Assembly (NCBI GenBank): GCA_016930075.1
Contig: JAFGHS010000075.1
Coordinates: 1-64,000 of the forward strand
Source of the DNA: Deltaproteobacteria bacterium
Lineage (GTDB): Bacteria > Desulfobacterota > Syntrophia > Syntrophales > JAFGHS01
Length of the DNA: 64,000 bases
Direction: 5' to 3'
A model generated the notes under the pieces. That model worked only from the letters and a program-made list of their open reading frames with translations, was not told the origin of the DNA and ran no database searches. Both the position numbers and the translations under genes were made by a program. This document shows, piece after piece, positions 1 to 64,000 of the stretch; positions within the stretch are counted from its first letter, which is position 1; each line of letters starts with the position of its first letter.

Positions 1-203
<203 letters not shown>

Positions 204-272
204 TTATGTCTTAATTATACATAATGAGTATCAGCTTTTGTTCGCGATATGTTAATTGTTGAACCAATATTT

Positions 273-391
273 ATTTCGGTGACGCTAGCGGAGAGGATCC
301 ACCCGTTCCCATTTCGAACACGGAAGTTAAGCTCTCTTGCGCCGATGGTACTGCATGGGCGACTGTGTGGGAGAGTAGGGAGTTGCCGAAA
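273..391 (+). rRNA. rrf: 5S ribosomal RNA
   Basis: This is a 5S rRNA of about 119 nt. Its ends pair with each other (atttcggtga at the 5' end with gttgccgaaat at the 3' end) to form helix I. The interior carries the hallmark 5S blocks cccgttcccatttcgaacac, ggaagttaagct and the gggagagtagg of the 3' half. It follows the 23S gene by about 70 nt and is followed at once by a terminator, as usual for the last gene of an rRNA operon. Confidence 0.95.
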
Positions 392-401
392 TTAATTCAT
401 G

Positions 402-436
402 AACCCCTTCAATTTTGAAGGGGTTTTTTATTTTAC
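402..436 (+). terminator. Rho-independent terminator of the rRNA operon
   Basis: A perfect 10-bp stem (402-411 aaccccttca with 416-425 tgaaggggtt) and a 4-nt loop are followed directly by a run of T. It lies 10 bases after the 5S gene, so it ends the rRNA transcript before yebC. Confidence 0.93.
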
Positions 437-461
437 AAAACCGATTTTCCTGTGCTATGCT
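432..461 (+). promoter_or_regulatory. Likely sigma70 promoter for yebC-ruvCAB
   Basis: TTTACA at 432-437 and TATGCT at 456-461 are separated by 18 bases and lie just after the rRNA terminator. The start of yebC is 45 bases downstream. The -35 box overlaps the T-rich tail of the terminator. Confidence 0.6.
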
Positions 462-505
462 ACGCGCAGTTTCAACCATCCTAATTATCCGGGGAGAACA
501 CGCCG

Positions 506-1258
506 ATGTCAGGTCACTCAAAATGGAGCACCATTAAAAGGAAAAAAGGCGCGATAGATGCAAAAAGAGGAAAGATTTTTACGAAGCTGATCAAGGAGAT
601 AACGTTGGCTGCCAGGCTGGGCGGCGGTGATGCGGAGGCCAATTCCAGATTGAGACAGGCGATCATGGCTGCTAAGGAAGAAAACATGCCCAAGGACAAC
701 ATCGACCGGGCGATTAAAAAAGGCATCGGCGGCGGCGAGGGCGGCTCCAGTTATGAGGAAATTACTTATGAGGGTTACGGGCCGGGGGGCGTGGCTGTTC
801 TTGTTGAGGTGATGACAGATAACAAAAACAGAACGGTTGCCGAGATCAGGCACATATTTTCCAAGAGCGGCGGAAATTTGGGTGAAAATGGCTGTGTTGC
901 CTGGATATTCGAGAAAAAGGGCAGCATTATCTTTGACAAAAAAGCGGTCGATGAAGACGAGCTGATGGAATTAGTCCTCGATGCCGGCGCCGAAGACGTT
1001 CGGGAAGAAGATGATGAACTCCAGGTCATTACCGACCCAGGGTCTTATGAAAAAGTTCGAAAGGTAATTAGCGACAAAGGTCTGAAATATGTTACTGCGT
1101 CAATCGGGATGGTTCCGCAAAATTCCGTGAAGCTTGAAGCCGGCAAGGCCGAACAGATGCTGAAAATGATGGAACGACTTGAAGATAACGACGATGTCCA
1201 GAACGTCTGGGCGAATTTTGATATATCCGATGAGATTATGGAAAAATTGAGTTTATAA
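506..1258 (+). CDS. yebC: YebC/TACO1-family translation factor
   Basis: This is a 250-residue protein of the YebC/TACO1 family. It starts with the family signature [14 protein letters not shown] and contains the conserved basic N-terminal domain (residues 1-80, with [10 protein letters not shown] and [10 protein letters not shown]) followed by the acidic two-lobe C-terminal part. Members were long annotated as transcriptional regulators. Recent work places them on the ribosome, where they relieve stalling, as mitochondrial TACO1 does. The ATG is preceded by ggggag at a suitable distance. It is the first gene after the rRNA operon and leads into ruvC 19 bases downstream, the common yebC-ruvCAB order. 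Length is normal and no oddity was seen. Confidence 0.95.
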
Positions 1259-1277
1259 GAATAAACGAAGGACATCC

Positions 1278-1757
1278 ATGAGGGTTTTGGGGATTGATCC
1301 GGGCAGTCGGATTACCGGATATGGGGTTATCGAGAAGGGAAGAAAGGAATTGCAATGGGTTGCGTATGGTGAGATCAAACCGCCTCAACAGGCAATCCTT
1401 TCAGTTTGTTTAAGAACAATATGCGAGCGAATCGCCGATATAACACAGGATACAAAACCGGATGCCGTGGCGATAGAAGATATTTTTTACGGCAAGAATG
1501 TAAAAAGCCTCATTAAACAGGGACATGTGCGAGGCGCCATCATTTTGTCCTGTTCTCAGTTGGGCGTCCCCATTTTTGAATATACACCCCTGGAAATAAA
1601 ACAAGCTGTCGTCGGCTACGGACGGGCGGAAAAACAGCAGGTTCAGACCATGGTCCGGGCCATATTAAAGATATCCGGGGCGATGAAAGCAGATGCCGCT
1701 GATGCTTTGGCAGCGGCCATTTGCCATGCTCACTTCTCAAAGGTGTTATCCATATAA
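1278..1757 (+). CDS. ruvC: Holliday junction resolvase RuvC
   Basis: RuvC is the endonuclease subunit that cuts Holliday junctions symmetrically during recombinational repair, acting with RuvAB. The 159-residue product has the RNase H-like fold markers: Asp in the opening GIDPGS motif (about residue 7), Glu in the AIEDIF motif (about 67), and the paired acidic residues in ADAADALAAAICH near the C-terminus. These make up the catalytic acidic cluster. The start ATG follows cgaaggacatcc, where aagga serves as ribosome-binding site. Its stop codon abuts the ATG of ruvA with no spacer, so the two are surely cotranscribed and perhaps translationally coupled. Length is slightly short for the family (about 160-175) but complete. 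Confidence 0.96.
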   Translation: MRVLGIDPGSRITGYGVIEKGRKELQWVAYGEIKPPQQAILSVCLRTICERIADITQDTKPDAVAIEDIFYGKNVKSLIKQGHVRGAIILSCSQLGVPIFEYTPLEIKQAVVGYGRAEKQQVQTMVRAILKISGAMKADAADALAAAICHAHFSKVLSI

Positions 1758-2366
1758 ATGATTGCCCGCATCAGTGGAACCCTTATTGAAAAATCCGTAT
1801 CGCACGTTATTGTCGATGCCAACGGCATTGGATATCGTATTTTTGTTCCGTTAACAACTTTTTACGAACTGCCCGAAGCGGGTGCAAAGGTGGCGCTTCA
1901 TACTTATACAAATGTCAGGCAGGATGCCATCCATCTGTTCGGTTTTTATTCCATAGAAGAGAAAGATATTTTCGAATTGATGATCGCCGTGACCGGTATC
2001 GGGCCGAAGCTGGCCGTTAATATCCTGTCGGGCATCGCTGCAAGGGATTTAATCGAGGCCATTTCACACGGCAGTGTCGGGCGATTGGTCGGCATTCCCG
2101 GCGTCGGCAGGAAAACGGCTGAGCGCATGGTTCTTGAACTCAAGGATAAATTGGCAAAGCTGCTGACGGATAAGAGCGGCCAAAAGCTTGGAAGCCTTAT
2201 CAAGACAACGAACCTCCTCCAGGAAGATGCTGTGTCTGCGTTGGTTAATCTGGGGTATAAGAGCAATACGGTAAGGGATGTTATAGAAAAGATCGTCCAG
2301 GCTTCTGAAGAGAAATTAACCTTGGATCTTCTTCTTAAGAAGGCATTGAAGCAATTGTCGGGTTGA
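1758..2366 (+). CDS. ruvA: Holliday junction branch-migration protein RuvA
   Basis: RuvA binds the four-way DNA junction as a tetramer and loads the RuvB motor. The 202-residue protein has the three expected parts: an OB-fold N-terminus (MIARISGTLIEK to about 65), two helix-hairpin-helix units (around VTGIGPKLAVNILSG and GIPGVGRKTAERM, residues 75-130), and a C-terminal domain that contacts RuvB (DAVSALVNLGYKS onward, about 150-200). It begins on the base after the ruvC stop and is followed by ruvB after 35 bases. Confidence 0.96.
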   Translation: MIARISGTLIEKSVSHVIVDANGIGYRIFVPLTTFYELPEAGAKVALHTYTNVRQDAIHLFGFYSIEEKDIFELMIAVTGIGPKLAVNILSGIAARDLIEAISHGSVGRLVGIPGVGRKTAERMVLELKDKLAKLLTDKSGQKLGSLIKTTNLLQEDAVSALVNLGYKSNTVRDVIEKIVQASEEKLTLDLLLKKALKQLSG

Positions 2367-2401
2367 TTGAAAATTAAAAATAAAAAAATTTAGGCGCTTT
2401 T

Positions 2402-3427
2402 ATGGACAAGAAAAACCCCCTTATCAGTCCGGCCGTTATCGATGAAGATGCGGGCTTCGAATATTCCCTTCGTCCGAAGAATTTATCGGAGTATATCGGT
2501 CAGGAAAAAATCAAAGAAAACCTTTCCATTTTTATGGAAGCGGCCAAAAGGAGAAAAGAAGCCCTGGACCATGTTCTTCTTTACGGACCACCCGGCCTGG
2601 GAAAAACGACGTTGGCCTATATCATAGCCCGTGAAATGGGCGTTGATATTAAAGTGACATCGGGCCCTGTCATTGAGCGGCCCGGTGATCTGGCGGCTAT
2701 CCTGACCAATCTTCATGAACACGACATCCTCTTTATTGATGAAATTCATCGTCTATCCCATGTGGTCGAAGAAATCCTTTACCCGGCCATGGAAGATTTC
2801 CATATCGACATTCTCATCGGACAGGGGCCGTCGGCGCGCTCCATGAAGCTTGAAATCCCGAAATTTACATTGATCGGAGCGACAACGAGGGCCGGTTTGC
2901 TCACTTCCCCGCTCCGGGACAGGTTCGGAATGATTTTCCGGTTTGAGTTTTATACGCCTCAGCAACTATCCACTATCATAAAAAATTCAGCGAAAATATT
3001 ATCCGTTCAAATCGATGAGGAAGGCGCCGGTGAAATGTCCCGTCGTTCCAGAGGGACCCCAAGGATTGCGAATCGTCTCCTGAAGCGGGTCCGGGATTTT
3101 GCTGAGGTCCGGGCGGACGGCTTGATTGATAAAGAAATTGCCACCGCCGCCCTGGAAATGTTCGAGGTCGATCACAACGGGTTCGATCATATGGACAGAA
3201 TGATTCTCCTGACACTGATTGAAAAATTCGATGGAGGGCCTGTCGGCATTGATAATCTGTCCGCCGCCATCGGCGAGGAAAAAAATACCATCGAAGATGT
3301 TTATGAGCCCTACCTAATCCAGGAAGGATTTCTGCAAAGAACGGCCAGAGGCCGCATGGCGACAAAACGGGCTTACAAGCATTTCGACAAACCCTGGATG
3401 GAGGAAAAACAGCAGGGGCTTTTCTAA
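2402..3427 (+). CDS. ruvB: Holliday junction helicase RuvB
   Basis: RuvB is the hexameric AAA+ motor that drives branch migration. The 341-residue product shows a Walker A motif ([10 protein letters not shown], about residue 61-70), Walker B (LFIDEIHRL, about 110-118), the sensor 1 region GATTRAG, the arginine-bearing segment [18 protein letters not shown], and a C-terminal winged helix that binds DNA (from about 255, with LQRTARGR). Length and order match the family. It closes the yebC-ruvCAB group. Confidence 0.97.
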
Positions 3428-3492
3428 CGGGGCAAGCTCCATGCTTTTTTGTCCCTGCCATCTTTATAGGTAAATGAAACGGACACCGTTTT

Positions 3493-4029
3493 ATGAAACT
3501 GCTGCTCCATATATGCTGCGCCCCCTGCACCATCTATCCCCTGGGAGTCTTGAAGAAAGAAGGACACGATCTCTGCGGTCTGTATTACAATCCCAATATC
3601 CATCCCTATCTTGAATATAAAAAGCGTCTCGATACACTTAAGGCGTTTGCTGAAGAAGAAGGTTTGACGCTGATTCCGCAAAAAGACTATTCCATGGAAA
3701 ATTTCTTAAGAAATGTGGTATTCCGGGAAGAAGATCGATGTTCTTATTGTTATTACGAACGCTTGAATTATGCCTCCCATATTGCCAAGCGGGGCAAGTT
3801 CGATGCCTTTACGACGACCCTCTTGTACAGCAAATATCAAAAGCATGAGATGATCATGGCCATCGGCAACAGCGTTGCGAAAAAAAGAGGCATCCCATTT
3901 TATTATCAGGATTTTCGCGAAGGCTGGTCGGATGGCGTACGAATCTCAAAAGAGATGGGGATGTACAGGCAGCCCTATTGCGGCTGCATCTATAGTGAAA
4001 AGGAGAGATTTTATAAAAAAAGAAAATGA
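3493..4029 (+). CDS. queH: Epoxyqueuosine reductase QueH
   Basis: QueH performs the last step of queuosine tRNA modification, reducing epoxyqueuosine to queuosine. It is the non-orthologous counterpart of the cobalamin-dependent QueG. The 178-residue protein contains the family Cys motifs: HICCAPC at residues 6-12, a CSYC pair near 80 and YCGC near 163. These bind an Fe-S cluster and a second metal. It also has the conserved YNPNIHPYLEYKKRL segment. It lies 65 bases after ruvB and 34 before the histidine kinase. No other queuosine gene is in the window. Confidence 0.9.
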   Translation: MKLLLHICCAPCTIYPLGVLKKEGHDLCGLYYNPNIHPYLEYKKRLDTLKAFAEEEGLTLIPQKDYSMENFLRNVVFREEDRCSYCYYERLNYASHIAKRGKFDAFTTTLLYSKYQKHEMIMAIGNSVAKKRGIPFYYQDFREGWSDGVRISKEMGMYRQPYCGCIYSEKERFYKKRK

Positions 4030-4063
4030 TATATCGGACTCTTTATAAAAAGAGAGGTGCATT

Positions 4064-7000
4064 GTGCGTGATGAAAATAAAACAAAGGCTCGACTGATCG
4101 ATGAGTTGAATAATTTCCGCCGCAGTTACAGTGACCTGGAGGCAATCCATCAGCAAATGATGGAACGTATGCGGGGATATCGAGATTTCATGGAAAACAT
4201 CGACGATTTATGCTTTGAAACAGATCTTCGTGGCAATACGACATATTGCAATGAGCGCTTTGTTCGCTTACTGGGTTATACCATTGCGGAATTTCAGCAA
4301 CTTACCTTGAGGGAGCGCCACGGATCGGATGCAGAGGCGAAGAAGAATGCCGAGAAATTCACCTTTGTATATCAGATGGGTAAAGCGGGAGAAAGATATG
4401 ACACCGTGCTTTGTCATCGAGATGGAACACTGGTAAACGTTGAGGTATCGGTATCGTTGACCCATGATGAAAAGGGCAATCCTGCCGGATTCAGGGGAAT
4501 TGCCCGGGATGTGACGGAAAGAAAGAAAAACGAGAGAGTCCTTCAGCGCTACAGGGACTTTGTAGAAAATGTAGAGGATGCCTGTTATGAAACGGATTTA
4601 GACGGCCGCTATATTTTTGTAAATGATACGGCCTGCCGTCGTTCAGGATACACGCGTGAGGAGATCCTGCAAGGGGCTTGGACGCTTCAGTCTCACACCG
4701 AATCAGAGGAAGCAAACCGGAAAGCCGTACAAACATACCGGGAAGTGGCCAGAACCGGTGTTCCGGCCAAGATGATTGTTCATGATTTGCTTAGAAAAGA
4801 TGGGACCCGTTACAGTGCTGAAGTGTCCATATCGCCCATTCGTGATGCCGAAGGAAAAACCACGGGCTTCCGGATTATCAGCCGGGACGTTACGGATCGG
4901 ATGAAGCTGGAAAGGGATTTGGAGAGATACAAAGAATTTGTCGAAAACGTCGATGACGGTTGTTTTGAGGTTGATTTAAACGGAAGATACCTGATTGTCA
5001 ATGATGCCATGTGCCGCCGTTCCGGATACACTCGAGAGGAAATGCTGGCAATAGATCCCACCACTCTTTATGCGAACAATGAAGATCGCAGGCGTGTCCG
5101 TCGGGTTTTCGTTGAGCTTTATAATACAGGTGTTCCCCAAAATATTGCATATCCCTATATCAGAAAGGATGGAACGGTACGTCATGTTGAAAACTCTTTA
5201 ACCTTGATGCGTAACGCAAAGGATGAGCCTGTCGGCTTTCGGGTGATCAGCCGGGATATCACGGAGCGGTTACAGATGGAACGGGAGCAGGAGCGATACC
5301 GCAATTTTCTTGAAAATATCGATGAGATTTGCTGGGAAAATGATCTTAAGGGCAGACTGACATTCGGCAATGAAAAGGCTCTCAAGCGGTTCAGGTTTGA
5401 CAGTGATCCGGCGCTCAAGCAGTATGGGTCTACGAAGGAAGAGCAGCTCAAAGCGAAAGTAAGTTACCGTAAGTATTTAAGGCCGGAAAATATTGAGAGA
5501 TATAATAAAGTCTATTCCGACGTCTATACGTCGGGAAAGTCTAAAATATTGTATAATGTGCCGGTGTCACGCCCGGATGGCGGGCATGATTATCATGATT
5601 TGACGATATCGCTGATTCGCGACGAAGAGGGTAAACCCACTGGTTTCCGGACGATTGCACGGGATATCACTGAGCGTCACAAAATGGAGCAGGAGCAGGA
5701 GCGATACCGCAATTTCCTCGACAACATAGATGAATATTGTTTTGAAAGCGATCTCAACGGCAACCTGATATTTGCCAATGAAAAAGCGCTCAAAATGTTT
5801 GGTTTGACCCGGGAGCAGGTGCAGCAAGGGGAAATCAACTACCGGACTGCTCTTGCACCGCAAAGAGCCGAAAAATATTATCAAATTTTTTTGAATGTTT
5901 ATCAGACGGGGAATCCTGCCGTATTATACGATTTTGAAGTCACGCTTCCGGGAGGCGAGCGGCGATATCTGGATATGGGTATGTCGCTGATCCGTAGCGA
6001 GGAGGGCAAAACCGCCGGTTTTCGGATGATTGCACGGAATGTGACCCAGCGAAAATTGATGGAAGACGAACAGGAAAAATTAAAAGAAAAGCTCATTCAG
6101 TCGGAAAAACTGGAATCCATCGGCACTTTGGCCGGGGGTATCGCCCATGATTTCAACAATCTTTTGATGGGGATTCAGGGCTACACATCGCTCATGCTCA
6201 TGGATATCGACGCAGCTCATCCCTTTTACGAACGATTGAAGATGATCGAATCCCAGGTGAAAAGCGGCGCCGATCTAACCAAGCAGTTATTGGGCTATGC
6301 CCGGGGCGGCCGATATGAGATGAAGGTTACAGATATAAATGACCTCATCAAGAAAACAGCCTTCATGTTCGGCAGAACCAAAAAGGATATTCGAATCCAT
6401 CAAAACTATGCCGACGGACTTTGGAATATTGAAGCGGACGAGGGGCAGATGGAGCAGGTTCTGTTAAATCTCTTTCTGAACGCCTCTGAAGCGATGCCCG
6501 GAGGTGGCGCCATTTATTTGCAGACGGAAAATGTTGTGTTGGATGAGCCGTATGTCAAACCCCATGATGTCGAGGCCGGTCGATATGTCAAGATATCCGT
6601 GACCGATACGGGTGTCGGGATGGATGAGAGAACAAGACTGCGGATTTTCGAGCCTTTTTATACGACAAAAGATATGGGCAAAGGCGCCGGTCTGGGTCTT
6701 GCCAGCGCATACGGCATCATTAAGGGACATAAAGGCATCATCAACTGTTATAGCGAAAAAGGCCATGGCACGACCTTCAACATCTACCTTCCGGCGACCC
6801 TGGGACGTGTTGTGAAAGGATTGGAGGAAACGGCTGTTGCGGCGGTTGATAGAAAAGTAAGCATATTACTGGTTGATGATGAAAAGACGGTCACGGATGT
6901 CACAAGCGTTATGCTTGAGAAGCTGGGGCACCAGGTTTTGGTTGCCCACGGGGGTGAGGAGTCCGTTGAGATTTACCGGATGAAACACGGTGAGATTGAC

Positions 7001-7225
7001 CTTGTTATTATGGATATGACCATGCCGGAAATGAGCGGCGGCGAGGCCATTGCAAAAATAAAGTCGATCAATCCCGATGCAAGGATTCTCCTTTCCAGCG
7101 GTTACAGCATCAACGGTATGGCCAGGGAAATTATGAATCGTGACGGGGTGCAGGGGTTTATACAAAAACCGTTTCGGATGGATCAACTGGCGAGCAAAAT
7201 CAATGAAGTTATGACGGATTCGTAA
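4064..7225 (+). CDS. Hybrid sensor histidine kinase with five PAS domains
   Basis: This is a 1053-residue cytoplasmic sensor kinase with no membrane segment or signal peptide. Five PAS units follow one another at about 39-155, 165-280, 287-400, 411-540 and 549-675. Each opens with a version of YR-D/N-F-x-E-N-x-D/E and ends with R-D-V/I-T-E/D-R. A HisKA domain follows with the H-box AGGIAHDFNN (about 690-699), then an HATPase domain (N-box NLFLNASEAM, G-boxes DTGVGM and GKGAGLGLAS), and a C-terminal receiver domain (about 932-1050) with the phospho-acceptor Asp at residue 984 in VIMDMTMPEMSG. It starts at GTG after agagaggtg. No partner regulator lies beside it, so the output is not deducible. 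Genes with this repeated PAS build are common in anaerobic deltaproteobacteria. Confidence 0.93.
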   Translation: MRDENKTKARLIDELNNFRRSYSDLEAIHQQMMERMRGYRDFMENIDDLCFETDLRGNTTYCNERFVRLLGYTIAEFQQLTLRERHGSDAEAKKNAEKFTFVYQMGKAGERYDTVLCHRDGTLVNVEVSVSLTHDEKGNPAGFRGIARDVTERKKNERVLQRYRDFVENVEDACYETDLDGRYIFVNDTACRRSGYTREEILQGAWTLQSHTESEEANRKAVQTYREVARTGVPAKMIVHDLLRKDGTRYSAEVSISPIRDAEGKTTGFRIISRDVTDRMKLERDLERYKEFVENVDDGCFEVDLNGRYLIVNDAMCRRSGYTREEMLAIDPTTLYANNEDRRRVRRVFVELYNTGVPQNIAYPYIRKDGTVRHVENSLTLMRNAKDEPVGFRVISRDITERLQMEREQERYRNFLENIDEICWENDLKGRLTFGNEKALKRFRFDSDPALKQYGSTKEEQLKAKVSYRKYLRPENIERYNKVYSDVYTSGKSKILYNVPVSRPDGGHDYHDLTISLIRDEEGKPTGFRTIARDITERHKMEQEQERYRNFLDNIDEYCFESDLNGNLIFANEKALKMFGLTREQVQQGEINYRTALAPQRAEKYYQIFLNVYQTGNPAVLYDFEVTLPGGERRYLDMGMSLIRSEEGKTAGFRMIARNVTQRKLMEDEQEKLKEKLIQSEKLESIGTLAGGIAHDFNNLLMGIQGYTSLMLMDIDAAHPFYERLKMIESQVKSGADLTKQLLGYARGGRYEMKVTDINDLIKKTAFMFGRTKKDIRIHQNYADGLWNIEADEGQMEQVLLNLFLNASEAMPGGGAIYLQTENVVLDEPYVKPHDVEAGRYVKISVTDTGVGMDERTRLRIFEPFYTTKDMGKGAGLGLASAYGIIKGHKGIINCYSEKGHGTTFNIYLPATLGRVVKGLEETAVAAVDRKVSILLVDDEKTVTDVTSVMLEKLGHQVLVAHGGEESVEIYRMKHGEIDLVIMDMTMPEMSGGEAIAKIKSINPDARILLSSGYSINGMAREIMNRDGVQGFIQKPFRMDQLASKINEVMTDS

Positions 7226-7346
7226 AAGCCGGGCTGATGGATCTACATAAATACGTATGGTGGCTGTTCCATAGAAATTCGACTTTATTTTTCCGGATAC
7301 ATGCATTACAGTAAGGGCAAATAAAAAAAGCAAAGAGGAGGCAATT

Positions 7347-7781
7347 ATGAGTTATGTCAGGGATGTTCTCGCTGCGAAAGATAACAAGATTCAGTCCATT
7401 TCCCCTAATGCAACGGTATTCGAAGCTTTGAAGCAGATGAGTGAAAAGGAAATCGGTGCGCTGGTGGTCATGGAGAACAAGAAAATTGTCGGCATCATTT
7501 CGGAACGCGATTATGCCAGAAAAATCATCCTCCAGGGAAAAACCTCCAAAGAAACCAAGGTCAAGGAAGTCATGTCCACTCAGTTATTTTCCGTTACCCC
7601 TGATAACAGCTTGGAAGAAACCATGGTGTTGATGACGGGGAAACACGTAAGGCATCTTCCGGTTTTTGAGAATAATAAATTTATCGGGATTCTTTCTATC
7701 GGCGACGTTTTAAAATCGATCATTTCGAATAAAGATTTTCTTATTGATCAGTTGAGCAGCTATATTTCCGGTAAATATTAG
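7347..7781 (+). CDS. CBS-domain pair protein
   Basis: This 144-residue soluble protein consists of two CBS motifs (a Bateman module). The first runs from about residue 8 to 65 with [21 protein letters not shown], and the second from about 78 to 130 with [23 protein letters not shown] pairs bind adenosine nucleotides (AMP, ATP, SAM) and act as energy or ligand sensors. Stand-alone pairs like this often regulate an enzyme in trans, but the partner is not evident. An excellent ribosome-binding site (aaagaggaggca) precedes the ATG. It is flanked downstream by a strong hairpin, so it is probably a single-gene unit. Confidence 0.88.
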
Positions 7782-7815
7782 GAATAAAACAACCATCCCT
7801 TAAATCCTTTTTCAC

Positions 7816-7848
7816 TTCAGGGGTTCGCCGATTCTGCGAACCCCTGAA
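7816..7848. terminator. Perfect 13-bp hairpin between the CBS gene and the CoA-transferase gene
   Basis: The arms ttcaggggttcgc (7816-7828) and gcgaacccctgaa (7836-7848) are exact inverted repeats around a 7-nt loop. The position right after the CBS gene suggests a terminator. However, neither side has a clear T-run, so it may work inefficiently or act as a transcript-end stabiliser. Confidence 0.6.
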
Positions 7849-7951
7849 CATCCGTACAGGCATGGGACGACTGTCAAAGACCATCCGGATAGATTTGTTC
7901 GATCAACCTATAAAAAAATCCAACAGGTCATGGGAGCATAAAAAAGATAAA

Positions 7952-9292
7952 ATGAGAACAGCCATATGGGACCAATACAGAAACAAGATAAGAACAGAGC
8001 GGGAAGCGGTAAAGGCTGTCAAATCGGGGGATTGGGTGTATTACAGCCATTTTGTCATGACGCCGGTGACTTTGGACAAAGCCCTTGCCGAACGAAAGGA
8101 CGTATTAAGGGATGTTAAAATCAGCGTTTCCAACGGCATGCACCCGGTCCAGGTCGCGGCATGCGATCCGGAGGGGAAAGCGTTTACATATCACAGTACG
8201 TTTTACAGCGCGAGCGACAGAAATTTCGGCAAGCATGGCGCGGCCTTTTTTATCCCCGCCAACTATCATGAGCAGCCCTGGCGCCTGCGTCAGGGGTTTG
8301 CGCCCCGGCCCAATGTGGCCATGATCAAGACGACGTCCATGGATAAAAACGGCCTGTTTAATTTCGGCACGTCCTGTTCCTATGCCAAGGCCATAACGGA
8401 AATGGCGGATATTGTCATTGTGGAAACCAATGAAGGGGTTCCCAAATGTCTCGGGGGTCACAGTGAAAATATCCATATCTCCGACGTTGATTATATTGTT
8501 GAAGCGCCAAAAGCGCCGCTTTTGGCTACGCCTAAACCCCGGGTTTCGCCGGAGGATGAAAAAATCGCTCAGTATATCCTTGAAGAGATTCATGATGGTG
8601 CGTGCCTCCAACTGGGCATCGGCGGTATTCCCAATGCCGTGGGCAGCCTCATTGCCGAATCGGATCTTAAGGACCTCGGCATGCACAGCGAAATGATGTG
8701 CGACGCCTTTATGGACCTTTATGACAGGGGCAAAATCACAGGGCGTTACAAATATACCAATAAAAATAAAATGGTCTATACCTTCGCCATGGGGACTGCC
8801 GACCTCTATGAATTCGTGGACGACAATCCGGTTTGCGCCACCTTTCCGGTTGATTATACAAACAGTGCCGAAAATATCTCCCGAAACGAAAATGTCGTCA
8901 GCATCAATAATGCCGTGCAAGTCGATCTGTACGGCCAGATCGCCTCTGAAGCCATCGACGACAAACAGATATCCGGGTCGGGCGGACAGGGCGACTTTGT
9001 CGTCGGGGCGGCAAAGTCCCGGGGCGGCATGGCCTTCATCTGTCTCAAATCTACCCGTGAAATAGGGGGCCGTGTTGTTTCCCGCATTGTTCCGGATGTC
9101 GAGGGCATCGTGTCTGTACCGCGGGCCTGGGCGTTTTATGTGGTCACGGAATACGGCAAGGTCTGTCTTAAAGGTAAAACCACATGGCAAATCGCGGAAT
9201 CTTTAATATCCATAGCCCATCCGGATTTTCGGGAAGATTTGATCAAGGCAGCCCAAGCGAAAGGTATTTGGCGGAGAAGCAACAGAATTTAA
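7952..9292 (+). CDS. Acetyl-CoA hydrolase/CoA-transferase family protein (Cat1/But-like)
   Basis: This is a cytoplasmic class I CoA-transferase of the acetyl-CoA hydrolase/transferase family, which moves CoA between acyl-CoA and acetate, succinate or a similar acid. The family's catalytic Glu is in HSEMMCDAF (about residue 247 from this start), and the glycine-rich CoA-site loops are present ([18 protein letters not shown]). The reading frame is open from 7862 (476 residues). I chose the ATG at 7952 (446 residues) because related enzymes are about 440-450 residues and begin with a segment like [16 protein letters not shown]. The 7862 start has almost no spacing from its only AGG. Substrate cannot be told from sequence. 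Its stop overlaps the convergent methyltransferase gene. Confidence 0.85.
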
Positions 9293-10491
9293 CCGGTTTC
9301 CAGTAAGGCGACAGCCTCGATGTGTTGTGTTTGTGGAAACATGTCGAGAGGCTGAATGTATTTCATCACAATGCCCCGATCAAGTAAATAACGGATATCC
9401 CTGGCCTGCGTTGCGGGGTTGCACGAAATATAGATCACCTTTTCCGGTTTTAAAGCGACAACCGCATCAAGGACATCTTTTTCACAACCGCTTCGGGGCG
9501 GATCGAGAATGATACGGTCAACAGCTGTTTTCGCCTGCACGAATTCCGTTTTCATGATGTCCGCCGCGTCTCCCTGATAAAAGGCAAGATGGTCCATCCC
9601 GTTGTTTTGACCATTGATTCCGGCACAGTGGATGGCAGGAGCATCGCTGTCAATGCCGTAAATCCGTTTTGCTCTGGAGGCTAAAAATATCGAAAACAGA
9701 CCTGATCCGCAATAGGCATCGAGTACGTTTTCAATTCCCGTAAGGCCGCACATCTTCTCAACCGTATCGACCAGGGTGTCCACAAGAGCGGTGTTAATCT
9801 GAAAAAAACCGCCATAGGGAACTTGAAAGCGTTTACCCTTGACGATTCGCTCGACATACCGTGATGAACGCACGGTGTTGTATTGCGCTGATGCAATATC
9901 GGTGTGTGAATCAGACCAGATAGTCTGGCGATCCGACGTCAAGCGTATGTTGTGGGTCGCCAGATCCCGTTTAAGGTCGGCAAGCGTTTGATTGATTGAT
10001 TCTTCGACTATTTCACATCGTTCAATGGGAATAACGGCGTTGCCGGACGTATCGACGAATCCCACCAAAGGTCGCTTTCCTTTTGGATGATAGACCTGAA
10101 AATCGGCCTTTCCCCGGTATCGATATATTTTGGGGGAAGGGATGATTGCCCTGATGTCGGGTGCCTTGATTTTGCCGATTCTTTCGAATGTATCGAGTAT
10201 TTGATCCTGTTTGGCGGCAAGCTGGTGTTGATAACCCATGTGTTGGTACTGACAGCCGCCGCACAAGGTGTAATAAGGGCAGAGAGGCTCCGTTCTCAGA
10301 GGCGATGCCTGTAATAATTTTTTTAAATGACCTGTCAGATAGTTTTTTTTAACCGTTCTTACACTGATTTCACACAAATCTCCCTCGGCCGTAAAAGGAA
10401 CGAAAACGACCAGATCGCCTATCTTGCCGATGCCGTCGCCGCCAAAGGCAATGGTATCTATTCGTATCTCTTTGCGATCGCCGATTTCCAT
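9289..10491 (-). CDS. TrmA/RlmD-family RNA (uracil-5-)-methyltransferase
   Basis: This SAM-dependent enzyme forms 5-methyluridine in rRNA or tRNA. The 400-residue protein has an N-terminal TRAM domain (about 1-60, RNA binding) and the 4Fe-4S cysteines in [10 protein letters not shown] plus a fourth Cys in PIERCEI. Its SAM domain has [15 protein letters not shown], the [14 protein letters not shown] motif and the catalytic nucleophile Cys in [12 protein letters not shown] near residue 358. RlmD (23S U1939) is the best guess because of the TRAM plus Fe-S build, but the RlmC/TrmA subfamilies cannot be excluded by eye. It is convergent with the CoA-transferase gene and the two stop codons overlap in TTAA. 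Confidence 0.88.
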
Positions 10492-10595
10492 TGCATGTAT
10501 CCTAAAGAAATTTATGTTTACAATGCCGGTAAATACTGTTAGAGACCCTATACCATTATGAACGGCATAGTTTCAAAAAGAAAAAGGTATCCATC

Positions 10596-11759
10596 TTGAA
10601 TCACCGGAATGTTCATCGCCTCACCCTGCCGGATAAGGAAATTATCCTGGTCGGCACCGCCCATGTATCCCACGAAAGTGCAGATCTCGTTGAAACCGTT
10701 ATTCTCGAAGAAAACCCGGATGCGGTTTGCATCGAGTTGTGTCAAGCCCGTTTGGATGCCATCAAACAGAAAAATAAATGGCACGAAACGGATATTGTCA
10801 AAGTCATTCGGGACAACCAGGCGTCACTGCTTTTGTCCCAGCTGTTGATGTCTTCTTTTCAGAGAAAGATAGCCCAGAAGATCAATATCACGCAGGGCGC
10901 TGAGATGTTGCGGGCCATAGAGAAGGCCGAGGAAATCGATGTCCCGATTGTGCTGGCCGATCGGGAAATACGCATTACCCTGCTTAGGACCTGGCGCAAG
11001 ATGCGCTTCTTAAGCAAGGCACGGTTCGTTTCCGAAATGGTCAAGTCCCTTTTTGTTACCGAAGATATCTCCGAGGAAGATATTGAAAAGCTCAAACAGC
11101 AGGATGTATTGGAATTGGCCCTGGAGACCATCGGCAAAAAAATGCCCGAGGTGAAAACCACCCTGATAGATGAAAGAGATCAATTTCTGGCCCATCGCAT
11201 CCGTAATGCGTCGGGTAAAAAAATTGTTGCCGTTGTCGGCGCCGGCCATGTGCCGGGGATTATAAAGAACATCAATAACGACATTGCCGTGGACGACATC
11301 AGCAGCATTCCTCCGCCCGGCATGGGGTCGAAGATTTTCAACTGGGGTTTTTCCGCGTTGATCGTCGGTTTTTTTATTTTTGGATTTTTTTATTCCGGCG
11401 GTCGAACGGGCGTCAATATGATTTTTTCCTGGTCGGTCATTACGGCTGTTTGTGCGTCCATCGGGGCCGTGCTGCTTCTGGCCCACCCCCTGACAATCCT
11501 TGCGTCCGCCCTGTCCGCACCGATTGCAACGTTACATCCCCTCATTGCGACGGGCTGGATTGCCGGTCTTACGGAAGCAACATTCCGCAAACCTCAAGTG
11601 AAAGATTTCCTTGCCCTGACCAATGACATTACATCGGTCCGCGGATTTTTCCGCAATAAAATTACGCGTATTTTGCTTCTTATTGCCGTTGTCAATATTA
11701 CAACCTCCGTCGGCACTTTTCTGGCGATTCCCGTCATGATGACGTTGCTGTCAAGATAA
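10596..11759 (+). CDS. TraB/GumN-family membrane protein
   Basis: This 387-residue protein has an N-terminal TraB domain with the conserved GTAHVSHES motif (residues 21-29), the Glu in AVCIELCQARLDA and a GAGHVPG motif near residue 212. The C-terminal third (about 245-387) holds roughly four hydrophobic helices. TraB-family proteins resemble TIKI metalloproteases, and enterococcal TraB shuts down pheromone production. For bacterial chromosomal copies the role is unproven. The start is TTG at 10596 after aaaaaggtatcca; no in-frame ATG precedes the GTAHVS motif, which fixes the TTG. It diverges from the methyltransferase gene across a 104-base gap. Confidence 0.82.
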   Translation: MNHRNVHRLTLPDKEIILVGTAHVSHESADLVETVILEENPDAVCIELCQARLDAIKQKNKWHETDIVKVIRDNQASLLLSQLLMSSFQRKIAQKINITQGAEMLRAIEKAEEIDVPIVLADREIRITLLRTWRKMRFLSKARFVSEMVKSLFVTEDISEEDIEKLKQQDVLELALETIGKKMPEVKTTLIDERDQFLAHRIRNASGKKIVAVVGAGHVPGIIKNINNDIAVDDISSIPPPGMGSKIFNWGFSALIVGFFIFGFFYSGGRTGVNMIFSWSVITAVCASIGAVLLLAHPLTILASALSAPIATLHPLIATGWIAGLTEATFRKPQVKDFLALTNDITSVRGFFRNKITRILLLIAVVNITTSVGTFLAIPVMMTLLSR

Positions 11760-11814
11760 GGCGGCGGATATGATCAAACGCCGTTTGCGCATTATTTTTA
11801 CACATTATTTTTCC

Positions 11815-11843
11815 TTGATACGTGTATTTTTTTATTTTATACT
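11815..11843 (+). promoter_or_regulatory. Sigma70-like promoter upstream of the YtfJ-like gene
   Basis: TTGATA (11815-11820) and TATACT (11838-11843) are separated by exactly 17 bases in an AT-rich stretch. The predicted transcript would have a leader of about 115 bases before the ATG at 11967. Confidence 0.65.
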
Positions 11844-11966
11844 CCACACCGTACCGAATTGAGCCGTCTTGTTCTTTTCGATTTTGATAACAAAAGCAAA
11901 TCTTTAAAAAATCGGAATGTATAAAGTCCGATTAATAAAACAATATTGAGTCAAAAGGAGGAGAGG

Positions 11967-12482
11967 ATGAAGAAAACCATTTTAATGATTTTGTTTGTGT
12001 TGTTGTGGACGGTTTCCATTGCAGCGGCTGCGCCCCTGAAAGTGGGTGACAAGGCGACGGATTTTAAGGTGACAGACACCCTTAAAAAGGAATGGTCTCT
12101 GACAGCGCCGGAATGGAAAGGAAAGGTGATCATGTTCAACGCCATGCCGCTGGATGAAATCAAAACGAATCTTGGCATTTCCGAAGTGATCGCAAAAGAT
12201 AACGAGATAGACAAGGTCAATAAATATGTCGGAGCGGCAATTTTTTCCAAACCGCCCAAAATGTACCTGGCGCAACTCCGCAATGCCCAAAGAAAATTTA
12301 AGAAGGTTTATTTGCTGGACTATGATGATGTTGTCTTGAAGCAGTGGGGTTTGACGCCTGGCGTTTCCACCATGATCGTTCTAGATAAGGACAGGATATG
12401 CCGCTACATTCACCCCGGCAAGGTGCCTAATGATAAAATACCCGAATTAATAAAGCTTATCAAAACTTTACAGGCAAAATAA
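11967..12482 (+). CDS. YtfJ-like periplasmic thioredoxin-fold protein
   Basis: This 171-residue exported protein has a cleavable signal peptide (MKKTILMILFVLLWTVSIAAAA, with cleavage likely after AAA near residue 21). The rest resembles the YtfJ family: VGDKATDFKV, the LKKEWSL turn, WKGKVIMFNAMP and a C-terminal TPGVSTMIVLDKDRICRY. The fold is thioredoxin-like, but the redox CXXC is missing, as in YtfJ, so a redox role is unlikely. The frame is open from a TTG at 11946. The ATG at 11967 is chosen because aaaggaggagag sits just before it and the signal peptide then starts properly. It has its own promoter and terminator and so looks like a single-gene unit. Confidence 0.75.
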   Translation: MKKTILMILFVLLWTVSIAAAAPLKVGDKATDFKVTDTLKKEWSLTAPEWKGKVIMFNAMPLDEIKTNLGISEVIAKDNEIDKVNKYVGAAIFSKPPKMYLAQLRNAQRKFKKVYLLDYDDVVLKQWGLTPGVSTMIVLDKDRICRYIHPGKVPNDKIPELIKLIKTLQAK

Positions 12483-12511
12483 CTTCAATCTGCGCATTTT
12501 TAAGGTATTAT

Positions 12512-12560
12512 TTATTCGCTCCGCATTTTCCTTAAGGATAGGCGGAGCGAATAATTTTAA
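12512..12560 (+). terminator. Rho-independent terminator after the YtfJ-like gene
   Basis: A 13-bp perfect stem pairs 12512-12524 (ttattcgctccgc) with 12542-12554 (gcggagcgaataa). The loop is 17 nt and the stem is followed by tttt. It lies 30 bases after the stop codon. Confidence 0.75.
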
Positions 12561-12587
12561 AGCATTGATTTCATTTGCGTAAAATGC

Positions 12588-12616
12588 TTGACAATGCCGT
12601 ATTGCTCCAATAAACG
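12588..12616 (+). promoter_or_regulatory. Possible folD promoter
   Basis: A perfect TTGACA (12588-12593) lies between the preceding terminator and folD. At 17 bases it faces only a weak -10 (taaacg, 12611-12616). The position is right but the -10 match is poor. Confidence 0.4.
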
Positions 12617-12674
12617 CGGGGCGGGCTGCCTATGATAGGATGTCATAGCTGTAAATCAGATATTAAGGGGAACA

Positions 12675-13532
12675 ATGGCCGTAATCATTGACGGGAAGAA
12701 AATTGCCCAGGATATCAGGGACGAAGTAAAGTCGACGGTCGCCGTTTTTAAAAAAAACGCGGGCATCGCACCGGGACTGGCGGTCATCCTGGTGGGCCAT
12801 AATCCTGCCTCGGAAATATATGTGAGGGGCAAGATAACCGACTGCGAGGAGGCGGGTTTTTTTTCCCGAACGGAGAGGCTCCCTGAAGATACGGATGAAA
12901 AGAAAATCGTCCGGATCATTAAAACCATGAATAAAGACGAGCGGATACATGGCATCCTGGTTCAGCTCCCCCTTCCTGCCCACATTAATCCCGAAACCGT
13001 CATCGAGCAGATCGACCCCCGTAAAGACGTCGATGGGCTCCATCCCTATAATGTCGGACATCTGTTTACCGGGCGACCATACCACCGATCCTGCACGCCC
13101 GCCGGCGTCATCGAACTTTTGGATCGCTACGGCATCGGGATCGAAGGGAAAGAGGCGGTCATCGTGGGAAGAAGCAATCTTGTGGGGAAACCACTGGCCA
13201 TAATGCTTGTTTCGCGTCATGCGACGGTGACCCTCTGCCATACCAGGACGAAAAATCTGCCCGACGTGACAAATAGAGCGGAGATTCTGATTGCCGCAGC
13301 AGGCAGGGCGGAACTGATCAATGCCGCAATGGTCAGGGCGGGCGCCGTTGTCATCGATGTGGGGATGAACCGGCCGGCGGGGGGAAAACTTGTCGGGGAT
13401 GTGGCATACGCCGAAGTCGCCCCCAAAGCTTCTTACATCACGCCCGTTCCCGGCGGCGTCGGTCCCATGACGAGGGCCATGCTTCTGGTCAATACATTGA
13501 ATGCCGCCATGGGTTTTCCCGATCGGACGTAA
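12675..13532 (+). CDS. folD: Bifunctional methylenetetrahydrofolate dehydrogenase/cyclohydrolase
   Basis: FolD interconverts 5,10-methylene-, 5,10-methenyl- and 10-formyl-tetrahydrofolate, supplying C1 units for purines and formyl-Met. The 285-residue protein shows YVRGKITDCEEAGF with the catalytic Lys (about 55), GILVQLPLP (about 94-102), the SCTPAGV loop, the Rossmann motif VGRSNLVGKP (about 164-173) and the C-terminal PVPGGVGPMTRAML. A ribosome-binding site (aagggg) precedes the ATG. In acetogenic and syntrophic anaerobes this enzyme also serves the methyl branch of the Wood-Ljungdahl pathway. That is known biology, not shown here. Confidence 0.95.
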   Translation: MAVIIDGKKIAQDIRDEVKSTVAVFKKNAGIAPGLAVILVGHNPASEIYVRGKITDCEEAGFFSRTERLPEDTDEKKIVRIIKTMNKDERIHGILVQLPLPAHINPETVIEQIDPRKDVDGLHPYNVGHLFTGRPYHRSCTPAGVIELLDRYGIGIEGKEAVIVGRSNLVGKPLAIMLVSRHATVTLCHTRTKNLPDVTNRAEILIAAAGRAELINAAMVRAGAVVIDVGMNRPAGGKLVGDVAYAEVAPKASYITPVPGGVGPMTRAMLLVNTLNAAMGFPDRT

Positions 13533-13654
13533 ATGATGTGAACGGGTTTAACTAAACAAAATCATTTAAACGCGCAGATCGTGTGATGATGAAAGCCGAT
13601 GCCTGTCTCGGGGAGGAGACATCGGCAAAGAGTTTCTTATTCCGGCGGATTGTC

Positions 13655-14491
13655 ATGGAGCAGATAAGAAAACTGGCCGACCGACTTCTCGTCAAATTAC
13701 AAAGTGCCGGCAAGGATTTCAACGTGGAACCGGATCAGATATCCATCGGCATCACAACCTTTGGAAACCGTTTCGATCGTTATTTCAAGCCATTAGTGTC
13801 CAGGATCAGAGAATATGCCCCGGATAGTGAAGTGATTGTTGCCGTCAACGGCGAGCATCGCCAGCCCTTTGATGAAAATTATCGAAGGCGGGTGCTTGAA
13901 TTCATATCCCTTCAGCCGAATGTTTTCCCCATTGTTTTTCCCCGGTTTCGCGGCCTCTCCAAGTTATGGAACAGCATCGTTATCCATGCCGGTCACGACC
14001 ACATTCTGATGCTCAATGACGATATTATGATCAACAAGGCCGGATTTTTCAAAGATATCTGCGGGGCCATCAAAGCCCAGCAGGGCCGGACATTCCTTAT
14101 CAATCAGTCCTGGTCTCATTTCCTGTTGAGCCGGACGGAACTGGACGAACTCGGCTATTTTGACGAGCGTCTGCTGGGCATCGGCGAAGAGGACGGAGAT
14201 ATGGTCTGGCGGTACATTCGTCGCTATGGACATCCCATCGCCAATGTCCGGATGAAGGGTATCGTCAACTTTGCCGAGGAGACGGTCAAGACCTATAAAC
14301 CGGCTAATATTCAAACCCACTCCGGGACGAAATACAGCCTGTTTAACCGGCGGTTCATGTTCTCTGAAAAATATGGTCCTTCGCCGGACGGCGTCAAAGG
14401 GATGTTTGATGAGCCCGTTGTCCTGAAAGACCCGGGCAGTGAACAGTATCCAAACGAAAGCTTCTACCGGCGGCGCAAGGACGAGCTGTGA
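13655..14491 (+). CDS. GT2-family glycosyltransferase
   Basis: This 278-residue cytoplasmic protein has the GT-A fold features of family 2: an N-terminal SIGITTFGNR segment, EVIVAVNGEHRQPF, a metal-binding motif in LMLNDDIMI (near residue 116) and an E-E-D-x-D motif in GIGEEDGDMVWR near residue 182. There are no membrane segments. The sugar and acceptor are unknown. The frame is open from GTG 13583, but that start has no ribosome-binding site. ATG 13655 has ggcgga six bases upstream and is taken as the start, with modest certainty. It is separated from folD by about 120 bases and lies at the outer edge of the glycan gene region. Confidence 0.75.
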   Translation: MEQIRKLADRLLVKLQSAGKDFNVEPDQISIGITTFGNRFDRYFKPLVSRIREYAPDSEVIVAVNGEHRQPFDENYRRRVLEFISLQPNVFPIVFPRFRGLSKLWNSIVIHAGHDHILMLNDDIMINKAGFFKDICGAIKAQQGRTFLINQSWSHFLLSRTELDELGYFDERLLGIGEEDGDMVWRYIRRYGHPIANVRMKGIVNFAEETVKTYKPANIQTHSGTKYSLFNRRFMFSEKYGPSPDGVKGMFDEPVVLKDPGSEQYPNESFYRRRKDEL

Positions 14492-14640
14492 TGTTGTGAT
14501 GAATAATCGCCCGGCGGATGGATTTTCTGCGGTTGCCTTGATTTCTGCCTTTGCTTGGAACAGACCTTCGTAAGCTGCAATCGCGTATTGGTGAGGATGG
14601 CCCGAAACAGGATAAAAGGATGTCCTTTCCTTCTCTGCCC

Positions 14641-14669
14641 TTGACAAGTTTCGAATCACGACTTAAAGT
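14641..14669 (+). promoter_or_regulatory. Sigma70-like promoter for the orphan gene at 14709
   Basis: TTGACA (14641-14646) is perfect and TAAAGT (14664-14669) follows after 17 bases. The predicted transcript start near 14676 coincides with an upstream in-frame ATG. This argues that translation really starts at 14709. Confidence 0.55.
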
Positions 14670-14708
14670 AACGCCATGAATATCAAACAATGCAACGGAA
14701 GTTATGTG

Positions 14709-15209
14709 ATGGCGGAAGATCGATTGATGGTCCGCTTCAATACCACGGAAGACAGCGAATTCCGCCTGTGGTTTACCCGCTTAGTGACCGGGCACTTTTT
14801 ATCGATGGTTCGCCGCTTGATACAAAAAAGATTGGAGTGCCAGCACAACAGTCTTATGGCCCAGGTGATCCAGGAGTTTCAGGAAGACAATGTAAGGCGG
14901 ACCGCCGATTTTACCGATCAGTTCCAACAGGCGAGTACATTGCCTCTGGGGGCTGCCCCGGTACTGGTGACCGGACTGAATATGAGTGAAAAAGAGGGTA
15001 TCTTCTCCATTGATTTTCAATTAGTGACTAAAAAAAACCTGAACATCAAGTTGCCGGCTCAAACGGTGCAGTCGATAGTGCTGCTGCTTGAGCAGCTCCA
15101 AACGAAGGCGGGGTGGCAATTGGGTCATGATTTGCCCTTCCCCTCCCCTTCGGAAGTCATTGCCTTCCCCAGCTCTCCCGCCGTTCCCCCCAAAAAGCTT
15201 CTTAATTGA
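14709..15209 (+). CDS. Uncharacterised 166-residue protein
   Basis: I do not recognise this family. The start at 14709 is favoured because cggaag lies seven bases upstream and a good promoter would place the transcript start near the earlier ATG at 14676. The protein has an acidic-to-basic helical region (about 12-70, LWFTRLVTGHFLSMVRRL and onward) and then a short beta-rich part (GIFSIDFQLVTKKNLNIKLP, about 110-130). A further helix and a Pro-rich tail (PFPSPSEV...AVPPKK) follow. It has no signal peptide or membrane span. The repeated aromatic/basic helix hints at a protein-binding role, but nothing firmer can be said. It looks like a genuine gene: codon pattern, promoter and ribosome-binding site agree. 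Confidence 0.6.
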   Translation: MAEDRLMVRFNTTEDSEFRLWFTRLVTGHFLSMVRRLIQKRLECQHNSLMAQVIQEFQEDNVRRTADFTDQFQQASTLPLGAAPVLVTGLNMSEKEGIFSIDFQLVTKKNLNIKLPAQTVQSIVLLLEQLQTKAGWQLGHDLPFPSPSEVIAFPSSPAVPPKKLLN

Positions 15210-15217
15210 GGCGATAG

Positions 15218-15244
15218 GGGAAAGGCCCTTTTGAGGGCGTTTCC
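15218..15244. terminator. Weak bidirectional hairpin between convergent genes
   Basis: ggaaa-g-gccc pairs with gggc-g-tttcc around ttttga, with one G-G mismatch in the stem. It lies between the orphan gene and the convergent GT2 gene. A poly-A run at 15254-15261 would be a T-run on the minus strand, but it lies before the hairpin rather than after it. Confidence 0.35.
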
Positions 15245-15264
15245 ATTTGTGTAAAAAAAACTTG

Positions 15265-16086
15265 CTATCGTGATGGATCCGCCGTTTTTTTTGTCAATCC
15301 GTTTTCACAGAAAAAGGCGACATTTTCTCTATTCAGGTATGTAACGTTTGCGCCCGTTTTCCAGTGCATGCCGCCCAGTTCCTTCGGATGCCAGAGGTGA
15401 AGAATCCGGGCCGCAGGAATGACGGATTTCCCACGGAATCCAGCAAGCGCCATGCGATGCGCCAAGTCTTCATCCTCCCCGCCCCATCCGACAAAGTTTT
15501 CATCATACCCATTGATATATTCAATGTCCCTGCGATGAATGGAGAAGTGGCTGCTGCACCGCTCCTTCCTGGGCTTTGCAAGGTGGAACCTGCGAAGTAT
15601 GGAATGGATGATGAACCTCCGGTGATCGGATCGGATTTGCTTGTCCGGCAATTCCTGATAAAAACGCTCAAGCATATCCAAATCAACGCCGCGCTCAAAG
15701 AGTATCCCGGTCTGCTCCTCCGTCAGATATTTGCAAAGTCCGGCGACATACCTGCCCGACTCCGCCTCTTCGATGTGACGTCGTATGGTGTCCGGCAGGA
15801 CAATAAAATCACAATCAAGAAAGATGAAATAATTTCCCCGGGCATGCCGGATGCCGTTATTGCGCGCCGCCGAGAGCCTGAAACCATCCTTCGGATGCCA
15901 TGCATGAATGATAGGATAATGATATTTTTTGATCTTTTCCCCGAGCGCTTCAACGCATGCTTTGTCGGAGCCGTCATCGGCTATGACGACTTCACAAAAA
16001 TCATCGCTGCACAATTCAAGCGCATCAAGGCAGAATTCAAGATGTTTGAGACGCTGGTAGAAACTAATAATGACACTAACTTGCAA
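15265..16086 (-). CDS. GT2-family glycosyltransferase with galactosyltransferase-like C-terminus
   Basis: This 273-residue protein begins with the typical GT2 N-terminus MQVSVIISFYQRL, followed by VVIADDGSD (about 34-42) and the metal motif FLDCDFIV (about 92-99). The C-terminal half has the GWGGEDEDLAHRM motif (about 200-212), the acceptor and catalytic segment of the Glyco_tranf_7C type seen in many bacterial chain-elongating transferases. It is soluble or peripheral. It is last in the minus-strand group GT4-GT10-GT2, 48 bases after the fucosyltransferase-like gene, so it probably acts on the same glycan. Confidence 0.85.
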   Translation of the reverse strand: MQVSVIISFYQRLKHLEFCLDALELCSDDFCEVVIADDGSDKACVEALGEKIKKYHYPIIHAWHPKDGFRLSAARNNGIRHARGNYFIFLDCDFIVLPDTIRRHIEEAESGRYVAGLCKYLTEEQTGILFERGVDLDMLERFYQELPDKQIRSDHRRFIIHSILRRFHLAKPRKERCSSHFSIHRRDIEYINGYDENFVGWGGEDEDLAHRMALAGFRGKSVIPAARILHLWHPKELGGMHWKTGANVTYLNRENVAFFCENGLTKKTADPSR

Positions 16087-16134
16087 CTTTGCCCCCTGGT
16101 AACCGTTCCATCATAAGAAAACCCCTTTGTCCCT

Positions 16135-17118
16135 TCAATAAACCGAACTCATCCGATATTTGCACCGCATAGCCGCCATCATCACTTTAAATAAAGCCCG
16201 GTTCAGGTTTGTTTTTATACTTTTCCTGTAGGGTGGAATCAAGGTTACGATTTTATTTTCACTGTTTAAACGATGAGACCGGATCTGTCCCGCCAAATGC
16301 GGGAAGAACTGGTATTGATGTAATATCAGGTCTCGCGCCATCTTCAAAGCAGGCAGTCTCTTTTCCCATTCGTTATTTTTAACGGCCGATTCAATCAGAT
16401 CCACAGCGATTTCAGGCTGTTCTATATCAATACGTATGAAAGATTCTTCAGGGAAATATGCTTCCAGATTTGTGCATCCATAATAAAAAGGAACGGTCCA
16501 GGACAAAAAGCAATCTGCCACTTTTTCCGTCCAGTAATCGGGACTGCAACTATTTTCAATGGCCAGGGAATATTTATAAGGGGCTAAACCATCCCATTTA
16601 TCTTCAATGGCGTGAACCGCCCGTCCGTATAGCTCAATATCAACAGGCGATTTTTTTTGCAGGTATTGTAAGAAAGATAATCGTTTAAAATGTCCGGGAA
16701 TATTGAGGGCATTGCCTGCAATCCATGAAATTGTTTTTAATTTCGGCAGAATATCCATTTGAGATAACTGGTCGAACGACTTGTTGACATGCCAGGGAAG
16801 CGCCGGGTGCGAAACAACATATTTCGGATCAGCTGATGGAATATGGTGGGTCAGTACATGATAGAAATATTCATGCCCCTCAGCCATCCAATCGGTGAAG
16901 CCTCTGACATAAGGTTCCTGCATAAGAACCCAGACATTTTCTTTTGGACAGCAGACCGTGCTGCCGCACGTCATATTGTTATTGAGCATGACGACGAAAT
17001 CGCATTTTTCAACAGGATCAACAGTGAACTGCACATTGTCCCAGACGCCTTGCCGTCCCGGTGTCTGGCGCATGATGTCAGGCCAATCCCAATTTTTTAT
17101 GATGCGGACAAGGGTCAT
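16135..17118 (-). CDS. GT10-like fucosyltransferase
   Basis: The C-terminal half carries the alpha-1,3/4-fucosyltransferase (GT10) signature: YKYSLAIENSCSPDYWTEK (about residues 182-200), then a VPFYYG turn and PEESFIRID. These residues bind GDP-fucose in Helicobacter FucTs. The N-terminal part (with the ENVWVLMQEPYV segment) is the variable acceptor domain. The 327-residue length is normal for bacterial members, and the basic, hydrophobic C-terminal tail is compatible with peripheral membrane binding. A GDP-L-fucose synthase gene lies at 44216 in the same window, so a fucose or fucose-like donor is plausible. It is cotranscribed with the flanking transferases on the minus strand. Confidence 0.82.
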   Translation of the reverse strand: MTLVRIIKNWDWPDIMRQTPGRQGVWDNVQFTVDPVEKCDFVVMLNNNMTCGSTVCCPKENVWVLMQEPYVRGFTDWMAEGHEYFYHVLTHHIPSADPKYVVSHPALPWHVNKSFDQLSQMDILPKLKTISWIAGNALNIPGHFKRLSFLQYLQKKSPVDIELYGRAVHAIEDKWDGLAPYKYSLAIENSCSPDYWTEKVADCFLSWTVPFYYGCTNLEAYFPEESFIRIDIEQPEIAVDLIESAVKNNEWEKRLPALKMARDLILHQYQFFPHLAGQIRSHRLNSENKIVTLIPPYRKSIKTNLNRALFKVMMAAMRCKYRMSSVY

Positions 17119-17150
17119 GGTTCATTCCGTCTTTGGCAGCAAGAGCGCCA

Positions 17151-18302
17151 CTAATAAAGAAGTTTGTTTTCCATCCGGTTTTCGTAGATATGGCGAACTT
17201 TTTCCGCCGCCGCCTCCCATGTATGATTTTGGGCGGTAAGATTTGCATACTTCGACATTTCAATCCTTGCATCCTTGTTGAGCGCCAATTGCAGATAATC
17301 GGCTACCTGATCAACGGCGTTTTCGCCACGGGCAATGAATCCGTTTTTCCCATGTTCCACGATGTCCTTGGCGCCTACATGATCGCTGACGATTACGGGC
17401 AGGGAAGCAGCCATGGCTTCCAAAACGGCCAATCCAAATGTATCGAATTTTGAAAGCATGGCGTAGATGTCTCCGGCCCGGTATATCTTTGCGAGGGTGT
17501 TTTTTTCGACAACCCCTGTGAATATGACATGATCGCTGACCCCAAGGTTTTCAGCAATTTGCCGGTATTTCTTTTTGTCCCCCTTGCCGATGATAAGCAA
17601 TTTAAATTTTGCCGGAGGGTCTTTCTTTTTAACGGCGCCCAGGGCGGCAATCAGTGTGTCCAATCCTTTGATTTCGAAATTCATGGAAACAAAGAGGATC
17701 AGTGTTTCATCCGCAGCGATCCCGTAGTTGCCTTCTATATCTTTGCGGCTCAATTCGCGGTTGATGTTCTCAAATCGTTTTACATCCACGCCCGGATGGA
17801 TGACCTCAACTTTATCTTTTGCAAAATCATAAGCTTCAATGAATTTATCTTTTGCCAAATGGGAAACGGAAAGAAAACGGTTACACCTTTTGTTTTGCAC
17901 CAGACAACCCTCTACCCAGGCCGTCGCATAGTCATATAAGCTCATGGACTTTTTACGGATTTTCCTGACCCAGATCCTGTGGGGAATGCCGTGCATCGTA
18001 AAAATATCGGCATCAAAAATCCTGTCGTGGGTATGAATGAGATCCACTCCGGTACGTTCGATTTCCCGACGGACAAACCAAGCAAAACTTATGGTTGTCA
18101 GAAACTTGGGGAATGAAATAATGGGTACTTTATGGAACTTTATCAGGGGAGATTCGGCCTGCAGGCGATTTGCAAAGACGTGCATTTCATAACGGCGGTC
18201 GGCGGCGATGCATTCTGTAAGCATGGCGGCAAATTGTTCCGCCCCGCCTACCAGGCCGTACTTGGGGATGACGACGGCTATTTTCCGGATATGGGATTTC
18301 AT
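17151..18302 (-). CDS. GT4-family glycosyltransferase
   Basis: This GT-B enzyme of family 4 uses a nucleotide sugar with retention of configuration. It has the N-terminal VIPKYGLVGGAEQF loop, a KVEVIHPGVDVKRF linker, a C-terminal Rossmann domain with LILFVSMNFEIKGLDTL, and the EX7E-type donor motif in FDTFGLAVLEAMAASLPV (about 293-310). The reading frame is open to 18350. The ATG at 18302 is preferred because aaagga lies five bases upstream and the extra 16 codons run into a foldback repeat (18327-18470). Length from this start is 383 residues. It is first in the minus-strand transferase group. Confidence 0.85.
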   Translation of the reverse strand: MKSHIRKIAVVIPKYGLVGGAEQFAAMLTECIAADRRYEMHVFANRLQAESPLIKFHKVPIISFPKFLTTISFAWFVRREIERTGVDLIHTHDRIFDADIFTMHGIPHRIWVRKIRKKSMSLYDYATAWVEGCLVQNKRCNRFLSVSHLAKDKFIEAYDFAKDKVEVIHPGVDVKRFENINRELSRKDIEGNYGIAADETLILFVSMNFEIKGLDTLIAALGAVKKKDPPAKFKLLIIGKGDKKKYRQIAENLGVSDHVIFTGVVEKNTLAKIYRAGDIYAMLSKFDTFGLAVLEAMAASLPVIVSDHVGAKDIVEHGKNGFIARGENAVDQVADYLQLALNKDARIEMSKYANLTAQNHTWEAAAEKVRHIYENRMENKLLY

Positions 18303-18326
18303 TTGTCCTTTAACCATAACTGATGC

Positions 18327-18470
18327 CTTCGTGAAAAAGTCGCACCGCACCGTTCATGTCATTTCGACCCCGCATTTTGCGGGGGAGAAATCCTGAAATC
18401 ATTAAAGATTTCTCGTCGTCCCGCTTCAGCAGGACCCCTCACAATAACAGAATTCGACTTTTTACGACAG
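18327..18470. repeat. MITE-like foldback element (144 bp)
   Basis: The ends are imperfect inverted repeats (cttcgtgaaaaagtcg at 18327-18342 and, reverse-complemented, ctgtcgtaaaaagtcg at 18455-18470). The inside holds a second inverted pair, gagaaatc near 18385 and gatttctc near 18405. The build resembles the elements at 38590, 39193 and 45197. It fills most of the 363-base divergent gap between the GT4 gene and the WaaE-like gene; the rest shows nothing I can name. Confidence 0.65.
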
Positions 18471-18664
18471 CGTCAAACCTGATCTCCTATAACATAATCG
18501 AGGTCGGGGTTTCTATCATATTTCCCAAGAAATTTCATTGTTTTAATCAATTTCAGATTATGCTATGAATGGTCGATTTTTCCAGGGAATGTTAGAATCG
18601 TTATGATGGCATGAACAATCTGATGTTCAGGCGCCGCGGTGAGTGACATTAAACGGTAATAATA

Positions 18665-19444
18665 ATGGATAAAATACAACTTTCCGTTGCGATGATTACG
18701 AAAAACGAAGGCGAGAATCTTGCCGCCTGTCTCAACAGTATTGACTTTGCCGATCAGATTGTCATCATCGATTCGGACAGCACGGATGATACGAGGCAGA
18801 TCGCCGCCCGATTCGGTTGTGAATTATTTGTCGAACCCTGGAAGGGCTTCGGTCCGCAAAAACAAATGGCTGTCGATCGCTGCAAAAATCCGTGGGTTCT
18901 CATCCTCGATGCGGATGAGCGCATTCCGCAGGAGACAGCTGACGTCATAAAAAAAATCATAGCGTCTTCGGAAAATGATGTTGCCGGATACAGTTTTCCG
19001 CGGAAAAATTTCTTCCAGGGCAGATGGATAAGGCATGCCGGATGGTGGCCCGATCGTATTGTCCGCCTGTTTAAAAAAGACCGTGGCCGCGTGACGACCG
19101 ATCCGGTTCACGAATCGATCCATGTAGACGGTGCGGTGAAAGCACTCAACGTTCCTATCGAACATTATACGGAAAGCCGCTTGAGTAAAATACTGATTAA
19201 AATCGATCACTATTCAACACTCGGCGCAGAAGAGGCGTTTAAAAAGGGCAAGAAGACATCTATCGGGTCGCCGGTATGTCGTGCCGGAATCACCTTTTTT
19301 CAGGATTATTTTCTGAGGCTGGGCATCCTTGACGGGTCTCAGGGATTGACGCTTGCCATGACCGATTCCATCAATAAATTTTTTAAATACGCAAAATTAT
19401 ACGAGCTTCATCGCCGTCAGCAAAACCGGGACGGCAAACCGTAA
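18665..19444 (+). CDS. WaaE/KdtX-like GT2 core glucosyltransferase
   Basis: This is a 259-residue GT2 enzyme closely resembling the LPS-core beta-1,4-glucosyltransferase WaaE family. Visible motifs are SVAMITKNEGENLAACLNS at the start, VIIDSDSTDDT (about 33-43), PWVLILDADERIP (about 76-88), the GWWPDRIVRLFKK segment (about 127-139) and VHESIHVDG (about 146-154). Downstream, RLGILDGSQGLTLAM and the aromatic C-terminus are typical of the subfamily. It opens the plus-strand glycan locus and is followed by a second GT2 gene after 20 bases, so both are likely cotranscribed. Confidence 0.87.
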   Translation: MDKIQLSVAMITKNEGENLAACLNSIDFADQIVIIDSDSTDDTRQIAARFGCELFVEPWKGFGPQKQMAVDRCKNPWVLILDADERIPQETADVIKKIIASSENDVAGYSFPRKNFFQGRWIRHAGWWPDRIVRLFKKDRGRVTTDPVHESIHVDGAVKALNVPIEHYTESRLSKILIKIDHYSTLGAEEAFKKGKKTSIGSPVCRAGITFFQDYFLRLGILDGSQGLTLAMTDSINKFFKYAKLYELHRRQQNRDGKP

Positions 19445-19464
19445 ACATCACAAAAGTCGAGCGT

Positions 19465-20394
19465 ATGGACATCTCCTTCATCATTGTCAACTGGAATGCA
19501 AAGGCTCTTTTGCAAAATTGTCTCGAATCGATTGTCAAGACCGTAAGCGGCATCAAATACGAGATTATTGTTGTGGATAATGCCTCGGAAGACGGAAGCG
19601 CCGCTATGCTCAAGGATAAATGGCCTGCCGTCAAGCTTATCGAAAACACGAAAAATCTTGGATTCGGCACGGCCAACAATCAGGGCTTCCGCACAATGGC
19701 CGGCCGTTATGCCCTTTTATTGAATACCGATACGGTTTTGACGGACCATGCCGTGCAAAAATTATTTGCCTTTATGGAAAATCAGCCGGACGGCGCGGTT
19801 GCCTGCGGTCAGCTTTTAAATGCCGACGGCAGCAAACAAAATTCCATCGCCGGGTTCCCGACCCTTCTTACCCTCCTTGCCAATACCGCTTTGCTGGAAT
19901 ATTTGTTTCCCAAGCGATTTCCCAGCAAACGGTATCAACATCAGGCGCCTGTTGAAATTGATTCGGCTATCGGGGCCTGTATGATCATTCGCAAAAAAGC
20001 CCTTGATGCCGTCGGCATGTTTGATGAGCAATATTTTTTCTTTTTTGAAGAGACCGATCTGGCCTATCAGATGCGAAAGGCGGGCTGGAAAATCTACCAC
20101 GTTCCCGATGCCTTTATCTATCATCTCCAGGGGCAGAGCATCGGACATAATATTAAATCCCGCGTCGAATTTTACCGGTCCCGTTACCGATTCTTCAAAA
20201 AATGGAGAAGCAGGCCTTATTATGTCCTGATCCGGATCGCCGTTTTCCTGCGTTTATTCGTCGATTGGCTGCTGACGTCGGCTGCCGTTGTGCTGACGCT
20301 GGGAATGAATAAGTCTTTTAAAGGCAAATGGATCGTATACACCCGACTTTTCATGATGCATATTCGGGCCGGTGAAAATCGCCTGACACCATGA
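19465..20394 (+). CDS. GT2 rhamnosyltransferase-like protein (WbbL family)
   Basis: This 309-residue GT2 protein is related to WbbL-type rhamnosyltransferases. It has the N-terminal DISFIIVNWNAKALL, the nucleotide-sugar segment VVDNASEDGS (about 34-43), ENTKNLGFGTANNQG (about 57-71), the DXD-like LLNTDTVL (about 83-90), and FFFFEETDLAYQMRKAGW (about 190-207). A hydrophobic, basic C-terminal helix (about 255-280) suggests inner-membrane association. Donor specificity is inferred only from the family. It follows the WaaE-like gene and precedes the regulator gene. Confidence 0.83.
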   Translation: MDISFIIVNWNAKALLQNCLESIVKTVSGIKYEIIVVDNASEDGSAAMLKDKWPAVKLIENTKNLGFGTANNQGFRTMAGRYALLLNTDTVLTDHAVQKLFAFMENQPDGAVACGQLLNADGSKQNSIAGFPTLLTLLANTALLEYLFPKRFPSKRYQHQAPVEIDSAIGACMIIRKKALDAVGMFDEQYFFFFEETDLAYQMRKAGWKIYHVPDAFIYHLQGQSIGHNIKSRVEFYRSRYRFFKKWRSRPYYVLIRIAVFLRLFVDWLLTSAAVVLTLGMNKSFKGKWIVYTRLFMMHIRAGENRLTP

Positions 20395-20448
20395 GGTGAT
20401 GGTGCGATCGGCCCTTTTTGGAGGAACGCTTTTCCAGGAATTTTGTCC

Positions 20449-20477
20449 TTGACATCCTCCGTCGTTTCTAATACGTT
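20449..20477 (+). promoter_or_regulatory. Likely promoter of the EPS-type MarR regulator
   Basis: TTGACA at 20449-20454 is followed after 17 bases by tacgtt (20472-20477). Transcript start would fall near 20484, upstream of the ATG at 20518. This supports that start over the longer open frame beginning at 20443. Confidence 0.45.
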
Positions 20478-20517
20478 GCCGATCAATGTTCATAGCGTGA
20501 ACAATGCGGATTTCATT

Positions 20518-20886
20518 ATGTATAAGCCCGAAATGAACCATCTTCAAAATGAAGAATTGCTCAAAGTCCTCAGGGAAATTAATGATAATCCGGAGATAAC
20601 GCAACGCGAGCTGTCGTCAAGGCTCGGCATCAGTCTTGGTAAAATCAATTTTCTTCTCAAAGCTTCCATACAAAAAGGCTTGATCAAAGTCCATAATTTT
20701 AAAAAATCAAACAATAAAATCGCATATTTATATTTTATTACCCCTCAGGGTTTGGAAGAAAAAACCAGGACGGCCCATTATTTTTTAAAAAGAAAAGTTA
20801 AAGAGTACGAGAAGTTGCAAGAGGAAATAGCGCTTTTGAAAAAGGAAACCGGCGACGTTGAACTGCCGGCAGATAAGCGGGATTGA
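20518..20886 (+). CDS. MarR-family EPS-associated transcriptional regulator
   Basis: This 122-residue DNA-binding protein has a winged helix-turn-helix: NPEITQRELSSRLGISLGKI (about 23-42) forms the HTH and FKKSNNKIAYLYFITPQG the wing. A C-terminal coiled-coil helix follows (about 85-115, KRKVKEYEKLQEEIALLKKE). The organisation matches the small MarR-like family found beside exopolysaccharide and O-antigen clusters in many proteobacteria. The frame is open from a TTG at 20443, but a promoter overlaps that extension, so ATG 20518 is chosen. It probably regulates the export and glycan genes that start 280 bases downstream. Confidence 0.75.
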   Translation: MYKPEMNHLQNEELLKVLREINDNPEITQRELSSRLGISLGKINFLLKASIQKGLIKVHNFKKSNNKIAYLYFITPQGLEEKTRTAHYFLKRKVKEYEKLQEEIALLKKETGDVELPADKRD

Positions 20887-21169
20887 TAGATGTCCCGTTA
20901 TACATGTCATAGCGGGCGCCCATAACGCCTTAATGATAAGCCGCCTCAAAGCCCGGCGGGGTTTGCTGCGACGGGTGTTGTGGTCGGATTTAATGACTCC
21001 ATGTAACTCAAGGGGCGGAGCTGTATATAAACAGGGATGCTTTTCAATATAAGGATGACTGAAGCATGAAAAAAACTGAGCGAAGACTGCCGGTTTCTGC
21101 GCCGGGGGGATTGCTGTATCTTGTTGGCATATTATGTGATTTAGGTGCGGATGTGAGAGAGGTTGGAAA
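20887..21169. other. Non-coding gap before the O-antigen exporter genes
   Basis: These 283 bases separate the MarR-type regulator from wzm. No convincing gene, tRNA or rho-independent terminator is visible. I looked for the RfaH-responsive ops/JUMPstart core (ggcggtag) and did not find it; ggggcggagctg near 21014 is only superficially alike. The region probably holds the promoter of the export operon and any operator for the regulator. Confidence 0.5.
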
Positions 21170-22000
21170 GTGAATCCTCATACAAAGCAGCCTATTTCAC
21201 CGATGTCTTTATTCGGCAATCTTTGGCATAACCGAAGCCTCATGGCCGTTCTGGTGAAGCGGGAAATTATCGGGCGTTACAAAGGATCTGTTCTGGGACT
21301 GTTGTGGTCTTTCCTTAACCCGTTGCTTATGCTCGTTATTTACACGTTTGTGTTCTCCGTGATTTTCAAGTCCCGCTGGAGCATTAATGTCGATGAGCCT
21401 AAAACGCAGTTTGCCATCGTGCTGTTTGTGGGCATGATTGTCCACGGCCTTTTTGCCGATGTGATCAACCGCGCACCGCTGTTGATTACATCCAATGTCA
21501 ATTATGTTAAGAAAGTCGTTTTCCCCCTTGATATTCTGCCTTCCGTTACCATCGGCGCGGCCCTGTTTCACAGCCTTGTGAGTCTCGTTGTCCTCTTGGT
21601 TGCCTTTGTCATATTTAACAGTTATCTCAACTGGACTGCAATATTCATTCCTCTGGTGCTGCTGCCGCTCATCATTCTTACTCACGGCATTGCCTTGATG
21701 CTCGCGTCTCTGGGGGTGTTTTTCCGCGATCTGGGACAAACAACAGGCATTATTACCATGATCATGCTGTTTTACGCCCCTATATTTTACCCCGTGACGG
21801 CCTTGCCCGCGCCCTTTCGTCCCTGGATCATGGCCAATCCGCTGACCTTCATTATCGAACAGGCGCGCGATGTTCTCATCTGGGGGCGTCTGCCCGATTG
21901 GACAGGCTTGGGCCTGTACACGCTGGTGGCTCTGGGCGTGGCCTGGGCAGGCTATGCCTGGTTCCAGAAGACGAGAAAGGGTTTTGCCGATGTCCTCTAA
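21170..22000 (+). CDS. wzm: O-antigen ABC transporter permease Wzm
   Basis: Wzm is the inner-membrane permease of the ABC pathway that exports polymerised O-antigen from cytoplasm to periplasm. The 276-residue protein has an amphipathic cytoplasmic N-terminus containing VKREIIGRYKGSVLGLLWSFLNPLL (residues about 25-49), the ABC-2 signature. About six membrane segments follow, and the last loop is of the FYPVTALPAPFRPWIMANPLTFIIE type. The start is GTG at 21170 after gagagaggttgg. Its end overlaps the wzt start by 11 bases, so the two proteins are translationally coupled. Confidence 0.93.
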   Translation: MNPHTKQPISPMSLFGNLWHNRSLMAVLVKREIIGRYKGSVLGLLWSFLNPLLMLVIYTFVFSVIFKSRWSINVDEPKTQFAIVLFVGMIVHGLFADVINRAPLLITSNVNYVKKVVFPLDILPSVTIGAALFHSLVSLVVLLVAFVIFNSYLNWTAIFIPLVLLPLIILTHGIALMLASLGVFFRDLGQTTGIITMIMLFYAPIFYPVTALPAPFRPWIMANPLTFIIEQARDVLIWGRLPDWTGLGLYTLVALGVAWAGYAWFQKTRKGFADVL

Positions 22001-23390
22001 CATCATTGATCAGGTACCCGGTCCCCTTACGGATGATGTTTTATCTGTGGGAGAATCCATAGACGATGTGGCGATACGGGTCCGCAATCTGGGCAAGTGT
22101 TACCAAATTTATAATAAACCCAACGATCGGCTCAAGGCATCCATCTATCCCCGCCTGCAACGGCTGATCGGGCGGCAGCCCGGTCAATACTTTCGGGAGT
22201 TCTGGGCGCTTTCGGACGTTTCTTTTGACGTCAAAAAAGGTGAGACCCTCGGCATTATCGGCAGCAACGGTTCGGGAAAATCCACGCTGCTGCAAATGGT
22301 TTGCGGGACGCTTCACCCGACCTGCGGCAACATTCAAACCAACGGACGCATTGCTGCCCTTCTGGAACTGGGTTCCGGATTCAACCCCGATTTTACCGGT
22401 CGTGAAAATGTGTACATGAATGCCTCATTGCTGGGGTTAAGCACGGATGAAATCGACGATCGCTTTGATAAGATCGCTTCCTTTGCCGGCATCGGCGAGT
22501 TTATGGGGCAGCCGGTCAAGACGTATTCCAGCGGAATGTTTGTTCGTCTGGCATTTTCCGTCATCGCCCATGTCGATGCGGACATCCTGGTGGTTGATGA
22601 AGCGCTGGCCGTAGGCGATGCCGTGTTCACACAGAAATGCATGCGCTTTATACGTGATTTTCAGACCAGAGGCACCTTGCTTTTCGTCAGTCACGATATG
22701 GGAGCCGTCCGCAGCCTCTGCAAATCCTGCATCTGGCTTAAACATGGCCGAGTTGAACAGGCCGGCGCATCAAAAAACATCACGGAGGCTTATTTTCAGT
22801 TTACGACGCAGGAAATATATGGGGACCAGACCGTATTGACGTCATTGGCGCCTGCCGGAGAAGAGGAAACGTCTCCCCATGTCATCGATTATGGCGCTGT
22901 TGTTTCCATACAAGATAACCTGGAGGCGGCCAAAGGATGGAAAACCGGCAGGGCCGATGTCCTGTCCGTTTCGCTTACGCGTCTTTCGCCGGGACCGGAC
23001 GGCGTCTTTGAAGGCGGTGATCGTGTTTGCCTGACCGTACGGGCCAAAGCCCATGATGCACTGAAAAACCCGATTCTCGGTTTTCTGGTGCGCGACCGGT
23101 TGGGTCAGGATTTATTCGGCGAAAATACCCTGTCGTTTACAAAGCTGGCGCCGGCGTCGATTGAGGCAGGCATGATGTTCGAGGGCATTTTTGTGTTCCG
23201 ATTGCCCATGCTGCCGAACGGACAATATGCCGTCATGGCGTCCGTCGCGGATGGAGATCTTTTCAACAATATACAGCATCACTGGATGCACGACGCGCTC
23301 ATCATCAATGTTTCGTCAAGCAAAGTTCGATATGGACTCATGGGCATGACATTCGAACGCATAGAACTTGGAGTTATCCATGACCCGTAA
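21990..23390 (+). CDS. wzt: O-antigen ABC transporter ATPase Wzt with C-terminal extension
   Basis: This 466-residue ATPase partners Wzm. The nucleotide-binding domain spans about residues 20-260. It has Walker A GSNGSGKSTL (about 91-100), the signature YSSGMFVRLAFS (about 176-187), Walker B ILVVDEALAVGD (about 199-210) and the His-loop in VSHDMG. The extra C-terminal part (about 300-466) is beta-rich, with VLSVSLTRL, GDRVCLTVRAKA, ILGFLVRDRLGQ and GQYAVMASVADGD. It matches the carbohydrate-binding domain by which long Wzt proteins recognise a modified chain end before export. I chose ATG 21990, which has aaaggg eight bases upstream and overlaps wzm; the frame is open from 21870. Its stop overlaps the next start. 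Confidence 0.92.
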   Translation: MSSNIIDQVPGPLTDDVLSVGESIDDVAIRVRNLGKCYQIYNKPNDRLKASIYPRLQRLIGRQPGQYFREFWALSDVSFDVKKGETLGIIGSNGSGKSTLLQMVCGTLHPTCGNIQTNGRIAALLELGSGFNPDFTGRENVYMNASLLGLSTDEIDDRFDKIASFAGIGEFMGQPVKTYSSGMFVRLAFSVIAHVDADILVVDEALAVGDAVFTQKCMRFIRDFQTRGTLLFVSHDMGAVRSLCKSCIWLKHGRVEQAGASKNITEAYFQFTTQEIYGDQTVLTSLAPAGEEETSPHVIDYGAVVSIQDNLEAAKGWKTGRADVLSVSLTRLSPGPDGVFEGGDRVCLTVRAKAHDALKNPILGFLVRDRLGQDLFGENTLSFTKLAPASIEAGMMFEGIFVFRLPMLPNGQYAVMASVADGDLFNNIQHHWMHDALIINVSSSKVRYGLMGMTFERIELGVIHDP

Positions 23391-25128
23391 AACACTTCAC
23401 CAACTGTATGCCGAACATGCGGGCAAAGTGTCCGACAAGTGGTCTCTGTATTTAACGGAATATGATCGCCTCCTCGATGATTATCGCGAAAGTCCCATAC
23501 GCCTGCTGGAAATCGGCATACAAAACGGCGGTTCTCTCGAAATTTGGTCAAAGTATTTCAAACAAGCTGCGATACTGATCGGCTGCGACATCAATCCCGC
23601 ATGTGCGGGCTTGCGTTTCGATGATCCGCGCATCGGCGTCATCGTCGGCGATGCCAATGGTTCCGATGTCCGCGAACAGATTGTCCGGCGCACGCCTCAG
23701 GTCGACATCATCATCGATGACGGCTCCCATCAGTCGAGCGACATGATCAAGTCATTTGCCATGTATTTCCCGATGCTCGCAGATGGCGGCATCTACATTC
23801 TCGAAGATATGCATTGCAGTTATTGGGAAAGTTTTGGCGGCGGGCTTTTCCATCCCTTTTCGGCCGTCACCTTTTTTAAACATCTTGTCGACATCATCCA
23901 CTATGAGCACTGGGGCTATCCCGAGGTGCGCGCCGGCATATTCCAGGGCTTTTTTACAACCTGTGATTGTCATATCGATTTTGACGTGCTGTCTCAGGTG
24001 AAGTCCGTCGAGTTCATCAATTCCATATGTGTCGTTCGCAAAGCACCGGCTGCCGATGATGGTTCAGGCCGCCGCCTGATCGTGGGCGCTGCGGAAAAGG
24101 CAGCACCCGGAATGTCGGCGACGGATGAATCGAAGGCGCATCCTTTGGACGAGATGGGTAATGGGCAGGCGAGGCCGAAGCCGACAGAGGAATGTCTTGC
24201 CGATACCCAATACGAACGATTGCTGCGAGGCTACCGTGAAAAGCCCGTTTGCCTGCTGAAGATCGGGATGCAGAATGGCGGTTCCCTCGATTTTTGGTCG
24301 GAATACTTTAGCCAAGCCGCGATGGTGATCGGTTGCGACGTCGATCCCGCATGCGCGGGCTGGCACGCCGATGATCCGCTTATCAGCGTGATTGCCGGCG
24401 ATGCCCATTGTCCCGATGTGCGTGAACGGATTATCCGGAGCACGCCTCAGTTTGACATTATCATTGATGACGGATCTCATGTGTCGGGCGATATGATTAA
24501 GACGTTTGTAACGTATTTCCCGATGCTTACGGAGGGCGGCATTTTCATTGTCAGGAACATCGATGTGAGCTACAGAGAAAAAATGAATGCAGGACTTTTC
24601 GCAGGGCTGGTTGAGCCCTTTTCGGCGATGGCTTTTTTTAAGCATTTCGTCGATATTATCAACCATGAGCACTGGGGCTTTCCCAGGACGCGCGCCGATA
24701 TTCTCCAAAGCATTTTTACAAAATACAAATGTCATATCGGCGATGAAGCCCTTTCTCAGGTTCATTCCGTCGAGTTCATCAATTCCCTATGCGCCGTTCG
24801 CAAAGCGGCAGACGCCGATAATGGTTTGGGCCGCCGCATGATCGGCGGGACCGTGGAAATCGTGACGCCGGAAATCCTGCGGACCCACGGATCGGAATCG
24901 GGTCTTTTGGATCAGATATTTAATCCCTGGACGAGACTGGGCTGGGCGGAGGAGGACCTTGCCGATGCGAAATGGGTGCTTGCCGATACGGAATCAGCGC
25001 TTGCCGATGCTGAGCGGCAGATCGCCCAAATGACCTCAAGCCGTTCATGGAAGATGACGCGTCCGCTGCGGAAAACCGCACGGTGGATGATGAAACGGAT
25101 GCCGTTGTTGTCGTCGAAAAAAATGTAA
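23380..25128 (+). CDS. Tandem methyltransferase-like protein with C-terminal helical tail
   Basis: This 582-residue cytoplasmic protein holds two copies of a class I methyltransferase-like domain (about 1-220 and 275-490), alike over almost their whole length. Copy 1 has the SAM-site pattern LLEIGIQNGGS (about 41-51), GCDINPACAG, IIIDDGSHQSSD and ILEDMH. Copy 2 reads LLKIGMQNGGS and IVRNIDV at the same places, so two acidic residues expected in motif I and the post-motif loop are lost. A helical stretch built from the repeat LADA-x(3)-LADTE follows (about 520-545), then SRSWKMTRPLR, a tail motif shared with the protein at 39373. The ATG overlaps the wzt stop and has ggag upstream. The position next to wzt suggests modification or capping of the exported chain. 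Confidence 0.78.
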   Translation: MTRKTLHQLYAEHAGKVSDKWSLYLTEYDRLLDDYRESPIRLLEIGIQNGGSLEIWSKYFKQAAILIGCDINPACAGLRFDDPRIGVIVGDANGSDVREQIVRRTPQVDIIIDDGSHQSSDMIKSFAMYFPMLADGGIYILEDMHCSYWESFGGGLFHPFSAVTFFKHLVDIIHYEHWGYPEVRAGIFQGFFTTCDCHIDFDVLSQVKSVEFINSICVVRKAPAADDGSGRRLIVGAAEKAAPGMSATDESKAHPLDEMGNGQARPKPTEECLADTQYERLLRGYREKPVCLLKIGMQNGGSLDFWSEYFSQAAMVIGCDVDPACAGWHADDPLISVIAGDAHCPDVRERIIRSTPQFDIIIDDGSHVSGDMIKTFVTYFPMLTEGGIFIVRNIDVSYREKMNAGLFAGLVEPFSAMAFFKHFVDIINHEHWGFPRTRADILQSIFTKYKCHIGDEALSQVHSVEFINSLCAVRKAADADNGLGRRMIGGTVEIVTPEILRTHGSESGLLDQIFNPWTRLGWAEEDLADAKWVLADTESALADAERQIAQMTSSRSWKMTRPLRKTARWMMKRMPLLSSKKM

Positions 25129-25146
25129 ACACGGAAAGATAAGAAC

Positions 25147-28074
25147 ATGAAACAACTTGCTAAACAGAAAATTCTTTCGTTTCTGAGACGTTGCGGATAT
25201 GTCGTGATGCGGGAAGACGATTGGGGCGACCTGTATCGTGAGAGCGAACGCTGGCGTGATCGCCGCAGGCATATTGTCCAACACCCGCCGATCCATGGCC
25301 AGCCCGATATCCAAATCTTCCGGACGCAGGCCGGACCGGGGGTGCGGCATATCGAAATTGCCGAACGTCTGATCTGCGCCTTTACCGCGGCATCGCGGGA
25401 TGAAGCGGACCGGCGCATTCCCGGAGCCGGGGACGACCTCTGGACGGCAATCCAGAAAGGTGAACTGGCCTCATTTTGGAACGTCATGGAACGAAAGGAT
25501 CCCCATGCGCTTTCCGAATATCTGCTGCGATTCGGCGACAACGGGACAGGCTTCGGGGGGCTTACCTTCCATCCGGACGGTTATAATCAGATCAGGGACG
25601 AATCGCATATCGCCCTTTCCTATTTCGACAAGGTGGTGTCTCTCGCAGAGGCCATGGGGTGCCTCCCTTACGAAAATCCGGAGCAGGGTCTCTGGGGCGA
25701 AAATCTGTATAAAAGCGTTGACGAGATTTTAGACGCCATTGAAGAAGAATTCGGCGCCCCCATAACGCCCCCGCAAAACGCCATCGGTGTCTTCGGCATT
25801 CAAACATCCCGTGGCGTTTTTCACTACCGCCATCTGAATGCCCTCTATGCGGCATGGCGGATCAAAACATTGCTATCCTCCGGCCCCGATGCCGTCTGTG
25901 AATATGGCGGAGGGCTGGGCGCCGTTCCATACTTCTTGCGAAGTCTGGGATTTCTTGACTATACGATATACGATCTTCCGATTGCGAATGTCTTTGCCGG
26001 GCATTTTCTCATGAACAGCCTTTCCCCGGAAGACGTGGCGTTATACGGCGAGAAGGGCGATACAGATACAATCAAGGTGCTTCCTTACTGGGAATGTCGG
26101 AACGCGCCGGATAAGCGTTTTGCTTTAACCATCAACCAGGATTCTTTCCCGGAAATCGACGAAGCGATGGTTCGCTCATATCTATCGGAAATTCTGAGAA
26201 CAACCCGCAGCTTCTTCATCAGCATCAATCAGGAGGGGCAGGCGCCCATCCCCGGCGGGGGCTGTAACCTGAATATTTCCCGGATGATGAAGTCATTGCC
26301 GTCATTTAGTCTCCTTCACAGGTCCCGGTATTGGATACGTGAAGGATATGTAGAAGAGATCTACAAAATCGGCGACGACAGGAGCGGCCAATTTTTTGAG
26401 AGGAAAAAGCAATCACCCTTGCAAGCAGCGGCTGAAACGAGGGAACAGAATATGCCGTTGACGGAAAACCATATGATGGTTGCAAAGCATCCCATCATAT
26501 TCAATACGCCCAAAAGACTGATCGAAGTATCTTCCTGGATTACGCATACGCCGTTTGCGTTTTTCCTTATCAGCATCCTGAAGCCGAAGGCCGTCGTGGA
26601 ACTGGGGGTTTTCAGCGGCCAGTCCTACGGCGCCTTTTGTCAGGCCGTGAAGACCCTGAGGCTCGACACCCGGTGTTACGGCATTGATACATGGAAAGGC
26701 GACACGCAACTTGGCGCATACGGCGAAGATGTGTATGAGGATTTATATTCCTACAACCAAAGGGAGTATGGCGATTTTTCGCGTCTTTTAAGAATGACGT
26801 TTGATGACGCCCTGTCCCGTTTTGAAGACGGAAGCATTGACCTGCTGCATATCGACGGCTTTCACACCTATGAAGGGGTCAAAAACGATTTTGAGTCCTG
26901 GCTGCCAAAAATGTCTCCAAGGGGCGTCATGGTTTTTCATGACACGTTCATTAAAGACCTTGATTTCGGCGTCTGGAAATTATGGGAAGAAATATCCCAA
27001 AAGTACCCCGGTTTTGAGTTTGTTCACGGTTACGGTCTTGGCGTGGCTGCTGTTGGTACAGAGGTCGATAAGGACTTCAGCGAATTTTTGCATGAAGCCA
27101 ATGGGGGCAGATTTGTCGGCAAGCTATTCAATGCTTTAGGCCAGCTCGCTTTGTCCGAAGCGAGAATCAACAGGCTGAGCATTGATTCCCACAAGCAGGA
27201 ACAGACAGAAATCATTATCCCCGACTTCAATCGCGAGGATTACATGGATACCGTAAGGTCGGTGGATGCCATGCCGCTGCCGCCGGAAGCGGATGGGAAG
27301 AAGAAATGCGCCATCTTCGTTATGGTAAAAGATGAAGATGTATTTTTACCCATCTGGTTGAAATATTACAGCCGTTACATGGACGGAAGCGACATCTATG
27401 TTTTCGACCATCGAAGTATTGACGGCAGCGTGCAGAAATGTATGAAGGATTATCAATTCAATGTCATTCGTTTGAATTACCCTTTAAGTTTTGATCATCT
27501 TTGGTTTAAATTTGTTGCCGACACGGTGCAGAAAAAGCTTCTTCAGCATTACGAATATGTCATCTTTACGGATATTGATGAAATAATTCTGCCTGATGTC
27601 AATAAATACAAGGGCCTGGACGACTATATTCAGAAACTGGACAAGGATCACGTACGCTGCATCGGGTATGACCTGATCCATCTGCCGCACAGGGACGAAT
27701 CCCCCTACGACGCTTCCCGATCGGTCTTGTCTCAGAGACGGTTCTGGTATCATACGCATTGGTACAATAAAACACTGATATCCCGTCAGCCGTTGAACTG
27801 GGAAATCGGGTTCCATGTGGTTCGCAATCTGGATTCCACGATGGATGAAGATTTGATGCTGATTCATCTCCACAAGCTCGATTTTGATCTTTGCTGGAGA
27901 AAAAGCTTTGAGCGGGCCCGTCTCAAATGGCCTTATGAGGATATCATCAACAACAGGGGCTGGCAGAACAGGATTACGGATATTGACAAATTCAGGGATT
28001 ATTACGAAGGATGGCCGGATAACTTTAAAATAGAGGAAATTCCTGAGGACTTAAGAAAAAGCAATATTTTCTAA
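25147..28074 (+). CDS. Three-domain fusion: sugar O-methyltransferase, second methyltransferase and glycosyltransferase
   Basis: This 975-residue protein holds three enzymes. The N-terminal part (about 1-420) resembles putative sugar O-methyltransferases, with YGGGLGAVPYFLRSLG near 252. The middle part (about 455-655) is a Methyltransf_24-type domain with VVELGVFSGQSYG (about 482), YGIDTWKGD, LLHIDGFHTYEGV and VFHDTF. The C-terminal part (about 715-965) resembles GT92/Glyco_tranf_2_4 enzymes, with KCAIFVMVKDED, a D-x-D in FTDIDEI (about 806) and RRFWYHTHWYNK. No signal peptide or membrane span is seen. The middle domain is a clear relative of the N-terminus of the protein at 39373. It starts 18 bases after the tandem methyltransferase gene, so it belongs to the export operon. 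Confidence 0.8.
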   Translation: MKQLAKQKILSFLRRCGYVVMREDDWGDLYRESERWRDRRRHIVQHPPIHGQPDIQIFRTQAGPGVRHIEIAERLICAFTAASRDEADRRIPGAGDDLWTAIQKGELASFWNVMERKDPHALSEYLLRFGDNGTGFGGLTFHPDGYNQIRDESHIALSYFDKVVSLAEAMGCLPYENPEQGLWGENLYKSVDEILDAIEEEFGAPITPPQNAIGVFGIQTSRGVFHYRHLNALYAAWRIKTLLSSGPDAVCEYGGGLGAVPYFLRSLGFLDYTIYDLPIANVFAGHFLMNSLSPEDVALYGEKGDTDTIKVLPYWECRNAPDKRFALTINQDSFPEIDEAMVRSYLSEILRTTRSFFISINQEGQAPIPGGGCNLNISRMMKSLPSFSLLHRSRYWIREGYVEEIYKIGDDRSGQFFERKKQSPLQAAAETREQNMPLTENHMMVAKHPIIFNTPKRLIEVSSWITHTPFAFFLISILKPKAVVELGVFSGQSYGAFCQAVKTLRLDTRCYGIDTWKGDTQLGAYGEDVYEDLYSYNQREYGDFSRLLRMTFDDALSRFEDGSIDLLHIDGFHTYEGVKNDFESWLPKMSPRGVMVFHDTFIKDLDFGVWKLWEEISQKYPGFEFVHGYGLGVAAVGTEVDKDFSEFLHEANGGRFVGKLFNALGQLALSEARINRLSIDSHKQEQTEIIIPDFNREDYMDTVRSVDAMPLPPEADGKKKCAIFVMVKDEDVFLPIWLKYYSRYMDGSDIYVFDHRSIDGSVQKCMKDYQFNVIRLNYPLSFDHLWFKFVADTVQKKLLQHYEYVIFTDIDEIILPDVNKYKGLDDYIQKLDKDHVRCIGYDLIHLPHRDESPYDASRSVLSQRRFWYHTHWYNKTLISRQPLNWEIGFHVVRNLDSTMDEDLMLIHLHKLDFDLCWRKSFERARLKWPYEDIINNRGWQNRITDIDKFRDYYEGWPDNFKIEEIPEDLRKSNIF

Positions 28075-28134
28075 AGATAATGGCTGGTTTCACAGGATCA
28101 TGAGAATCGTCAAATAAAAGAGAGGGAGGAATAC

Positions 28135-28773
28135 GTGAAAATAATATCCATAAAAGATTTTAACATCCCCGACGTCAAGATTATCCGCTTTGCCCGTTTT
28201 TGCGACCAGCGCGGTTATTTTTCCGAATCGTTCCGCGACAGCGATTTTTACAATAATCCGGAAATGGAATTTATGAAAGGTATGGCCTTTGTCCAAATGA
28301 ATGAGAGCTATTCCCGCCTCCTGACCATACGGGGGCTTCATTTCCAATGGAATCCCTTCATGGGGAAACTGGTCCGCACCCTGCGCGGCCGCATGGTCGA
28401 TTTGATGCTCGATATCCGCAAAGGATCGTCCACCTTTGGCATGGCTTCCATGTATGACATGCCGGCCTGCCTGGAGCGTGATTACACGGAGTGGATTTGG
28501 GTTCCTCCGGGATTCGCCCACGGCAATTTCTTTACCGAGGACAGCCAGATAGAGTATCTCTGCACCGGTGAGTACAGCCCCGGATGCGAGGCGGGCATAT
28601 CACCGCTGGCGAAGGACATCAACTGGTCCCTGGCCGACGGCAGCTTGAAAAAGGAATTTGATTCCATCGCGGTGAAAACAACGCTCATGACCGACAAAGA
28701 CAGAGACGGTTTTTCCCTCAAAGCATGGTTAAATGATGATCGTTCCGGGAATTTCATATACGGGAAATGTTAA
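28135..28773 (+). CDS. RmlC-like sugar nucleotide 3,5-epimerase
   Basis: This 212-residue cupin protein is of the dTDP-4-dehydrorhamnose 3,5-epimerase family. Expected motifs are present: DQRGYFSESFR (about 22-32), the IRGLHFQWNP segment bearing the catalytic His (about 64-73), VDLMLDIRKGSSTFG (about 86-100) and WIWVPPGFAHGN (about 121-132). The start is GTG at 28135 after the very strong agagggagga. The neighbouring SDR gene is RmlD-like, so the pair may finish a deoxysugar nucleotide. No RmlA or RmlB homologue is obvious beside them, so the exact sugar is uncertain. Confidence 0.85.
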   Translation: MKIISIKDFNIPDVKIIRFARFCDQRGYFSESFRDSDFYNNPEMEFMKGMAFVQMNESYSRLLTIRGLHFQWNPFMGKLVRTLRGRMVDLMLDIRKGSSTFGMASMYDMPACLERDYTEWIWVPPGFAHGNFFTEDSQIEYLCTGEYSPGCEAGISPLAKDINWSLADGSLKKEFDSIAVKTTLMTDKDRDGFSLKAWLNDDRSGNFIYGKC

Positions 28774-28784
28774 GGGTGACGAAT

Positions 28785-29507
28785 ATGACGGATCAAAGGA
28801 AAATACTCTTCACGGGCGGAAGCGGCTTGCTTGGGTCCGAATTTAAAAAAATCCTGCCGGATGCATGCTATCCTTCGAGGACGGATTTTGATGTTACGAA
28901 CTACGATCAGATGGATCGATACGTAGGAGACGGTAACTGGTCTGTGATGATCCATGCCGCCGCGTTTACGTCGCCTCCTAAAGTCGATCAGGATCCCCTT
29001 CGCGCTATCGATGTGAATATCATCGGCACGTCGAATGTCGTTAAGCTGTGCAAAAAATACGGCCTGAAACTGATCTATATTTGCACGGATTATGTTTTCA
29101 AAGGTGACTGTGGAAACTACAAAGAGGATGATCCGGTTTTTCCGGTGAATAAATACGCCTGGTCAAAACTCGGCGGCGAATGCGCCGTCCGCCTGTATGA
29201 TAATTCGATCATTGTCAGGACAACCTTTGGGCCCGATGTGTTTCCTTATGAAAAGGCCTTTGTGGATCAGTGGACCAGCCGGGAGAGCGTTTCGATTACG
29301 GCGCGGATGATTGCGGCCCTTCTCGATAAGGATTTTAAGGGGACCGTTCATGTCGGCGGCAAAAGAAAATCCGTATTTGCCTATGCCAAAGGTCTTGATT
29401 CGAAAAAAGATATAAAAGAATTATCGATCCACGAGATTGATTTTACGGTTCCGGCAGATACGTCCATGAACTGCGACCTGTATAACGGCCTGGTCGGCAA
29501 GAAATAG
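28785..29507 (+). CDS. RmlD-like sugar nucleotide reductase (SDR)
   Basis: This extended SDR of about 240 residues belongs to the dTDP-4-dehydrorhamnose reductase group. It has the Rossmann loop TGGSGLLGS (about 10-18), DFDVTNYDQMD, VMIHAAAFTSPPKVDQDP and IYICTDYVFKG with the catalytic Thr/Asp region. The YxxxK is in YAWSKLGGE and is followed by IVRTTFGPD. The frame opens at 28767, but ATG 28785 has aagggtga at ideal spacing. It is shorter than RmlD (about 290) because the C-terminal substrate part is reduced. It probably reduces the 4-keto product of the neighbouring epimerase, which is an inference from order. Confidence 0.8.
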   Translation: MTDQRKILFTGGSGLLGSEFKKILPDACYPSRTDFDVTNYDQMDRYVGDGNWSVMIHAAAFTSPPKVDQDPLRAIDVNIIGTSNVVKLCKKYGLKLIYICTDYVFKGDCGNYKEDDPVFPVNKYAWSKLGGECAVRLYDNSIIVRTTFGPDVFPYEKAFVDQWTSRESVSITARMIAALLDKDFKGTVHVGGKRKSVFAYAKGLDSKKDIKELSIHEIDFTVPADTSMNCDLYNGLVGKK

Positions 29508-29550
29508 TAATATTGTTAAACATTTTGATTAAATAAGGGAGCAGGGTAAT

Positions 29551-30507
29551 ATGAAAATTCTTTTAGCCGGCGGTGCGGGATACATCGGATCCGTTCTTGC
29601 ACCCGTTTTGATCGATCATGGTTATGACGTTGAAGTCATCGACTTGCTTTGGTTCGGCAACCATCTTCCAAAAGAAGTAAAGGTGATCAAAAAGGAACTC
29701 TTTGAATGCAAAAAAGAGGATTTGATCGGTTATGACCAGGTCATTTTTCTTGCCGGTCTTTCCAACGATCCCATGGCGGAATTTAATCCGGCAAAGAATT
29801 TTATCGACAACGGCGCCCTGCCGTCCTATCTGGCATACAAAGCCAAAAAGGCAGGGGTTAAGCGCTTCATTTACGCCTCTTCGTGTTCGGTTTATGGTTA
29901 TACGGTTGACAAGCTCTATGATGAAGAATCGCCGGCGATCAGCAATTATCCGTATGGGATATCCAAACTCCAGGGAGAGCGGGGCGTACTGCAAATGCAG
30001 GATGAAAATTTTTCAGTCATCGCCCTCAGGCAGGGGACCATCTGTGGTTTCAGCCCCCGTATGCGGTTTGATCTGATCGTCAACACGATGTTTAAAGCCG
30101 CTTTTTTAGATAAGACAATCACGGTCAATAATCCGTCCATCTGGCGGCCCGTTTACGACATTCGCGATGCCGCAAATGCCTTTGTCCGGGCGATACAGGC
30201 GAATTATTCCATAAACGGCGTATTCAATGTCACCTCCGATAATTACACCGTCGGTCAGGTTGCCGATCTCGTAAAGCACGAAATGGAGAAGAAAACCGGC
30301 AATAAAATAACGTTGGATATTAAAAATATTCAGGATTTTAGAAACTATAAGGTAACGGTCGACAAGGCAAAAACCTATCTTGGCTTTCAGCCCTTGTACA
30401 CCATTAAAGGCATCGTTGATCATTTGTTTGATCATATTCATTATTTCGGTGATTTTGAAAATGACGAGTTTTATAACCTGCGGACATTTAAGAATATTCA
30501 GTTTTAG
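29551..30507 (+). CDS. NAD-dependent nucleotide-sugar epimerase/dehydratase (SDR)
   Basis: This is a 318-residue extended SDR. It has the NAD-binding loop GGAGYIGS (about 7-14), VIFLAGLSNDPM, the active-site Ser in YASSCSVYG (about 107-115), the YxxxK in YPYGISKLQGE (about 133-143), the RQGTICGFSPRMRFD segment and RPVYDIRDAANAF. The family includes UDP-glucose 4-epimerase-like and GDP/CDP-sugar enzymes; the exact reaction cannot be read. A strong ribosome-binding site (gggagcagggt) precedes the ATG. It probably works with the RmlC/RmlD-like pair just upstream. Confidence 0.82.
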   Translation: MKILLAGGAGYIGSVLAPVLIDHGYDVEVIDLLWFGNHLPKEVKVIKKELFECKKEDLIGYDQVIFLAGLSNDPMAEFNPAKNFIDNGALPSYLAYKAKKAGVKRFIYASSCSVYGYTVDKLYDEESPAISNYPYGISKLQGERGVLQMQDENFSVIALRQGTICGFSPRMRFDLIVNTMFKAAFLDKTITVNNPSIWRPVYDIRDAANAFVRAIQANYSINGVFNVTSDNYTVGQVADLVKHEMEKKTGNKITLDIKNIQDFRNYKVTVDKAKTYLGFQPLYTIKGIVDHLFDHIHYFGDFENDEFYNLRTFKNIQF

Positions 30508-30596
30508 CAGGAGCAGGTCGCAAATTTATTATGAATATCGCAAAGTCCATATATGTAGCGCATAAATGACATTCATGGTGTAAAAGGCGTGAGTTT

Positions 30597-31739
30597 ATGG
30601 CTGAAAACGTCATGAATCCCATAAATTTCAACTCGAAAAATCATTCCACGGAAATTGATTCTCTGAGGGCCGTAGCGGCGCTTCTGGTCTTTTTTTACCA
30701 TTCTGTCGGGGTGATGATAAAGCCGAATCCCGCGTTTCCTCACGATGCATCGGGTTATCTTTTAAGCTTTGTTTTTACGGGTGCGACAGGCGTCACCCTG
30801 TTTTTTGTCATCAGCAGTTTTCTCCTTTCGATCCCGTTTTATCTGAAACCGGATAACAGCAGGGTAAGTTTCTTCAAAAAAAGGCTATTGCGCATACTCC
30901 CGATGTATTTCTTCATTGTTCTCATTGCAGGATTACTGGCGGGGAGAAACAATCCGATGGAAGTTGTCCGTTCATTTTTCTTTCTTTTTGACGCCTGGGC
31001 GCTATTTCCTTTTAGCACGCCCTGGTGGAGCCTGCGCACGGAGATGGAATTTTACATTCTTCTCGGCCTTCTCATGCCGTTGATTCATTTCCGGAAAGGA
31101 AGGCCCATTCTTCTTGCATCCATTGCCGCAATCTTCATTGGCAGATACTTCATCTTCGCACATCCGGAGCTTTCAGGATCAAACCGCTATCTATATAATA
31201 TACTGTTTCAGTCGGCAGTATCTCATGCCCCGACCTTTTTGATCGGAATCGCCGCTTCCATCATTTATATCAAGTTCGGGGCATCCATGAAGGCGTATTT
31301 TTTTAAAAGCAAAATTTTCAATAGTGTCGTATCCGACTTCATTTTTTTTCTCATTTTGGCTGTTCTTGCGTTCGTGTTGAGGAAAGTGGCGATAATGGGC
31401 AGCATGATTCATGCCGAATTGAAATGGCCGCAGCATCATACCTATGAGGCATTCCTCTGGAGCCTCGTGCTGCTTTCGCTTATTGTTCTTCCCATGAGAA
31501 TTAAATCGTTGATTTCAAACAGATTTCTTGCACGCATTGGGGAAACGACCTATTCGTTCTACCTCATCAATCTTCCCGTGATGTTTTATATTGATACAAA
31601 TTTGCTTTCCATACAGAAAGGATTTACCTTGATTTATTTTGGTAAACTGCTGCTGATTCTCATGGTGACGTTGATATTGTCGTTTCTTTCTTACCGCTTT
31701 ATAGAAAGGCCTTTTTTGCGCATTAAAGACCGTCTGTGA
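30597..31739 (+). CDS. Acyltransferase-3 (OafA-like) O-acetyltransferase
   Basis: This 380-residue polytopic inner-membrane protein is of the acyltransferase-3 family, with about ten hydrophobic segments. The N-terminal signature is EIDSLRAVAALLVFFYHS (about 19-36), containing the Arg and catalytic-type His of the family. The SLRTEMEFYILLG region (about 145-157) and the C-terminal IGETTYSFYLINLPV (about 310-324) are also typical. Such proteins O-acetylate O-antigen or other surface sugars; the target is unknown. The base composition is more AT-rich than the genes around it, possibly because it is a membrane protein or because it was acquired. Confidence 0.85.
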   Translation: MAENVMNPINFNSKNHSTEIDSLRAVAALLVFFYHSVGVMIKPNPAFPHDASGYLLSFVFTGATGVTLFFVISSFLLSIPFYLKPDNSRVSFFKKRLLRILPMYFFIVLIAGLLAGRNNPMEVVRSFFFLFDAWALFPFSTPWWSLRTEMEFYILLGLLMPLIHFRKGRPILLASIAAIFIGRYFIFAHPELSGSNRYLYNILFQSAVSHAPTFLIGIAASIIYIKFGASMKAYFFKSKIFNSVVSDFIFFLILAVLAFVLRKVAIMGSMIHAELKWPQHHTYEAFLWSLVLLSLIVLPMRIKSLISNRFLARIGETTYSFYLINLPVMFYIDTNLLSIQKGFTLIYFGKLLLILMVTLILSFLSYRFIERPFLRIKDRL

Positions 31740-31748
31740 CGGTGAAGA

Positions 31749-33401
31749 TTAGTCGCCTTTCTTTGCGAATTTGCATGCAGAAACGATCAATGATGAAATC
31801 CGCCACCTTTTTTTCTCAATATTCTGATCTGCGACGTGGCAATCCCTTTCAACAAAATATACCCTTCTGCCTTCAACCGTATTGGTCGGGTATGTAATTG
31901 AGAATATGGCTGCTTTTCCGGGAAAATCCACAGGGGAAAGAAAGATAAGTAAAAAACGGTCATGCATGGTATTATCTATAAAAACAGATGTACCTTCCGG
32001 GTAGTCCCTGATCGTTTTCTTGATGTCGGAAACAGTATCATCGTACAGCTTTCGTTCTCTTGCCGATTCATTCGCCGGGTCAATTGTTTTTGCGGTCCGG
32101 ATGCTGGGATATATGGAACATGCGATTAATATGCATGTAAAGATTACGGCGATTTTTGAAATTTTCGGATAATTATTCAGTAGTTCATGGGCCATTAAAA
32201 TGATGGTAACGATAACAATGATTAAAATGACATAATAATACCGGGGAGTGATTGATCCAATGCTGATAGGAATATTGAACATCAGATAATAGAACGCTCG
32301 TCCGTATGCCGTCAGCCCGATTAATCCGAGGAAAAGAATGCTGAGTACGGCGTAAAACCTGAATCTGTTGCCTTTAGAACGTAAAAACAAAACAGTAAAC
32401 AGCATGCCGACAGGAAGTGAGATAAAAAAAGCGGCCGGCGGGAATGTTGTCATGGATGTTACAAAAAGCAAAGGAAAGGCGCCTGCACAATAAATACTGT
32501 ATGCGGCCATCCTGATCAGCATTTCCAGCATGTGACGATAATAGGTCAGAGCAATACCCGAGGCAACAAGTTGTGCCTGCTGAACGTCCCCGCCGAAAAA
32601 ATTATAAAATGTGTCTCTGAAAATATACAATAACAAAATAAGGATGATGACCGGAAACATAGATGCCGCGATTTTCAATTTGCTTTCATTTTCCCAAAGA
32701 ATCATCACGATCGCAATGGGCGCCAGGCATGCGAGCGCCAACCCGCTTCCGTAAGACGCTGCCATCAGGAGCAAGTAGGCGGACCATCGTAACGCCACGG
32801 GCGGTGAAAAAGCGAAGGCTCCTTTTTGGACTTTGATGAGCTCGTAAAAAAACAACAGGAAGAAAAGGCCGACCAGAATTTGACCGTATGCACTATACCA
32901 TGCCAAGGTTGCATAACTGACGGGGCTGATTCCCCAAATCATCGTTCCAATAGCGGCAAACGATGATTTATTTGTTAAAAGATGAAGAATTTTATACAGA
33001 AAGTATGCAACGCACAGGTGGGTTATAAGAACGATTGAAAAATAGGCCACCGAATTTAAGCCGAACAACTTAAACATCAAATAGAATATCAGATTGCGGA
33101 AGATATACAGATGGCCGCCATGAGAAGAAAAAATGAATTCAAGCGGTCTCCAGTTGGAAATCTGGTACAAGTGCAGAAAGTCATCTGCATAAAAGAAATT
33201 AAAAAGAAGTTGAAAATTTACAATGACAATAACGGCAAGTGACATGACAAGCATCGTTTGCTTTGCGTGTGTATGAAACAGGGAATAAATTTTTAATCTT
33301 GATTGTTTACACTGCAAAGCTATACCGTGCCTCCCTATCGCTTTGTTAAGAATTACCGGAAAATCTGTAAATATTTCATCAGGATCGAAGAGGTTCCTCA
33401 T
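31749..33401 (-). CDS. Polytopic membrane protein, possible GT-C glycosyltransferase or polymerase
   Basis: This is a hydrophobic protein with about eleven membrane segments. The first large periplasmic loop holds YADDFLHLYQ (about residues 70-80), an acidic DD pair after the first span, as in GT-C enzymes that use polyprenyl-linked sugars. A soluble C-terminal part of about 110 residues follows. The open frame reaches 33533. There it runs antisense over a glycosyltransferase gene relic (33400-33522), so the longest start is doubtful. ATG 33401 or 33254 are candidates, and neither has a strong ribosome-binding site. It is the only minus-strand gene inside the plus-strand locus, convergent with the O-acetyltransferase. 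A side-branch transferase or a Wzy-like function are both possible. Confidence 0.6.
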   Translation of the reverse strand: MRNLFDPDEIFTDFPVILNKAIGRHGIALQCKQSRLKIYSLFHTHAKQTMLVMSLAVIVIVNFQLLFNFFYADDFLHLYQISNWRPLEFIFSSHGGHLYIFRNLIFYLMFKLFGLNSVAYFSIVLITHLCVAYFLYKILHLLTNKSSFAAIGTMIWGISPVSYATLAWYSAYGQILVGLFFLLFFYELIKVQKGAFAFSPPVALRWSAYLLLMAASYGSGLALACLAPIAIVMILWENESKLKIAASMFPVIILILLLYIFRDTFYNFFGGDVQQAQLVASGIALTYYRHMLEMLIRMAAYSIYCAGAFPLLFVTSMTTFPPAAFFISLPVGMLFTVLFLRSKGNRFRFYAVLSILFLGLIGLTAYGRAFYYLMFNIPISIGSITPRYYYVILIIVIVTIILMAHELLNNYPKISKIAVIFTCILIACSIYPSIRTAKTIDPANESARERKLYDDTVSDIKKTIRDYPEGTSVFIDNTMHDRFLLIFLSPVDFPGKAAIFSITYPTNTVEGRRVYFVERDCHVADQNIEKKRWRISSLIVSACKFAKKGD

Positions 33402-33522
33402 GATGGAAGAACAGATACCCCAATCGCCGCTCAAATTCCCTACAAGGAACCACTCGGAAGCACCGGTAGACTGCCTCAATCGCCTCAAAAAAGTCAAATA
33501 TAATAATATGAAAGTGGTCTGA
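33400..33522 (+). pseudogene. 5' relic of a GT2 gene (third copy of the 36073/37416 family)
   Basis: Read on the plus strand, 33400-33522 gives a 40-codon frame that starts ATGATGGAAGAA and ends in TGA. It aligns with the first 40 codons of the GT2 gene at 36073. Matching blocks include gtaga(c/t)tgcctcaat(c/a)gcctcaaa(a/g)aagtc and the surrounding codons, with the same spacing apart from two compensating single-base shifts near the start. The product resembles residues 1-40 only, so it is a broken copy. It sits upstream of the epimerase gene at 33582. Confidence 0.75.
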
Positions 33523-33581
33523 ATTTGTAACATGGAAATAAATACATTGTGCTGATAATCATTCCAAAAGTGAGGTGAAAA

Positions 33582-34619
33582 ATGAAGGTTTTAGTAACCG
33601 GCGGGTGTGGATTTCTGGGATCGCATGTCTGTGAATTTTACATAAAAAAGGGTGCCGCGGTCATTGCTTACGATAATATGACCAAGCATGAATTGAAAAG
33701 GACCGGCCTGGCAACGGAAGAAGCTCGCGATTTTAACTGGAACTTCCTGAAGGGCCTCGGCGTTAAACTTGTGAAGGCCGATATACGGAATTACGAGGAG
33801 CTTCTGGATCATGCAAGTGGTTGCGATTACATGATTCATACCGCCGCCCAGCCGGCCATGACGATCAGCTGGGAGGACCCCCGGCTCGACATTACAACCA
33901 ATATTATGGGGACATTTAATGTTCTTGAAGCGGCCCGTAAATTGAAAATACCGGTTGTCAGTTGTGCCACAATCCATGTTTACGGAAACAAGATCAACGA
34001 GGAACTCGAGGAAGAAAAAACCAGATACACAAGAAAACCTCAGGGCATCAACGAAACATATCCGATCCTTGGCGGTTCCCTCTCGCCTTTGCATGGTTCA
34101 AAAGCGGCGTTAGACATCTATACAAAGGTCTATATCGACACTTACCAACTGGAAGCGGCAAGCTTTCGTTTGACGGGAATTTACGGCACGCGGCAGTTCG
34201 GCGGCGAGGATCACGGCTGGGTGGCGAATTTTGCCATTCGGGCGGTTTTGAATTGGCCGCTCACGGTTTTTGGCACGGGCAAGCAGATTCGCGACATCAT
34301 TTATGCGACGGATATCTGCGAGGCCTTTGACGCGTTTTACAAATCAAGAAAACCGGGCATTTACAACATCGGAGGCGGATTAAAAACCGCCATATCCCTG
34401 CTGGAGTGCATCGATCTGATCGGAGAAATAAACGGCCGGCAACCCGATGTTCAATTTGCCCCCGACCGTTATGCCGACCTTCGGTATTTTATCTGCGACA
34501 TCACCAAGGCGCAAAAGGAACTTGCCTGGGAGCCGAAAATTCTTCCCCGGGAGGGCGTCTCAACGCTGATCGACTGGATCAAGGATAACCGCAACATTCT
34601 CGCGACGAAAGAAGGGTAA
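33582..34619 (+). CDS. CDP-paratose 2-epimerase-like SDR with altered active site
   Basis: This 345-residue extended SDR has the NAD loop TGGCGFLGSH (about 6-15), the DYMIHTAAQPA segment and the donor-site region RLTGIYGTRQFGGEDHGWV, which resembles CDP-tyvelose/paratose 2-epimerases. Then follow FGTGKQIRDIIYATDICEAF and a C-terminal WEPKILPREGV. The catalytic YxxxK position reads L-H-G-S-K (in SPLHGSKAALD), so the usual Tyr is absent; the upstream Ser/Thr site is CATIHVYG. Whether it is still catalytic is uncertain. The gene starts after gaggtgaaaa, and is followed by a nucleotidyltransferase and two GT2 genes, as in a sugar-nucleotide module. Confidence 0.78.
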   Translation: MKVLVTGGCGFLGSHVCEFYIKKGAAVIAYDNMTKHELKRTGLATEEARDFNWNFLKGLGVKLVKADIRNYEELLDHASGCDYMIHTAAQPAMTISWEDPRLDITTNIMGTFNVLEAARKLKIPVVSCATIHVYGNKINEELEEEKTRYTRKPQGINETYPILGGSLSPLHGSKAALDIYTKVYIDTYQLEAASFRLTGIYGTRQFGGEDHGWVANFAIRAVLNWPLTVFGTGKQIRDIIYATDICEAFDAFYKSRKPGIYNIGGGLKTAISLLECIDLIGEINGRQPDVQFAPDRYADLRYFICDITKAQKELAWEPKILPREGVSTLIDWIKDNRNILATKEG

Positions 34620-34624
34620 TGCCA

Positions 34625-35350
34625 ATGAAAGCACTCGTCCTGGCCGGCGGCAGAGGAAACAGACTCAACGAACTTTCAGCAGAGCTCAATAAGTGTATGA
34701 TCCAGGTGCGGGGAAAACACCTGATTGAGTACAATCTGGATTGCGCCGTTGATGTTGGTGTAGAGGAAATCGTCATCGTTGTCGGATACAAGGCGGAAAT
34801 GATCATCAATTTCCTGGGGAACAGCTATAAAGGAAAAGCCATTAAATACGTCATCCAAAGTGAGCAAAAGGGGCTTGTCCATGCGATTGAATGTGCTCAA
34901 AAAACGGTTAACGGGGCCGACTTCTTTCTCATGCTCGGCGATGAGATGCTTTTCAATCCAAAGCATCAAAACATGGTTCGGGAATTCAAACAGAAAAATG
35001 ACATTTTTGGAATCTGCGGGATTGTAAAAGTAGCCGACAGAAATCAGATAAAAAAAACGTATACCCTGATCCAGGGACCTGAAAATGACATCTACCGCTT
35101 AATCGAAAAACCGAGGCATCCCTTAAACGACTATCAAGGCACCGGTCATTGCTTATTTCGCAATGGAATATATAACTATATCCCGTACACGCCCATTCAT
35201 CATGAAAGAAACGAGAAAGAACTTCCCGATCTTATTCAGTGTGCCATCGATGATGCCATGTCTATAAAATCTTTTCTGATTTGCGACAAATATACGAATG
35301 TGAACTCCCGTGAAGATATACAAATGGCCGAGGGCTTTTTTGATGATTAA
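34625..35350 (+). CDS. Sugar-phosphate nucleotidylyltransferase
   Basis: This 241-residue enzyme of the NTP_transferase family makes an NDP-sugar from a sugar phosphate and an NTP. It has the signature LVLAGGRGNRLNEL near the start (the GxGxR nucleotide loop), the LNKCMIQVRGKHLIEYNL segment, the metal-binding Asp in LMLGDEMLF (about 103) and a C-terminal IEKPRHPLNDYQGTGHCLF. ATG 34625 is taken because gaaggg lies eight bases upstream; an ATG at 34619 overlaps the previous stop. The base and sugar are not clear from sequence. Confidence 0.83.
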   Translation: MKALVLAGGRGNRLNELSAELNKCMIQVRGKHLIEYNLDCAVDVGVEEIVIVVGYKAEMIINFLGNSYKGKAIKYVIQSEQKGLVHAIECAQKTVNGADFFLMLGDEMLFNPKHQNMVREFKQKNDIFGICGIVKVADRNQIKKTYTLIQGPENDIYRLIEKPRHPLNDYQGTGHCLFRNGIYNYIPYTPIHHERNEKELPDLIQCAIDDAMSIKSFLICDKYTNVNSREDIQMAEGFFDD

Positions 35351-36062
35351 GCATCTTGTCGTCATTCCGGCCCATAATGAGGAAGAAACGATCTATGAAG
35401 TCGTCACACGATCCTTGCAATATGCCGACGTTTCCGTAACCGATGACGGCAGCCTTGACCAGACGGCGGACATCCTTAAATCCATTGAGGCGGAGTGCCG
35501 TCAGGGGAAGCGCCCCAACAATCTTCATATTATCCAGCATCTCAACGCTACTCACATTCCTCAAGGCATACAGGATGGTTTGATATATGCCGTTGCCGCC
35601 GATTATGACTTCATCGTTACGATGGATGCCGGGCTTTCACACGACCCCGATGCCCTTCCCGCATTTCTTAATCATGACCAGCATATCGACGTTGTAATCG
35701 GCAGCAGAAGAAAGACACAGAATGTGCCTTTATATAGAAGGGCGATCAGCCTCACGGCGGCGGCGGTCGTGAATTATGCCCTGAGCGGTTCCTATTTTGA
35801 CTTATCCGGTCCCGGCATCAGGGACTGTACAAGCGGATACCGGCGTTATAGTCAAAGGGCTGCCGGGCTTATTGCCAAAACCGACCTTAAATCAAAAGCT
35901 TTTGATTTCCATATGGAAGCCCTGGCTTTATGTTGCCGGGCGGGAATGACGGTTGAAGAAATTCCCATCCGCTACGTTTTTTCCAACTCATCCTTTAATG
36001 GCCGTGTTTTGAAGCAAGCGATAAAATTCGGCATGCATCTGATTTCGACAAAAAGGAGTTAA
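35343..36062 (+). CDS. DPM1-like GT2 glycosyltransferase
   Basis: This 239-residue GT2 enzyme resembles polyprenyl-phosphate mannosyltransferases. It starts with MIKHLVVIPAHNEEETIYEV, then has VTDDGSLDQT and the metal site region FIVTMDAGLSHDPDALP (about 99-115). The C-terminal part contains TSGYRRYSQ and KAFDFHMEALALCCRAG. The classical DAD is DAG here (Gly for the second Asp), an atypical variant. It has no C-terminal membrane anchor. The ATG overlaps the nucleotidyltransferase stop. It may transfer a sugar to a lipid carrier or directly to the glycan. Confidence 0.78.
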   Translation: MIKHLVVIPAHNEEETIYEVVTRSLQYADVSVTDDGSLDQTADILKSIEAECRQGKRPNNLHIIQHLNATHIPQGIQDGLIYAVAADYDFIVTMDAGLSHDPDALPAFLNHDQHIDVVIGSRRKTQNVPLYRRAISLTAAAVVNYALSGSYFDLSGPGIRDCTSGYRRYSQRAAGLIAKTDLKSKAFDFHMEALALCCRAGMTVEEIPIRYVFSNSSFNGRVLKQAIKFGMHLISTKRS

Positions 36063-36072
36063 GGAATACCCC

Positions 36073-37404
36073 ATGCCTGAAGAAGTGTCGCCCAAAGTCG
36101 CCGTTCAGATTCCTGCATGGAACCAGGCGGAAGAATTGGTAGATTGCCTCAATAGCCTCAAAGAAGTCGACTATAAGAATTTGGAAGTGGTTGTTGTCAA
36201 CAACGGCGAGGACAATACATCGGAAATTGTCAGAAGGGATTTCCCATGGGTTACCTTAATTGAAGACGGCATCGATCTGGGGTTTTGCAGGGCCAACAAT
36301 ATTGGATTCCGGTATTGTCTGGAAAAACAGGTTGACTACATTTTGCTGCTGAACGGAGATACGAAGGTTTTCCCGGACACTATTTCCACGCTTCTGAAAG
36401 TCATGCAGGGCGACCCGTCCATCGCCATCGCCGGCGCAAAAAATCTCTTGATGGAAAACCCGCATTATACGTGGGGGAAATATGGCGAAGTGAAGTGGAG
36501 CCCCATGCTTGTTACGACGGCAGGCAGATTTGAACCGGATTCGACACAAAAGCAGCCTCCCAGCGATGTTGACTGGGTCATCTGCAACGGATGCTTGATC
36601 CGGGCCCATGTTCTGGAAAAAATAGGGCTTTTTGATGAGGATTACTGGATGTGCAATGAGGATGTCGAATGGTCCTACCGTGCAAGAGAAAACGGCTATC
36701 GTACGGTATATGTTGACGAGGCGGCCATTCTGCACAAGGGGAGTTCCAGCACAAATTTGAAAAACAAAAAGAAGGTATTTTCCTACGGTTATTTCCTCGG
36801 CAGAAATCCCTTTATCTTTGCAAGAAAATACGGGAAAAAACATCAGATCGTGAGGCTTTTTTTCAATGTCTACCTCGGCATGTTTATTCGCATACTCTGC
36901 CAGTTATATAAGCTTACAGAGGCAACGATAACGGAAATATACAGATCCGTCCGCGGCATTACTATCGCATATATCCGGAATATACATCCGGTGCTTGCAT
37001 CTGAGAAGGTTATCTCCAAAGGAGTCAAACGCGGCATGAAGGGGGTAAATTCGCCGGAATTCCTATATATGGAAATGCCGCATTCCCCGCAGCCCCCGGT
37101 CTCAACACCGGCAGCAGCCCCGTTGATCTTAAGAGACGGCGGTCCTTTAAAAACAAAAGCAAATACGGTTTTTAATGAACAACCGGATGGAAGTGCGGCC
37201 ATGTGGCTTATTGCGGAAAATGCCGGTGAACGCACGCAGGTCAAGTTTGGCGGCAAAAAAATAAAACCCATAGTTCATAATTCTCAAACACTGACATTAC
37301 GGGTTCCAAGAAAACTTTATTCCAAACCCGGACTTTATGAAATTCATATATTTAATCCTCAGGAAGGTGAAAAATCCAACAGTTTATTTTTTACGGTTGA
37401 TTGA
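36073..37404 (+). CDS. GT2 glycosyltransferase with C-terminal IPT/TIG-like domain
   Basis: This 443-residue protein has a GT2 core at about 1-240: KVAVQIPAWNQAEELVDCL, the VVNNGEDNTS and ILLLNGDTKVF motifs, FDEDYWMCNEDVEWSYRAREN. A hydrophobic linker lies at about 255-300. The last 95 residues (349-443) form an all-beta module ending in LYSKPGLYEIHIFNPQEG...SNSLFFTV, the pattern of IPT/TIG immunoglobulin-like domains. That module is about three quarters identical by eye to the mature lipoprotein at 38758. A paralogue without it follows 11 bases downstream. Its start follows aaggaat. It probably elongates the glycan; the Ig-like part may bind sugar or an envelope partner. Confidence 0.82.
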   Translation: MPEEVSPKVAVQIPAWNQAEELVDCLNSLKEVDYKNLEVVVVNNGEDNTSEIVRRDFPWVTLIEDGIDLGFCRANNIGFRYCLEKQVDYILLLNGDTKVFPDTISTLLKVMQGDPSIAIAGAKNLLMENPHYTWGKYGEVKWSPMLVTTAGRFEPDSTQKQPPSDVDWVICNGCLIRAHVLEKIGLFDEDYWMCNEDVEWSYRARENGYRTVYVDEAAILHKGSSSTNLKNKKKVFSYGYFLGRNPFIFARKYGKKHQIVRLFFNVYLGMFIRILCQLYKLTEATITEIYRSVRGITIAYIRNIHPVLASEKVISKGVKRGMKGVNSPEFLYMEMPHSPQPPVSTPAAAPLILRDGGPLKTKANTVFNEQPDGSAAMWLIAENAGERTQVKFGGKKIKPIVHNSQTLTLRVPRKLYSKPGLYEIHIFNPQEGEKSNSLFFTVD

Positions 37405-37415
37405 TATAACTCCCC

Positions 37416-38522
37416 ATGTCCGAAGAACTGTTTCCTAAAATTGCCGTTCAGATTCCTGCATGGAATCAGGCGGAAGAATTGATAGACTGTCTCAACAGCC
37501 TCAAAGAAGTCCGATACGAAAATCTGGAGGTGATTGTTGTCGGCAGCGGTGCGGACCATGCATCAGAAATTGTGAAAAGGGATTTCCCATGGGTTACTTT
37601 GATTGAAGAAGGCGCTGATCCGGCTTTTTGCAAGGCCAATCATATTGGATTCCGTTATTGTCTTGAAAAAAAGATGGACTACGTTTTACTGCTCAATGGA
37701 GATACAAAGGTTTTTCCGGACACCATTTCCACGCTTCTTACAGTCATGCGGGGCGATCCTTCCATCGCCATTGCCGGTGCAAAAAATATTTTAATGGAAA
37801 ATCCGGATTATCTTTGGGGAGCCTGCGGTGAGGCTAAGTGCAGCCCGCTTATGGTTGTGACGGCAGGGCGATTTGAGCGGGACGAAAAACAAAAGCATCC
37901 GCCCAAAGATGTTGACTGGATCATCTGCAACGGATGCCTTATCCGGGCGGATGTTCTTGAAAAGATCGGGCTCTTTGATGAAGAGGGTCGGATGAGCAAT
38001 GAGGATGCCGAATGGTCCTGCCGTGCAAAAGAACACGGGTATCGCACGGTATATGCGGATGAGGCGGCCGTTCTCCGCAAGGGGAGCTCCCGTGCTCATT
38101 TGACAAACAGGGGAAAGGCGTTTCCCGGCGGTTATTTTATCGGCAGAAATCCCATCCTGTTTGCGAAAAAAAGCGGGAAAAAACATCAGGTCATAAAACT
38201 GTTTTTCATGGTTTACGCCGGCCTGTTTATCCGGGTTTTTTACCAGGTATGTCAACTCACAACGGCAATGATCCTGGAAATATTCCGATCCGTCGGCAGC
38301 ATTATTATGGCATATATCCGGAATATATATCCGGCGCTGGCATCTCAAAAGGTTATCCACAGCGGGGTCAAGGATGGAATCAGAGGTGTCATTTCGCCGG
38401 AATTGATATACATAGAAATTCCCGAATCTGCGCAGCCCCCGGCATCAAAACCGGTCAAAGTTTCATTGCCCACATTCGAACAGGGCAGAAGAGTCAAATT
38501 AATGCGCTGGCTCGGATATTAA
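37416..38522 (+). CDS. GT2 glycosyltransferase, paralogue of the 36073 gene lacking the IPT domain
   Basis: This 368-residue paralogue of the gene just upstream matches it along almost the whole GT2 core and linker: KIAVQIPAWNQAEELIDCL, VLLLNGDTKVFPDTIS, CNGCLIRADVLEKIGLFDEE. The segment corresponding to YWMCNEDVEW reads GRMSNEDAEW. It parts from its sister at the Pro-rich hinge (QPPASKP) and then ends after a short unrelated tail, so the Ig-like domain is missing. Both probably act on the same glycan, either with different specificity or as a recent duplicate being altered. Confidence 0.82.
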   Translation: MSEELFPKIAVQIPAWNQAEELIDCLNSLKEVRYENLEVIVVGSGADHASEIVKRDFPWVTLIEEGADPAFCKANHIGFRYCLEKKMDYVLLLNGDTKVFPDTISTLLTVMRGDPSIAIAGAKNILMENPDYLWGACGEAKCSPLMVVTAGRFERDEKQKHPPKDVDWIICNGCLIRADVLEKIGLFDEEGRMSNEDAEWSCRAKEHGYRTVYADEAAVLRKGSSRAHLTNRGKAFPGGYFIGRNPILFAKKSGKKHQVIKLFFMVYAGLFIRVFYQVCQLTTAMILEIFRSVGSIIMAYIRNIYPALASQKVIHSGVKDGIRGVISPELIYIEIPESAQPPASKPVKVSLPTFEQGRRVKLMRWLGY

Positions 38523-38589
38523 AGAAATACTCCCCCTTTTTTTGATTTTGGGCTCCGGTTTTTTATACAGCATTTCAGGACGGTATGGT

Positions 38590-38732
38590 GAAACCTTTGA
38601 AAAACGCCTCTTTTGTCATTGCGAGCGAAGCGAAGCAATCTCATCAGTATCCAATAATTGGAGAGATTGCCACGGCGCTTCACGCCTCGCAATGACAGGA
38701 AAAACGGAAATCTAAAGCGCTCATGAAGGTCT
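38590..38732. repeat. Foldback repeat element, copy A
   Basis: It begins with gaaacctttgaaaaacg (38590-38606) and contains the palindromic core gtcattgcgag ... ctcgcaatgac (38615-38695). An inner pair is built from gaagcaatctc and gagattgcc. It agrees with copy B (39193-39325) at all but a few positions from about 38593 to 38700. The right end is less clear; aaggtctta near 38726 may be the partner of the left end. Confidence 0.8.
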
Positions 38733-38757
38733 TAAAAAATAGCGGAGGAACAGAATT

Positions 38758-39120
38758 ATGAAAGAAAGAAAGATTATTTTTATTCTTGCCGTGATGATTT
38801 TACACTTATGTTTTTTGGGTTGTAGCGACGACAAGCCCTTGGTTCTCAAGGAAGGTGGTCCTTTAAAGACGAAAGCAAATACGGTTTTTAACGTACAGCC
38901 TGACGGAAGTGCGGCCATGTGGCTCATTGTGGAAAATGCGAGTGAACGAACACACGTCATGTTCGATAAAAAAGAAATAAGGCCGGTTTTTCATAATTCC
39001 CAAAAACTGACCTTAACTGTCCCAAGGGAACTTTATTCCAAACCAGGAAGGTACGAAATATATATTTTTAATCCTCAAAATGATAATAGATCGAACAGTT
39101 TGTTTTTTACGGTTGAATAA
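38758..39120 (+). CDS. Lipoprotein made of an IPT/TIG-like domain
   Basis: This 120-residue product has a lipoprotein signal: MKERKIIFILAVMILHLCFLGC, with the lipobox LGC and the acylated Cys at residue 22, followed by SDD. Asp at +3 and Ser at +2 leave the final location uncertain. The mature part, from about residue 26, matches the last 95 residues of the GT2 protein at 36073, with shared blocks such as GGPLKTKANTVFN and QPDGSAAMWLI. It ends at the same point. A ggagga site precedes the ATG. The gene sits between two near-identical foldback elements. No enzyme motif is present; a binding role in the envelope is likely. Confidence 0.8.
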   Translation: MKERKIIFILAVMILHLCFLGCSDDKPLVLKEGGPLKTKANTVFNVQPDGSAAMWLIVENASERTHVMFDKKEIRPVFHNSQKLTLTVPRELYSKPGRYEIYIFNPQNDNRSNSLFFTVE

Positions 39121-39192
39121 TATTTGACGAAGCCGTAATGAGTAAGCCGATCCGGCGTAAACGCTTTAATAACATTGCACCACAGATAAATA

Positions 39193-39325
39193 GAGACCTT
39201 TGAAAAACGCCTCTTTTGTCATTGCGAGCGAAGCGAAGCAATCTCATAAGTATCCAATAATTGGAGAGATTGCCACGGCGCTTCGTGCCTCGCAATGACG
39301 GAAAACAGAGAAGTTCTAAGGCCTC
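39193..39325. repeat. Foldback repeat element, copy B
   Basis: It runs from gagacctttgaaaaacg (39193-39209) to cttaaggcctc-type sequence at 39317-39325. The left end and the reverse complement of the right end (gaggccttagaact) form an imperfect inverted repeat. The core gtcattgcgag/ctcgcaatgac (39218-39298) is shared with copy A. It lies 48 bases before the large gene at 39373 and after the lipoprotein gene. Confidence 0.82.
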
Positions 39326-39372
39326 AAATATGCACCGCCGTATGAGATCCGTTTGAAAGATACGATTTCGCT

Positions 39373-42336
39373 ATGAATAGAGTAAATGGCATGTGGCAAT
39401 ATTTTGATCACGAATTTGAGTATGAAGACGCGTATCGAGATTTTTATTCGCCGTGGGCGGGACATAAATATTTTTCATATGATTTAGTCCGAAACATAAG
39501 GCCGAAAATAATTGTCGAATTGGGTACGTACAGGGGCACGTCCTTTTTTTCATTCTGCCAGGCGGTAAAAGATGCGTGTCACGATGCAAATCTGTATGCC
39601 GTAGATACATGGCAGGGCGATGAACATGGAGGTTTTTATGATGAGGACGTTTATACCGACGTCATAAAGATAAAAGAAAAATACTACGCTGATTTAAAAA
39701 TAAATCTGCTGCGAAAGCGATTTGACGAAGCGGTTGATGAATTTGACAATCATTCGATTGATTTGTTGCATATCGACGGATTGCACACCTATGAGGCCGT
39801 AAAGCATGATTTTGAAAAATGGCTGCCGAAGGTCAAACCGGACGGCATCATTCTCTTGCATGATATTTATATAAACAAAGAGGATTTCGGGGTTCATCAA
39901 TTCTGGGAAGAACTTAAAGGCCAATACAAGACCGTCGAGTTTCATCATTCTTATGGGTTGGGGGTTTTGTTTAAAGACGGCACGCATTATCAATCATTCA
40001 TTGACAGCCAAAAAGAATGGCAGATCAGATATTCGTATATCGCGGAAGATAAGAAAAACGAGAAAATACATAAGTCTCTCACGAGCTCGGAGAGATTGTT
40101 GACCAAGCATGAGAGGCAGATTTCCGGTCTTCGCCAGATCATCTCGGAACAGGACGATAAGCTTGCCGTCCGGGACGGCAATATTGCCCGCCTAAACGAC
40201 GTCCTGTCGGAGCGGGACGGACAGATTGCCACCCTCAATGGGGCTGTGTCGGCGTGCGACAGACATATCGCCGTCCTCAATGAGGGCTTGTCGGAGCGGG
40301 ACGGCAATATTGCCCGCTTAAACGACGTCCTGTCGGAGCGCGACGGGGAGGTCGCCGCCCTCAACCGGACCGTGTCGGTGTGCGACGAACAGATCGCCGT
40401 TCTCAACGAGGCCCTGTCGGGACGGATTGCCGATCTCAACCGGGCCGCGACAGAGCGGGATGGCGCCCTCGCCTTGATCGACCTGATGAAGGGCAGCACC
40501 TCCTGGCGGCTGACTCGTCCCATGCGGTTTTTGGCCCGCCTGGTTCGATATGGTCTGATAGACGACGATCGCCGCAATCTATCACATCGGTTTCATTATC
40601 GATACCATCAACTGCCCCTGCCGGTTTCCGTCAAGAATTTTATCGGCATTTTCCGTCAAAAAAAGATGGCGGTGCAAATGGAAAAGGCCGGCGCCTTTGC
40701 AATCCATGCACGAAATGCCCTGCGTTATGTCGGCCGAAGGGACTTTGATGGTCTGAAAAAGCGCATCCATTTTTATCAAGCCGATCAATTCATACAGAAA
40801 TTGGCTGTCCTGGGTCCGCCCAAACGGTGGGGCGTCATTGCGACTCCGCATACGTTGTTTGTCGCCCATCTTGTTGCCTCGCGCCTCCGTGCGCATAACT
40901 TTGAGGTCGACATCATGACAAATCCGCCCGCCGGTTTTCCCCATGACATGTATGTCGTTATTTGTGCGCAAATGCTGGATGTTTTGCCGCCCGGCGAGAA
41001 GCGCATTGTCTATCAGATGGAGCAGTCCGTCAGTTCCCGCTGGTTCACGGACGCCTACATTAAAATACTGGAATGCTCGCTGGCCGTGTTGGAATACTCC
41101 CTGGTCAATGTGGCATTCATGGCCGGCAAGGGCGTGATGTATCCGCATGTCCACTACCTGCCGGTTGGGGCCGGCACGGGTTATATGGATCACCTTCCGC
41201 CGGTTGAAAAAACCTGTGATGTCCTGTTCTACGGAGATGCCAACAGTTCGCCGCGCCGCCGCGAGATGCTCAATGTCCTGCGGCGGCACTTCAATGTGCG
41301 TATGTGCAGTGAGATCTTCGACATGGACATGGTCAACGAGATTCGCCGCGCCCGCACGGTGATCAATCTGCACTATTATAAAAATGCGCTGCTCGAGATG
41401 CCCCGCATTCAGGAATGCCTGTCCCTCGGCGTTCCCGTCATAACCGAGACGGCGCAGGATCAGGCCGACTACCCGGATCTCACAGGGGCTGTGATTTTTT
41501 TCGAAGAGGGGAACGAACAGGCCATGATCGAAGCGGTGCGGAGGGCTTTACACCACCCTGTCGAACCTGAAACCATACGTCAAGCTGTTGCCGCCGGTGC
41601 CGGACGTTTTGCTTTCATGTTCGACCGTTTCCTCGTGGCCATGGGTTTCCTGCCGGCAAGCAAGCTTGCGGATGACGTTTTGCCGCTGCCGCAGGGCGCA
41701 TCGCACATTGTTCTTTCCATGCCGGAGACGATTGCGCGCCGCCGTCTTTTTGAGGCCAATTGTCCCCAATGCTTTGCCGTCTTCGATGGTATACGATTGC
41801 GTCCGGGCTGGGTGGGTTGCGGTCTGTCCTATGCGAAACTTGCGGGTTATGCGCTCAGCCAGGGCATGCACCGGCTGACGATTCTTGAAGACGATGCCCT
41901 GCTGCCTGAGGATTTCGAGGGAAAAATGCGCATTATCCACGCCTATCTTGATGCAAAAGAGGGTCAATGGGATGTCTTTGCAGGCCTCATTACGACCCTG
42001 CATTCTGAAGTGAAGGTCCTTGGCGCCGAAATGTTTCAAGGCATGCTTTTTGTCACCATCGATAAAATGACCGGCATGGTCTGCAATGTTTACAGTGAAA
42101 AAGTGCTGCGCATTCTTGCGTCATGGGATCCCGATCATCGCGATGATCAGACCAACACCATCGACAAATATTTGGAACGGCAGACCGACCTGCGTATTGT
42201 GGTGACTCTGCCGTTTTTGGCCGGACACAGGGAAGAGGTGCATTCCACGCTTTGGGGTTTCCAGAATACGCAGTACCGTGAACTGATAGCGGAGAGTGAA
42301 CGCACGCTGCAAGAGTCCGCCGGGGCATTTCTCTAA
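39373..42336 (+). CDS. Multi-enzyme fusion: methyltransferase, coiled-coil repeats, GT-B-like and GT25-like domains
   Basis: This 987-residue cytoplasmic protein has four parts. The N-terminal Methyltransf_24-like domain (about 1-210) has IVELGTYRGTSF, AVDTWQGD, LLHIDGLHTYEAV and LLHDIY. A coiled-coil zone (about 235-365) contains two 42-residue repeats at 267-350. A GT-B/CgeB-like domain (about 480-730) has DVLFYGDANSSPRR and RIQECLSLGVPVITE. The C-terminal GT25-like domain (about 755-970) has GCGLSYAKLAGYAL and the catalytic LTILEDDALLPEDF. A short motif, STSWRLTRPMR (about 374-384), sits after the repeats and also occurs in the protein at 23380. The start is ATG 39373 with only a weak ribosome-binding site. 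Confidence 0.8.
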   Translation: MNRVNGMWQYFDHEFEYEDAYRDFYSPWAGHKYFSYDLVRNIRPKIIVELGTYRGTSFFSFCQAVKDACHDANLYAVDTWQGDEHGGFYDEDVYTDVIKIKEKYYADLKINLLRKRFDEAVDEFDNHSIDLLHIDGLHTYEAVKHDFEKWLPKVKPDGIILLHDIYINKEDFGVHQFWEELKGQYKTVEFHHSYGLGVLFKDGTHYQSFIDSQKEWQIRYSYIAEDKKNEKIHKSLTSSERLLTKHERQISGLRQIISEQDDKLAVRDGNIARLNDVLSERDGQIATLNGAVSACDRHIAVLNEGLSERDGNIARLNDVLSERDGEVAALNRTVSVCDEQIAVLNEALSGRIADLNRAATERDGALALIDLMKGSTSWRLTRPMRFLARLVRYGLIDDDRRNLSHRFHYRYHQLPLPVSVKNFIGIFRQKKMAVQMEKAGAFAIHARNALRYVGRRDFDGLKKRIHFYQADQFIQKLAVLGPPKRWGVIATPHTLFVAHLVASRLRAHNFEVDIMTNPPAGFPHDMYVVICAQMLDVLPPGEKRIVYQMEQSVSSRWFTDAYIKILECSLAVLEYSLVNVAFMAGKGVMYPHVHYLPVGAGTGYMDHLPPVEKTCDVLFYGDANSSPRRREMLNVLRRHFNVRMCSEIFDMDMVNEIRRARTVINLHYYKNALLEMPRIQECLSLGVPVITETAQDQADYPDLTGAVIFFEEGNEQAMIEAVRRALHHPVEPETIRQAVAAGAGRFAFMFDRFLVAMGFLPASKLADDVLPLPQGASHIVLSMPETIARRRLFEANCPQCFAVFDGIRLRPGWVGCGLSYAKLAGYALSQGMHRLTILEDDALLPEDFEGKMRIIHAYLDAKEGQWDVFAGLITTLHSEVKVLGAEMFQGMLFVTIDKMTGMVCNVYSEKVLRILASWDPDHRDDQTNTIDKYLERQTDLRIVVTLPFLAGHREEVHSTLWGFQNTQYRELIAESERTLQESAGAFL
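40171..40422 (+). repeat. Two in-frame 126-bp tandem repeats in the fusion gene
   Basis: Units 40171-40296 and 40297-40422 each encode 42 residues made of three 14-residue steps, such as RDGNIARLNDVLSE and CDRHIAVLNEGLSE. The DNA of the first 42 bases of each unit is nearly identical, so the duplication is fairly recent. The heptad-like pattern of I, L and V predicts coiled coil. Confidence 0.85.
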
Positions 42337-42337
42337 C

Positions 42338-42354
42338 GAGACCTATGAAAAACG
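42338..42354 (+). repeat. Solo end of a foldback element
   Basis: gagacctatgaaaaacg differs at one base from the left end of copy B (39193-39209). No core or right end follows, so this looks like a remnant between two genes. Confidence 0.4.
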
Positions 42355-42408
42355 GACACTCAAAGCTCTCACAGCAGATGCTTTCTTCAAACCCCATCAG
42401 GTTTCATC

Positions 42409-43305
42409 ATGTCGAAACTCTCCGTCGTCATTGTCAATTATAACGCCGGCCCGGTGTTGCATGAGGCCGTAAATGCCATCTTACGTTCGGCGTCTGTTGC
42501 CCGAATCATCGTTGTCGACAATAATTCTGAAGACGACAGCATGCAAACGGTTGAAAATATTGCTGATCCGCAATCCCGCCTGGTTTTCATCCGAAATAAT
42601 GCCAATGTCGGTTTCGCCGGGGCCTGCAATAGGGGAATGGCCCTTGCCGACAACCCCGACTATCTTCTTTTTTTAAACCCCGATTGCATTATGGAACCTG
42701 ATGCATTGGAGATATTGCTTGCCTGCCTGGAGGGTTTTCCGCAAGCGGCAGTCGCGGGCCCCTTGCTCCTCAATTCGGACGGATCGGAACAGGCCGGTGG
42801 CCGGCGTGCTGTGCCTACGCCATGGCGCTCTTTTGTCCGCGCCTTTGGTCTTTCCCGGATGAAGGATCGCTATCCCAAGCTGTTTTCCGATTTTCTTCTT
42901 CATAAAGACCCTCTGCCGGACGCGCCGATGGAGGTTGAAGCGATTTCCGGTTCCTGCATGCTGATCAGGCAGGCCGCGATCGCGGATGTCGGCAACATGG
43001 ATGAAGGTTATTTTCTGCACTGTGAAGATCTCGACTGGTGCATGCGTTTTCGACAACAAGGCTGGAAAGTGATCTTTGTGCCTGATGCACGCGTCGTTCA
43101 TCATCAGGGGTCGTGCAGCGCCGGTCGGCCTGTCTTCGTGGAATGGCACAAGCACAAAGGGATGATGTATTTCTATGACAAATTTTTCCGGCATCAGTAT
43201 CCGGGCCCGCTTAGATGGATTGTCGGCGTCGGAGTCTGGTTGAGATTCGGGTTCGTGGCCGTTTACTATAGCGCACAGCACGTCAGGCAATGGCTGAAAC
43301 AGTAA
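42409..43305 (+). CDS. GT2 rhamnosyltransferase-like protein (WbbL family)
   Basis: This 298-residue GT2 protein has KLSVVIVNYNAGPVLHEAV, IIVVDNNSEDDSM (about 31-43), FIRNNANVGFAGACNRGM (about 62-79) and LLFLNPDCIMEPDALE (about 86-101). An acceptor region HCEDLDWCMRFRQQGW (about 204-219) and a hydrophobic C-terminal helix follow. It is the second WbbL-like protein in the window (the other is at 19465), but the two are clearly different in sequence. Its 3' end overlaps the next gene by 16 bases. Confidence 0.83.
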   Translation: MSKLSVVIVNYNAGPVLHEAVNAILRSASVARIIVVDNNSEDDSMQTVENIADPQSRLVFIRNNANVGFAGACNRGMALADNPDYLLFLNPDCIMEPDALEILLACLEGFPQAAVAGPLLLNSDGSEQAGGRRAVPTPWRSFVRAFGLSRMKDRYPKLFSDFLLHKDPLPDAPMEVEAISGSCMLIRQAAIADVGNMDEGYFLHCEDLDWCMRFRQQGWKVIFVPDARVVHHQGSCSAGRPVFVEWHKHKGMMYFYDKFFRHQYPGPLRWIVGVGVWLRFGFVAVYYSAQHVRQWLKQ

Positions 43306-44195
43306 ATATTCCAAGGGAGTCTGTGGGGATTATGGGGGCGACAAGCTTGGTCGGACAATGCCTTTTGCCGCTTCTCAGACAGGACGGATGGCAGGTTAAG
43401 GCGTTTTCCCGCCGTCTGATGAATGACGACAGTAGCGGCGTTCAATGGATACAGCTCAAGAAGGCGCCGGAAAATCGCAGCGTATTTGCCGGTGAAGAAA
43501 TGGAAGGCATCCATTTTTGGATTTGCATCGCGCCTCTTTGGGTTTTGCCGGATTATTTTCCGATGCTGGATAAGTACGGCGCACGGCGCATTATCGCCCT
43601 TTCCTCGACCAGCCGTTTTACCAAGATGAATTCCTCTGAAACGGAAGAACTGATCATGGCGCGCCGGTTGTCCGAAAGTGAAGACCGTCTGCAGACCTGG
43701 GCGCAGGCGAAAGGCATCGATTGGGTGATTCTTCGCCCCACCATGATTTACGGCCGGGGCCGGGATCAGAATATTTCCGAAATCATCCGTCTGATTCGCC
43801 GATTCAAATTCTTTCCCTTACTGGGACGAGCCGATGGATTGCGTCAGCCCGTTCATGCTGAAGATGTGGCGGCGGCCTGCCTGTCGGTGCTGGGTAAACT
43901 GGACGTCTGCAATCGAGACTATAATCTTTCAGGCGCCGAGACGCTGACCTACCGGGAGATGATCAACCGCTTGTTTGCAGTCCTGGGCCGCCGTCCCAGG
44001 GTGATACCGGTACCGCTTTGGTTTTTCCGACGGGCGGCCGCATGGGTCCGCTTTTTTTCACGTAACCGGCATTGGACCGCGCAAATGGCCGAGCGGATGA
44101 ATGTTGACCTGGTGTTTGATCATGCCGAAGCGGCTCAGGATTTTAACTTCTCGCCTAGAAAATTCCATCTCACCCCCAAAGATCTGCCGATGTAG
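43290..44195 (+). CDS. Atypical NAD(P)-binding SDR protein
   Basis: This 301-residue Rossmann protein has the loop GIMGATSLVGQCLLP (about 13-27), IIALSSTSRFTK and VILRPTMIYGRGRDQNISE (about 146-164). HAEDVAAACLSVLG and a hydrophobic C-terminal helix follow. A clear YxxxK is missing after the SSTSRF segment, as in the atypical SDRs related to NmrA and NDUFA9. Such genes occur in O-antigen loci as possible epimerases or as non-catalytic binding proteins. It overlaps the previous gene by 16 bases. The function is unknown. Confidence 0.72.
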   Translation: MAETVNIPRESVGIMGATSLVGQCLLPLLRQDGWQVKAFSRRLMNDDSSGVQWIQLKKAPENRSVFAGEEMEGIHFWICIAPLWVLPDYFPMLDKYGARRIIALSSTSRFTKMNSSETEELIMARRLSESEDRLQTWAQAKGIDWVILRPTMIYGRGRDQNISEIIRLIRRFKFFPLLGRADGLRQPVHAEDVAAACLSVLGKLDVCNRDYNLSGAETLTYREMINRLFAVLGRRPRVIPVPLWFFRRAAAWVRFFSRNRHWTAQMAERMNVDLVFDHAEAAQDFNFSPRKFHLTPKDLPM

Positions 44196-44212
44196 AAGGA
44201 GAAGGAGTTTGA

Positions 44213-45187
<975 letters not shown>

Positions 45188-45196
45188 ATGCCGACA

Positions 45197-45318
45197 TGAG
45201 ACCTTTGAATTTGTCATTTCGAGGAGCGGTAGTGACGAGAAATCTCAACGAATTCAGACCAGTAAGATTTCTCCCTAGGGTCGAAATGACAGGAAATGAG
45301 CATTATTCAAAGGTCTCA
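45197..45318. repeat. MITE-like foldback element with perfect 14-bp terminal inverted repeats
   Basis: The left end tgagacctttgaat (45197-45210) and right end attcaaaggtctca (45305-45318) are exact inverted repeats. Inside, gtcatttcga (45213-45222) pairs with tcgaaatgac and gagaaatct with agatttctc. The transcript would fold into one long hairpin. The right end stops two bases before the ATG of the sugar transferase gene. Confidence 0.88.
45309..45314 (+). promoter_or_regulatory. Ribosome-binding site supplied by the repeat end
   Basis: The only Shine-Dalgarno-like sequence before the ATG at 45321 is aaaggt (45309-45314), six bases upstream. It lies inside the right inverted repeat, so in RNA it can pair with accttt at 45201-45206 of the left repeat. 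Confidence 0.65.
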
Positions 45319-45320
45319 AT

Positions 45321-45881
45321 ATGAAGAGAATCTTTGATATTGCTGCGGCCCTTGCGGCTCTTTGCATATTTTTCGTCCCCATGCTTTTTTTGTCCCTCCT
45401 GATAAAATGTACATCCCAAGGTCCCGTCATTTACTGGTCTGACAGGATCGGCAGAAATAACGGGATGTTCAGAATGCTCAAATTCCGCACCATGCGCATC
45501 GATACGCCGGCTATGGCCACGCATCTTATGCGCAATCCTGATGACTATCTGACGCCCCTGGGGAAATTTCTGCGCAAGTCGAGTCTTGATGAACTGCCGC
45601 AGCTTTTCAATGTTCTTGCGGGGAATATGAGTCTGGTCGGCCCGCGCCCCGCCTTATACAACCAGGAAGATCTGATCGCGCTCAGGACGCAAAAAGGAAT
45701 CCATAAACTGCTTCCCGGCATTACCGGTTGGGCGCAAATCAATGGAAGAGACGAACTTTCGATTCCCGTCAAGGTGGCCCATGATGAATATTATCTCAAT
45801 CATCGGTCTTTCGGTTTTGATTTAATGATATTATGGAAAACGGTGATCAACGTCGTGAAAAAAGAAGGCGTAGCGCATTAA
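45321..45881 (+). CDS. Initiating sugar-phosphate transferase (monotopic PGT, PglC-like)
   Basis: This 186-residue bacterial sugar transferase moves a sugar-1-phosphate onto undecaprenyl phosphate, the first step of a lipid-linked glycan. It has one N-terminal reentrant hydrophobic helix (about 6-30), the [17 protein letters not shown] segment (about 42-58), the acidic catalytic pair within [13 protein letters not shown] (about 87-99) and the [14 protein letters not shown] motif (about 102-115). [15 protein letters not shown] is also typical. It is the small catalytic form, not the five-helix WbaP form. The ribosome-binding site lies inside a foldback repeat, so expression may be controlled by RNA structure. 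Confidence 0.9.
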
Positions 45882-46005
45882 GAGCATGAAGAAAGGGTCT
45901 TCCCCCTTGCGCCTTCACAAACATGCTGGACTATGGCGTCCTGACGTGATAATGCACAGGGCGGGAAAGCATAAATAAAAATTGCGTACAACCGGATCAA
46001 TCGCC

Positions 46006-47859
46006 ATGAAAAACCTCATTCGCAATAAACATTTTTATTATATGTTCTTCCTCGATGCGGTTATCATCGCGGCAGTTTATCTGTTTTCGAATTATCTGCT
46101 CCTGAACGGCGCCATCACACCCGAGAAATGGCTTAATATTAAATGGACCTTGCTGTTTATCATCCCGATAAAATTGGTTTGCTTTTTTATATTCAACCTC
46201 TATCGGGGCATGTGGCGTTTTGCCGGTTTGAATGATTTAATCAATGTCGTTAAGGGAAGCACCCTCGCCTCACTGATTATCGTTTTGACCATTCTCTACA
46301 TCAATCACTTTCAAGGCTACCTGCGGTCCGTATTCATCATCGACTGGTTCCTGACGATCCTGTTCATCGGAGCCGTGCGGATTGCCGTAAGACTTGCATT
46401 GACGAATAATGTATCTTCAGCCTGGAATTTGAAGCGCTACCGCAAAATGCTATCCAATAAAAGGCTGCTCATCATCGGCGCCGGCGCGGCAGGCGAAAAA
46501 GTGGTCCGGGAAATTCTGGACAATCCGGAAACGAAGGTTTATCCCGTGGGGTTTTTGGATGACGACCTCTCGAAGCAGGGGAAAACCATTCACGGCTTTT
46601 CCGTCCTGGGCAGCATTGAGATGATTGACGGCATGGGAGATATGTTTGATGAAATATTGATTGCCATCTCGTCGATTACGGGAGCGCAGATGCGGCGGAT
46701 TGTTTCCATTTGCGAACGGACGGGCAAGCGCTACCGGACTATGCCGAGTTTGGGGGAACTGATAGACGGCAATACGTCCATGAAGACGGTCCGGGATGTT
46801 AAATTTGAAGACCTCCTGGGGCGCGAGGAGATTTGCCTCGACGAAAAGGCGATTTTCAATTTTCTTCACGGCAAGCGCATCCTCGTGACCGGCGCCGGCG
46901 GGTCCATCGGCAGCGAAATGGTCCGGCAGATCTGCCGTTATGGGCCTCAGGGTCTCGCCTTGCTGGAATGCAGCGAGTTTAACCTGTTTCAGATGGAAAT
47001 GGAATGCCTGCAATACTTTGAAGCAATCCCGATAAAAAGTTATCTTTCTGATATTAAAGATAAAAAGGCCATGCATAATGTGTTTTCGGATTTCCGGCCG
47101 GAGGTTGTTTTCCATGCCGCTGCCTATAAGCATGTCCCTCTTCAGGAACTGAATCCCCGTGAGACGGTGTACAACAATATTATCGGCACGCGAAATCTGG
47201 CTGAGACGGCCAAACTGTTCGGTGTGGAGCGTTTTGTTCTTGTATCCACAGACAAGGCCGTCCGGCCCACCAATATTATGGGCGCGACGAAGCGTGTTGC
47301 GGAAATGTATCTGGAATGTATGAACGGAGATACCAAAACCCGTTTTATGGCGGTTCGTTTCGGCAATGTTCTGGGAAGTTCAGGTTCCGTTATTCCCATT
47401 TTTCAGAAACAAATCGCCCAGGGTCGTCCCGTAACCGTTACGCATCCCGATGTGACCAGGTATTTCATGAGCATTCCCGAGGCCGCCCAGTTGATTCTCC
47501 AGGCAAGCGTTATGGGAACAGGCGGTGAGATATTTATTCTTGATATGGGAAAGCCCATCAAGATTGTCGATATGGCCCGCGACCTCATCCGGCTTCACGG
47601 TTTTGAACCGGACCGCGACATTCCCATCCGTTACATCGGTCTGCGACCGGGAGAAAAGCTCTATGAAGAGCTGATGACGGAAGGTGAAGGGATTGTGGCG
47701 ACCACTCATGAAAACATCCGCGTTATCAGAGGCAATCATTACGATTTCAGGCAGCTCAACGGACTGATCGATGATTTGGTTGAAACGGCGGACACGTACA
47801 ATGATTCGGCCATCAAGGACAAACTCAAAAAAATCGTCCCGGAATACACGCCGCAATAA
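46006..47859 (+). CDS. FlaA1/WbpM-type NDP-sugar 4,6-dehydratase (membrane-bound)
   Basis: This is a 617-residue protein. About four membrane helices (about 10-135) come first, then a Rossmann-like CoA-binding domain (LLIIGAGAAGEKVVREIL, about 154-171). The C-terminal SDR dehydratase domain (about 285-600) has VTGAGGSIGSEMVRQI, the catalytic LVSTDKAVRPTNIMGATKR region and FGNVLGSSGSVIPIF. Family members turn UDP-GlcNAc into 4-keto-6-deoxy sugars for QuiNAc, FucNAc or bacillosamine. It commonly sits next to a PglC-like transferase, as here. ATG 46006 is chosen because MKN is the usual type of start; the frame is open from a TTG at 45982. Confidence 0.9.
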   Translation: MKNLIRNKHFYYMFFLDAVIIAAVYLFSNYLLLNGAITPEKWLNIKWTLLFIIPIKLVCFFIFNLYRGMWRFAGLNDLINVVKGSTLASLIIVLTILYINHFQGYLRSVFIIDWFLTILFIGAVRIAVRLALTNNVSSAWNLKRYRKMLSNKRLLIIGAGAAGEKVVREILDNPETKVYPVGFLDDDLSKQGKTIHGFSVLGSIEMIDGMGDMFDEILIAISSITGAQMRRIVSICERTGKRYRTMPSLGELIDGNTSMKTVRDVKFEDLLGREEICLDEKAIFNFLHGKRILVTGAGGSIGSEMVRQICRYGPQGLALLECSEFNLFQMEMECLQYFEAIPIKSYLSDIKDKKAMHNVFSDFRPEVVFHAAAYKHVPLQELNPRETVYNNIIGTRNLAETAKLFGVERFVLVSTDKAVRPTNIMGATKRVAEMYLECMNGDTKTRFMAVRFGNVLGSSGSVIPIFQKQIAQGRPVTVTHPDVTRYFMSIPEAAQLILQASVMGTGGEIFILDMGKPIKIVDMARDLIRLHGFEPDRDIPIRYIGLRPGEKLYEELMTEGEGIVATTHENIRVIRGNHYDFRQLNGLIDDLVETADTYNDSAIKDKLKKIVPEYTPQ

Positions 47860-47877
47860 TCCATCTTCTTTTTTATT

Positions 47878-48978
47878 ATGCTGATCAGCCATCAACATGC
47901 CCTGCCTCCGGCCCCACGGAACATCCTGATCGTTCAGTTAGGCGATATCGGAGATGTCGTGTGGGCAACACCCTCCATCCAGGCCGTCAAAGACGCCTAT
48001 CCCCAGGCAAGGGTATCGGTTCTGCTTCGCGAGGGGATGGGGAGTCTGCTGTCGGCGGATCCGGCAATATATAAAATCTTTGAAGCCAAAAATCATAAAA
48101 ACGACGGCTTTTTCAGGACGGTGACGGATAACCTGGGTTTTATCGCAAGTCTCCGCCGAGAAAAATTTTCTGTGGTTATCGACTTGCGGGCCGATGAACG
48201 GGGCGCATTCAACGCCTATTTGACGGGGGCGCCTTACAGAGCGGCCATGTTTTATCGGGGGGTTTCCTTCTTCAGAAACCATTTGTTTACGCATCTTGTC
48301 GATCCGTTTCCGCCTGACGACGATGGAACTCCCGGTGCGGCCCGGCAGTCGCTCCGCATCATCAGGGCCTTCGGCATCCGCGAGAAGACATGCGTTCCCC
48401 GGTTGTATATGGCGGACGGGATGGAGGAAAGGGTGCAGCGGCTTCTCACGGAAAATATCGCCGCCTCCGTTCAATGGATTTCCCTCAATCCCTTTTCGCG
48501 GTGGGAATATAAAGAATGGCGCCGCGATAAATGGGCCGCCCTGATCGACTGGTTATGGGATGAATACAGCCTCGCTGCGGTTATCGTCGGATCGGAAGGA
48601 GAAAAAGGCCGGGCCGATGAAATAAGGCGCGCCTGCCGGGGAATGGTTTATAATCTGGCCGGCAGGACGACCCTGGCGGAGCTTGCCGGTTTGTTGCGGT
48701 TAAGCAGGCTGCATATCGGCGTAGACAGTGCGGCGCCTCACATTGCAGCGGCCATGGGGACCCCTACGGTTACGATTTACGGGCCTTCGGATTGGCGCGA
48801 CTGGGCGCCTGTCGGCGAAAAGCACACCGTCATTGTCTCCCCCATGGATTGCGTTCCCTGCCGTCAAAAGGGCTGTGACGATAAGGGAATCAGCAAATGC
48901 CTCGAAGAACTCGCCGTGGAGGACGTGCAGGACGGCGTGCGCGAGATGCTGACCCGCATAAAAGATCAAGCGCTATAA
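47878..48978 (+). CDS. GT9-family heptosyltransferase-like protein
   Basis: This 366-residue GT-B enzyme of the ADP-heptose:LPS family opens with ILIVQLGDIGDVVWATPSIQ (about 19-38), which holds the catalytic-type Asp. The C-terminal half has the donor-site motif LHIGVDSAAPHIAAAMGTPTVTIYGPSD (about 279-306), with heptose-binding Asp. A Cys cluster (CVPCRQKGC) follows near residue 323. It is the last plus-strand gene of the locus and overlaps the convergent Trm112 gene by 6 bases. It resembles WaaQ-type enzymes more than the WaaC and WaaF of the operon that follows, but the exact acceptor is unknown. Confidence 0.83.
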   Translation: MLISHQHALPPAPRNILIVQLGDIGDVVWATPSIQAVKDAYPQARVSVLLREGMGSLLSADPAIYKIFEAKNHKNDGFFRTVTDNLGFIASLRREKFSVVIDLRADERGAFNAYLTGAPYRAAMFYRGVSFFRNHLFTHLVDPFPPDDDGTPGAARQSLRIIRAFGIREKTCVPRLYMADGMEERVQRLLTENIAASVQWISLNPFSRWEYKEWRRDKWAALIDWLWDEYSLAAVIVGSEGEKGRADEIRRACRGMVYNLAGRTTLAELAGLLRLSRLHIGVDSAAPHIAAAMGTPTVTIYGPSDWRDWAPVGEKHTVIVSPMDCVPCRQKGCDDKGISKCLEELAVEDVQDGVREMLTRIKDQAL

Positions 48979-49158
48979 GACGGCATCATCGGGCAGCTTT
49001 TTCGCTTCATCGATGAGCATGATGGGGATGTCGTCCTTGATTTCATAAAGGAGCCGGCATTTGTCGCAGATCAACCCGTCGTTGGTCTTATTGAGGTAGA
49101 TCGCCCCCTTGCATTGGGGGCAGGCTAAAATATCGAGCAAATTTTCACTGATCGTCAT
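48973..49158 (-). CDS. Trm112/YcaR-family small zinc-binding protein
   Basis: This 61-residue protein has two CxxC pairs (CPQC at about 13-16 and CDKC at about 31-34) that can hold a zinc ion, plus a typical SENLLDILACPQCKG start and DDIPIMLIDEA end. Trm112 partners activate methyltransferases in eukaryotes and archaea. Bacterial copies are usually found beside lpxK and kdsB-type LPS genes, which fits its place at the end of the LPS operon. Its role in bacteria is not established. Confidence 0.87.
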   Translation of the reverse strand: MTISENLLDILACPQCKGAIYLNKTNDGLICDKCRLLYEIKDDIPIMLIDEAKKLPDDAVL

Positions 49159-49197
49159 ATCCGTTCTTCCTTTCCGAAAGACCTCATTTTATCCCTC

Positions 49198-50223
49198 CTA
49201 AAAAAACCTTCCTTTAATCCTTCCAAAGACGTCTTCAACACGCAATTCCTTCATACATGTCATATCGCGGCAGCTTTTCCTGAAACAGGGCATGCAGGGC
49301 AAGTCTTTGCGCGTCACCAAATGCCCCTTTCCGAAGGGGCCTGTCCGTGCAGGATCTGTCGGGCCGAAGATGGCGCAGACAGGGGTTCCGACTGCTGCCG
49401 CAAGGTGCATGGGGCCGGAGTCGGTGGTGATTAAAAAACGCGCCCCCCTGTAGAGGCAGGCAAGGTCCCTCAACGAGGTCTTGCCGCCAAGATTGACGGA
49501 CGGTTGCCGCATCATGGCTTGGATTTTATTTATTTCTTCCGGTCCGCTGTCCGTAAAAACAACGGTCATTCCCAGCTCCTCAATCAGTTTGTCGCACAAA
49601 CAGGCAAATTTTTCATTACCCCAGAGCTTTGTCTCCCAAAGGGCGATGGGGTTGACGGCGACGTAAGCATGATGTGCCGATATTCCGTTTGCCGAAAGCA
49701 ATTTGTCTGCCCGCTGTTTATGATCATCCTGAACGGGGACAAGAAATTCAACCTCTTTAATATCCGCCCCTAAGTAGCGGGGGAAATCGAGGTACCGGTC
49801 GACGGCGTGTTTTGTCATATCTTCGGGGATCCTGTCGTTGAGAAACAAACCGCTCAATTCCTGCATGCTCGCATATCCGAGTTTCCTTTTCCCGGAACTG
49901 AGCCAGACAAGCACAGCGCTTTTAAAAAGTCCCTGAAAATCGATGACCAGATCATACTTGATTTTTTTGATTTCGCCGATAAAGGAACGGATTTCTCCGA
50001 AGGGTTTGGCGATCCTGCCCCTTTTTAATTCTTTTATCCAGCTTTTTCTCCGGGAAACGACGACCCGGTCCAGATAAGGATGATCTTTGATCAGGTCTGC
50101 CGCCGCCTCTTCGATCACCCAGGTGATATGCGCATCGGGATAGAGTCGTCTTAACGCGGCAAGGGAGGGCAGGGTATGGATCACATCGCCGATGGCGGAG
50201 AGCTTGATGATCAGAATGTTCAT
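49198..50223 (-). CDS. waaC: Lipopolysaccharide heptosyltransferase I (WaaC-like)
   Basis: This 341-residue GT9 enzyme adds the first heptose to Kdo2-lipid A. It has MNILIIKLSAIGDVIHTLPSL at the start, DLVIDFQGLFKSAVLVWLSS (about 90-109) with the WaaC-like FQGL segment, and FLITTDSGPMHLAAAVGTPVCAIFGPTD at the C-terminus. The chosen ATG (50223) follows aaaggatt and overlaps the gmhB stop as ATGA; the frame is open eight codons further up. The WaaC rather than WaaF assignment rests on the DFQGL and ITWVIEE motifs and is moderately sure. Confidence 0.84.
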   Translation of the reverse strand: MNILIIKLSAIGDVIHTLPSLAALRRLYPDAHITWVIEEAAADLIKDHPYLDRVVVSRRKSWIKELKRGRIAKPFGEIRSFIGEIKKIKYDLVIDFQGLFKSAVLVWLSSGKRKLGYASMQELSGLFLNDRIPEDMTKHAVDRYLDFPRYLGADIKEVEFLVPVQDDHKQRADKLLSANGISAHHAYVAVNPIALWETKLWGNEKFACLCDKLIEELGMTVVFTDSGPEEINKIQAMMRQPSVNLGGKTSLRDLACLYRGARFLITTDSGPMHLAAAVGTPVCAIFGPTDPARTGPFGKGHLVTRKDLPCMPCFRKSCRDMTCMKELRVEDVFGRIKGRFF

Positions 50224-50801
50224 GGATGGGAATCCTTTATGATCCACCGGACGGCGTCGAGAATATCGGTTGCCGAATAACTCGGTTTTATGGGCGGCGT
50301 TTCAGGCCGGCAGTTCTTATCCACAGCGCAATGCCCTGTCGGCACAAGGACGCCCTTCATCGGAATATTATACGCTGTTTCCATATCCGTCATCATGTCG
50401 CCTACCATATAAGAACGGTAAAGATCGATGTCAAAATCCCTGGCGGCGGCAAGCAGCATCCCCGTCTTCGGCTTGCGGCATTCGCATGCCTGCAAGTAAT
50501 CCCCCCGGCCTTCCGTTGCATGATGGGGGCAATAGTAGAAGGCATCGATGCAGGTTCCTTCCATTTTGAGCAATTCCTGTATGCGGCGATGGGTTTCCTC
50601 AACGAAGGCTTCGGTGAAGTAACCGCGCGCCACACCGGACTGGTTGGTGATGACAATGGCTTTCAGGCCGGCATCGCGGATTTCTTTTATTGCCTGAGGC
50701 GTTTCGGGAAATAGCCTGAGCTTCGAAAGAGAGTTTAAATAACCCACATCTTCGTTAATCGTTCCGTCCCGGTCGAGAAAGACAGCCCTGTTTTTCGCCA
50801 T
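50220..50801 (-). CDS. gmhB: D,D-heptose 1,7-bisphosphate phosphatase
   Basis: This HAD phosphatase removes the 1-phosphate from D-glycero-beta-D-manno-heptose 1,7-bisphosphate on the way to ADP-heptose. The 193-residue protein has the nucleophile motif VFLDRDGTINEDVGYL (about 7-22), VITNQSGVARGYF (about 50-62), the FYYCPHH metal site with the Cys cluster CECRKPKTGML (about 105-115) and YMVGDMMTDME. It lies five bases after waaF and overlaps waaC, so the heptose steps are coexpressed. Confidence 0.93.
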   Translation of the reverse strand: MAKNRAVFLDRDGTINEDVGYLNSLSKLRLFPETPQAIKEIRDAGLKAIVITNQSGVARGYFTEAFVEETHRRIQELLKMEGTCIDAFYYCPHHATEGRGDYLQACECRKPKTGMLLAAARDFDIDLYRSYMVGDMMTDMETAYNIPMKGVLVPTGHCAVDKNCRPETPPIKPSYSATDILDAVRWIIKDSHP

Positions 50802-50806
50802 GTGCT

Positions 50807-51874
50807 TTAAGGTCCTTTTTCTGCGAGAAGTTTCCGTGCCGTATCATAGACGTCGTCAACGCTGATTTTGTCCATGCATGCAAAATCCGTCGGGCAGACC
50901 TTTTTCAGACACGGGCTGCACGGGACGCCCTTGTAAATGACGGTGCTTTTTTCGCCCACAGGCGATGTGGTTGCCGGGTTCGTTGAGCCGAAGACGGCCA
51001 CGGTGGGGATGCCGAGGGCGCCGGCCACATGCATCAAACCTGAATCGTTGGAGATGAAAAGGCGGCAGCGGGCGATGAGGGCGATGGCCTCTTGCAAATC
51101 GGTTTTGCCGGCAAGATTGACAAGGCGGCTTTTCGCAAAGCCCTGTACGGCATCGAGGCTTGCACGGTCCGCTTCGCTTCCCATCATGAGGACCTGCGCG
51201 TTATGGGACGCAGCCAGTCGATCCGCCACGGCGGCATACCGTTCAGGAAACCACTTCTTGGCCGGGCCGTAAGCGGCCCCCGGCGCGATGCCGCAAATCA
51301 TCTTGCCTGCAGTCAATCCAAAACCGTTAAGCAATTTATCCCCCAACGCCTGATATTCTGCGTTTAATGGGAGATGAACTTCGCGGCCGGCTGATTGAAA
51401 ACCCGCAGTTTTAAGCATTTCGAGATAATAATCGATCTGGGGCACCTGTCGAATGGCTTTTGTCCGCCGGACGGAATGGGTCAAAAGGAATCCCCGGACG
51501 TCGCTGTTGTAGCCGATGCGGATGGGGATGCCGGCCAGGCGGGCAATAATCGCCGCCTCAATGGCATTTTGCAGGAGAACGGCCATATCGAATTTCTTTT
51601 TACGCAGTTCCCGGGCGAGCCCCACCTTTCCGAAAACGCCTTCATGAATGCCGGGACTTTGAAAAGTAAATACCTCATCCACGTCGGGGCATAGATCAAA
51701 CAGGGCGGCAACCCAGGGTTTAACCAGGACGGTGATTTTCGCCCGGGGGAAGGTTTTTCTTACGGCGGCAAAGGCCGGGAGGGTCATCACAACGTCGCCG
51801 ATCCAGTTGGTGCCGCGAATCAGGATGTTTTTCACGGCATCATGATTCATCGTCTTTGAAATTCGGATGTCCAT
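50807..51874 (-). CDS. waaF: Lipopolysaccharide heptosyltransferase II
   Basis: This 355-residue GT9 enzyme adds the second heptose of the inner core. It has NILIRGTNWIGDVVMTLPAF near the start, the FAAVRKTFPRAKITVLVKPW region typical of WaaF, AVLLQNAIEAAIIARLAGIP and the C-terminal FISNDSGLMHVAGALGIPTVAVFGSTN. The frame is open to 51940 but that part lies inside lpxL. ATG 51874 (five bases after the lpxL stop) or ATG 51850 are the plausible starts; neither has a strong ribosome-binding site, so coupling to lpxL translation is likely. Confidence 0.87.
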   Translation of the reverse strand: MDIRISKTMNHDAVKNILIRGTNWIGDVVMTLPAFAAVRKTFPRAKITVLVKPWVAALFDLCPDVDEVFTFQSPGIHEGVFGKVGLARELRKKKFDMAVLLQNAIEAAIIARLAGIPIRIGYNSDVRGFLLTHSVRRTKAIRQVPQIDYYLEMLKTAGFQSAGREVHLPLNAEYQALGDKLLNGFGLTAGKMICGIAPGAAYGPAKKWFPERYAAVADRLAASHNAQVLMMGSEADRASLDAVQGFAKSRLVNLAGKTDLQEAIALIARCRLFISNDSGLMHVAGALGIPTVAVFGSTNPATTSPVGEKSTVIYKGVPCSPCLKKVCPTDFACMDKISVDDVYDTARKLLAEKGP

Positions 51875-51879
51875 TACCG

Positions 51880-52770
51880 TTACCGTTGCCTCAGGGCCTG
51901 CCATTTTTTCGTCTTCCACCGGTGATGGAGCCATAGCCATTGATCGGGATATTTGCGGATCATGTCCTCGATCACTTTCATGAAAATCTGTGTATTAGCC
52001 GCCACATCCTTTTCGTAATCTCCTGTATCGACGATGCTGACTTCCCGTCCCAGGATGAGACGGTATTTACCCGAAGGTTGCCTGGCCATAAATGCGGGTA
52101 TAACGGGCGCCCCTGTGTGAAGCGCCAGGATTGCCAGTCCGTCCGTCGTACAGGCGGATCTTCCGAAGAAATCCACAAAAATACCCTCCTGCCAGGCCAC
52201 ATTCTGATCGATGAGAAGCCCGACGATCTCATTTTTCTGAAGGGTCCGCAACATGGGCCGCATGGCCCTTTCCTTGGCCAGGGTCTTGCTTCCCGCCGTG
52301 GCCCGCACCCATTTGACCAAATCTTCCAAAATCGGGTTATCCAGAGGTCGGTAAATGAGAAGCATGGGGTGAACAATTAATGATATAACGACGGCCATGA
52401 GTTCCCAGTTTCCGAAATGGGCGCCGAACAGTAAAAGCCCTTTGTTCTTTTCCAGGGCGGCGCGGCAATATTCAATCCCTTCGATTTCAAAAGTATTGTC
52501 AATATCCTGCCGCGTAAGCCGGGGGATGTCGAAGAACTCGGCGATGACGATGCCTAAATGGCGGTAGGTGTTTTTGGCGATTTGGATGATTTCCGCCATG
52601 TCCCGGTCGGGGAAGGCGTTTTTCAGATTGTGGAGAGTGATAAACCGCTGTCTGGGCGAGACGTAATAAAACAGCATTGCGAGGGCGATAAAGAAATGTT
52701 TTCGCAGGGCTCGCGGTATGATCCCGAAACAAAACAGGATGATTTTTGTAGAGGTTGTTTTTTCTACCAT
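51880..52770 (-). CDS. lpxL: Lipid A secondary acyltransferase LpxL/HtrB family
   Basis: This inner-membrane enzyme adds a secondary acyl chain to lipid A. The 296-residue protein has one N-terminal membrane helix (about 10-35), the catalytic HX4E motif in GAHFGNWELM (about 122-131), DQNVAWQEGIFVDFFG and the C-terminal QWLWLHHRWK typical of the family. The ATG at 52770 follows the lpxK stop by one base and has agga seven bases upstream. No second acyltransferase gene is in the window. Confidence 0.92.
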   Translation of the reverse strand: MVEKTTSTKIILFCFGIIPRALRKHFFIALAMLFYYVSPRQRFITLHNLKNAFPDRDMAEIIQIAKNTYRHLGIVIAEFFDIPRLTRQDIDNTFEIEGIEYCRAALEKNKGLLLFGAHFGNWELMAVVISLIVHPMLLIYRPLDNPILEDLVKWVRATAGSKTLAKERAMRPMLRTLQKNEIVGLLIDQNVAWQEGIFVDFFGRSACTTDGLAILALHTGAPVIPAFMARQPSGKYRLILGREVSIVDTGDYEKDVAANTQIFMKVIEDMIRKYPDQWLWLHHRWKTKKWQALRQR

Positions 52771-52771
52771 G

Positions 52772-53881
52772 TCATATCCTGCCGGCCCCCAGTTTATCAA
52801 TGATCATGGACGTGAGTTTATCTGAAGACGGCCGTATAACCATTTCAATTTTCAGTAACAATATTTTTTCCAGAAATGCTTGATGTTGAGAGAGCTTGAC
52901 GCCGTCTTTTTCCGTTGCGACAATCATGTCGGCCGCACCATCCCGCGACCGGCGGCAAATTTCCGCAATATCCTTTTCCGTATACCGGTGATGATCAGGA
53001 AAGGGAATCCAGACAACCACATTGAGCCCCAGGCTTTCCAGTGTTTTTTTAAAGGCGTCCGGGACGGCGATGCCGGCAAATGCGCACAATCTTTTATCCT
53101 TCAAATAATCCGGGGGGCAGGATTGACCGCTCATGCCTGCCGTCCATCCCGTCGGTTGACGATAGCCGTGAAAAACAATGGATGCATCCGGAAAAGAAAT
53201 ATCCGGTTCGTCGGCAAAGGGATTGGTCTTAATCTCTGTTTTCACAATGAGGTCAGCCCGCCTCAAGGCCTTTGCCGGTTCCCGCAGGGGCCCGCGGGGC
53301 AGCATAAAACCGTTCCCCAGGGGTCTGTCTTTATCCACAAGAACAATATCCATATCACGGTAAAGGCTCCGGTGTTGAAACCCGTCGTCCAGGATCAACA
53401 CATCCGCCAGGAAATGATCGACGGCATATGCACCCGTCACACGCCTTTGCCGACCGGAAATAACCGGCATGCCGGGACAGGCCCGGGCCATCATTACGGG
53501 CTCGTCGCCGCCTTCTTCCGGCCCCAGCAAAATATCTTTTCCATCGGACACAATGTTCACGGCGGCCGGCGTCTTCCCTCCATATCCCCGGCTGAGGATG
53601 ACCGGTCTGAATCCCGCCTCCTTCAATAACTTTGCGACAAGGATTGTCATGGGCGTTTTTCCCGTGCCGCCGGCGGCAATATTCCCGATGCTGATCACCT
53701 TGCAGGGCAGCCGGGTTTGTTTGAAAAAGCCCTTATCATAGCCGGCGTTCCGCAAAGAAACTCCCATCCTGTATGGCAGGGAAAGAAGAAAAAGAAGCGC
53801 ATTGAAAAGGAAGAGCCCAGAGGGGTAATGCCTTTGATTGTCAACGTCCCAGCTCTTTATGATCGGATCCGTCCATGCCAT
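52772..53881 (-). CDS. lpxK: Tetraacyldisaccharide 4'-kinase
   Basis: LpxK phosphorylates the 4' position of the lipid A disaccharide. The 369-residue protein has an N-terminal membrane-associated helix (about 23-40), a P-loop GNIAAGGTGKTP (about 66-77), VILSRGYGGKTP, LILDDGFQHRSL (about 154-165, with the Asp-Asp-Gly-Phe-Gln-His signature), RPLGNGFMLPRGPLREP and a C-terminal FPDHHRYTEKDIAEI. The chosen start lies 41 bases inside the end of msbA, a long overlap; no better in-frame ATG is seen before the hydrophobic segment. Confidence 0.92.
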   Translation of the reverse strand: MAWTDPIIKSWDVDNQRHYPSGLFLFNALLFLLSLPYRMGVSLRNAGYDKGFFKQTRLPCKVISIGNIAAGGTGKTPMTILVAKLLKEAGFRPVILSRGYGGKTPAAVNIVSDGKDILLGPEEGGDEPVMMARACPGMPVISGRQRRVTGAYAVDHFLADVLILDDGFQHRSLYRDMDIVLVDKDRPLGNGFMLPRGPLREPAKALRRADLIVKTEIKTNPFADEPDISFPDASIVFHGYRQPTGWTAGMSGQSCPPDYLKDKRLCAFAGIAVPDAFKKTLESLGLNVVVWIPFPDHHRYTEKDIAEICRRSRDGAADMIVATEKDGVKLSQHQAFLEKILLLKIEMVIRPSSDKLTSMIIDKLGAGRI

Positions 53882-55616
53882 CTCTTATCCCGTTGTCGTC
53901 GCCTTTAAATTGCATGTTATACAGCTTATAGTACTCGCCCTTTTTCCCCAGCAGCGTATCGTGCGTCCCCTCTTCAACGATTTCTCCGCCGACGAGGACA
54001 ATGATCCTGTCGGCGTTGCGGATCGTCGAAAGGCGATGGGCAATAACGAGGGTCGTTCTATCTTTCATGAGATTTTCCAGGGCGTCCTGGACCTCGATTT
54101 CCGCCTCTGTATCGAGGGAGGATGTTGCCTCATCAAGAATCAAAATAGGCGCGTCTTTAAGAAGCGCACGGGCAATGGATATACGCTGTCTTTCCCCGCC
54201 GGAGAGCTTCGTGCCCTGTTCGCCGATGACCGTATCATATCCGTCCGGCAGATTGACGATGAAATCATGGGCGTTGGCTGCCTTTGCCGCCCGGATGACG
54301 GCATCTTCGCTCTTTTCGATGCTGCCATAAGCGATATTGTTGCGGACCGTATCATTAAAAAGAATGGTCTGCTGTGTGACCATCCCGATCTGCTTGCGGA
54401 GGGATTCGATGGTGACGTCTCTGATATCCTTGCCGTCGATGAGGATTCGCCCGTTTGTGACGTCGTAAAATCTTGGAACCAGATTGACAAGGGTGGTTTT
54501 GCCGCCGCCGCTCATTCCGACAAAAGCGACAACTTCTCCGGCCTTGATGGTCAGGTTGATATTTTTTAAAACCGGTGTTTCTTCATAGCAAAACGTCACA
54601 TTTTCGATGGCGATCATTTTCGATATCTTGGGTAAACTGACGGCGTTTTCCTTATTTTTAATGTCCGGTACGGTGTCGATGATGCTGAAGACCCGCTGGG
54701 CGCCCGCAATGCCTTGCTGGATCGTATTGTTGACATTGGTCAGCCGCTTTACCGGCTCGTAAAGCATGATCAGGGCTGTCAGAAAAGAGAAAAAATTGCC
54801 CGGCGTGGAATGGCCGTTGATCACCTGATACCCGCCGTAGAAAATAATGGCGGCGATGCCGATGCCGCCCAGAAATTCCATGAAAGGACTGGAAAGGGCG
54901 CTGATGGAGATGGATTTCAGGATGAGCTTCAGCAGGTTTTCATTTTCCCCGGAGAATCTTTTATTTTCATAGTCTTCCATCCCGAAAGCCTTGACGATCC
55001 TCGTACCGGAGATGGTTTCCTGAAGCAGGTTGGTGAGGCTTCCCATGGTGACCTGGGTCCGTGTGGCGATGCTTCTCATTTTCTGGCCGAATTTTGCGAT
55101 GGGATAGATGGTAAGAGGAAACACAAACATGGCAACGATCGCAAGCTTCCAGTCCCGGTAGAAAATGACGAATATGAGGCACAGGAGTGTAAAGGAATCC
55201 TTGAAAAGACTCGTGACGGCCTCCGAAACGGCGCCCTGGATATATCCCACATCGTTGGTAATCCGCGACATGAGCAGGCCCGTCGAGTTTTTTGTAAAAA
55301 AAGCAAGGGATTGCTGTTGAATCTTTGCATAAAGCTCGTTTCTCAGATCGGCGACAATCCGCTGGCCGATAAAATTCATCAGAATGGTCTGAGCGTAGCT
55401 GCATGCGCCTTTGACAAAATACACCAATACGATGGCCAGGGGGATCCACATGAGCATTCTGGCGTTTTTTGTCAGAAAAATATCATCGATGGCGGGTTTG
55501 ACAAGAAAAGCAAGGGCCGACGTCGTAGAGCCGACGATAAGCATGCAGAACATGGCGACGACGAATTTAAAAATATGCGGTTTTGCCCGTTTTAAAAGGC
55601 GTTTGAAAATATCCAC
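53841..55616 (-). CDS. msbA: Lipid A flippase ABC transporter MsbA
   Basis: This 591-residue half-transporter flips core-lipid A across the inner membrane. About six membrane helices (about 15-310, including the SRITNDVGYIQGAVSEA coupling region) precede the ATPase domain. The latter has Walker A GMSGGGKTTL (near 365), the LSGGERQRISIARALL signature (near 475) and ILILDEATSSLD (near 492), then the H-loop VIAHRLST. It lies eight bases after lpxB. The family also contains multidrug exporters, but position between lpxB and lpxK makes MsbA the natural call. Confidence 0.93.
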   Translation of the reverse strand: MDIFKRLLKRAKPHIFKFVVAMFCMLIVGSTTSALAFLVKPAIDDIFLTKNARMLMWIPLAIVLVYFVKGACSYAQTILMNFIGQRIVADLRNELYAKIQQQSLAFFTKNSTGLLMSRITNDVGYIQGAVSEAVTSLFKDSFTLLCLIFVIFYRDWKLAIVAMFVFPLTIYPIAKFGQKMRSIATRTQVTMGSLTNLLQETISGTRIVKAFGMEDYENKRFSGENENLLKLILKSISISALSSPFMEFLGGIGIAAIIFYGGYQVINGHSTPGNFFSFLTALIMLYEPVKRLTNVNNTIQQGIAGAQRVFSIIDTVPDIKNKENAVSLPKISKMIAIENVTFCYEETPVLKNINLTIKAGEVVAFVGMSGGGKTTLVNLVPRFYDVTNGRILIDGKDIRDVTIESLRKQIGMVTQQTILFNDTVRNNIAYGSIEKSEDAVIRAAKAANAHDFIVNLPDGYDTVIGEQGTKLSGGERQRISIARALLKDAPILILDEATSSLDTEAEIEVQDALENLMKDRTTLVIAHRLSTIRNADRIIVLVGGEIVEEGTHDTLLGKKGEYYKLYNMQFKGDDNGIRDGMDGSDHKELGR

Positions 55617-55624
55617 GAATCTTC

Positions 55625-56788
55625 CTAAGTCCTTTGTATGATGCCGTAAGCGAGCTTTGCCGCTCTGTCCGAAGCGCCGGGAGCCCCAAGCTTGCCCCGG
55701 ATGTCCGCCAACGCGGATTTTATATGCGCCATCCGGCCCTCCCGTGTCAAGATATCTATGACTTCGGCGGCAATTCGTTCGGCATTCGCCTCGCCCTGGA
55801 TAAATTCAGGGACAATGGTTTCCCCGGCGATAATGTTGGCAAGTCCGATGTGTTTGACTTTGATGACGGCCCTGCCGATCAGATAGGAGAGACGGGAGAC
55901 CTTATAGACAATAATCATCGGTTTCTCCAACAGCGCCGTTTCCAATGTGGCTGTGCCGGATGCGACAACGGCCACATCCGACAGGTTGATGACATCGTAG
56001 GTATCGTTTTTTATGAGATGCACGTCAACAGGATGCTGCCGGATAATAGCCCCGACAAATTCCGCCGTGAGTGTATCCGCCAGAGGCAATACAAACTGAA
56101 CTGTGTGCAGCTTTTTTTTCAAAATAAACGCCGATTTAAGCATTTCCGGCAGGAGTGCGGCAACTTCACTTTTGCGGCTGCCGGGGAGGAGGCCTATGGT
56201 GGTAACGTTTTCCTGCAAGGCGAATTTTTTTATGGCGTCGTCTTTCGTATATTTTGTTTTGACCGTATCGAGAAGCGGATGTCCTACAAAATGCGCATGG
56301 ACCCCCGCTTCACGATACATCTGCTCTTCGAAAGGAAGAATGACCGCTATGGTGTCGACAATGCGTCTGATGGTTTTGATCCTTCCCCTGCGCCATGCCC
56401 AGACCTTGGGGCTGATATAATAAAATACAGGGATCCCCGATTTTTTCGCCATCCCGGCCAGGGGGATATTGAAGCCGGGGTAGTCGATGACGATGAGGAG
56501 GGCGGGTTTTTCCTGTTTCAGGAATAATTTGAGACGTGCCTTGACCTGCATGATATATCTGATTTTCCCGATGACTTCCGTAAATCCCATCACGGCCATA
56601 TCGGCGGAATCGGCTATTATTTCAACGCCCGCCGCCTGCATATTTTTGCCGGCGATACCGTAAAAGCGAAGGGCCGGATCGATGGCATGCATGGCTTTCA
56701 CCAGATTTGCGCCGTGAAGATCCCCCGACGCTTCCCCGGCGACAATCAATATTTTCGATGTATGGCAAGGAGAGCTGTTTGTATTCAT
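55625..56788 (-). CDS. lpxB: Lipid-A-disaccharide synthase
   Basis: LpxB (GT19) joins lipid X and UDP-2,3-diacylglucosamine into the disaccharide. The 387-residue protein has ILIVAGEASGDLHGANLV (about 13-30), MAVMGFTEVIGK (about 63-74), LIVIDYPGFNIPLA, YYISPKVWAWRRGRI (about 127-141), the PFVG-like HFVGHPLLD and LLPGSRKSEV. The C-terminal ASGTATLETALLEKPMIIVYK and QGEANAER close it. There is no clear ribosome-binding site at the ATG. An 88-base gap to lpxA holds no recognised gene. Confidence 0.94.
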   Translation of the reverse strand: MNTNSSPCHTSKILIVAGEASGDLHGANLVKAMHAIDPALRFYGIAGKNMQAAGVEIIADSADMAVMGFTEVIGKIRYIMQVKARLKLFLKQEKPALLIVIDYPGFNIPLAGMAKKSGIPVFYYISPKVWAWRRGRIKTIRRIVDTIAVILPFEEQMYREAGVHAHFVGHPLLDTVKTKYTKDDAIKKFALQENVTTIGLLPGSRKSEVAALLPEMLKSAFILKKKLHTVQFVLPLADTLTAEFVGAIIRQHPVDVHLIKNDTYDVINLSDVAVVASGTATLETALLEKPMIIVYKVSRLSYLIGRAVIKVKHIGLANIIAGETIVPEFIQGEANAERIAAEVIDILTREGRMAHIKSALADIRGKLGAPGASDRAAKLAYGIIQRT

Positions 56789-56876
56789 CGCGTCAGTCTA
56801 TTGAAGAAGATGCGCGCCGGGATGTCTTCTATCGACGACTCCGATGCACCGCATGACATCGCCGTCCGTTGTTGCC

Positions 56877-57653
56877 CTAACGGCACACCCCTCTCTGGGA
56901 TGATTGAATAAATTCAACGAACTGCCTGACTTCGGGCAGATCCTCTACATCCGTCTTGACCTTTTCAACGGCGGTTTTCAATAACAGGGAAGATCGGAAG
57001 ATGATTTGATAGGCCTTTTTCAAGGCGGCGATGGTGTTTTCGCTGAAGCCCCGCCGCTTCAGACCGACTAAATTCAACCCGTGCATTTTGGCGTGATTGC
57101 CGGCGGCCATGACAAAAGGCGGAACATCCTGTGTAACAGCGGATGCGCCGCCGATAAATGAATGGGCGCCGATGCGTGTAAATTGAACAACTCCCGACAT
57201 TCCGCTGATGATGGCGTAGTCTTCCACAAAGATGTGTCCGGCCAGACTGGCGGCATTGGACATGATGACATGATTGCCGAGTTTGCAGTTGTGAGCGATG
57301 TGGCAATAGGCCATGATCAGATTGTGATCGCCCATGATGGTGACGCCGATGTCGGCGGCTGTGGCCCGATGAATGGTGGCAAACTCCCGGATCGTATTGT
57401 GATTGCCCATAACAACCCTCGTTTCCTCACCGCGAAATTTCAAATCCTGGGGCGCCGCGCCGATGGCGGCGAATTGAAAGATGTGGCAATCCTCGCCGAT
57501 ATCGGTGTGGCTGTCGATGACGGCGTGGGGACCGATGATGGTGTTTTTGCCGATGTTGACGTCGGCTTCGATGATGGAATAAGGCCCGATTTCCACACCC
57601 TCCGCCAGGTTGGCTTTGGGTGAAACGATAGCTGTTTTATGTATCTTCATCAT
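56877..57653 (-). CDS. lpxA: UDP-N-acetylglucosamine acyltransferase
   Basis: LpxA performs the first step of lipid A synthesis, placing a 3-hydroxyacyl chain on UDP-GlcNAc. The 258-residue protein is a left-handed beta-helix of hexapeptide repeats (about 1-180, with [20 protein letters not shown] and the catalytic His region [17 protein letters not shown] near 120). A helical C-terminus (about 190-258) follows, with [22 protein letters not shown]. Its ATG overlaps the lpxD stop as ATGA after aaggataa. The C-terminal SSQRGVCR is typical for deltaproteobacterial LpxA. Confidence 0.95.
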
Positions 57654-58696
57654 TTATCCTTCTTGATGTTGTGAACAACATTTTCCAGGGTTTCCAACCG
57701 CTTTGTCAGAGACCCCACATTTTTTCTCATTTCAGGAAGCCTGGGAAAGCAGGAGGCGGCCCTCAGCCACTCGCGGTGCGGTAAATGGGGCGTTCCCGAG
57801 ACGACCTGATTGGGCGGCACGTCTTCATGAACGCCTGATTGCCCGGCGACCATGACATGATCGCCGATCGTGATATGGCCTGCGAAGCCCGCCTGGCCTC
57901 CGATGATGACGCCGCGTCCGATTTTCGTGCTGCCCGCGATGCCCACCTGGGCTGCGATCACCGTGTCTTCGCCGATGACGACGTTGTGTCCTACCTGCAC
58001 CAGATTGTCGATTTTTACGCCGCGCTGAATCCAGGTTTTATTGAGGGCGCCGCGATCGATGGTCGAGTTTGCCCCCACCTCCACATCGTCGTCAATCTGG
58101 ACGATGCCGATCTGAGGGAATTTCAGATTTTCAACGCCCGGCCTGGTAAAACCGAATCCGTCGGCGCCGATGACGACGCCGGCATGGAGGATTACCCTTT
58201 TTCCGATGATGCACCTTCTGTAAATGGAGACATTGGGATACAGAACGGAGTCCTCGCCGATGACCGCCCCGGCGCCGACAAAAACACCGGGATAAAGCAC
58301 GGCGCCCCGCTCGATCCGGGCGCCGCAGCTGATGTAGACGCCGGGATCGATATGCGCATGACTTGAGACGACGGCGCCTTCTTCAATCAAAGCTTTTTCG
58401 CTGATGTGGCCGGGATGCGCTTCCTCCGGATAAAAGAGGGCAAGTAATTTCGCAACGGCGCTGTAAGGGTCAGGCAGGATTAAAAGATTGATCCGGGGAT
58501 TAACGATGCCCGGCGGCGCCAGTACCGCAGAGGCGGCCGTCGTTTCCAGTTGCTTGCGGTATTTCGGATTGGAGATGAATGTGATATCCCCGGGTCCGGC
58601 CTCTTCGATGCCCTTTATGTCCGTAATGGCGACCGTTTCATCGCCCAAAAGTTCAGCATTCAGATAAGCGGCGATTTCTTTTAATGTTCTTCCCAT
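57650..58696 (-). CDS. lpxD: UDP-3-O-acylglucosamine N-acyltransferase
   Basis: LpxD adds the second, N-linked 3-hydroxyacyl chain. The protein (348 residues from ATG 58696) has an N-terminal uridine-binding domain ([30 protein letters not shown]), a long beta-helix with the catalytic His in [14 protein letters not shown] (about 235-248) and a C-terminal helix (about 320-345). ATG 58696 is preferred over 58702 because of spacing from gcgga and because the family starts near the TLKEIA motif. It overlaps lpxA directly; fabZ, often between them, is absent. Confidence 0.93.
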
Positions 58697-58716
58697 GATC
58701 ATTCCGCTTCAGTCTG

Positions 58717-59253
58717 CTATTTTTTGGGTTTTAATGTTTTATTGACTTCATCGATGACCTGTTTTGTAAGATCGTTCTTCTTGTCGAAATAAGCAACGGG
58801 AACGATGCTCAGGTCAAAAATAGTGGTATAGTTTTCTTTTTGGCCGATAGCATTAACGATTTTCATAATATCGGGAATGATCGTATCGAAAACGTCTTTT
58901 TGTTTATTCTGAATTTCATCGTTGGCTTCTTTCACGATGCGCTGGTAGCTGTTAAACTTCTCCTGGTAAGAGGCTTCCTTTTCCTTCCGGGCTTTTTCCG
59001 TCAGAATGGAGCCCTGTTTTTCTATCCCGTCTTTTAATTTCTGCAATTCCGCTTCTTTTGCCTGAATCAGGCTCCTTTTTTTGTCAACTTCCGTGCGGAA
59101 ATCCGCTTCCGCTTTCTTTCCGATTTCGGTGCCGCGGATGATTTCCTGCATATTGATAAAACCTGTTTTTTCCGCAGCATCGGCACAGATGCCGGACAGA
59201 AGAAAAACGGATACCATAAAGACGCCTGCTATTAGCTTGCCGAGTTTTGTCAT
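58717..59253 (-). CDS. OmpH/Skp-family periplasmic chaperone
   Basis: This 178-residue periplasmic protein is of the Skp family, which holds unfolded outer-membrane proteins. It has a signal peptide (MTKLGKLIAGVFMVSVFLLSGICADA, cleavage near residue 26), then FINMQEIIRGTEIGKKAEAD and a long charged coiled coil (about 45-130, rich in K and E) forming the tentacles. The family closing YTTIFDLSIVPVAYFDKKNDLTKQVI follows. The ATG at 59253 has gaggggga upstream; the open frame goes on into bamA and that part is not used. It lies between bamA and lpxD, the usual order. Confidence 0.9.
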   Translation of the reverse strand: MTKLGKLIAGVFMVSVFLLSGICADAAEKTGFINMQEIIRGTEIGKKAEADFRTEVDKKRSLIQAKEAELQKLKDGIEKQGSILTEKARKEKEASYQEKFNSYQRIVKEANDEIQNKQKDVFDTIIPDIMKIVNAIGQKENYTTIFDLSIVPVAYFDKKNDLTKQVIDEVNKTLKPKK

Positions 59254-59333
59254 ACTATAATCCCCCTCTTTTTTATGATTTGCCTGCAAACAGGCCGAAT
59301 GTGCGAATATGAATGTCGGCCTTTGCATGATTC

Positions 59334-61979
59334 TTACATAAACATGCCAATCGTAAATTCCCAACGGCTTGAAGATTCTCCGGGTTTTCTGTCGAGGACG
59401 TGGCCCCATTCCAACCGAAAGGGTCCGATAGGCGAGTACCATCGGATACCGGCGCCAGCCGTTTTTCTCATGTCTCCAAAATGATAGCCTGTTTCCCAGG
59501 CGTTGCCCGTGTCGAAAAATACCACCCCCCGCATGCCGGCGTCTTTCAATAAGGGGAAGAGAAATTCCACGTTGAAGTTCAGCATTGTGAGGCCGCCGAC
59601 AAAATCCCCCGTTGCCGGATCGGTTGGTCCTACATTTCTGAGACCCCTTAGCGAACTGATGCCGCCCAGATAATAGCGTTCATAGATAGGCACTTTCTTG
59701 CCTCCATTGCCTTCGAGATAGCCGATCCGTCCCCGTAAGCCGAACACCGTATCCAGGGGCAAAGGGAAAAACCAGGCGGACGTCAGATTATATCTTGTGA
59801 AAGCGTTATCTCCACCGAGGAAACCGCCGGTATATTCGACGGAAGCCGTGTTCTTGGACCCTTTTGAAGGAAATACTATATCGTCCGTCGTGTCGCGAAT
59901 GAGACTTCCGCTCACCATGCTTGATGTTGTTATACCGGCCTGTTCTTTAACGTAAAGGGACGCAAGCGTTTCATCGATATCTTTTATATGGTCTCTTGTC
60001 AGCCGGTAACCGATGTAGCCTGTCACATATTCAAAAAGCGGATAACCGAACGTGGCGCCGAAACCCTGCGAATCGAGATTATAGCTGTCATACTCCCTGG
60101 TGGCGTTCCAAAGGCTGAAACTGCTCCAGAGGGGAATGTCAAAAAGCCAGGGTTCCGAGAAGGAGAGTTCATAGCTTGTCGAGATAGAACTGACATTGGC
60201 CTTAAGACTCAGGGTCTGGCCTCTTCCAAAAAGGTTTTGCTGCGTGATTTGTGCCGTTAATACGGCGTGTTCTAAGGCGCTGTACCCGGCGCCGATGCTG
60301 AACATACCCGTCTGTTTCTCCCTGACCCGGATATTGACATCCGTCAGTGAATCATCCGGACCTTTTGCCGTTTGAAAGTCAACCTCTTCAAAGTATCTCA
60401 AGCGATTGAGGGCCATGTAGCTTTTTTTCAGATTGCTTCTGCTGAATAAATCGCCTTCGACGATGGCCAACTGCCGGCGGATCACCTTATCCCTTGTTTT
60501 CGTGTTGCCGGTGATGGAAATTCTGTTGAAATATACCTGCATGCCCTTGGAAATTTGGTATGTGACATCCACGGTCTGGTCTTTTTCTTGGATGAGCGTC
60601 CGCGGCACGATATCGGCGTACGCATAACCTTCGTCGTTGCAGATCTCCGTCAGATAATCCATATCTTTCATGATCGCTTCTCTATCATAAAACTCTTTTT
60701 TATTGATCTGCAACTTTTCCAGCAGCTTAGGGCGGGCAATTTTCAGTTCGTCGCCTGTCATGGCAATCTTTCCTACGCGGTACCTCTTGCCTTCCGTGAC
60801 GGGAATTTTTATATAAATTCCCTTTTGATCATGAGTGATTTCCGGTTCGCCCACCTGGGCATTGATAAAACCGTTATTCAAATAGTATGCGTTCAGCTTT
60901 CCCGCATCTTGCTTCAGGATGTCTCTTTTCAACACACCCGATTCGGTGAAAAAAGAAAAAAAGCCTTTTTCCTGGGTGCTCATGATCTTCTTCAACTCTT
61001 TATGGGTATACGCACTGTTTCCTTCAAAGCCGATGTTCCTGATGTAGATTTTCGTATATTCCTTGATATTGAAGACAAGGCGCATATCCTTTTCGCCTTC
61101 TTTTTCAATAGCATGGTCGATTTCGGCATTGTAATAGCCCTTGGAGTCGTAAAGGGCTTTCATCTTCTCAATATCTGCCTTGATCTTCTCCTGATTGAGA
61201 ATCTGCCTTGTCTTTATGGATAAGACCCCCTCCAGGTCTTTTTTATTAAGCGCTTTATTCCCCCGGAAAACGATTTCCGTCACCAGTCCCTTTTCCTCGA
61301 GGATAAAAGTGATGACCTTTCCTTCCGGCGTATCCGTGACTTCCGCGGCAACATTGTTGAAATAGCCCATTTTATAAATGGCTTTGATATCGCTTGAAAG
61401 ATCGGCTTCGGAAAAGAGGCTGCCGATGGTGGTTTTCATGACCTGATTGATGGCGCTGCTTTCGATTTTCCTGTTGCCCTTGTATTCAAGGCGTGCGACC
61501 CTCTGACCGCTGGACAAACTCAACAGCACGGATGATTTCAAATTAGATGCCATCCTGCCGATGCTCTCCAAACCTTGCCCCTCGTCTGTAATGACGGCGA
61601 TGACTTTTCGGCTGTCGACCTCCATGATTTTGGCATCAACGCTGATCTGTTCCCCCAATTCGGAGATACTGCCCATAATGATATAGCCGGCCCCCGTGCT
61701 TTTTGCTGTTTCAATGGCCAGGGGCTCATCAATGGATTTCTTTTCCACGGCCTGCAAAATGACGTCTTTTTTGATGATGATCAGCGATTTTGATTTTTCC
61801 AGTTCACTGTAGAGATGTGAATAAATGTTTTCCTGAAGATAGGCCTTATTGGCTTTGCTGTGGACCTCGAAAGGAAAAATGGCGACCGTTTTTTTATCCT
61901 GGGCAGATAAAACGGTATTTGTGAAAACCAGCGCCATGAACAGTGTTAGCAAAGCGGCGTATAATGTTTTTTTATTCAC
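59334..61979 (-). CDS. bamA: Outer membrane assembly protein BamA with extra N-terminal domain
   Basis: BamA is the core of the machine that inserts beta-barrels in the outer membrane. The 881-residue protein has a signal peptide (about 1-26). An extra domain (about 29-155, TVAIFPFEVHSKANKAYLQE, KSLIIIKKDVILQAV, GAGYIIMGSISELG) resembles TolB/FlgO-type periplasmic domains. Five POTRA domains follow, starting near 161, 235, 315, 402 and 480, and then the 16-stranded barrel (about 565-881). The loop-6 motif is RGLRN near 780 (usual RGF/Y). It is about 70 residues longer than E. coli BamA because of the extra domain. The start overlaps lolD by 8 bases. Confidence 0.93.
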   Translation of the reverse strand: MNKKTLYAALLTLFMALVFTNTVLSAQDKKTVAIFPFEVHSKANKAYLQENIYSHLYSELEKSKSLIIIKKDVILQAVEKKSIDEPLAIETAKSTGAGYIIMGSISELGEQISVDAKIMEVDSRKVIAVITDEGQGLESIGRMASNLKSSVLLSLSSGQRVARLEYKGNRKIESSAINQVMKTTIGSLFSEADLSSDIKAIYKMGYFNNVAAEVTDTPEGKVITFILEEKGLVTEIVFRGNKALNKKDLEGVLSIKTRQILNQEKIKADIEKMKALYDSKGYYNAEIDHAIEKEGEKDMRLVFNIKEYTKIYIRNIGFEGNSAYTHKELKKIMSTQEKGFFSFFTESGVLKRDILKQDAGKLNAYYLNNGFINAQVGEPEITHDQKGIYIKIPVTEGKRYRVGKIAMTGDELKIARPKLLEKLQINKKEFYDREAIMKDMDYLTEICNDEGYAYADIVPRTLIQEKDQTVDVTYQISKGMQVYFNRISITGNTKTRDKVIRRQLAIVEGDLFSRSNLKKSYMALNRLRYFEEVDFQTAKGPDDSLTDVNIRVREKQTGMFSIGAGYSALEHAVLTAQITQQNLFGRGQTLSLKANVSSISTSYELSFSEPWLFDIPLWSSFSLWNATREYDSYNLDSQGFGATFGYPLFEYVTGYIGYRLTRDHIKDIDETLASLYVKEQAGITTSSMVSGSLIRDTTDDIVFPSKGSKNTASVEYTGGFLGGDNAFTRYNLTSAWFFPLPLDTVFGLRGRIGYLEGNGGKKVPIYERYYLGGISSLRGLRNVGPTDPATGDFVGGLTMLNFNVEFLFPLLKDAGMRGVVFFDTGNAWETGYHFGDMRKTAGAGIRWYSPIGPFRLEWGHVLDRKPGESSSRWEFTIGMFM

Positions 61980-62643
61980 TCTGATAAATCCTCCCGTCTC
62001 TCAGACCGATGCTGCGAGACAATCGTTTTGCCAAAGATTGATTATGCGTCACAACCACCAGGGTTATTTTCTTTGTTTCGTTTAATTGAACCAGTATATC
62101 CTCTATTTTATGACCTGTCTCCGTGTCAAGATTTCCTGTCGGTTCGTCGGCAAGAATAATCTCCGGTTCCATGATGAGGGCCCTTGCCACGGCCACTCGC
62201 TGCTGTTCGCCGCCGGACAGTTCTCCCGGCTTGTGGGTCATCCTGTGGCCGAGACCGACCTGGTTCAATATGGCTTCCCCTTTTTCCTTTGCCTCCCCCT
62301 TCGATAAACCATAAATCAGCGCCGGCATGATAGTGTTTTCCAGGCAGGAAAACTCGGGCAGAAGATTATGAAACTGGAAGACAAAGCCGATTTTTTTGTT
62401 TCTGAAGGCCGCAAGTTTCTTCTCCTCCCAGGTAAAGATGTCCATATCGTCAAACAGCAGGCTTCCTTCCGTCGGATGATCCAGGGTTCCGAGAATATGA
62501 ATGAGGGTGCTTTTCCCGGCGCCGGAAACGCCCAATACAGCTAAAGATTCGCCGTCGGCAATATCGAGGTCCAATTTTTTTAAGACCTCTATCCTGTTTG
62601 CTCCCTTCATGAAGGATTTGCTGAGATTTCTGATTTTGATCAT
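61972..62643 (-). CDS. lolD: Lipoprotein-releasing ABC transporter ATPase LolD
   Basis: LolD powers release of outer-membrane lipoproteins from the inner membrane. The 223-residue ATPase has Walker [11 protein letters not shown] (about 39-48), [11 protein letters not shown] (the Q-loop region characteristic of LolD/MacB-type ATPases), [15 protein letters not shown] (about 142-156), [12 protein letters not shown] and VVTHNQSLA. Its ATG overlaps the lolC stop by one base (TAATG) and it overlaps bamA, so all three are coupled. Confidence 0.94.
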
Positions 62644-63920
62644 TACTCGTATCTCAATGCCTCAGCCGGGTCAAGCCTGGAGGCGCGCCACGACGGATAA
62701 ATGGTCGACAGGAAGCATATCAGAATTGTTCCGATAACGATAATGGAAACATCGCCGTAATTCACCTGTGACGGCAGTTCGCTTAAATAATAAACGTCTC
62801 CGGGCAGAATCTTGAAGCCGAAGAGACGCTCAACATATAAAGAAATGCCGTTAATATTCAAGGCGACCAGCAGGCCGGCGATACAGCCTGTCGCGGCGCC
62901 GATAATGCCGATGGTCAGGCCCTGAAACATGAATATTTGCATGATGCTCTTCGACGTTGCCCCCATGGATTTCAGAATCGCGATATCCTTATTTTTTTCC
63001 ATGACGACCATAATCAGGGTGCTGATGATGTTAAAGGCTGCCACAAGGACGATGAGGCTCAGGATGATGAACATGACACGCTTCTCAAGCCGCAGGGCCG
63101 AAAAGAGATTCTTGTTCATTTCCATCCAGTGTCTTGCCCAATAGGGATGCCCCATTTTCCTTTCGATGTCTTTTGCGATCGTATCGGCTTTGTAGATATC
63201 GGCCACCTTGATTTCCAGGCCTGTCACCGTATCGCCCATGTTGAGAAATTCCTGGGAATCCTTTAAAGATATATAGGCCAATGTCGAATCATATTCATAA
63301 AATCCGGAATCAAAAATGCCGACAACCAGGAATTTTTTTATACGGGGGACGACGCCGAAGGGGGTCGAAATGCCCATAGGGGATACGATGCTGACGGTTT
63401 CAAAGAGAAATAAGCCTAAATGTTTTGCCAGTTCTTTGCCGACGATCATGCCCGGCAGGTCGGCATCTTCGCTTTTTAAGGGGAGCCCGCCGCGATTCTC
63501 TTTGGCCAGATAGGTCATGCCGCCGTCCCGCATCTTGCCTATGTTGATGACCTTTGAGGCGGTATCCGTAGAAATCCCCCGCAAAACGACGCCCATGACG
63601 TTGTCTCTGTTTTTCAGCATCGCCTGGCTGTATATGAAGGGGGTGGAGGCAACCACATCTTTTACGGCCGATACGTCCTTCATGACTTTGTCATAATTTC
63701 GCATGCCGCCCGTATATTCCATAAGAACGATGTGAGAATTGACCCCGAGAATTTTATTGCGGAGATCGTTTTCAAAGCCGTTCATCACGGCAAGAACGAT
63801 GATGAGGGCCGCAACGCCCAGAAAAATCCCTAAAATAGAGATGAGGGTAATGACGGACACAAAGACCTGTTTGCGTTTCGCCCGGAGATAACGCAGGCTT
63901 ATGAGCAATTCATAGGGCAT
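62643..63920 (-). CDS. lolC: Lipoprotein-releasing permease LolC/LolE family
   Basis: This 425-residue inner-membrane permease is of the FtsX/MacB type. It has one membrane helix near 22-47, a large periplasmic domain (about 50-270), and three helices at about 275-300, 325-350 and 380-405. Motifs include ISLRYLRAKRKQVFVSVITLIS, IILSLIVLVAAFNIISTLIMVV and the C-terminal ASRLDPAEALRYE. A single LolC/E-like gene in the operon suggests a homodimeric (LolF-like) permease, as in many non-enterobacteria. It overlaps the lysS stop by one base. Confidence 0.93.
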   Translation of the reverse strand: MPYELLISLRYLRAKRKQVFVSVITLISILGIFLGVAALIIVLAVMNGFENDLRNKILGVNSHIVLMEYTGGMRNYDKVMKDVSAVKDVVASTPFIYSQAMLKNRDNVMGVVLRGISTDTASKVINIGKMRDGGMTYLAKENRGGLPLKSEDADLPGMIVGKELAKHLGLFLFETVSIVSPMGISTPFGVVPRIKKFLVVGIFDSGFYEYDSTLAYISLKDSQEFLNMGDTVTGLEIKVADIYKADTIAKDIERKMGHPYWARHWMEMNKNLFSALRLEKRVMFIILSLIVLVAAFNIISTLIMVVMEKNKDIAILKSMGATSKSIMQIFMFQGLTIGIIGAATGCIAGLLVALNINGISLYVERLFGFKILPGDVYYLSELPSQVNYGDVSIIVIGTILICFLSTIYPSWRASRLDPAEALRYE

Positions 63921-64000
63921 TACTTTCCCCCGTCGTCTCTGCTGCGCATATGGGGAAACAAAATGACGTCCCGTATGGAGGGTGAATCGGTTAAAAGCAT
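63920..64000 (-). CDS. lysS: Lysyl-tRNA synthetase, C-terminal fragment (runs off the window)
   Basis: The last 26 codons, ending in TAA at 63920-63922, read LLTDSPSIRDVILFPHMR followed by a short polar tail. This is the class II LysRS C-terminal motif 3 region, whose Arg contacts ATP. The rest of the gene lies beyond base 64000. Its stop overlaps the lolC ATG (TAATG), the common lysS-lolC order in this lineage. Confidence 0.9.
   Translation of the reverse strand: MLLTDSPSIRDVILFPHMRSRDDGGK

Follow-up and report, generated by a model that had tools for sequence, protein, structure and literature searches.

A candidate polymerase-terminator fusion for ABC-transporter-dependent O-polysaccharide, with a tandem-repeat coiled coil that varies in length among its relatives

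We analysed a window of 64,000 nucleotides from a Deltaproteobacteria bacterium of the order Syntrophales and identified a gene, P0001, whose product is probably a fused chain polymerase and terminator for an ABC-transporter-dependent O-polysaccharide, in which a coiled coil would act as a resizable ruler. The closest known kind of protein is the coiled-coil chain terminator or polymerase of ABC-transporter O-antigen pathways, as represented by WbdD, WbbB and Klebsiella O7 ORF6. Because both the architecture of P0001 and its locus, with Wzm and a Wzt_C-bearing Wzt, resemble those of coiled-coil terminators and polymerases, the repeats in its linker most probably form, by analogy, a ruler of chain length at whose far end a methyl cap is added.

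The initial annotation had described a 987-residue reading frame with a methyltransferase, repeats, a GT-B-like and a GT25-like domain, and this architecture was confirmed by the open frame and by the agreement of Pfam with fold comparison (Table 1). The nearest solved structure to the methyltransferase, by both sequence and fold, was MeT1 of Mycobacterium hassiacum, which is a sugar O-methyltransferase (PMC9883506). Within the GT-B-like part, Glyco_trans_1_2 was matched above the Pfam cut-off at residues 641-738 (E 1.7e-6). The Glyco_transf_25 match at residues 809-854 scored 16.6 bits, below the cut-off of 24 bits, while the same family was matched above the cut-off in two relatives, L027 and L137 (25.7 and 26.5 bits). 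An E-D-D triplet at residues 839-841 (41887-41895) was invariant in 7/7 aligned relatives. Since confidence in the full-length AF2 model (mean pLDDT 51) did not suffice for the glycosyltransferase domains, residues 766-987 were modelled alone (pLDDT 70, pTM 0.73), and structure comparison matched this model to bacterial beta-1,4-galactosyltransferases and human GLT25D1/COLGALT1. The matches in relatives, the invariant triplet and the fold together indicate that the weak Glyco_transf_25 match is genuine and that this part is a GT25 member as judged by sequence and model. P0001 is thus predicted to carry two putative polymerising glycosyltransferase modules C-terminal to the coil. No kinase family was found in P0001, whose methyltransferase and coil are joined by a short loop, and for want of a kinase the protein falls outside the WbdD family proper, defined as methyltransferase-kinase. 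Two reading frames that overlap the gene on the opposite strand (39990-40577 and 40582-41373) were taken as frame shadows.

Table 1. Positions of P0001, its parts and other genes of the locus in the window; G122 is a Syntrophaceae MAG with a relative of P0001
Feature	Position	Strand	Basis or remark
Whole gene P0001: methyltransferase, coiled coil, amphipathic helix, GT-B, GT25	39373..42336	+	987 aa, ORF intact
Methyltransf_24 domain, residues 48-165	39514..39867	+	Pfam, E 9e-27
Predicted long helix / coiled coil, residues 206-373	39988..40491	+	AF2 helix, low confidence
Tandem array, two 126-bp sets of three 42-bp units each	40171..40422	+	Tandem Repeats Finder, translation
Conserved amphipathic helix SWRLTRPMRFLARLVRYG, residues 377-394	40501..40554	+	Hydrophobic moment, conservation
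GT-B-like domain, approximate, ~residues 485-760	40825..41652	+	Glyco_trans_1_2 match
GT25-like domain, residues 766-987	41668..42333	+	Pfam in relatives, fold, E-D-D
Wzm-type ABC-2 permease (ABC2_membrane)	21170..22000	+	82% identical to G122 copy
Wzt ATPase with C-terminal cap-binding domain Wzt_C	21987..23390	+	Wzt_C E 5e-27
P0003, two methyltransferase domains, short coil, SWKMTRPLR helix	23368..25128	+	Directly 3' of wzt
GT2 glycosyltransferase adjoining P0001	42409..43305	+	Also adjoins the P0001 relative in G122, 66% identical
Bac_transf initiating sugar transferase	45321-45881		Same locus

We then consider the linker. AF2 placed residues 206-373 in a single helix, followed by a second helix at residues 378-392 (low confidence). 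Clear heptads start at about residue 241 and run to residue 372, and the power of the 3.5-residue periodicity in the linker was matched by 0/2000 shuffles. A coiled coil, whose absence, together with a constant repeat number, the initial annotation had regarded as fatal to its idea that repeat number could alter the spacing of the active sites, is thus predicted by heptad periodicity and by the modelled helix. If fully helical, residues 241-372 would span about 20 nm (0.15 nm per residue, our own arithmetic), and the WbdD coil keeps its enzymes about 20 nm off the membrane (PMC5082667). By sequence and model, a candidate terminating-type enzyme therefore lies N-terminal to an extended coil, at what would be its distal end.

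Tandem Repeats Finder reported the array as 126 bp x 2.0 at 40171-40420, as well as with a shorter period, 42 bp x 4-5.5. Its translation consists of six 14-residue units grouped 3+3 (example unit RDGNIARLNDVLSE), each equal to two heptads, so the two 42-residue repeats described earlier exist as the 126-bp copies but are themselves built of a shorter basic unit. The two 126-bp copies are identical at 105/126 positions, with dS about 0.39-0.65. Compared pairwise, units 1 and 4 share 41/42 bases, units 2 and 5 share 31/42 and units 3 and 6 share 33/42; the remaining unit pairs have 25-30 bases in common. This pattern of unit identities suggests that the 42-bp duplication is the older process and the 126-bp duplication the younger one, which, with the exception of units 1 and 4, does not appear to be very recent. 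The recent DNA origin proposed for the repeats accordingly holds for that one pair and not for the array overall. No further copies of the repeat, as possible recombination donors, were found in the same genome at E 0.01, and the predicted RNA structure of the array was nothing special (z -0.99).

The helix at residues 377-394 underlies the top 6/969 windows by hydrophobic moment and carries a net charge of +5. Most of the relatives examined have its SWRLT motif behind the coil too, whichever enzyme comes next. In WbdD, an amphipathic membrane helix likewise lies C-terminal to the coil (PMC11231755). In a further protein of G122 (L020, ~5900-9228), an FkbM-like methyltransferase and a GT4-like part precede a C-terminal coil that shares the RDGQI-type unit and has an SWKMTLPLR helix, so that the coil-helix module also occurs at protein C-termini. 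The earlier reading, partly supported by our results, had overlooked this helix, as well as the probable terminator role of the methyltransferase and the exchange of that module described below.

By their sequence, the genes around P0001 form an ABC-transporter-type locus for O-polysaccharide. It encodes Wzm and a Wzt with a cap-recognising C-terminal domain (the Wzt start is uncertain; its ORF opens at 21870), and the same layout is seen in relatives. Export in this pathway is restricted to terminated chains, and the terminal group is recognised by a module of Wzt (PMC11231755). The window also holds several glycosyltransferases and sugar-nucleotide genes, and beyond the Bac_transf gene lie heptosyltransferases (GT9 core genes), LpxK, an MsbA-like transporter and LpxB. 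The analogy to O-antigen rulers, drawn in the initial annotation, is strengthened by this setting of Wzm, Wzt with Wzt_C, and lipid A and core genes. P0003, whose coil is short and of seven-residue repeats, may be a second chain terminator of the locus, possibly the terminator itself. Several other genes of the window were recorded alongside. In P0002 (25147-28074, +), a NanM-like sugar O-methyltransferase is fused to a Methyltransf_24 and to a GT2-like domain, and the P0002 relative in G122 (L015) starts at the Methyltransf_24 part, without the first methyltransferase. Two tandem GT2 genes lie at 36073-37404 and 37416-38522 (+), and the first has a TIG-like domain at its end. A 120-aa orphan at 38758-39120 (+) has a lipoprotein-like signal and a body that is a near-repeat of the TIG-like domain of that first GT2 gene, which places two copies of this domain side by side, one cytoplasmic and one probably exported.

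A scan of genome contigs with P0001 alone returned no relative, and with a two-row alignment as the query 187 were obtained. Five full-length relatives were identified: in the Syntrophaceae MAG G122 (L028), in Methylococcales (L026 and L027), in a Pseudomonadota MAG (L029) and on a Comamonas plasmid (L136), all encoded on the downstream side of Wzm/Wzt, either immediately next to them or no more than 3.4 kb away. The glycosyltransferase half of the window protein is 62% identical to that of G122 and 57-58% to those of Methylococcales. A search of the order, class and phylum for relatives of this half found G122 only; the half is therefore rare in its phylum. No other strain of the window species with the gene was found, and the same-genus genome G001 is without it.

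Among the window protein and its five relatives, the length change is almost confined to the linker. The methyltransferase ends at about residue 197-204 where the start is clear, and the stretch from the SWRLT helix to the C-terminus measures 589-613 aa (CV 1.3%). The linkers measure 64, 131, 145, 159, 176 and 218 aa (CV 34%), so the constant repeat number that had been named in advance as contrary to the ruler proposal is not what the relatives have. DNA tandem arrays were detected at the linker in 4/6, with units unlike one another: 126 bp in the window, 21 bp x 5.0 in L026, 42 bp x 2.8 in L027 and 168 bp x 2.0 in L029. Between L026 and L027 the difference in the coil amounts to exactly 14 residues, and these two proteins also differ by a seven-residue gap in the post-helix loop and at the C-terminal end. 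G122, with a 64-aa linker, has almost no coil and no significant heptad signal and keeps every enzyme, which argues that a long ruler is not obligatory. On a Pseudochrobactrum plasmid (L137, 1595-4204), the GT-B/GT25 half stands alone, methyltransferase and coil being absent, and the neighbouring Wzt is without Wzt_C. This apparent single natural co-loss of methyltransferase, coil and cap reader fits a terminator role for the methyltransferase.

The methyltransferase appears to have a history of its own. That of P0001 groups with a Smithella protein (66% identity) in a separate, fully supported clade, and forcing it to join G122 and Methylococcales was rejected (AU p 6.7e-5). The best single GC3 change point falls at residue 235, about the start of the coil, with GC3 of 0.44 before and 0.65 after. 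The separate ancestry and the change point together indicate, from sequence, that the terminator module of P0001 was replaced via a joint at or near the coil start.

Methyltransf_24, the coil and the SWRLT helix were found joined to many different C-terminal parts. Tandem arrays were present in 22/43 linkers of this class and in 1/43 matched controls, which were equal stretches just downstream of the linkers. The best periods in 19 of the 22 array-bearing linkers were multiples of 21 bp, and the other three were multiples of 3. A Wzt-like ATPase lay upstream at 35/50 long-tailed Methyltransf_24 loci and at 0/11 stand-alone ones (Fisher 1.8e-5, a value inflated by relatedness because the stand-alone controls are mostly Bacillota); the other 15/50 long-tailed loci had no Wzt within 6 kb upstream. 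The coil of a Chlorobiaceae relative (L042) carries an exact 117-bp (39-aa) duplication with a 100% match, which is not a multiple of seven residues. Genes matching this Methyltransf_24, some of them annotated as glycosyltransferase, were also seen in cyanophages and mycobacteriophages (H67-H76).

The count of coil lengths across strains that the initial annotation had called for was carried out on a class member found on E. coli/Enterobacter plasmids and some chromosomes, in an ABC-exporter polysaccharide locus (L141-L149), where it is annotated as a class I SAM-dependent methyltransferase. The count yielded seven lengths among nine sequences: 482, 506, 535, 546, 553, 578 and 583 aa. In 9/9, the methyltransferase part is exactly 216 aa and the tail exactly 118 aa, and all gaps fall within the coil; alleles of 816, 880 and 912 aa are carried by natural E. 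coli isolates. Where two sequences differ by 43 or 96 residues, the rest of their coils is 99.8% identical. The indels of 25, 32, 43 and 96 aa lack exact heptad quantisation, so the 21-bp rule covers most arrays but not every indel. The ATPase of these loci is short and without a Wzt_C-sized tail; since the clearest length alleles sit beside it, cap reading is not universal. Another class member (L138) was represented by four near-identical copies on enterobacterial plasmids, which showed no length difference, and had no E. coli match.

Compared by description, P0001 resembles the terminator-polymerase ORF6 of Klebsiella pneumoniae O7, a single chain which has an N-terminal methyltransferase, a central coil and two C-terminal glycosyltransferase modules and lies beside Wzm/Wzt (PMC11231755). 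Both modules of ORF6 are GT2, and a kinase and a CBM domain come in addition, whereas P0001 has no kinase and its modules are GT-B-like and GT25-like. In P0001, as in WbdD of E. coli O9a/O8, the coil has the methyltransferase at its distal end and leads into an amphipathic, putatively membrane-proximal helix, and both pathways use an ABC transporter with a cap-reading Wzt domain. The O8 form of WbdD is methyl-only, and a methyl-only terminator is enough in E. coli O8 (PMC3482155). Unlike P0001, with its fused glycosyltransferases, WbdD recruits a separate polymerase, WbdA, and the O9a form has a kinase; no WbdD chain was among the PDB sequence matches of P0001. With WbbB of Klebsiella O12, P0001 shares the union of terminator, coil and two polymerising glycosyltransferases in a single polypeptide, but WbbB terminates by beta-Kdo via a glycosyltransferase rather than by methylation, and its families are GT99/102/103. 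In ORF6 and WbbB, the terminator always occupies the distal coil end (PMC11231755). The enterobacterial proteins L141-L149 resemble P0001 in methyltransferase family, coil, helix (SWKLTAPVR) and ABC polysaccharide exporter, whereas a 118-aa tail replaces the glycosyltransferase domains and the ATPase lacks a Wzt_C-sized tail.

On these grounds we propose the following model for P0001. The GT-B and GT25 domains would extend a lipid-linked chain at the inner membrane, where the amphipathic helix would anchor them, and the coil would keep the methyltransferase off the membrane. Owing to this spacing, only chains long enough to reach the methyltransferase would be methylated at the non-reducing end. 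Methylation would end growth, and the C-terminal domain of Wzt would read the methyl cap for export. Gain or loss of whole tandem units would then resize the ruler in frame and shift the chain length. Insertions and truncations in the WbdD coil change the modal chain length (PMC5082667), and the WbbB coil has been reported as a ruler (PMC11231755). By analogy with the WbdD experiments (PMC5082667, PMC11231755), chain length may likewise change with repeat number in P0001.

The methyltransferase might instead decorate residues inside the chain, with the coil merely holding together a multi-enzyme assembly and P0003 as the real terminator. P0003 would suit this role, since it lies directly 3' of wzt and carries two methyltransferase domains in tandem, a coil and the helix motif found in P0001, and in G122 a second methyltransferase-bearing protein ending in a coil lies between Wzt and the P0001 relative. 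However, in Comamonas and the Pseudomonadota MAG it is the P0001 relative itself that directly follows Wzt (Wzt_C was shown for Comamonas), the Comamonas stretch analysed has no other methyltransferase annotated, and the Pseudochrobactrum co-loss fits the methyltransferase as terminator. We therefore consider internal decoration unlikely.

Two other explanations concern the length of the coil itself. One holds that the coil serves as a stalk for dimerisation or trimerisation whose length is irrelevant, in which units come and go by near-neutral slippage and any in-frame coil is tolerated. The linker varies widely in length with no pattern to be seen, and in G122 the coil is nearly gone, which would agree with this, as would those E. 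coli indels that are not multiples of seven; yet in the WbdD/WbbB class coil length is not neutral, given the altered chain length of WbdD coil variants (PMC5082667) and the reported WbbB ruler (PMC11231755), and we regard a length-indifferent stalk as rather improbable. It has also to be asked whether P0001 is a contingency locus, in which slippage, or recombination between the 126-bp copies, would frequently change the repeat number inside one clone and render the surface phase-variable. Frame keeping is perfect, units 126 bp apart are nearly identical, and the E. coli plasmids do carry length alleles in otherwise almost unchanged coils. Against this, slippage in the P0001 array should be slow because there are just two sets and the copies are only 83% identical, and the L138 gene did not change in length on its four plasmids; frequent switching thus seems quite improbable. 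A chain-length ruler that carries the capping methyltransferase remains our preferred reading of P0001.

For the setting and evolution of the characteristic chain length of O-antigens, the ruler model has so far been based on WbdD and WbbB with a small number of engineered coil lengths. Because the relatives of P0001 and the E. coli plasmid genes vary in the coil alone, the ruler hypothesis becomes testable on natural variants, and in-frame tandem heptad duplication may be a simple genetic route to a new surface sugar length. In the searchable part of the literature, citing papers included, tandem-repeat rulers were not described. Most interesting to us is the general pattern of tandem-repeat ruler resizing combined with enzyme exchange at its end. 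We put forward tentatively, as a possibility for the whole class, that the rulers of ABC-dependent polysaccharides may be tandem-repeat loci in many phyla, in which arrays in whole heptads (21n bp) would resize the ruler while the enzyme ends stay fixed, and in which the coil would serve as a joint for terminator exchange. If this were true, chain length and cap chemistry could evolve independently of the polymerase.

Follow-up and report, generated by a model that had tools for sequence, protein, structure and literature searches.

The locus examined here is the junction between two co-directional genes, one for a GDP-L-fucose-synthase-like epimerase and one for a sugar transferase, in a window that comprises the whole 64,000-nucleotide stretch analysed (Table 1). 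The transferase reading frame is intact and full length against PF02397, and because the profile alignment places residue 2 at position 1, the ATG at 45321 is a well-placed start. An element bounded by inverted repeats fills the space between the two genes. A preliminary description had given it 122 bp and perfect 14-bp repeats. The repeats are indeed perfect (TGAGACCTTTGAAT, 45197-45210, and ATTCAAAGGTCTCA, 45305-45318), and no second perfect 14-bp pair with spacing within 150 bp occurs in the entire window, but comparison with other copies showed that the outermost T/A pair belongs to the flanks and that the element proper spans 120 bp, ends in GAGACC...GGTCTC and carries 13-bp terminal inverted repeats (GAGACCTTTGAAT / ATTCAAAGGTCTC).

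Table 1 Features at and near the epimerase/transferase junction
Feature	Coordinates	Strand	Basis
GDP-L-fucose-synthase-like NAD-dependent epimerase, upstream gene; stop 10 bp before the MITE	44216-45187	+	
MITE copy, 120 bp, IS5/ISNme1-type ends	45198-45317	.	family census and sister copy
Left terminal inverted repeat, holds ACCTTT, complement of the Shine-Dalgarno (SD)-like site	45198-45210	+	
Inner palindromic core (GTCATTTCGA...TCGAAATGAC) and inner hairpin	45211-45292	+	fold
Right terminal inverted repeat	45305-45317	+	
SD-like AAAGG, donated by the MITE, 7 nt ahead of ATG 45321	45309-45313	+	sequence
Alternative start hairpin: MITE end 45308-45317 with codons 2-6 (45326-45328, 45330-45336), ATG in loop	45308-45336	+	
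Sugar transferase, 186 aa, PF02397, small phosphoglycosyl transferase type	45321-45881	+	E 6.6e-60; TIGR03025 C-terminal domain match
Core-less pair of these terminal repeats, 33 bp in all, 1 bp past the stop of the 39373-42336 gene	42338-42370	.	
Second MITE, same terminal repeats, 133-bp subtype	39193-39325	.	
Third MITE, same terminal repeats, 133-bp subtype, ends decayed	38590-38722	.	

The element is short and transposase-free and belongs to a multicopy family (69-75 copies in the fetched loci), and its 13-bp terminal repeats match an insertion sequence, with GAGACCTTTG common to ISNme1 and to the intact transposon described below; it is a non-autonomous IS5-type MITE, a kind already known. 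In the 3.8-Mb assembly GAGACCTTTG occurs 92 times, against 2 occurrences of the reversed control, and a DNA search of the genome with the window copy returned 46 matches. The census, which combined pattern and DNA searches with the regions fetched around the matches, gave 75 elements of 30-148 bp, among them 69 with three or fewer end mismatches (hereafter good copies). Exact 5-bp target duplications flank 34 of the 69, compared with 1.1% for shuffled flanks, and 19 of 39 elements in relatives of the same order. At the window copy, GACAT on one side and AATAT on the other agree at three of five positions, and agreement at three or more is expected by chance in about 16% of cases; the duplication there is either mutated or absent. 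An outward-facing AAAGG is present at the right end of 53 and at the left end of 52 of the 69 good copies.

Subtypes with common ends could be distinguished: a group of about 120-140 bp with the GTCATTTCGA core, to which the window copy belongs, a 133-bp type with a GTCATTGCGA core, and a 141-bp type ending in GAGACCTTTGCACAAC. The copy most similar to that in the window (C46:89096-89215; 97% identity) has the target duplication GTAAT; all four differences fall within the core and none in the ends. This sister is nested in an element of the 141-bp type that itself has the target duplication GTCTT, and since both 5-bp duplications are intact in this arrangement of one subtype inside another (C46:89019-89284, L083), the order of the two insertions can be read. 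Multiple copies, target duplications and a nested sister are marks of transposition, and the earlier proposal of a small mobile element is borne out by the family and by the sister elsewhere in the genome. The element had no match among plasmid records and none in Rfam.

Four family members lie within 7 kb of the glycan locus: the window copy, the two 133-bp MITEs and the 33-bp pair, which is either a minimal or a core-deleted element. The two 133-bp MITEs are 89% identical, share GTCATTGCGA cores and enclose a small gene (38758-39120). The neighbouring 987-residue gene (39373-42336) contains 42-nt repeats at 40171-40422, which encode 14-residue, ERDGNIARLNDVLS-like, coiled-coil-like units. 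The GTCATTTCGA core was also seen within other outer inverted repeats, CGTAAAAAGTC / GACTTTTTACG (L054 1501-1582 and L059 8-89), which suggests core exchange between unrelated end pairs, or nesting within them.

The sequence GAGACCTTTGCA is the end of ISNme1, of the IS5 family, and of the BrickBuilt MITE of Porphyromonas gingivalis (PMC4596501). A scan of genome records with the GAGACCTTTGCACAAC pattern turned up numerous short elements flanked by 5-bp duplications, in Syntrophaceae, Desulfobacterales and Chloroflexi among other groups. It also found an intact 1424-bp IS5-type element with perfect 12-bp matching ends in Syntrophaceae UBA4767 (L157:4499-5922), encoding a 378-residue transposase (NF033581, IS5 family; DUF772 and DDE_Tnp_1), and a second such element (L208) encoding a 320-residue relative. 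Searches of the draft assembly (192 contigs, 92% complete) with PF01609, NF033581 and the 378-residue protein detected no such transposase, and no autonomous parent was found among paired ends 0.7-3.5 kb apart in the genome; the copies are therefore taken to be non-autonomous, with a parent that has been lost or has escaped assembly. Of 80 Syntrophales genomes, 28 contain this family. The nearest described elements are IS5-derived MITEs, BrickBuilt of P. gingivalis and ATR of Neisseria, with ISPg1/ISPg9 and ISNme1 as proposed parents (PMC4596501). They share with the present family the same 10-12 bp GAGACCTTTGCA ends, a noncoding, multicopy nature and a parent inferred by ends, but here the core is the GTCATTTCGA palindrome without 23-nt tandem repeats, the target duplications are uniformly 5 bp and the hosts are Syntrophales.

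We then considered what the element does to the leader of the transferase. Apart from the AAAGG of its right end, no SD-like site lies at a workable distance from the ATG, as judged against the general bacterial consensus. That the right repeat supplies this site, that the left repeat carries its complement and that inner segments also pair had all been noted in the preliminary description and held up here. The minimum-energy fold of 45180-45340, a calculation it had suggested, gave -47.0 kcal/mol (z = -3.6; none of 200 shuffles equally stable), and the MITE alone gave z = -4.7. The predicted stem comprises 13 + 12 bp interrupted by a 12-nt bulge. In the full leader the SD-like site is predicted to pair with the left arm with a probability of 0.996, to be unpaired with a probability of 0.001 and to cost 13.6 kcal/mol to open, in keeping with the masking hairpin first suspected, although such folding is thermodynamic only and ribosomes and protein S1 can open structured leaders. 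On a common measure (positions -15 to -7, with 140 nt upstream included) the transferase site costs 14.5 kcal/mol, the highest value compared, against 0.2-6.0 for other genes of the window.

Removal of the left arm in silico left the site buried, now predicted to pair with codons 2-6 (opening cost about 9 kcal/mol), so that disturbing the MITE would not simply free it. The fold of 45300-45345, which contains this alternative hairpin, came to -14.5 kcal/mol (z -3.5). A ribosome on the epimerase stop, or on that of a mini-ORF at 45188-45199, was considered as an unmasker and set aside: with the bases it would cover removed, the SD-like site was still paired. Over all these deletions, that of the left arm included, the unpaired probability was 0.005-0.007 and the opening cost 8.4-9.1 kcal/mol.

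The preliminary description had proposed a genome search for how often the repeat ends just before a start codon. No preference emerged: good copies ending 1-6 nt ahead of a plausible start numbered 2 of 69, against about 1.2 expected on rough gene prediction for those regions. The two are the window copy and C166:3133-3263, ahead of a radical SAM gene. Frames at the elements on C17, C15, C82 and C170, tried as further cases, run through the repeat or are without coding signal. Among 39 elements of relatives there was one clear case, at tsaC (threonylcarbamoyl-AMP synthase, TIGR00057) of Syntrophaceae UBA2251 (L283), and a few others were doubtful. On these numbers, placement next to a start is no more frequent than random intergenic insertion would make it. 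The tsaC junction reads AAAGGTCTC GAA ATG, with the MITE end 3 nt ahead of the ATG and an exact target duplication, the same configuration as at the window transferase. Predicted opening costs were 13.6 kcal/mol for the transferase, 9.3 for tsaC and 4.3 for the C166 gene, where the left arm has decayed.

With the flanks of the window copy joined, the transferase ATG falls 8 bp past the epimerase stop. In distant relatives, as read from the printed sequence, the start of a homologous transferase overlaps the stop of an epimerase-like upstream gene (TTATGA, L262) or of the preceding frame (GTGA, L264), and no MITE lies directly ahead of the homologues in L061, L261, L262 and L264. Taken with the 8-bp joined gap, these overlaps make it a fair inference that the insertion probably cost the transferase its translational coupling to the epimerase. 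We found this junction in no close relative, hence no empty site, and the coupling is read from distant homologues (transferases about 61% identical).

We therefore favour, as the probable history of the site, that an IS5-type MITE inserted at the epimerase/transferase junction, immediately ahead of the transferase ATG, uncoupled the transferase and left it with a statically masked ribosome-binding site, as a side effect of insertion and with no responsive switch. The junction before insertion would have been tight and translationally coupled; the insertion would have split the genes, and the MITE end would have taken over from coupling as ribosome-binding site. This end forms half of the transposon's own inverted repeat, and transferase translation would for that reason be reduced constitutively, akin to the fold-back silencing of read-through transcripts in insertion sequences. 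Set against this account are the lack of a clean target duplication at the window copy, the unseen empty site with its reliance on distant homologues, and tsaC of UBA2251 behind the same MITE end. The tsaC gene is usually essential, so masking need not mean silence.

The preliminary description had gone further and seen in the element a translational switch. In such a domesticated device two exclusive hairpins, SD-like site with left arm or with codons 2-6, or the movement of a ribosome in the leader, would toggle the transferase. Two competing structures do form in silico, and the start hairpin is stronger than nearly all codon-permuted starts (0.2% as strong) and most synonymous re-codings (4.8% as strong). 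A mini-ORF, ATG CCG ACA TGA, has its stop within the left arm, which would let a ribosome there cover that arm. Both states, however, hide the SD-like site, and the pair of hairpins therefore yields no on state. The start hairpin is best read as a coincidence, because part of it follows from MKRIFD, the conserved start of the transferase family, whose TTTGA is by itself complementary to the TTCAAA of the MITE. The ends are unchanged relative to the C46 sister, and as the SD complementarity is a consequence of the terminal-repeat symmetry of the family, already present in that 97% identical copy, it is not an adaptation to this locus. With no alternative open state, ligand, conserved placement, enrichment before starts or Rfam match found, we regard a switch as highly improbable.

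Two other alternatives deserve more weight. The element might act on the stability of the message, with RNase III or RNase E cutting it in a co-transcript and so giving the messages on either side of it different fates. Its long stem and its position within a co-directional gene run suit this idea, as does the precedent of Correia and ERIC elements in the available text of PMC10969869; a consensus search found no promoter-like or terminator-like site in or beside the MITE, including the internal promoter that the preliminary description had named as evidence against masking. The 12-nt bulge breaks the stem, and we consider this reading unlikely, while noting that it is compatible with static masking and does not exclude it. 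Slightly better placed, though still rather unlikely in our judgement, is a neutral insertion, in which ribosomes open the hairpin, the transferase is translated well enough and the MITE has no measurable effect. The transferase frame is intact and full length, and tsaC and the C166 radical SAM gene, with their lower predicted costs, also look intact; against neutrality, the predicted cost at the transferase exceeds that of every window gene compared.

Static masking after insertion has a parallel in the fold-back inhibition of IS10 and IS50, in which a terminal inverted sequence in read-through RNA pairs over the SD site and blocks translation of the transposase. The likeness lies in the terminal inverted sequence that covers an SD site in read-through RNA; the difference is that theirs protects the element's own transposase, whereas the site masked at this locus is that of a downstream host gene. 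Correia/NEMIS elements of Neisseria and ERIC elements of Yersinia are likewise short, palindromic, mobile repeats that are co-transcribed and act through RNA structure, but their ends are unrelated, and they are reported to act by supplying promoters or IHF sites or through RNase III/E cleavage (PMC10969869, PMC2229807). For MITEs at large, one review names promoters, IHF sites, RNase cleavage, gene inactivation and sRNAs, with riboswitch-like action only conceivable (PMC10969869); SD donation is not among the effects listed in the available text of the two reviews (PMC10969869, PMC2229807). Our literature search found no direct precedent for SD donation by bacterial repeats.

A broader proposition, which we hold to be quite doubtful, is that the ends of the family are portable, self-masked ribosome-binding sites, each AAAGG being paired to the opposite end, so that landing before a start, as at the transferase, the C166 radical SAM gene and tsaC of UBA2251, would reset a gene to structure-limited translation that mutations in the far arm could raise; the decayed left arm at C166 may be an example. 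Stable hairpins made by MITEs over start sites are to be expected by default and make a regulatory story unnecessary, which corrects a likely over-reading of this hairpin as a switch. The locus offers a clear natural candidate for a host gene whose ribosome-binding site derives from a transposon end; a near-identical copy serves as control, and two other placements are comparable. Should the transferase truly be translated less, fold-back silencing, known for the genes of insertion sequences, would extend to host genes beside MITEs.
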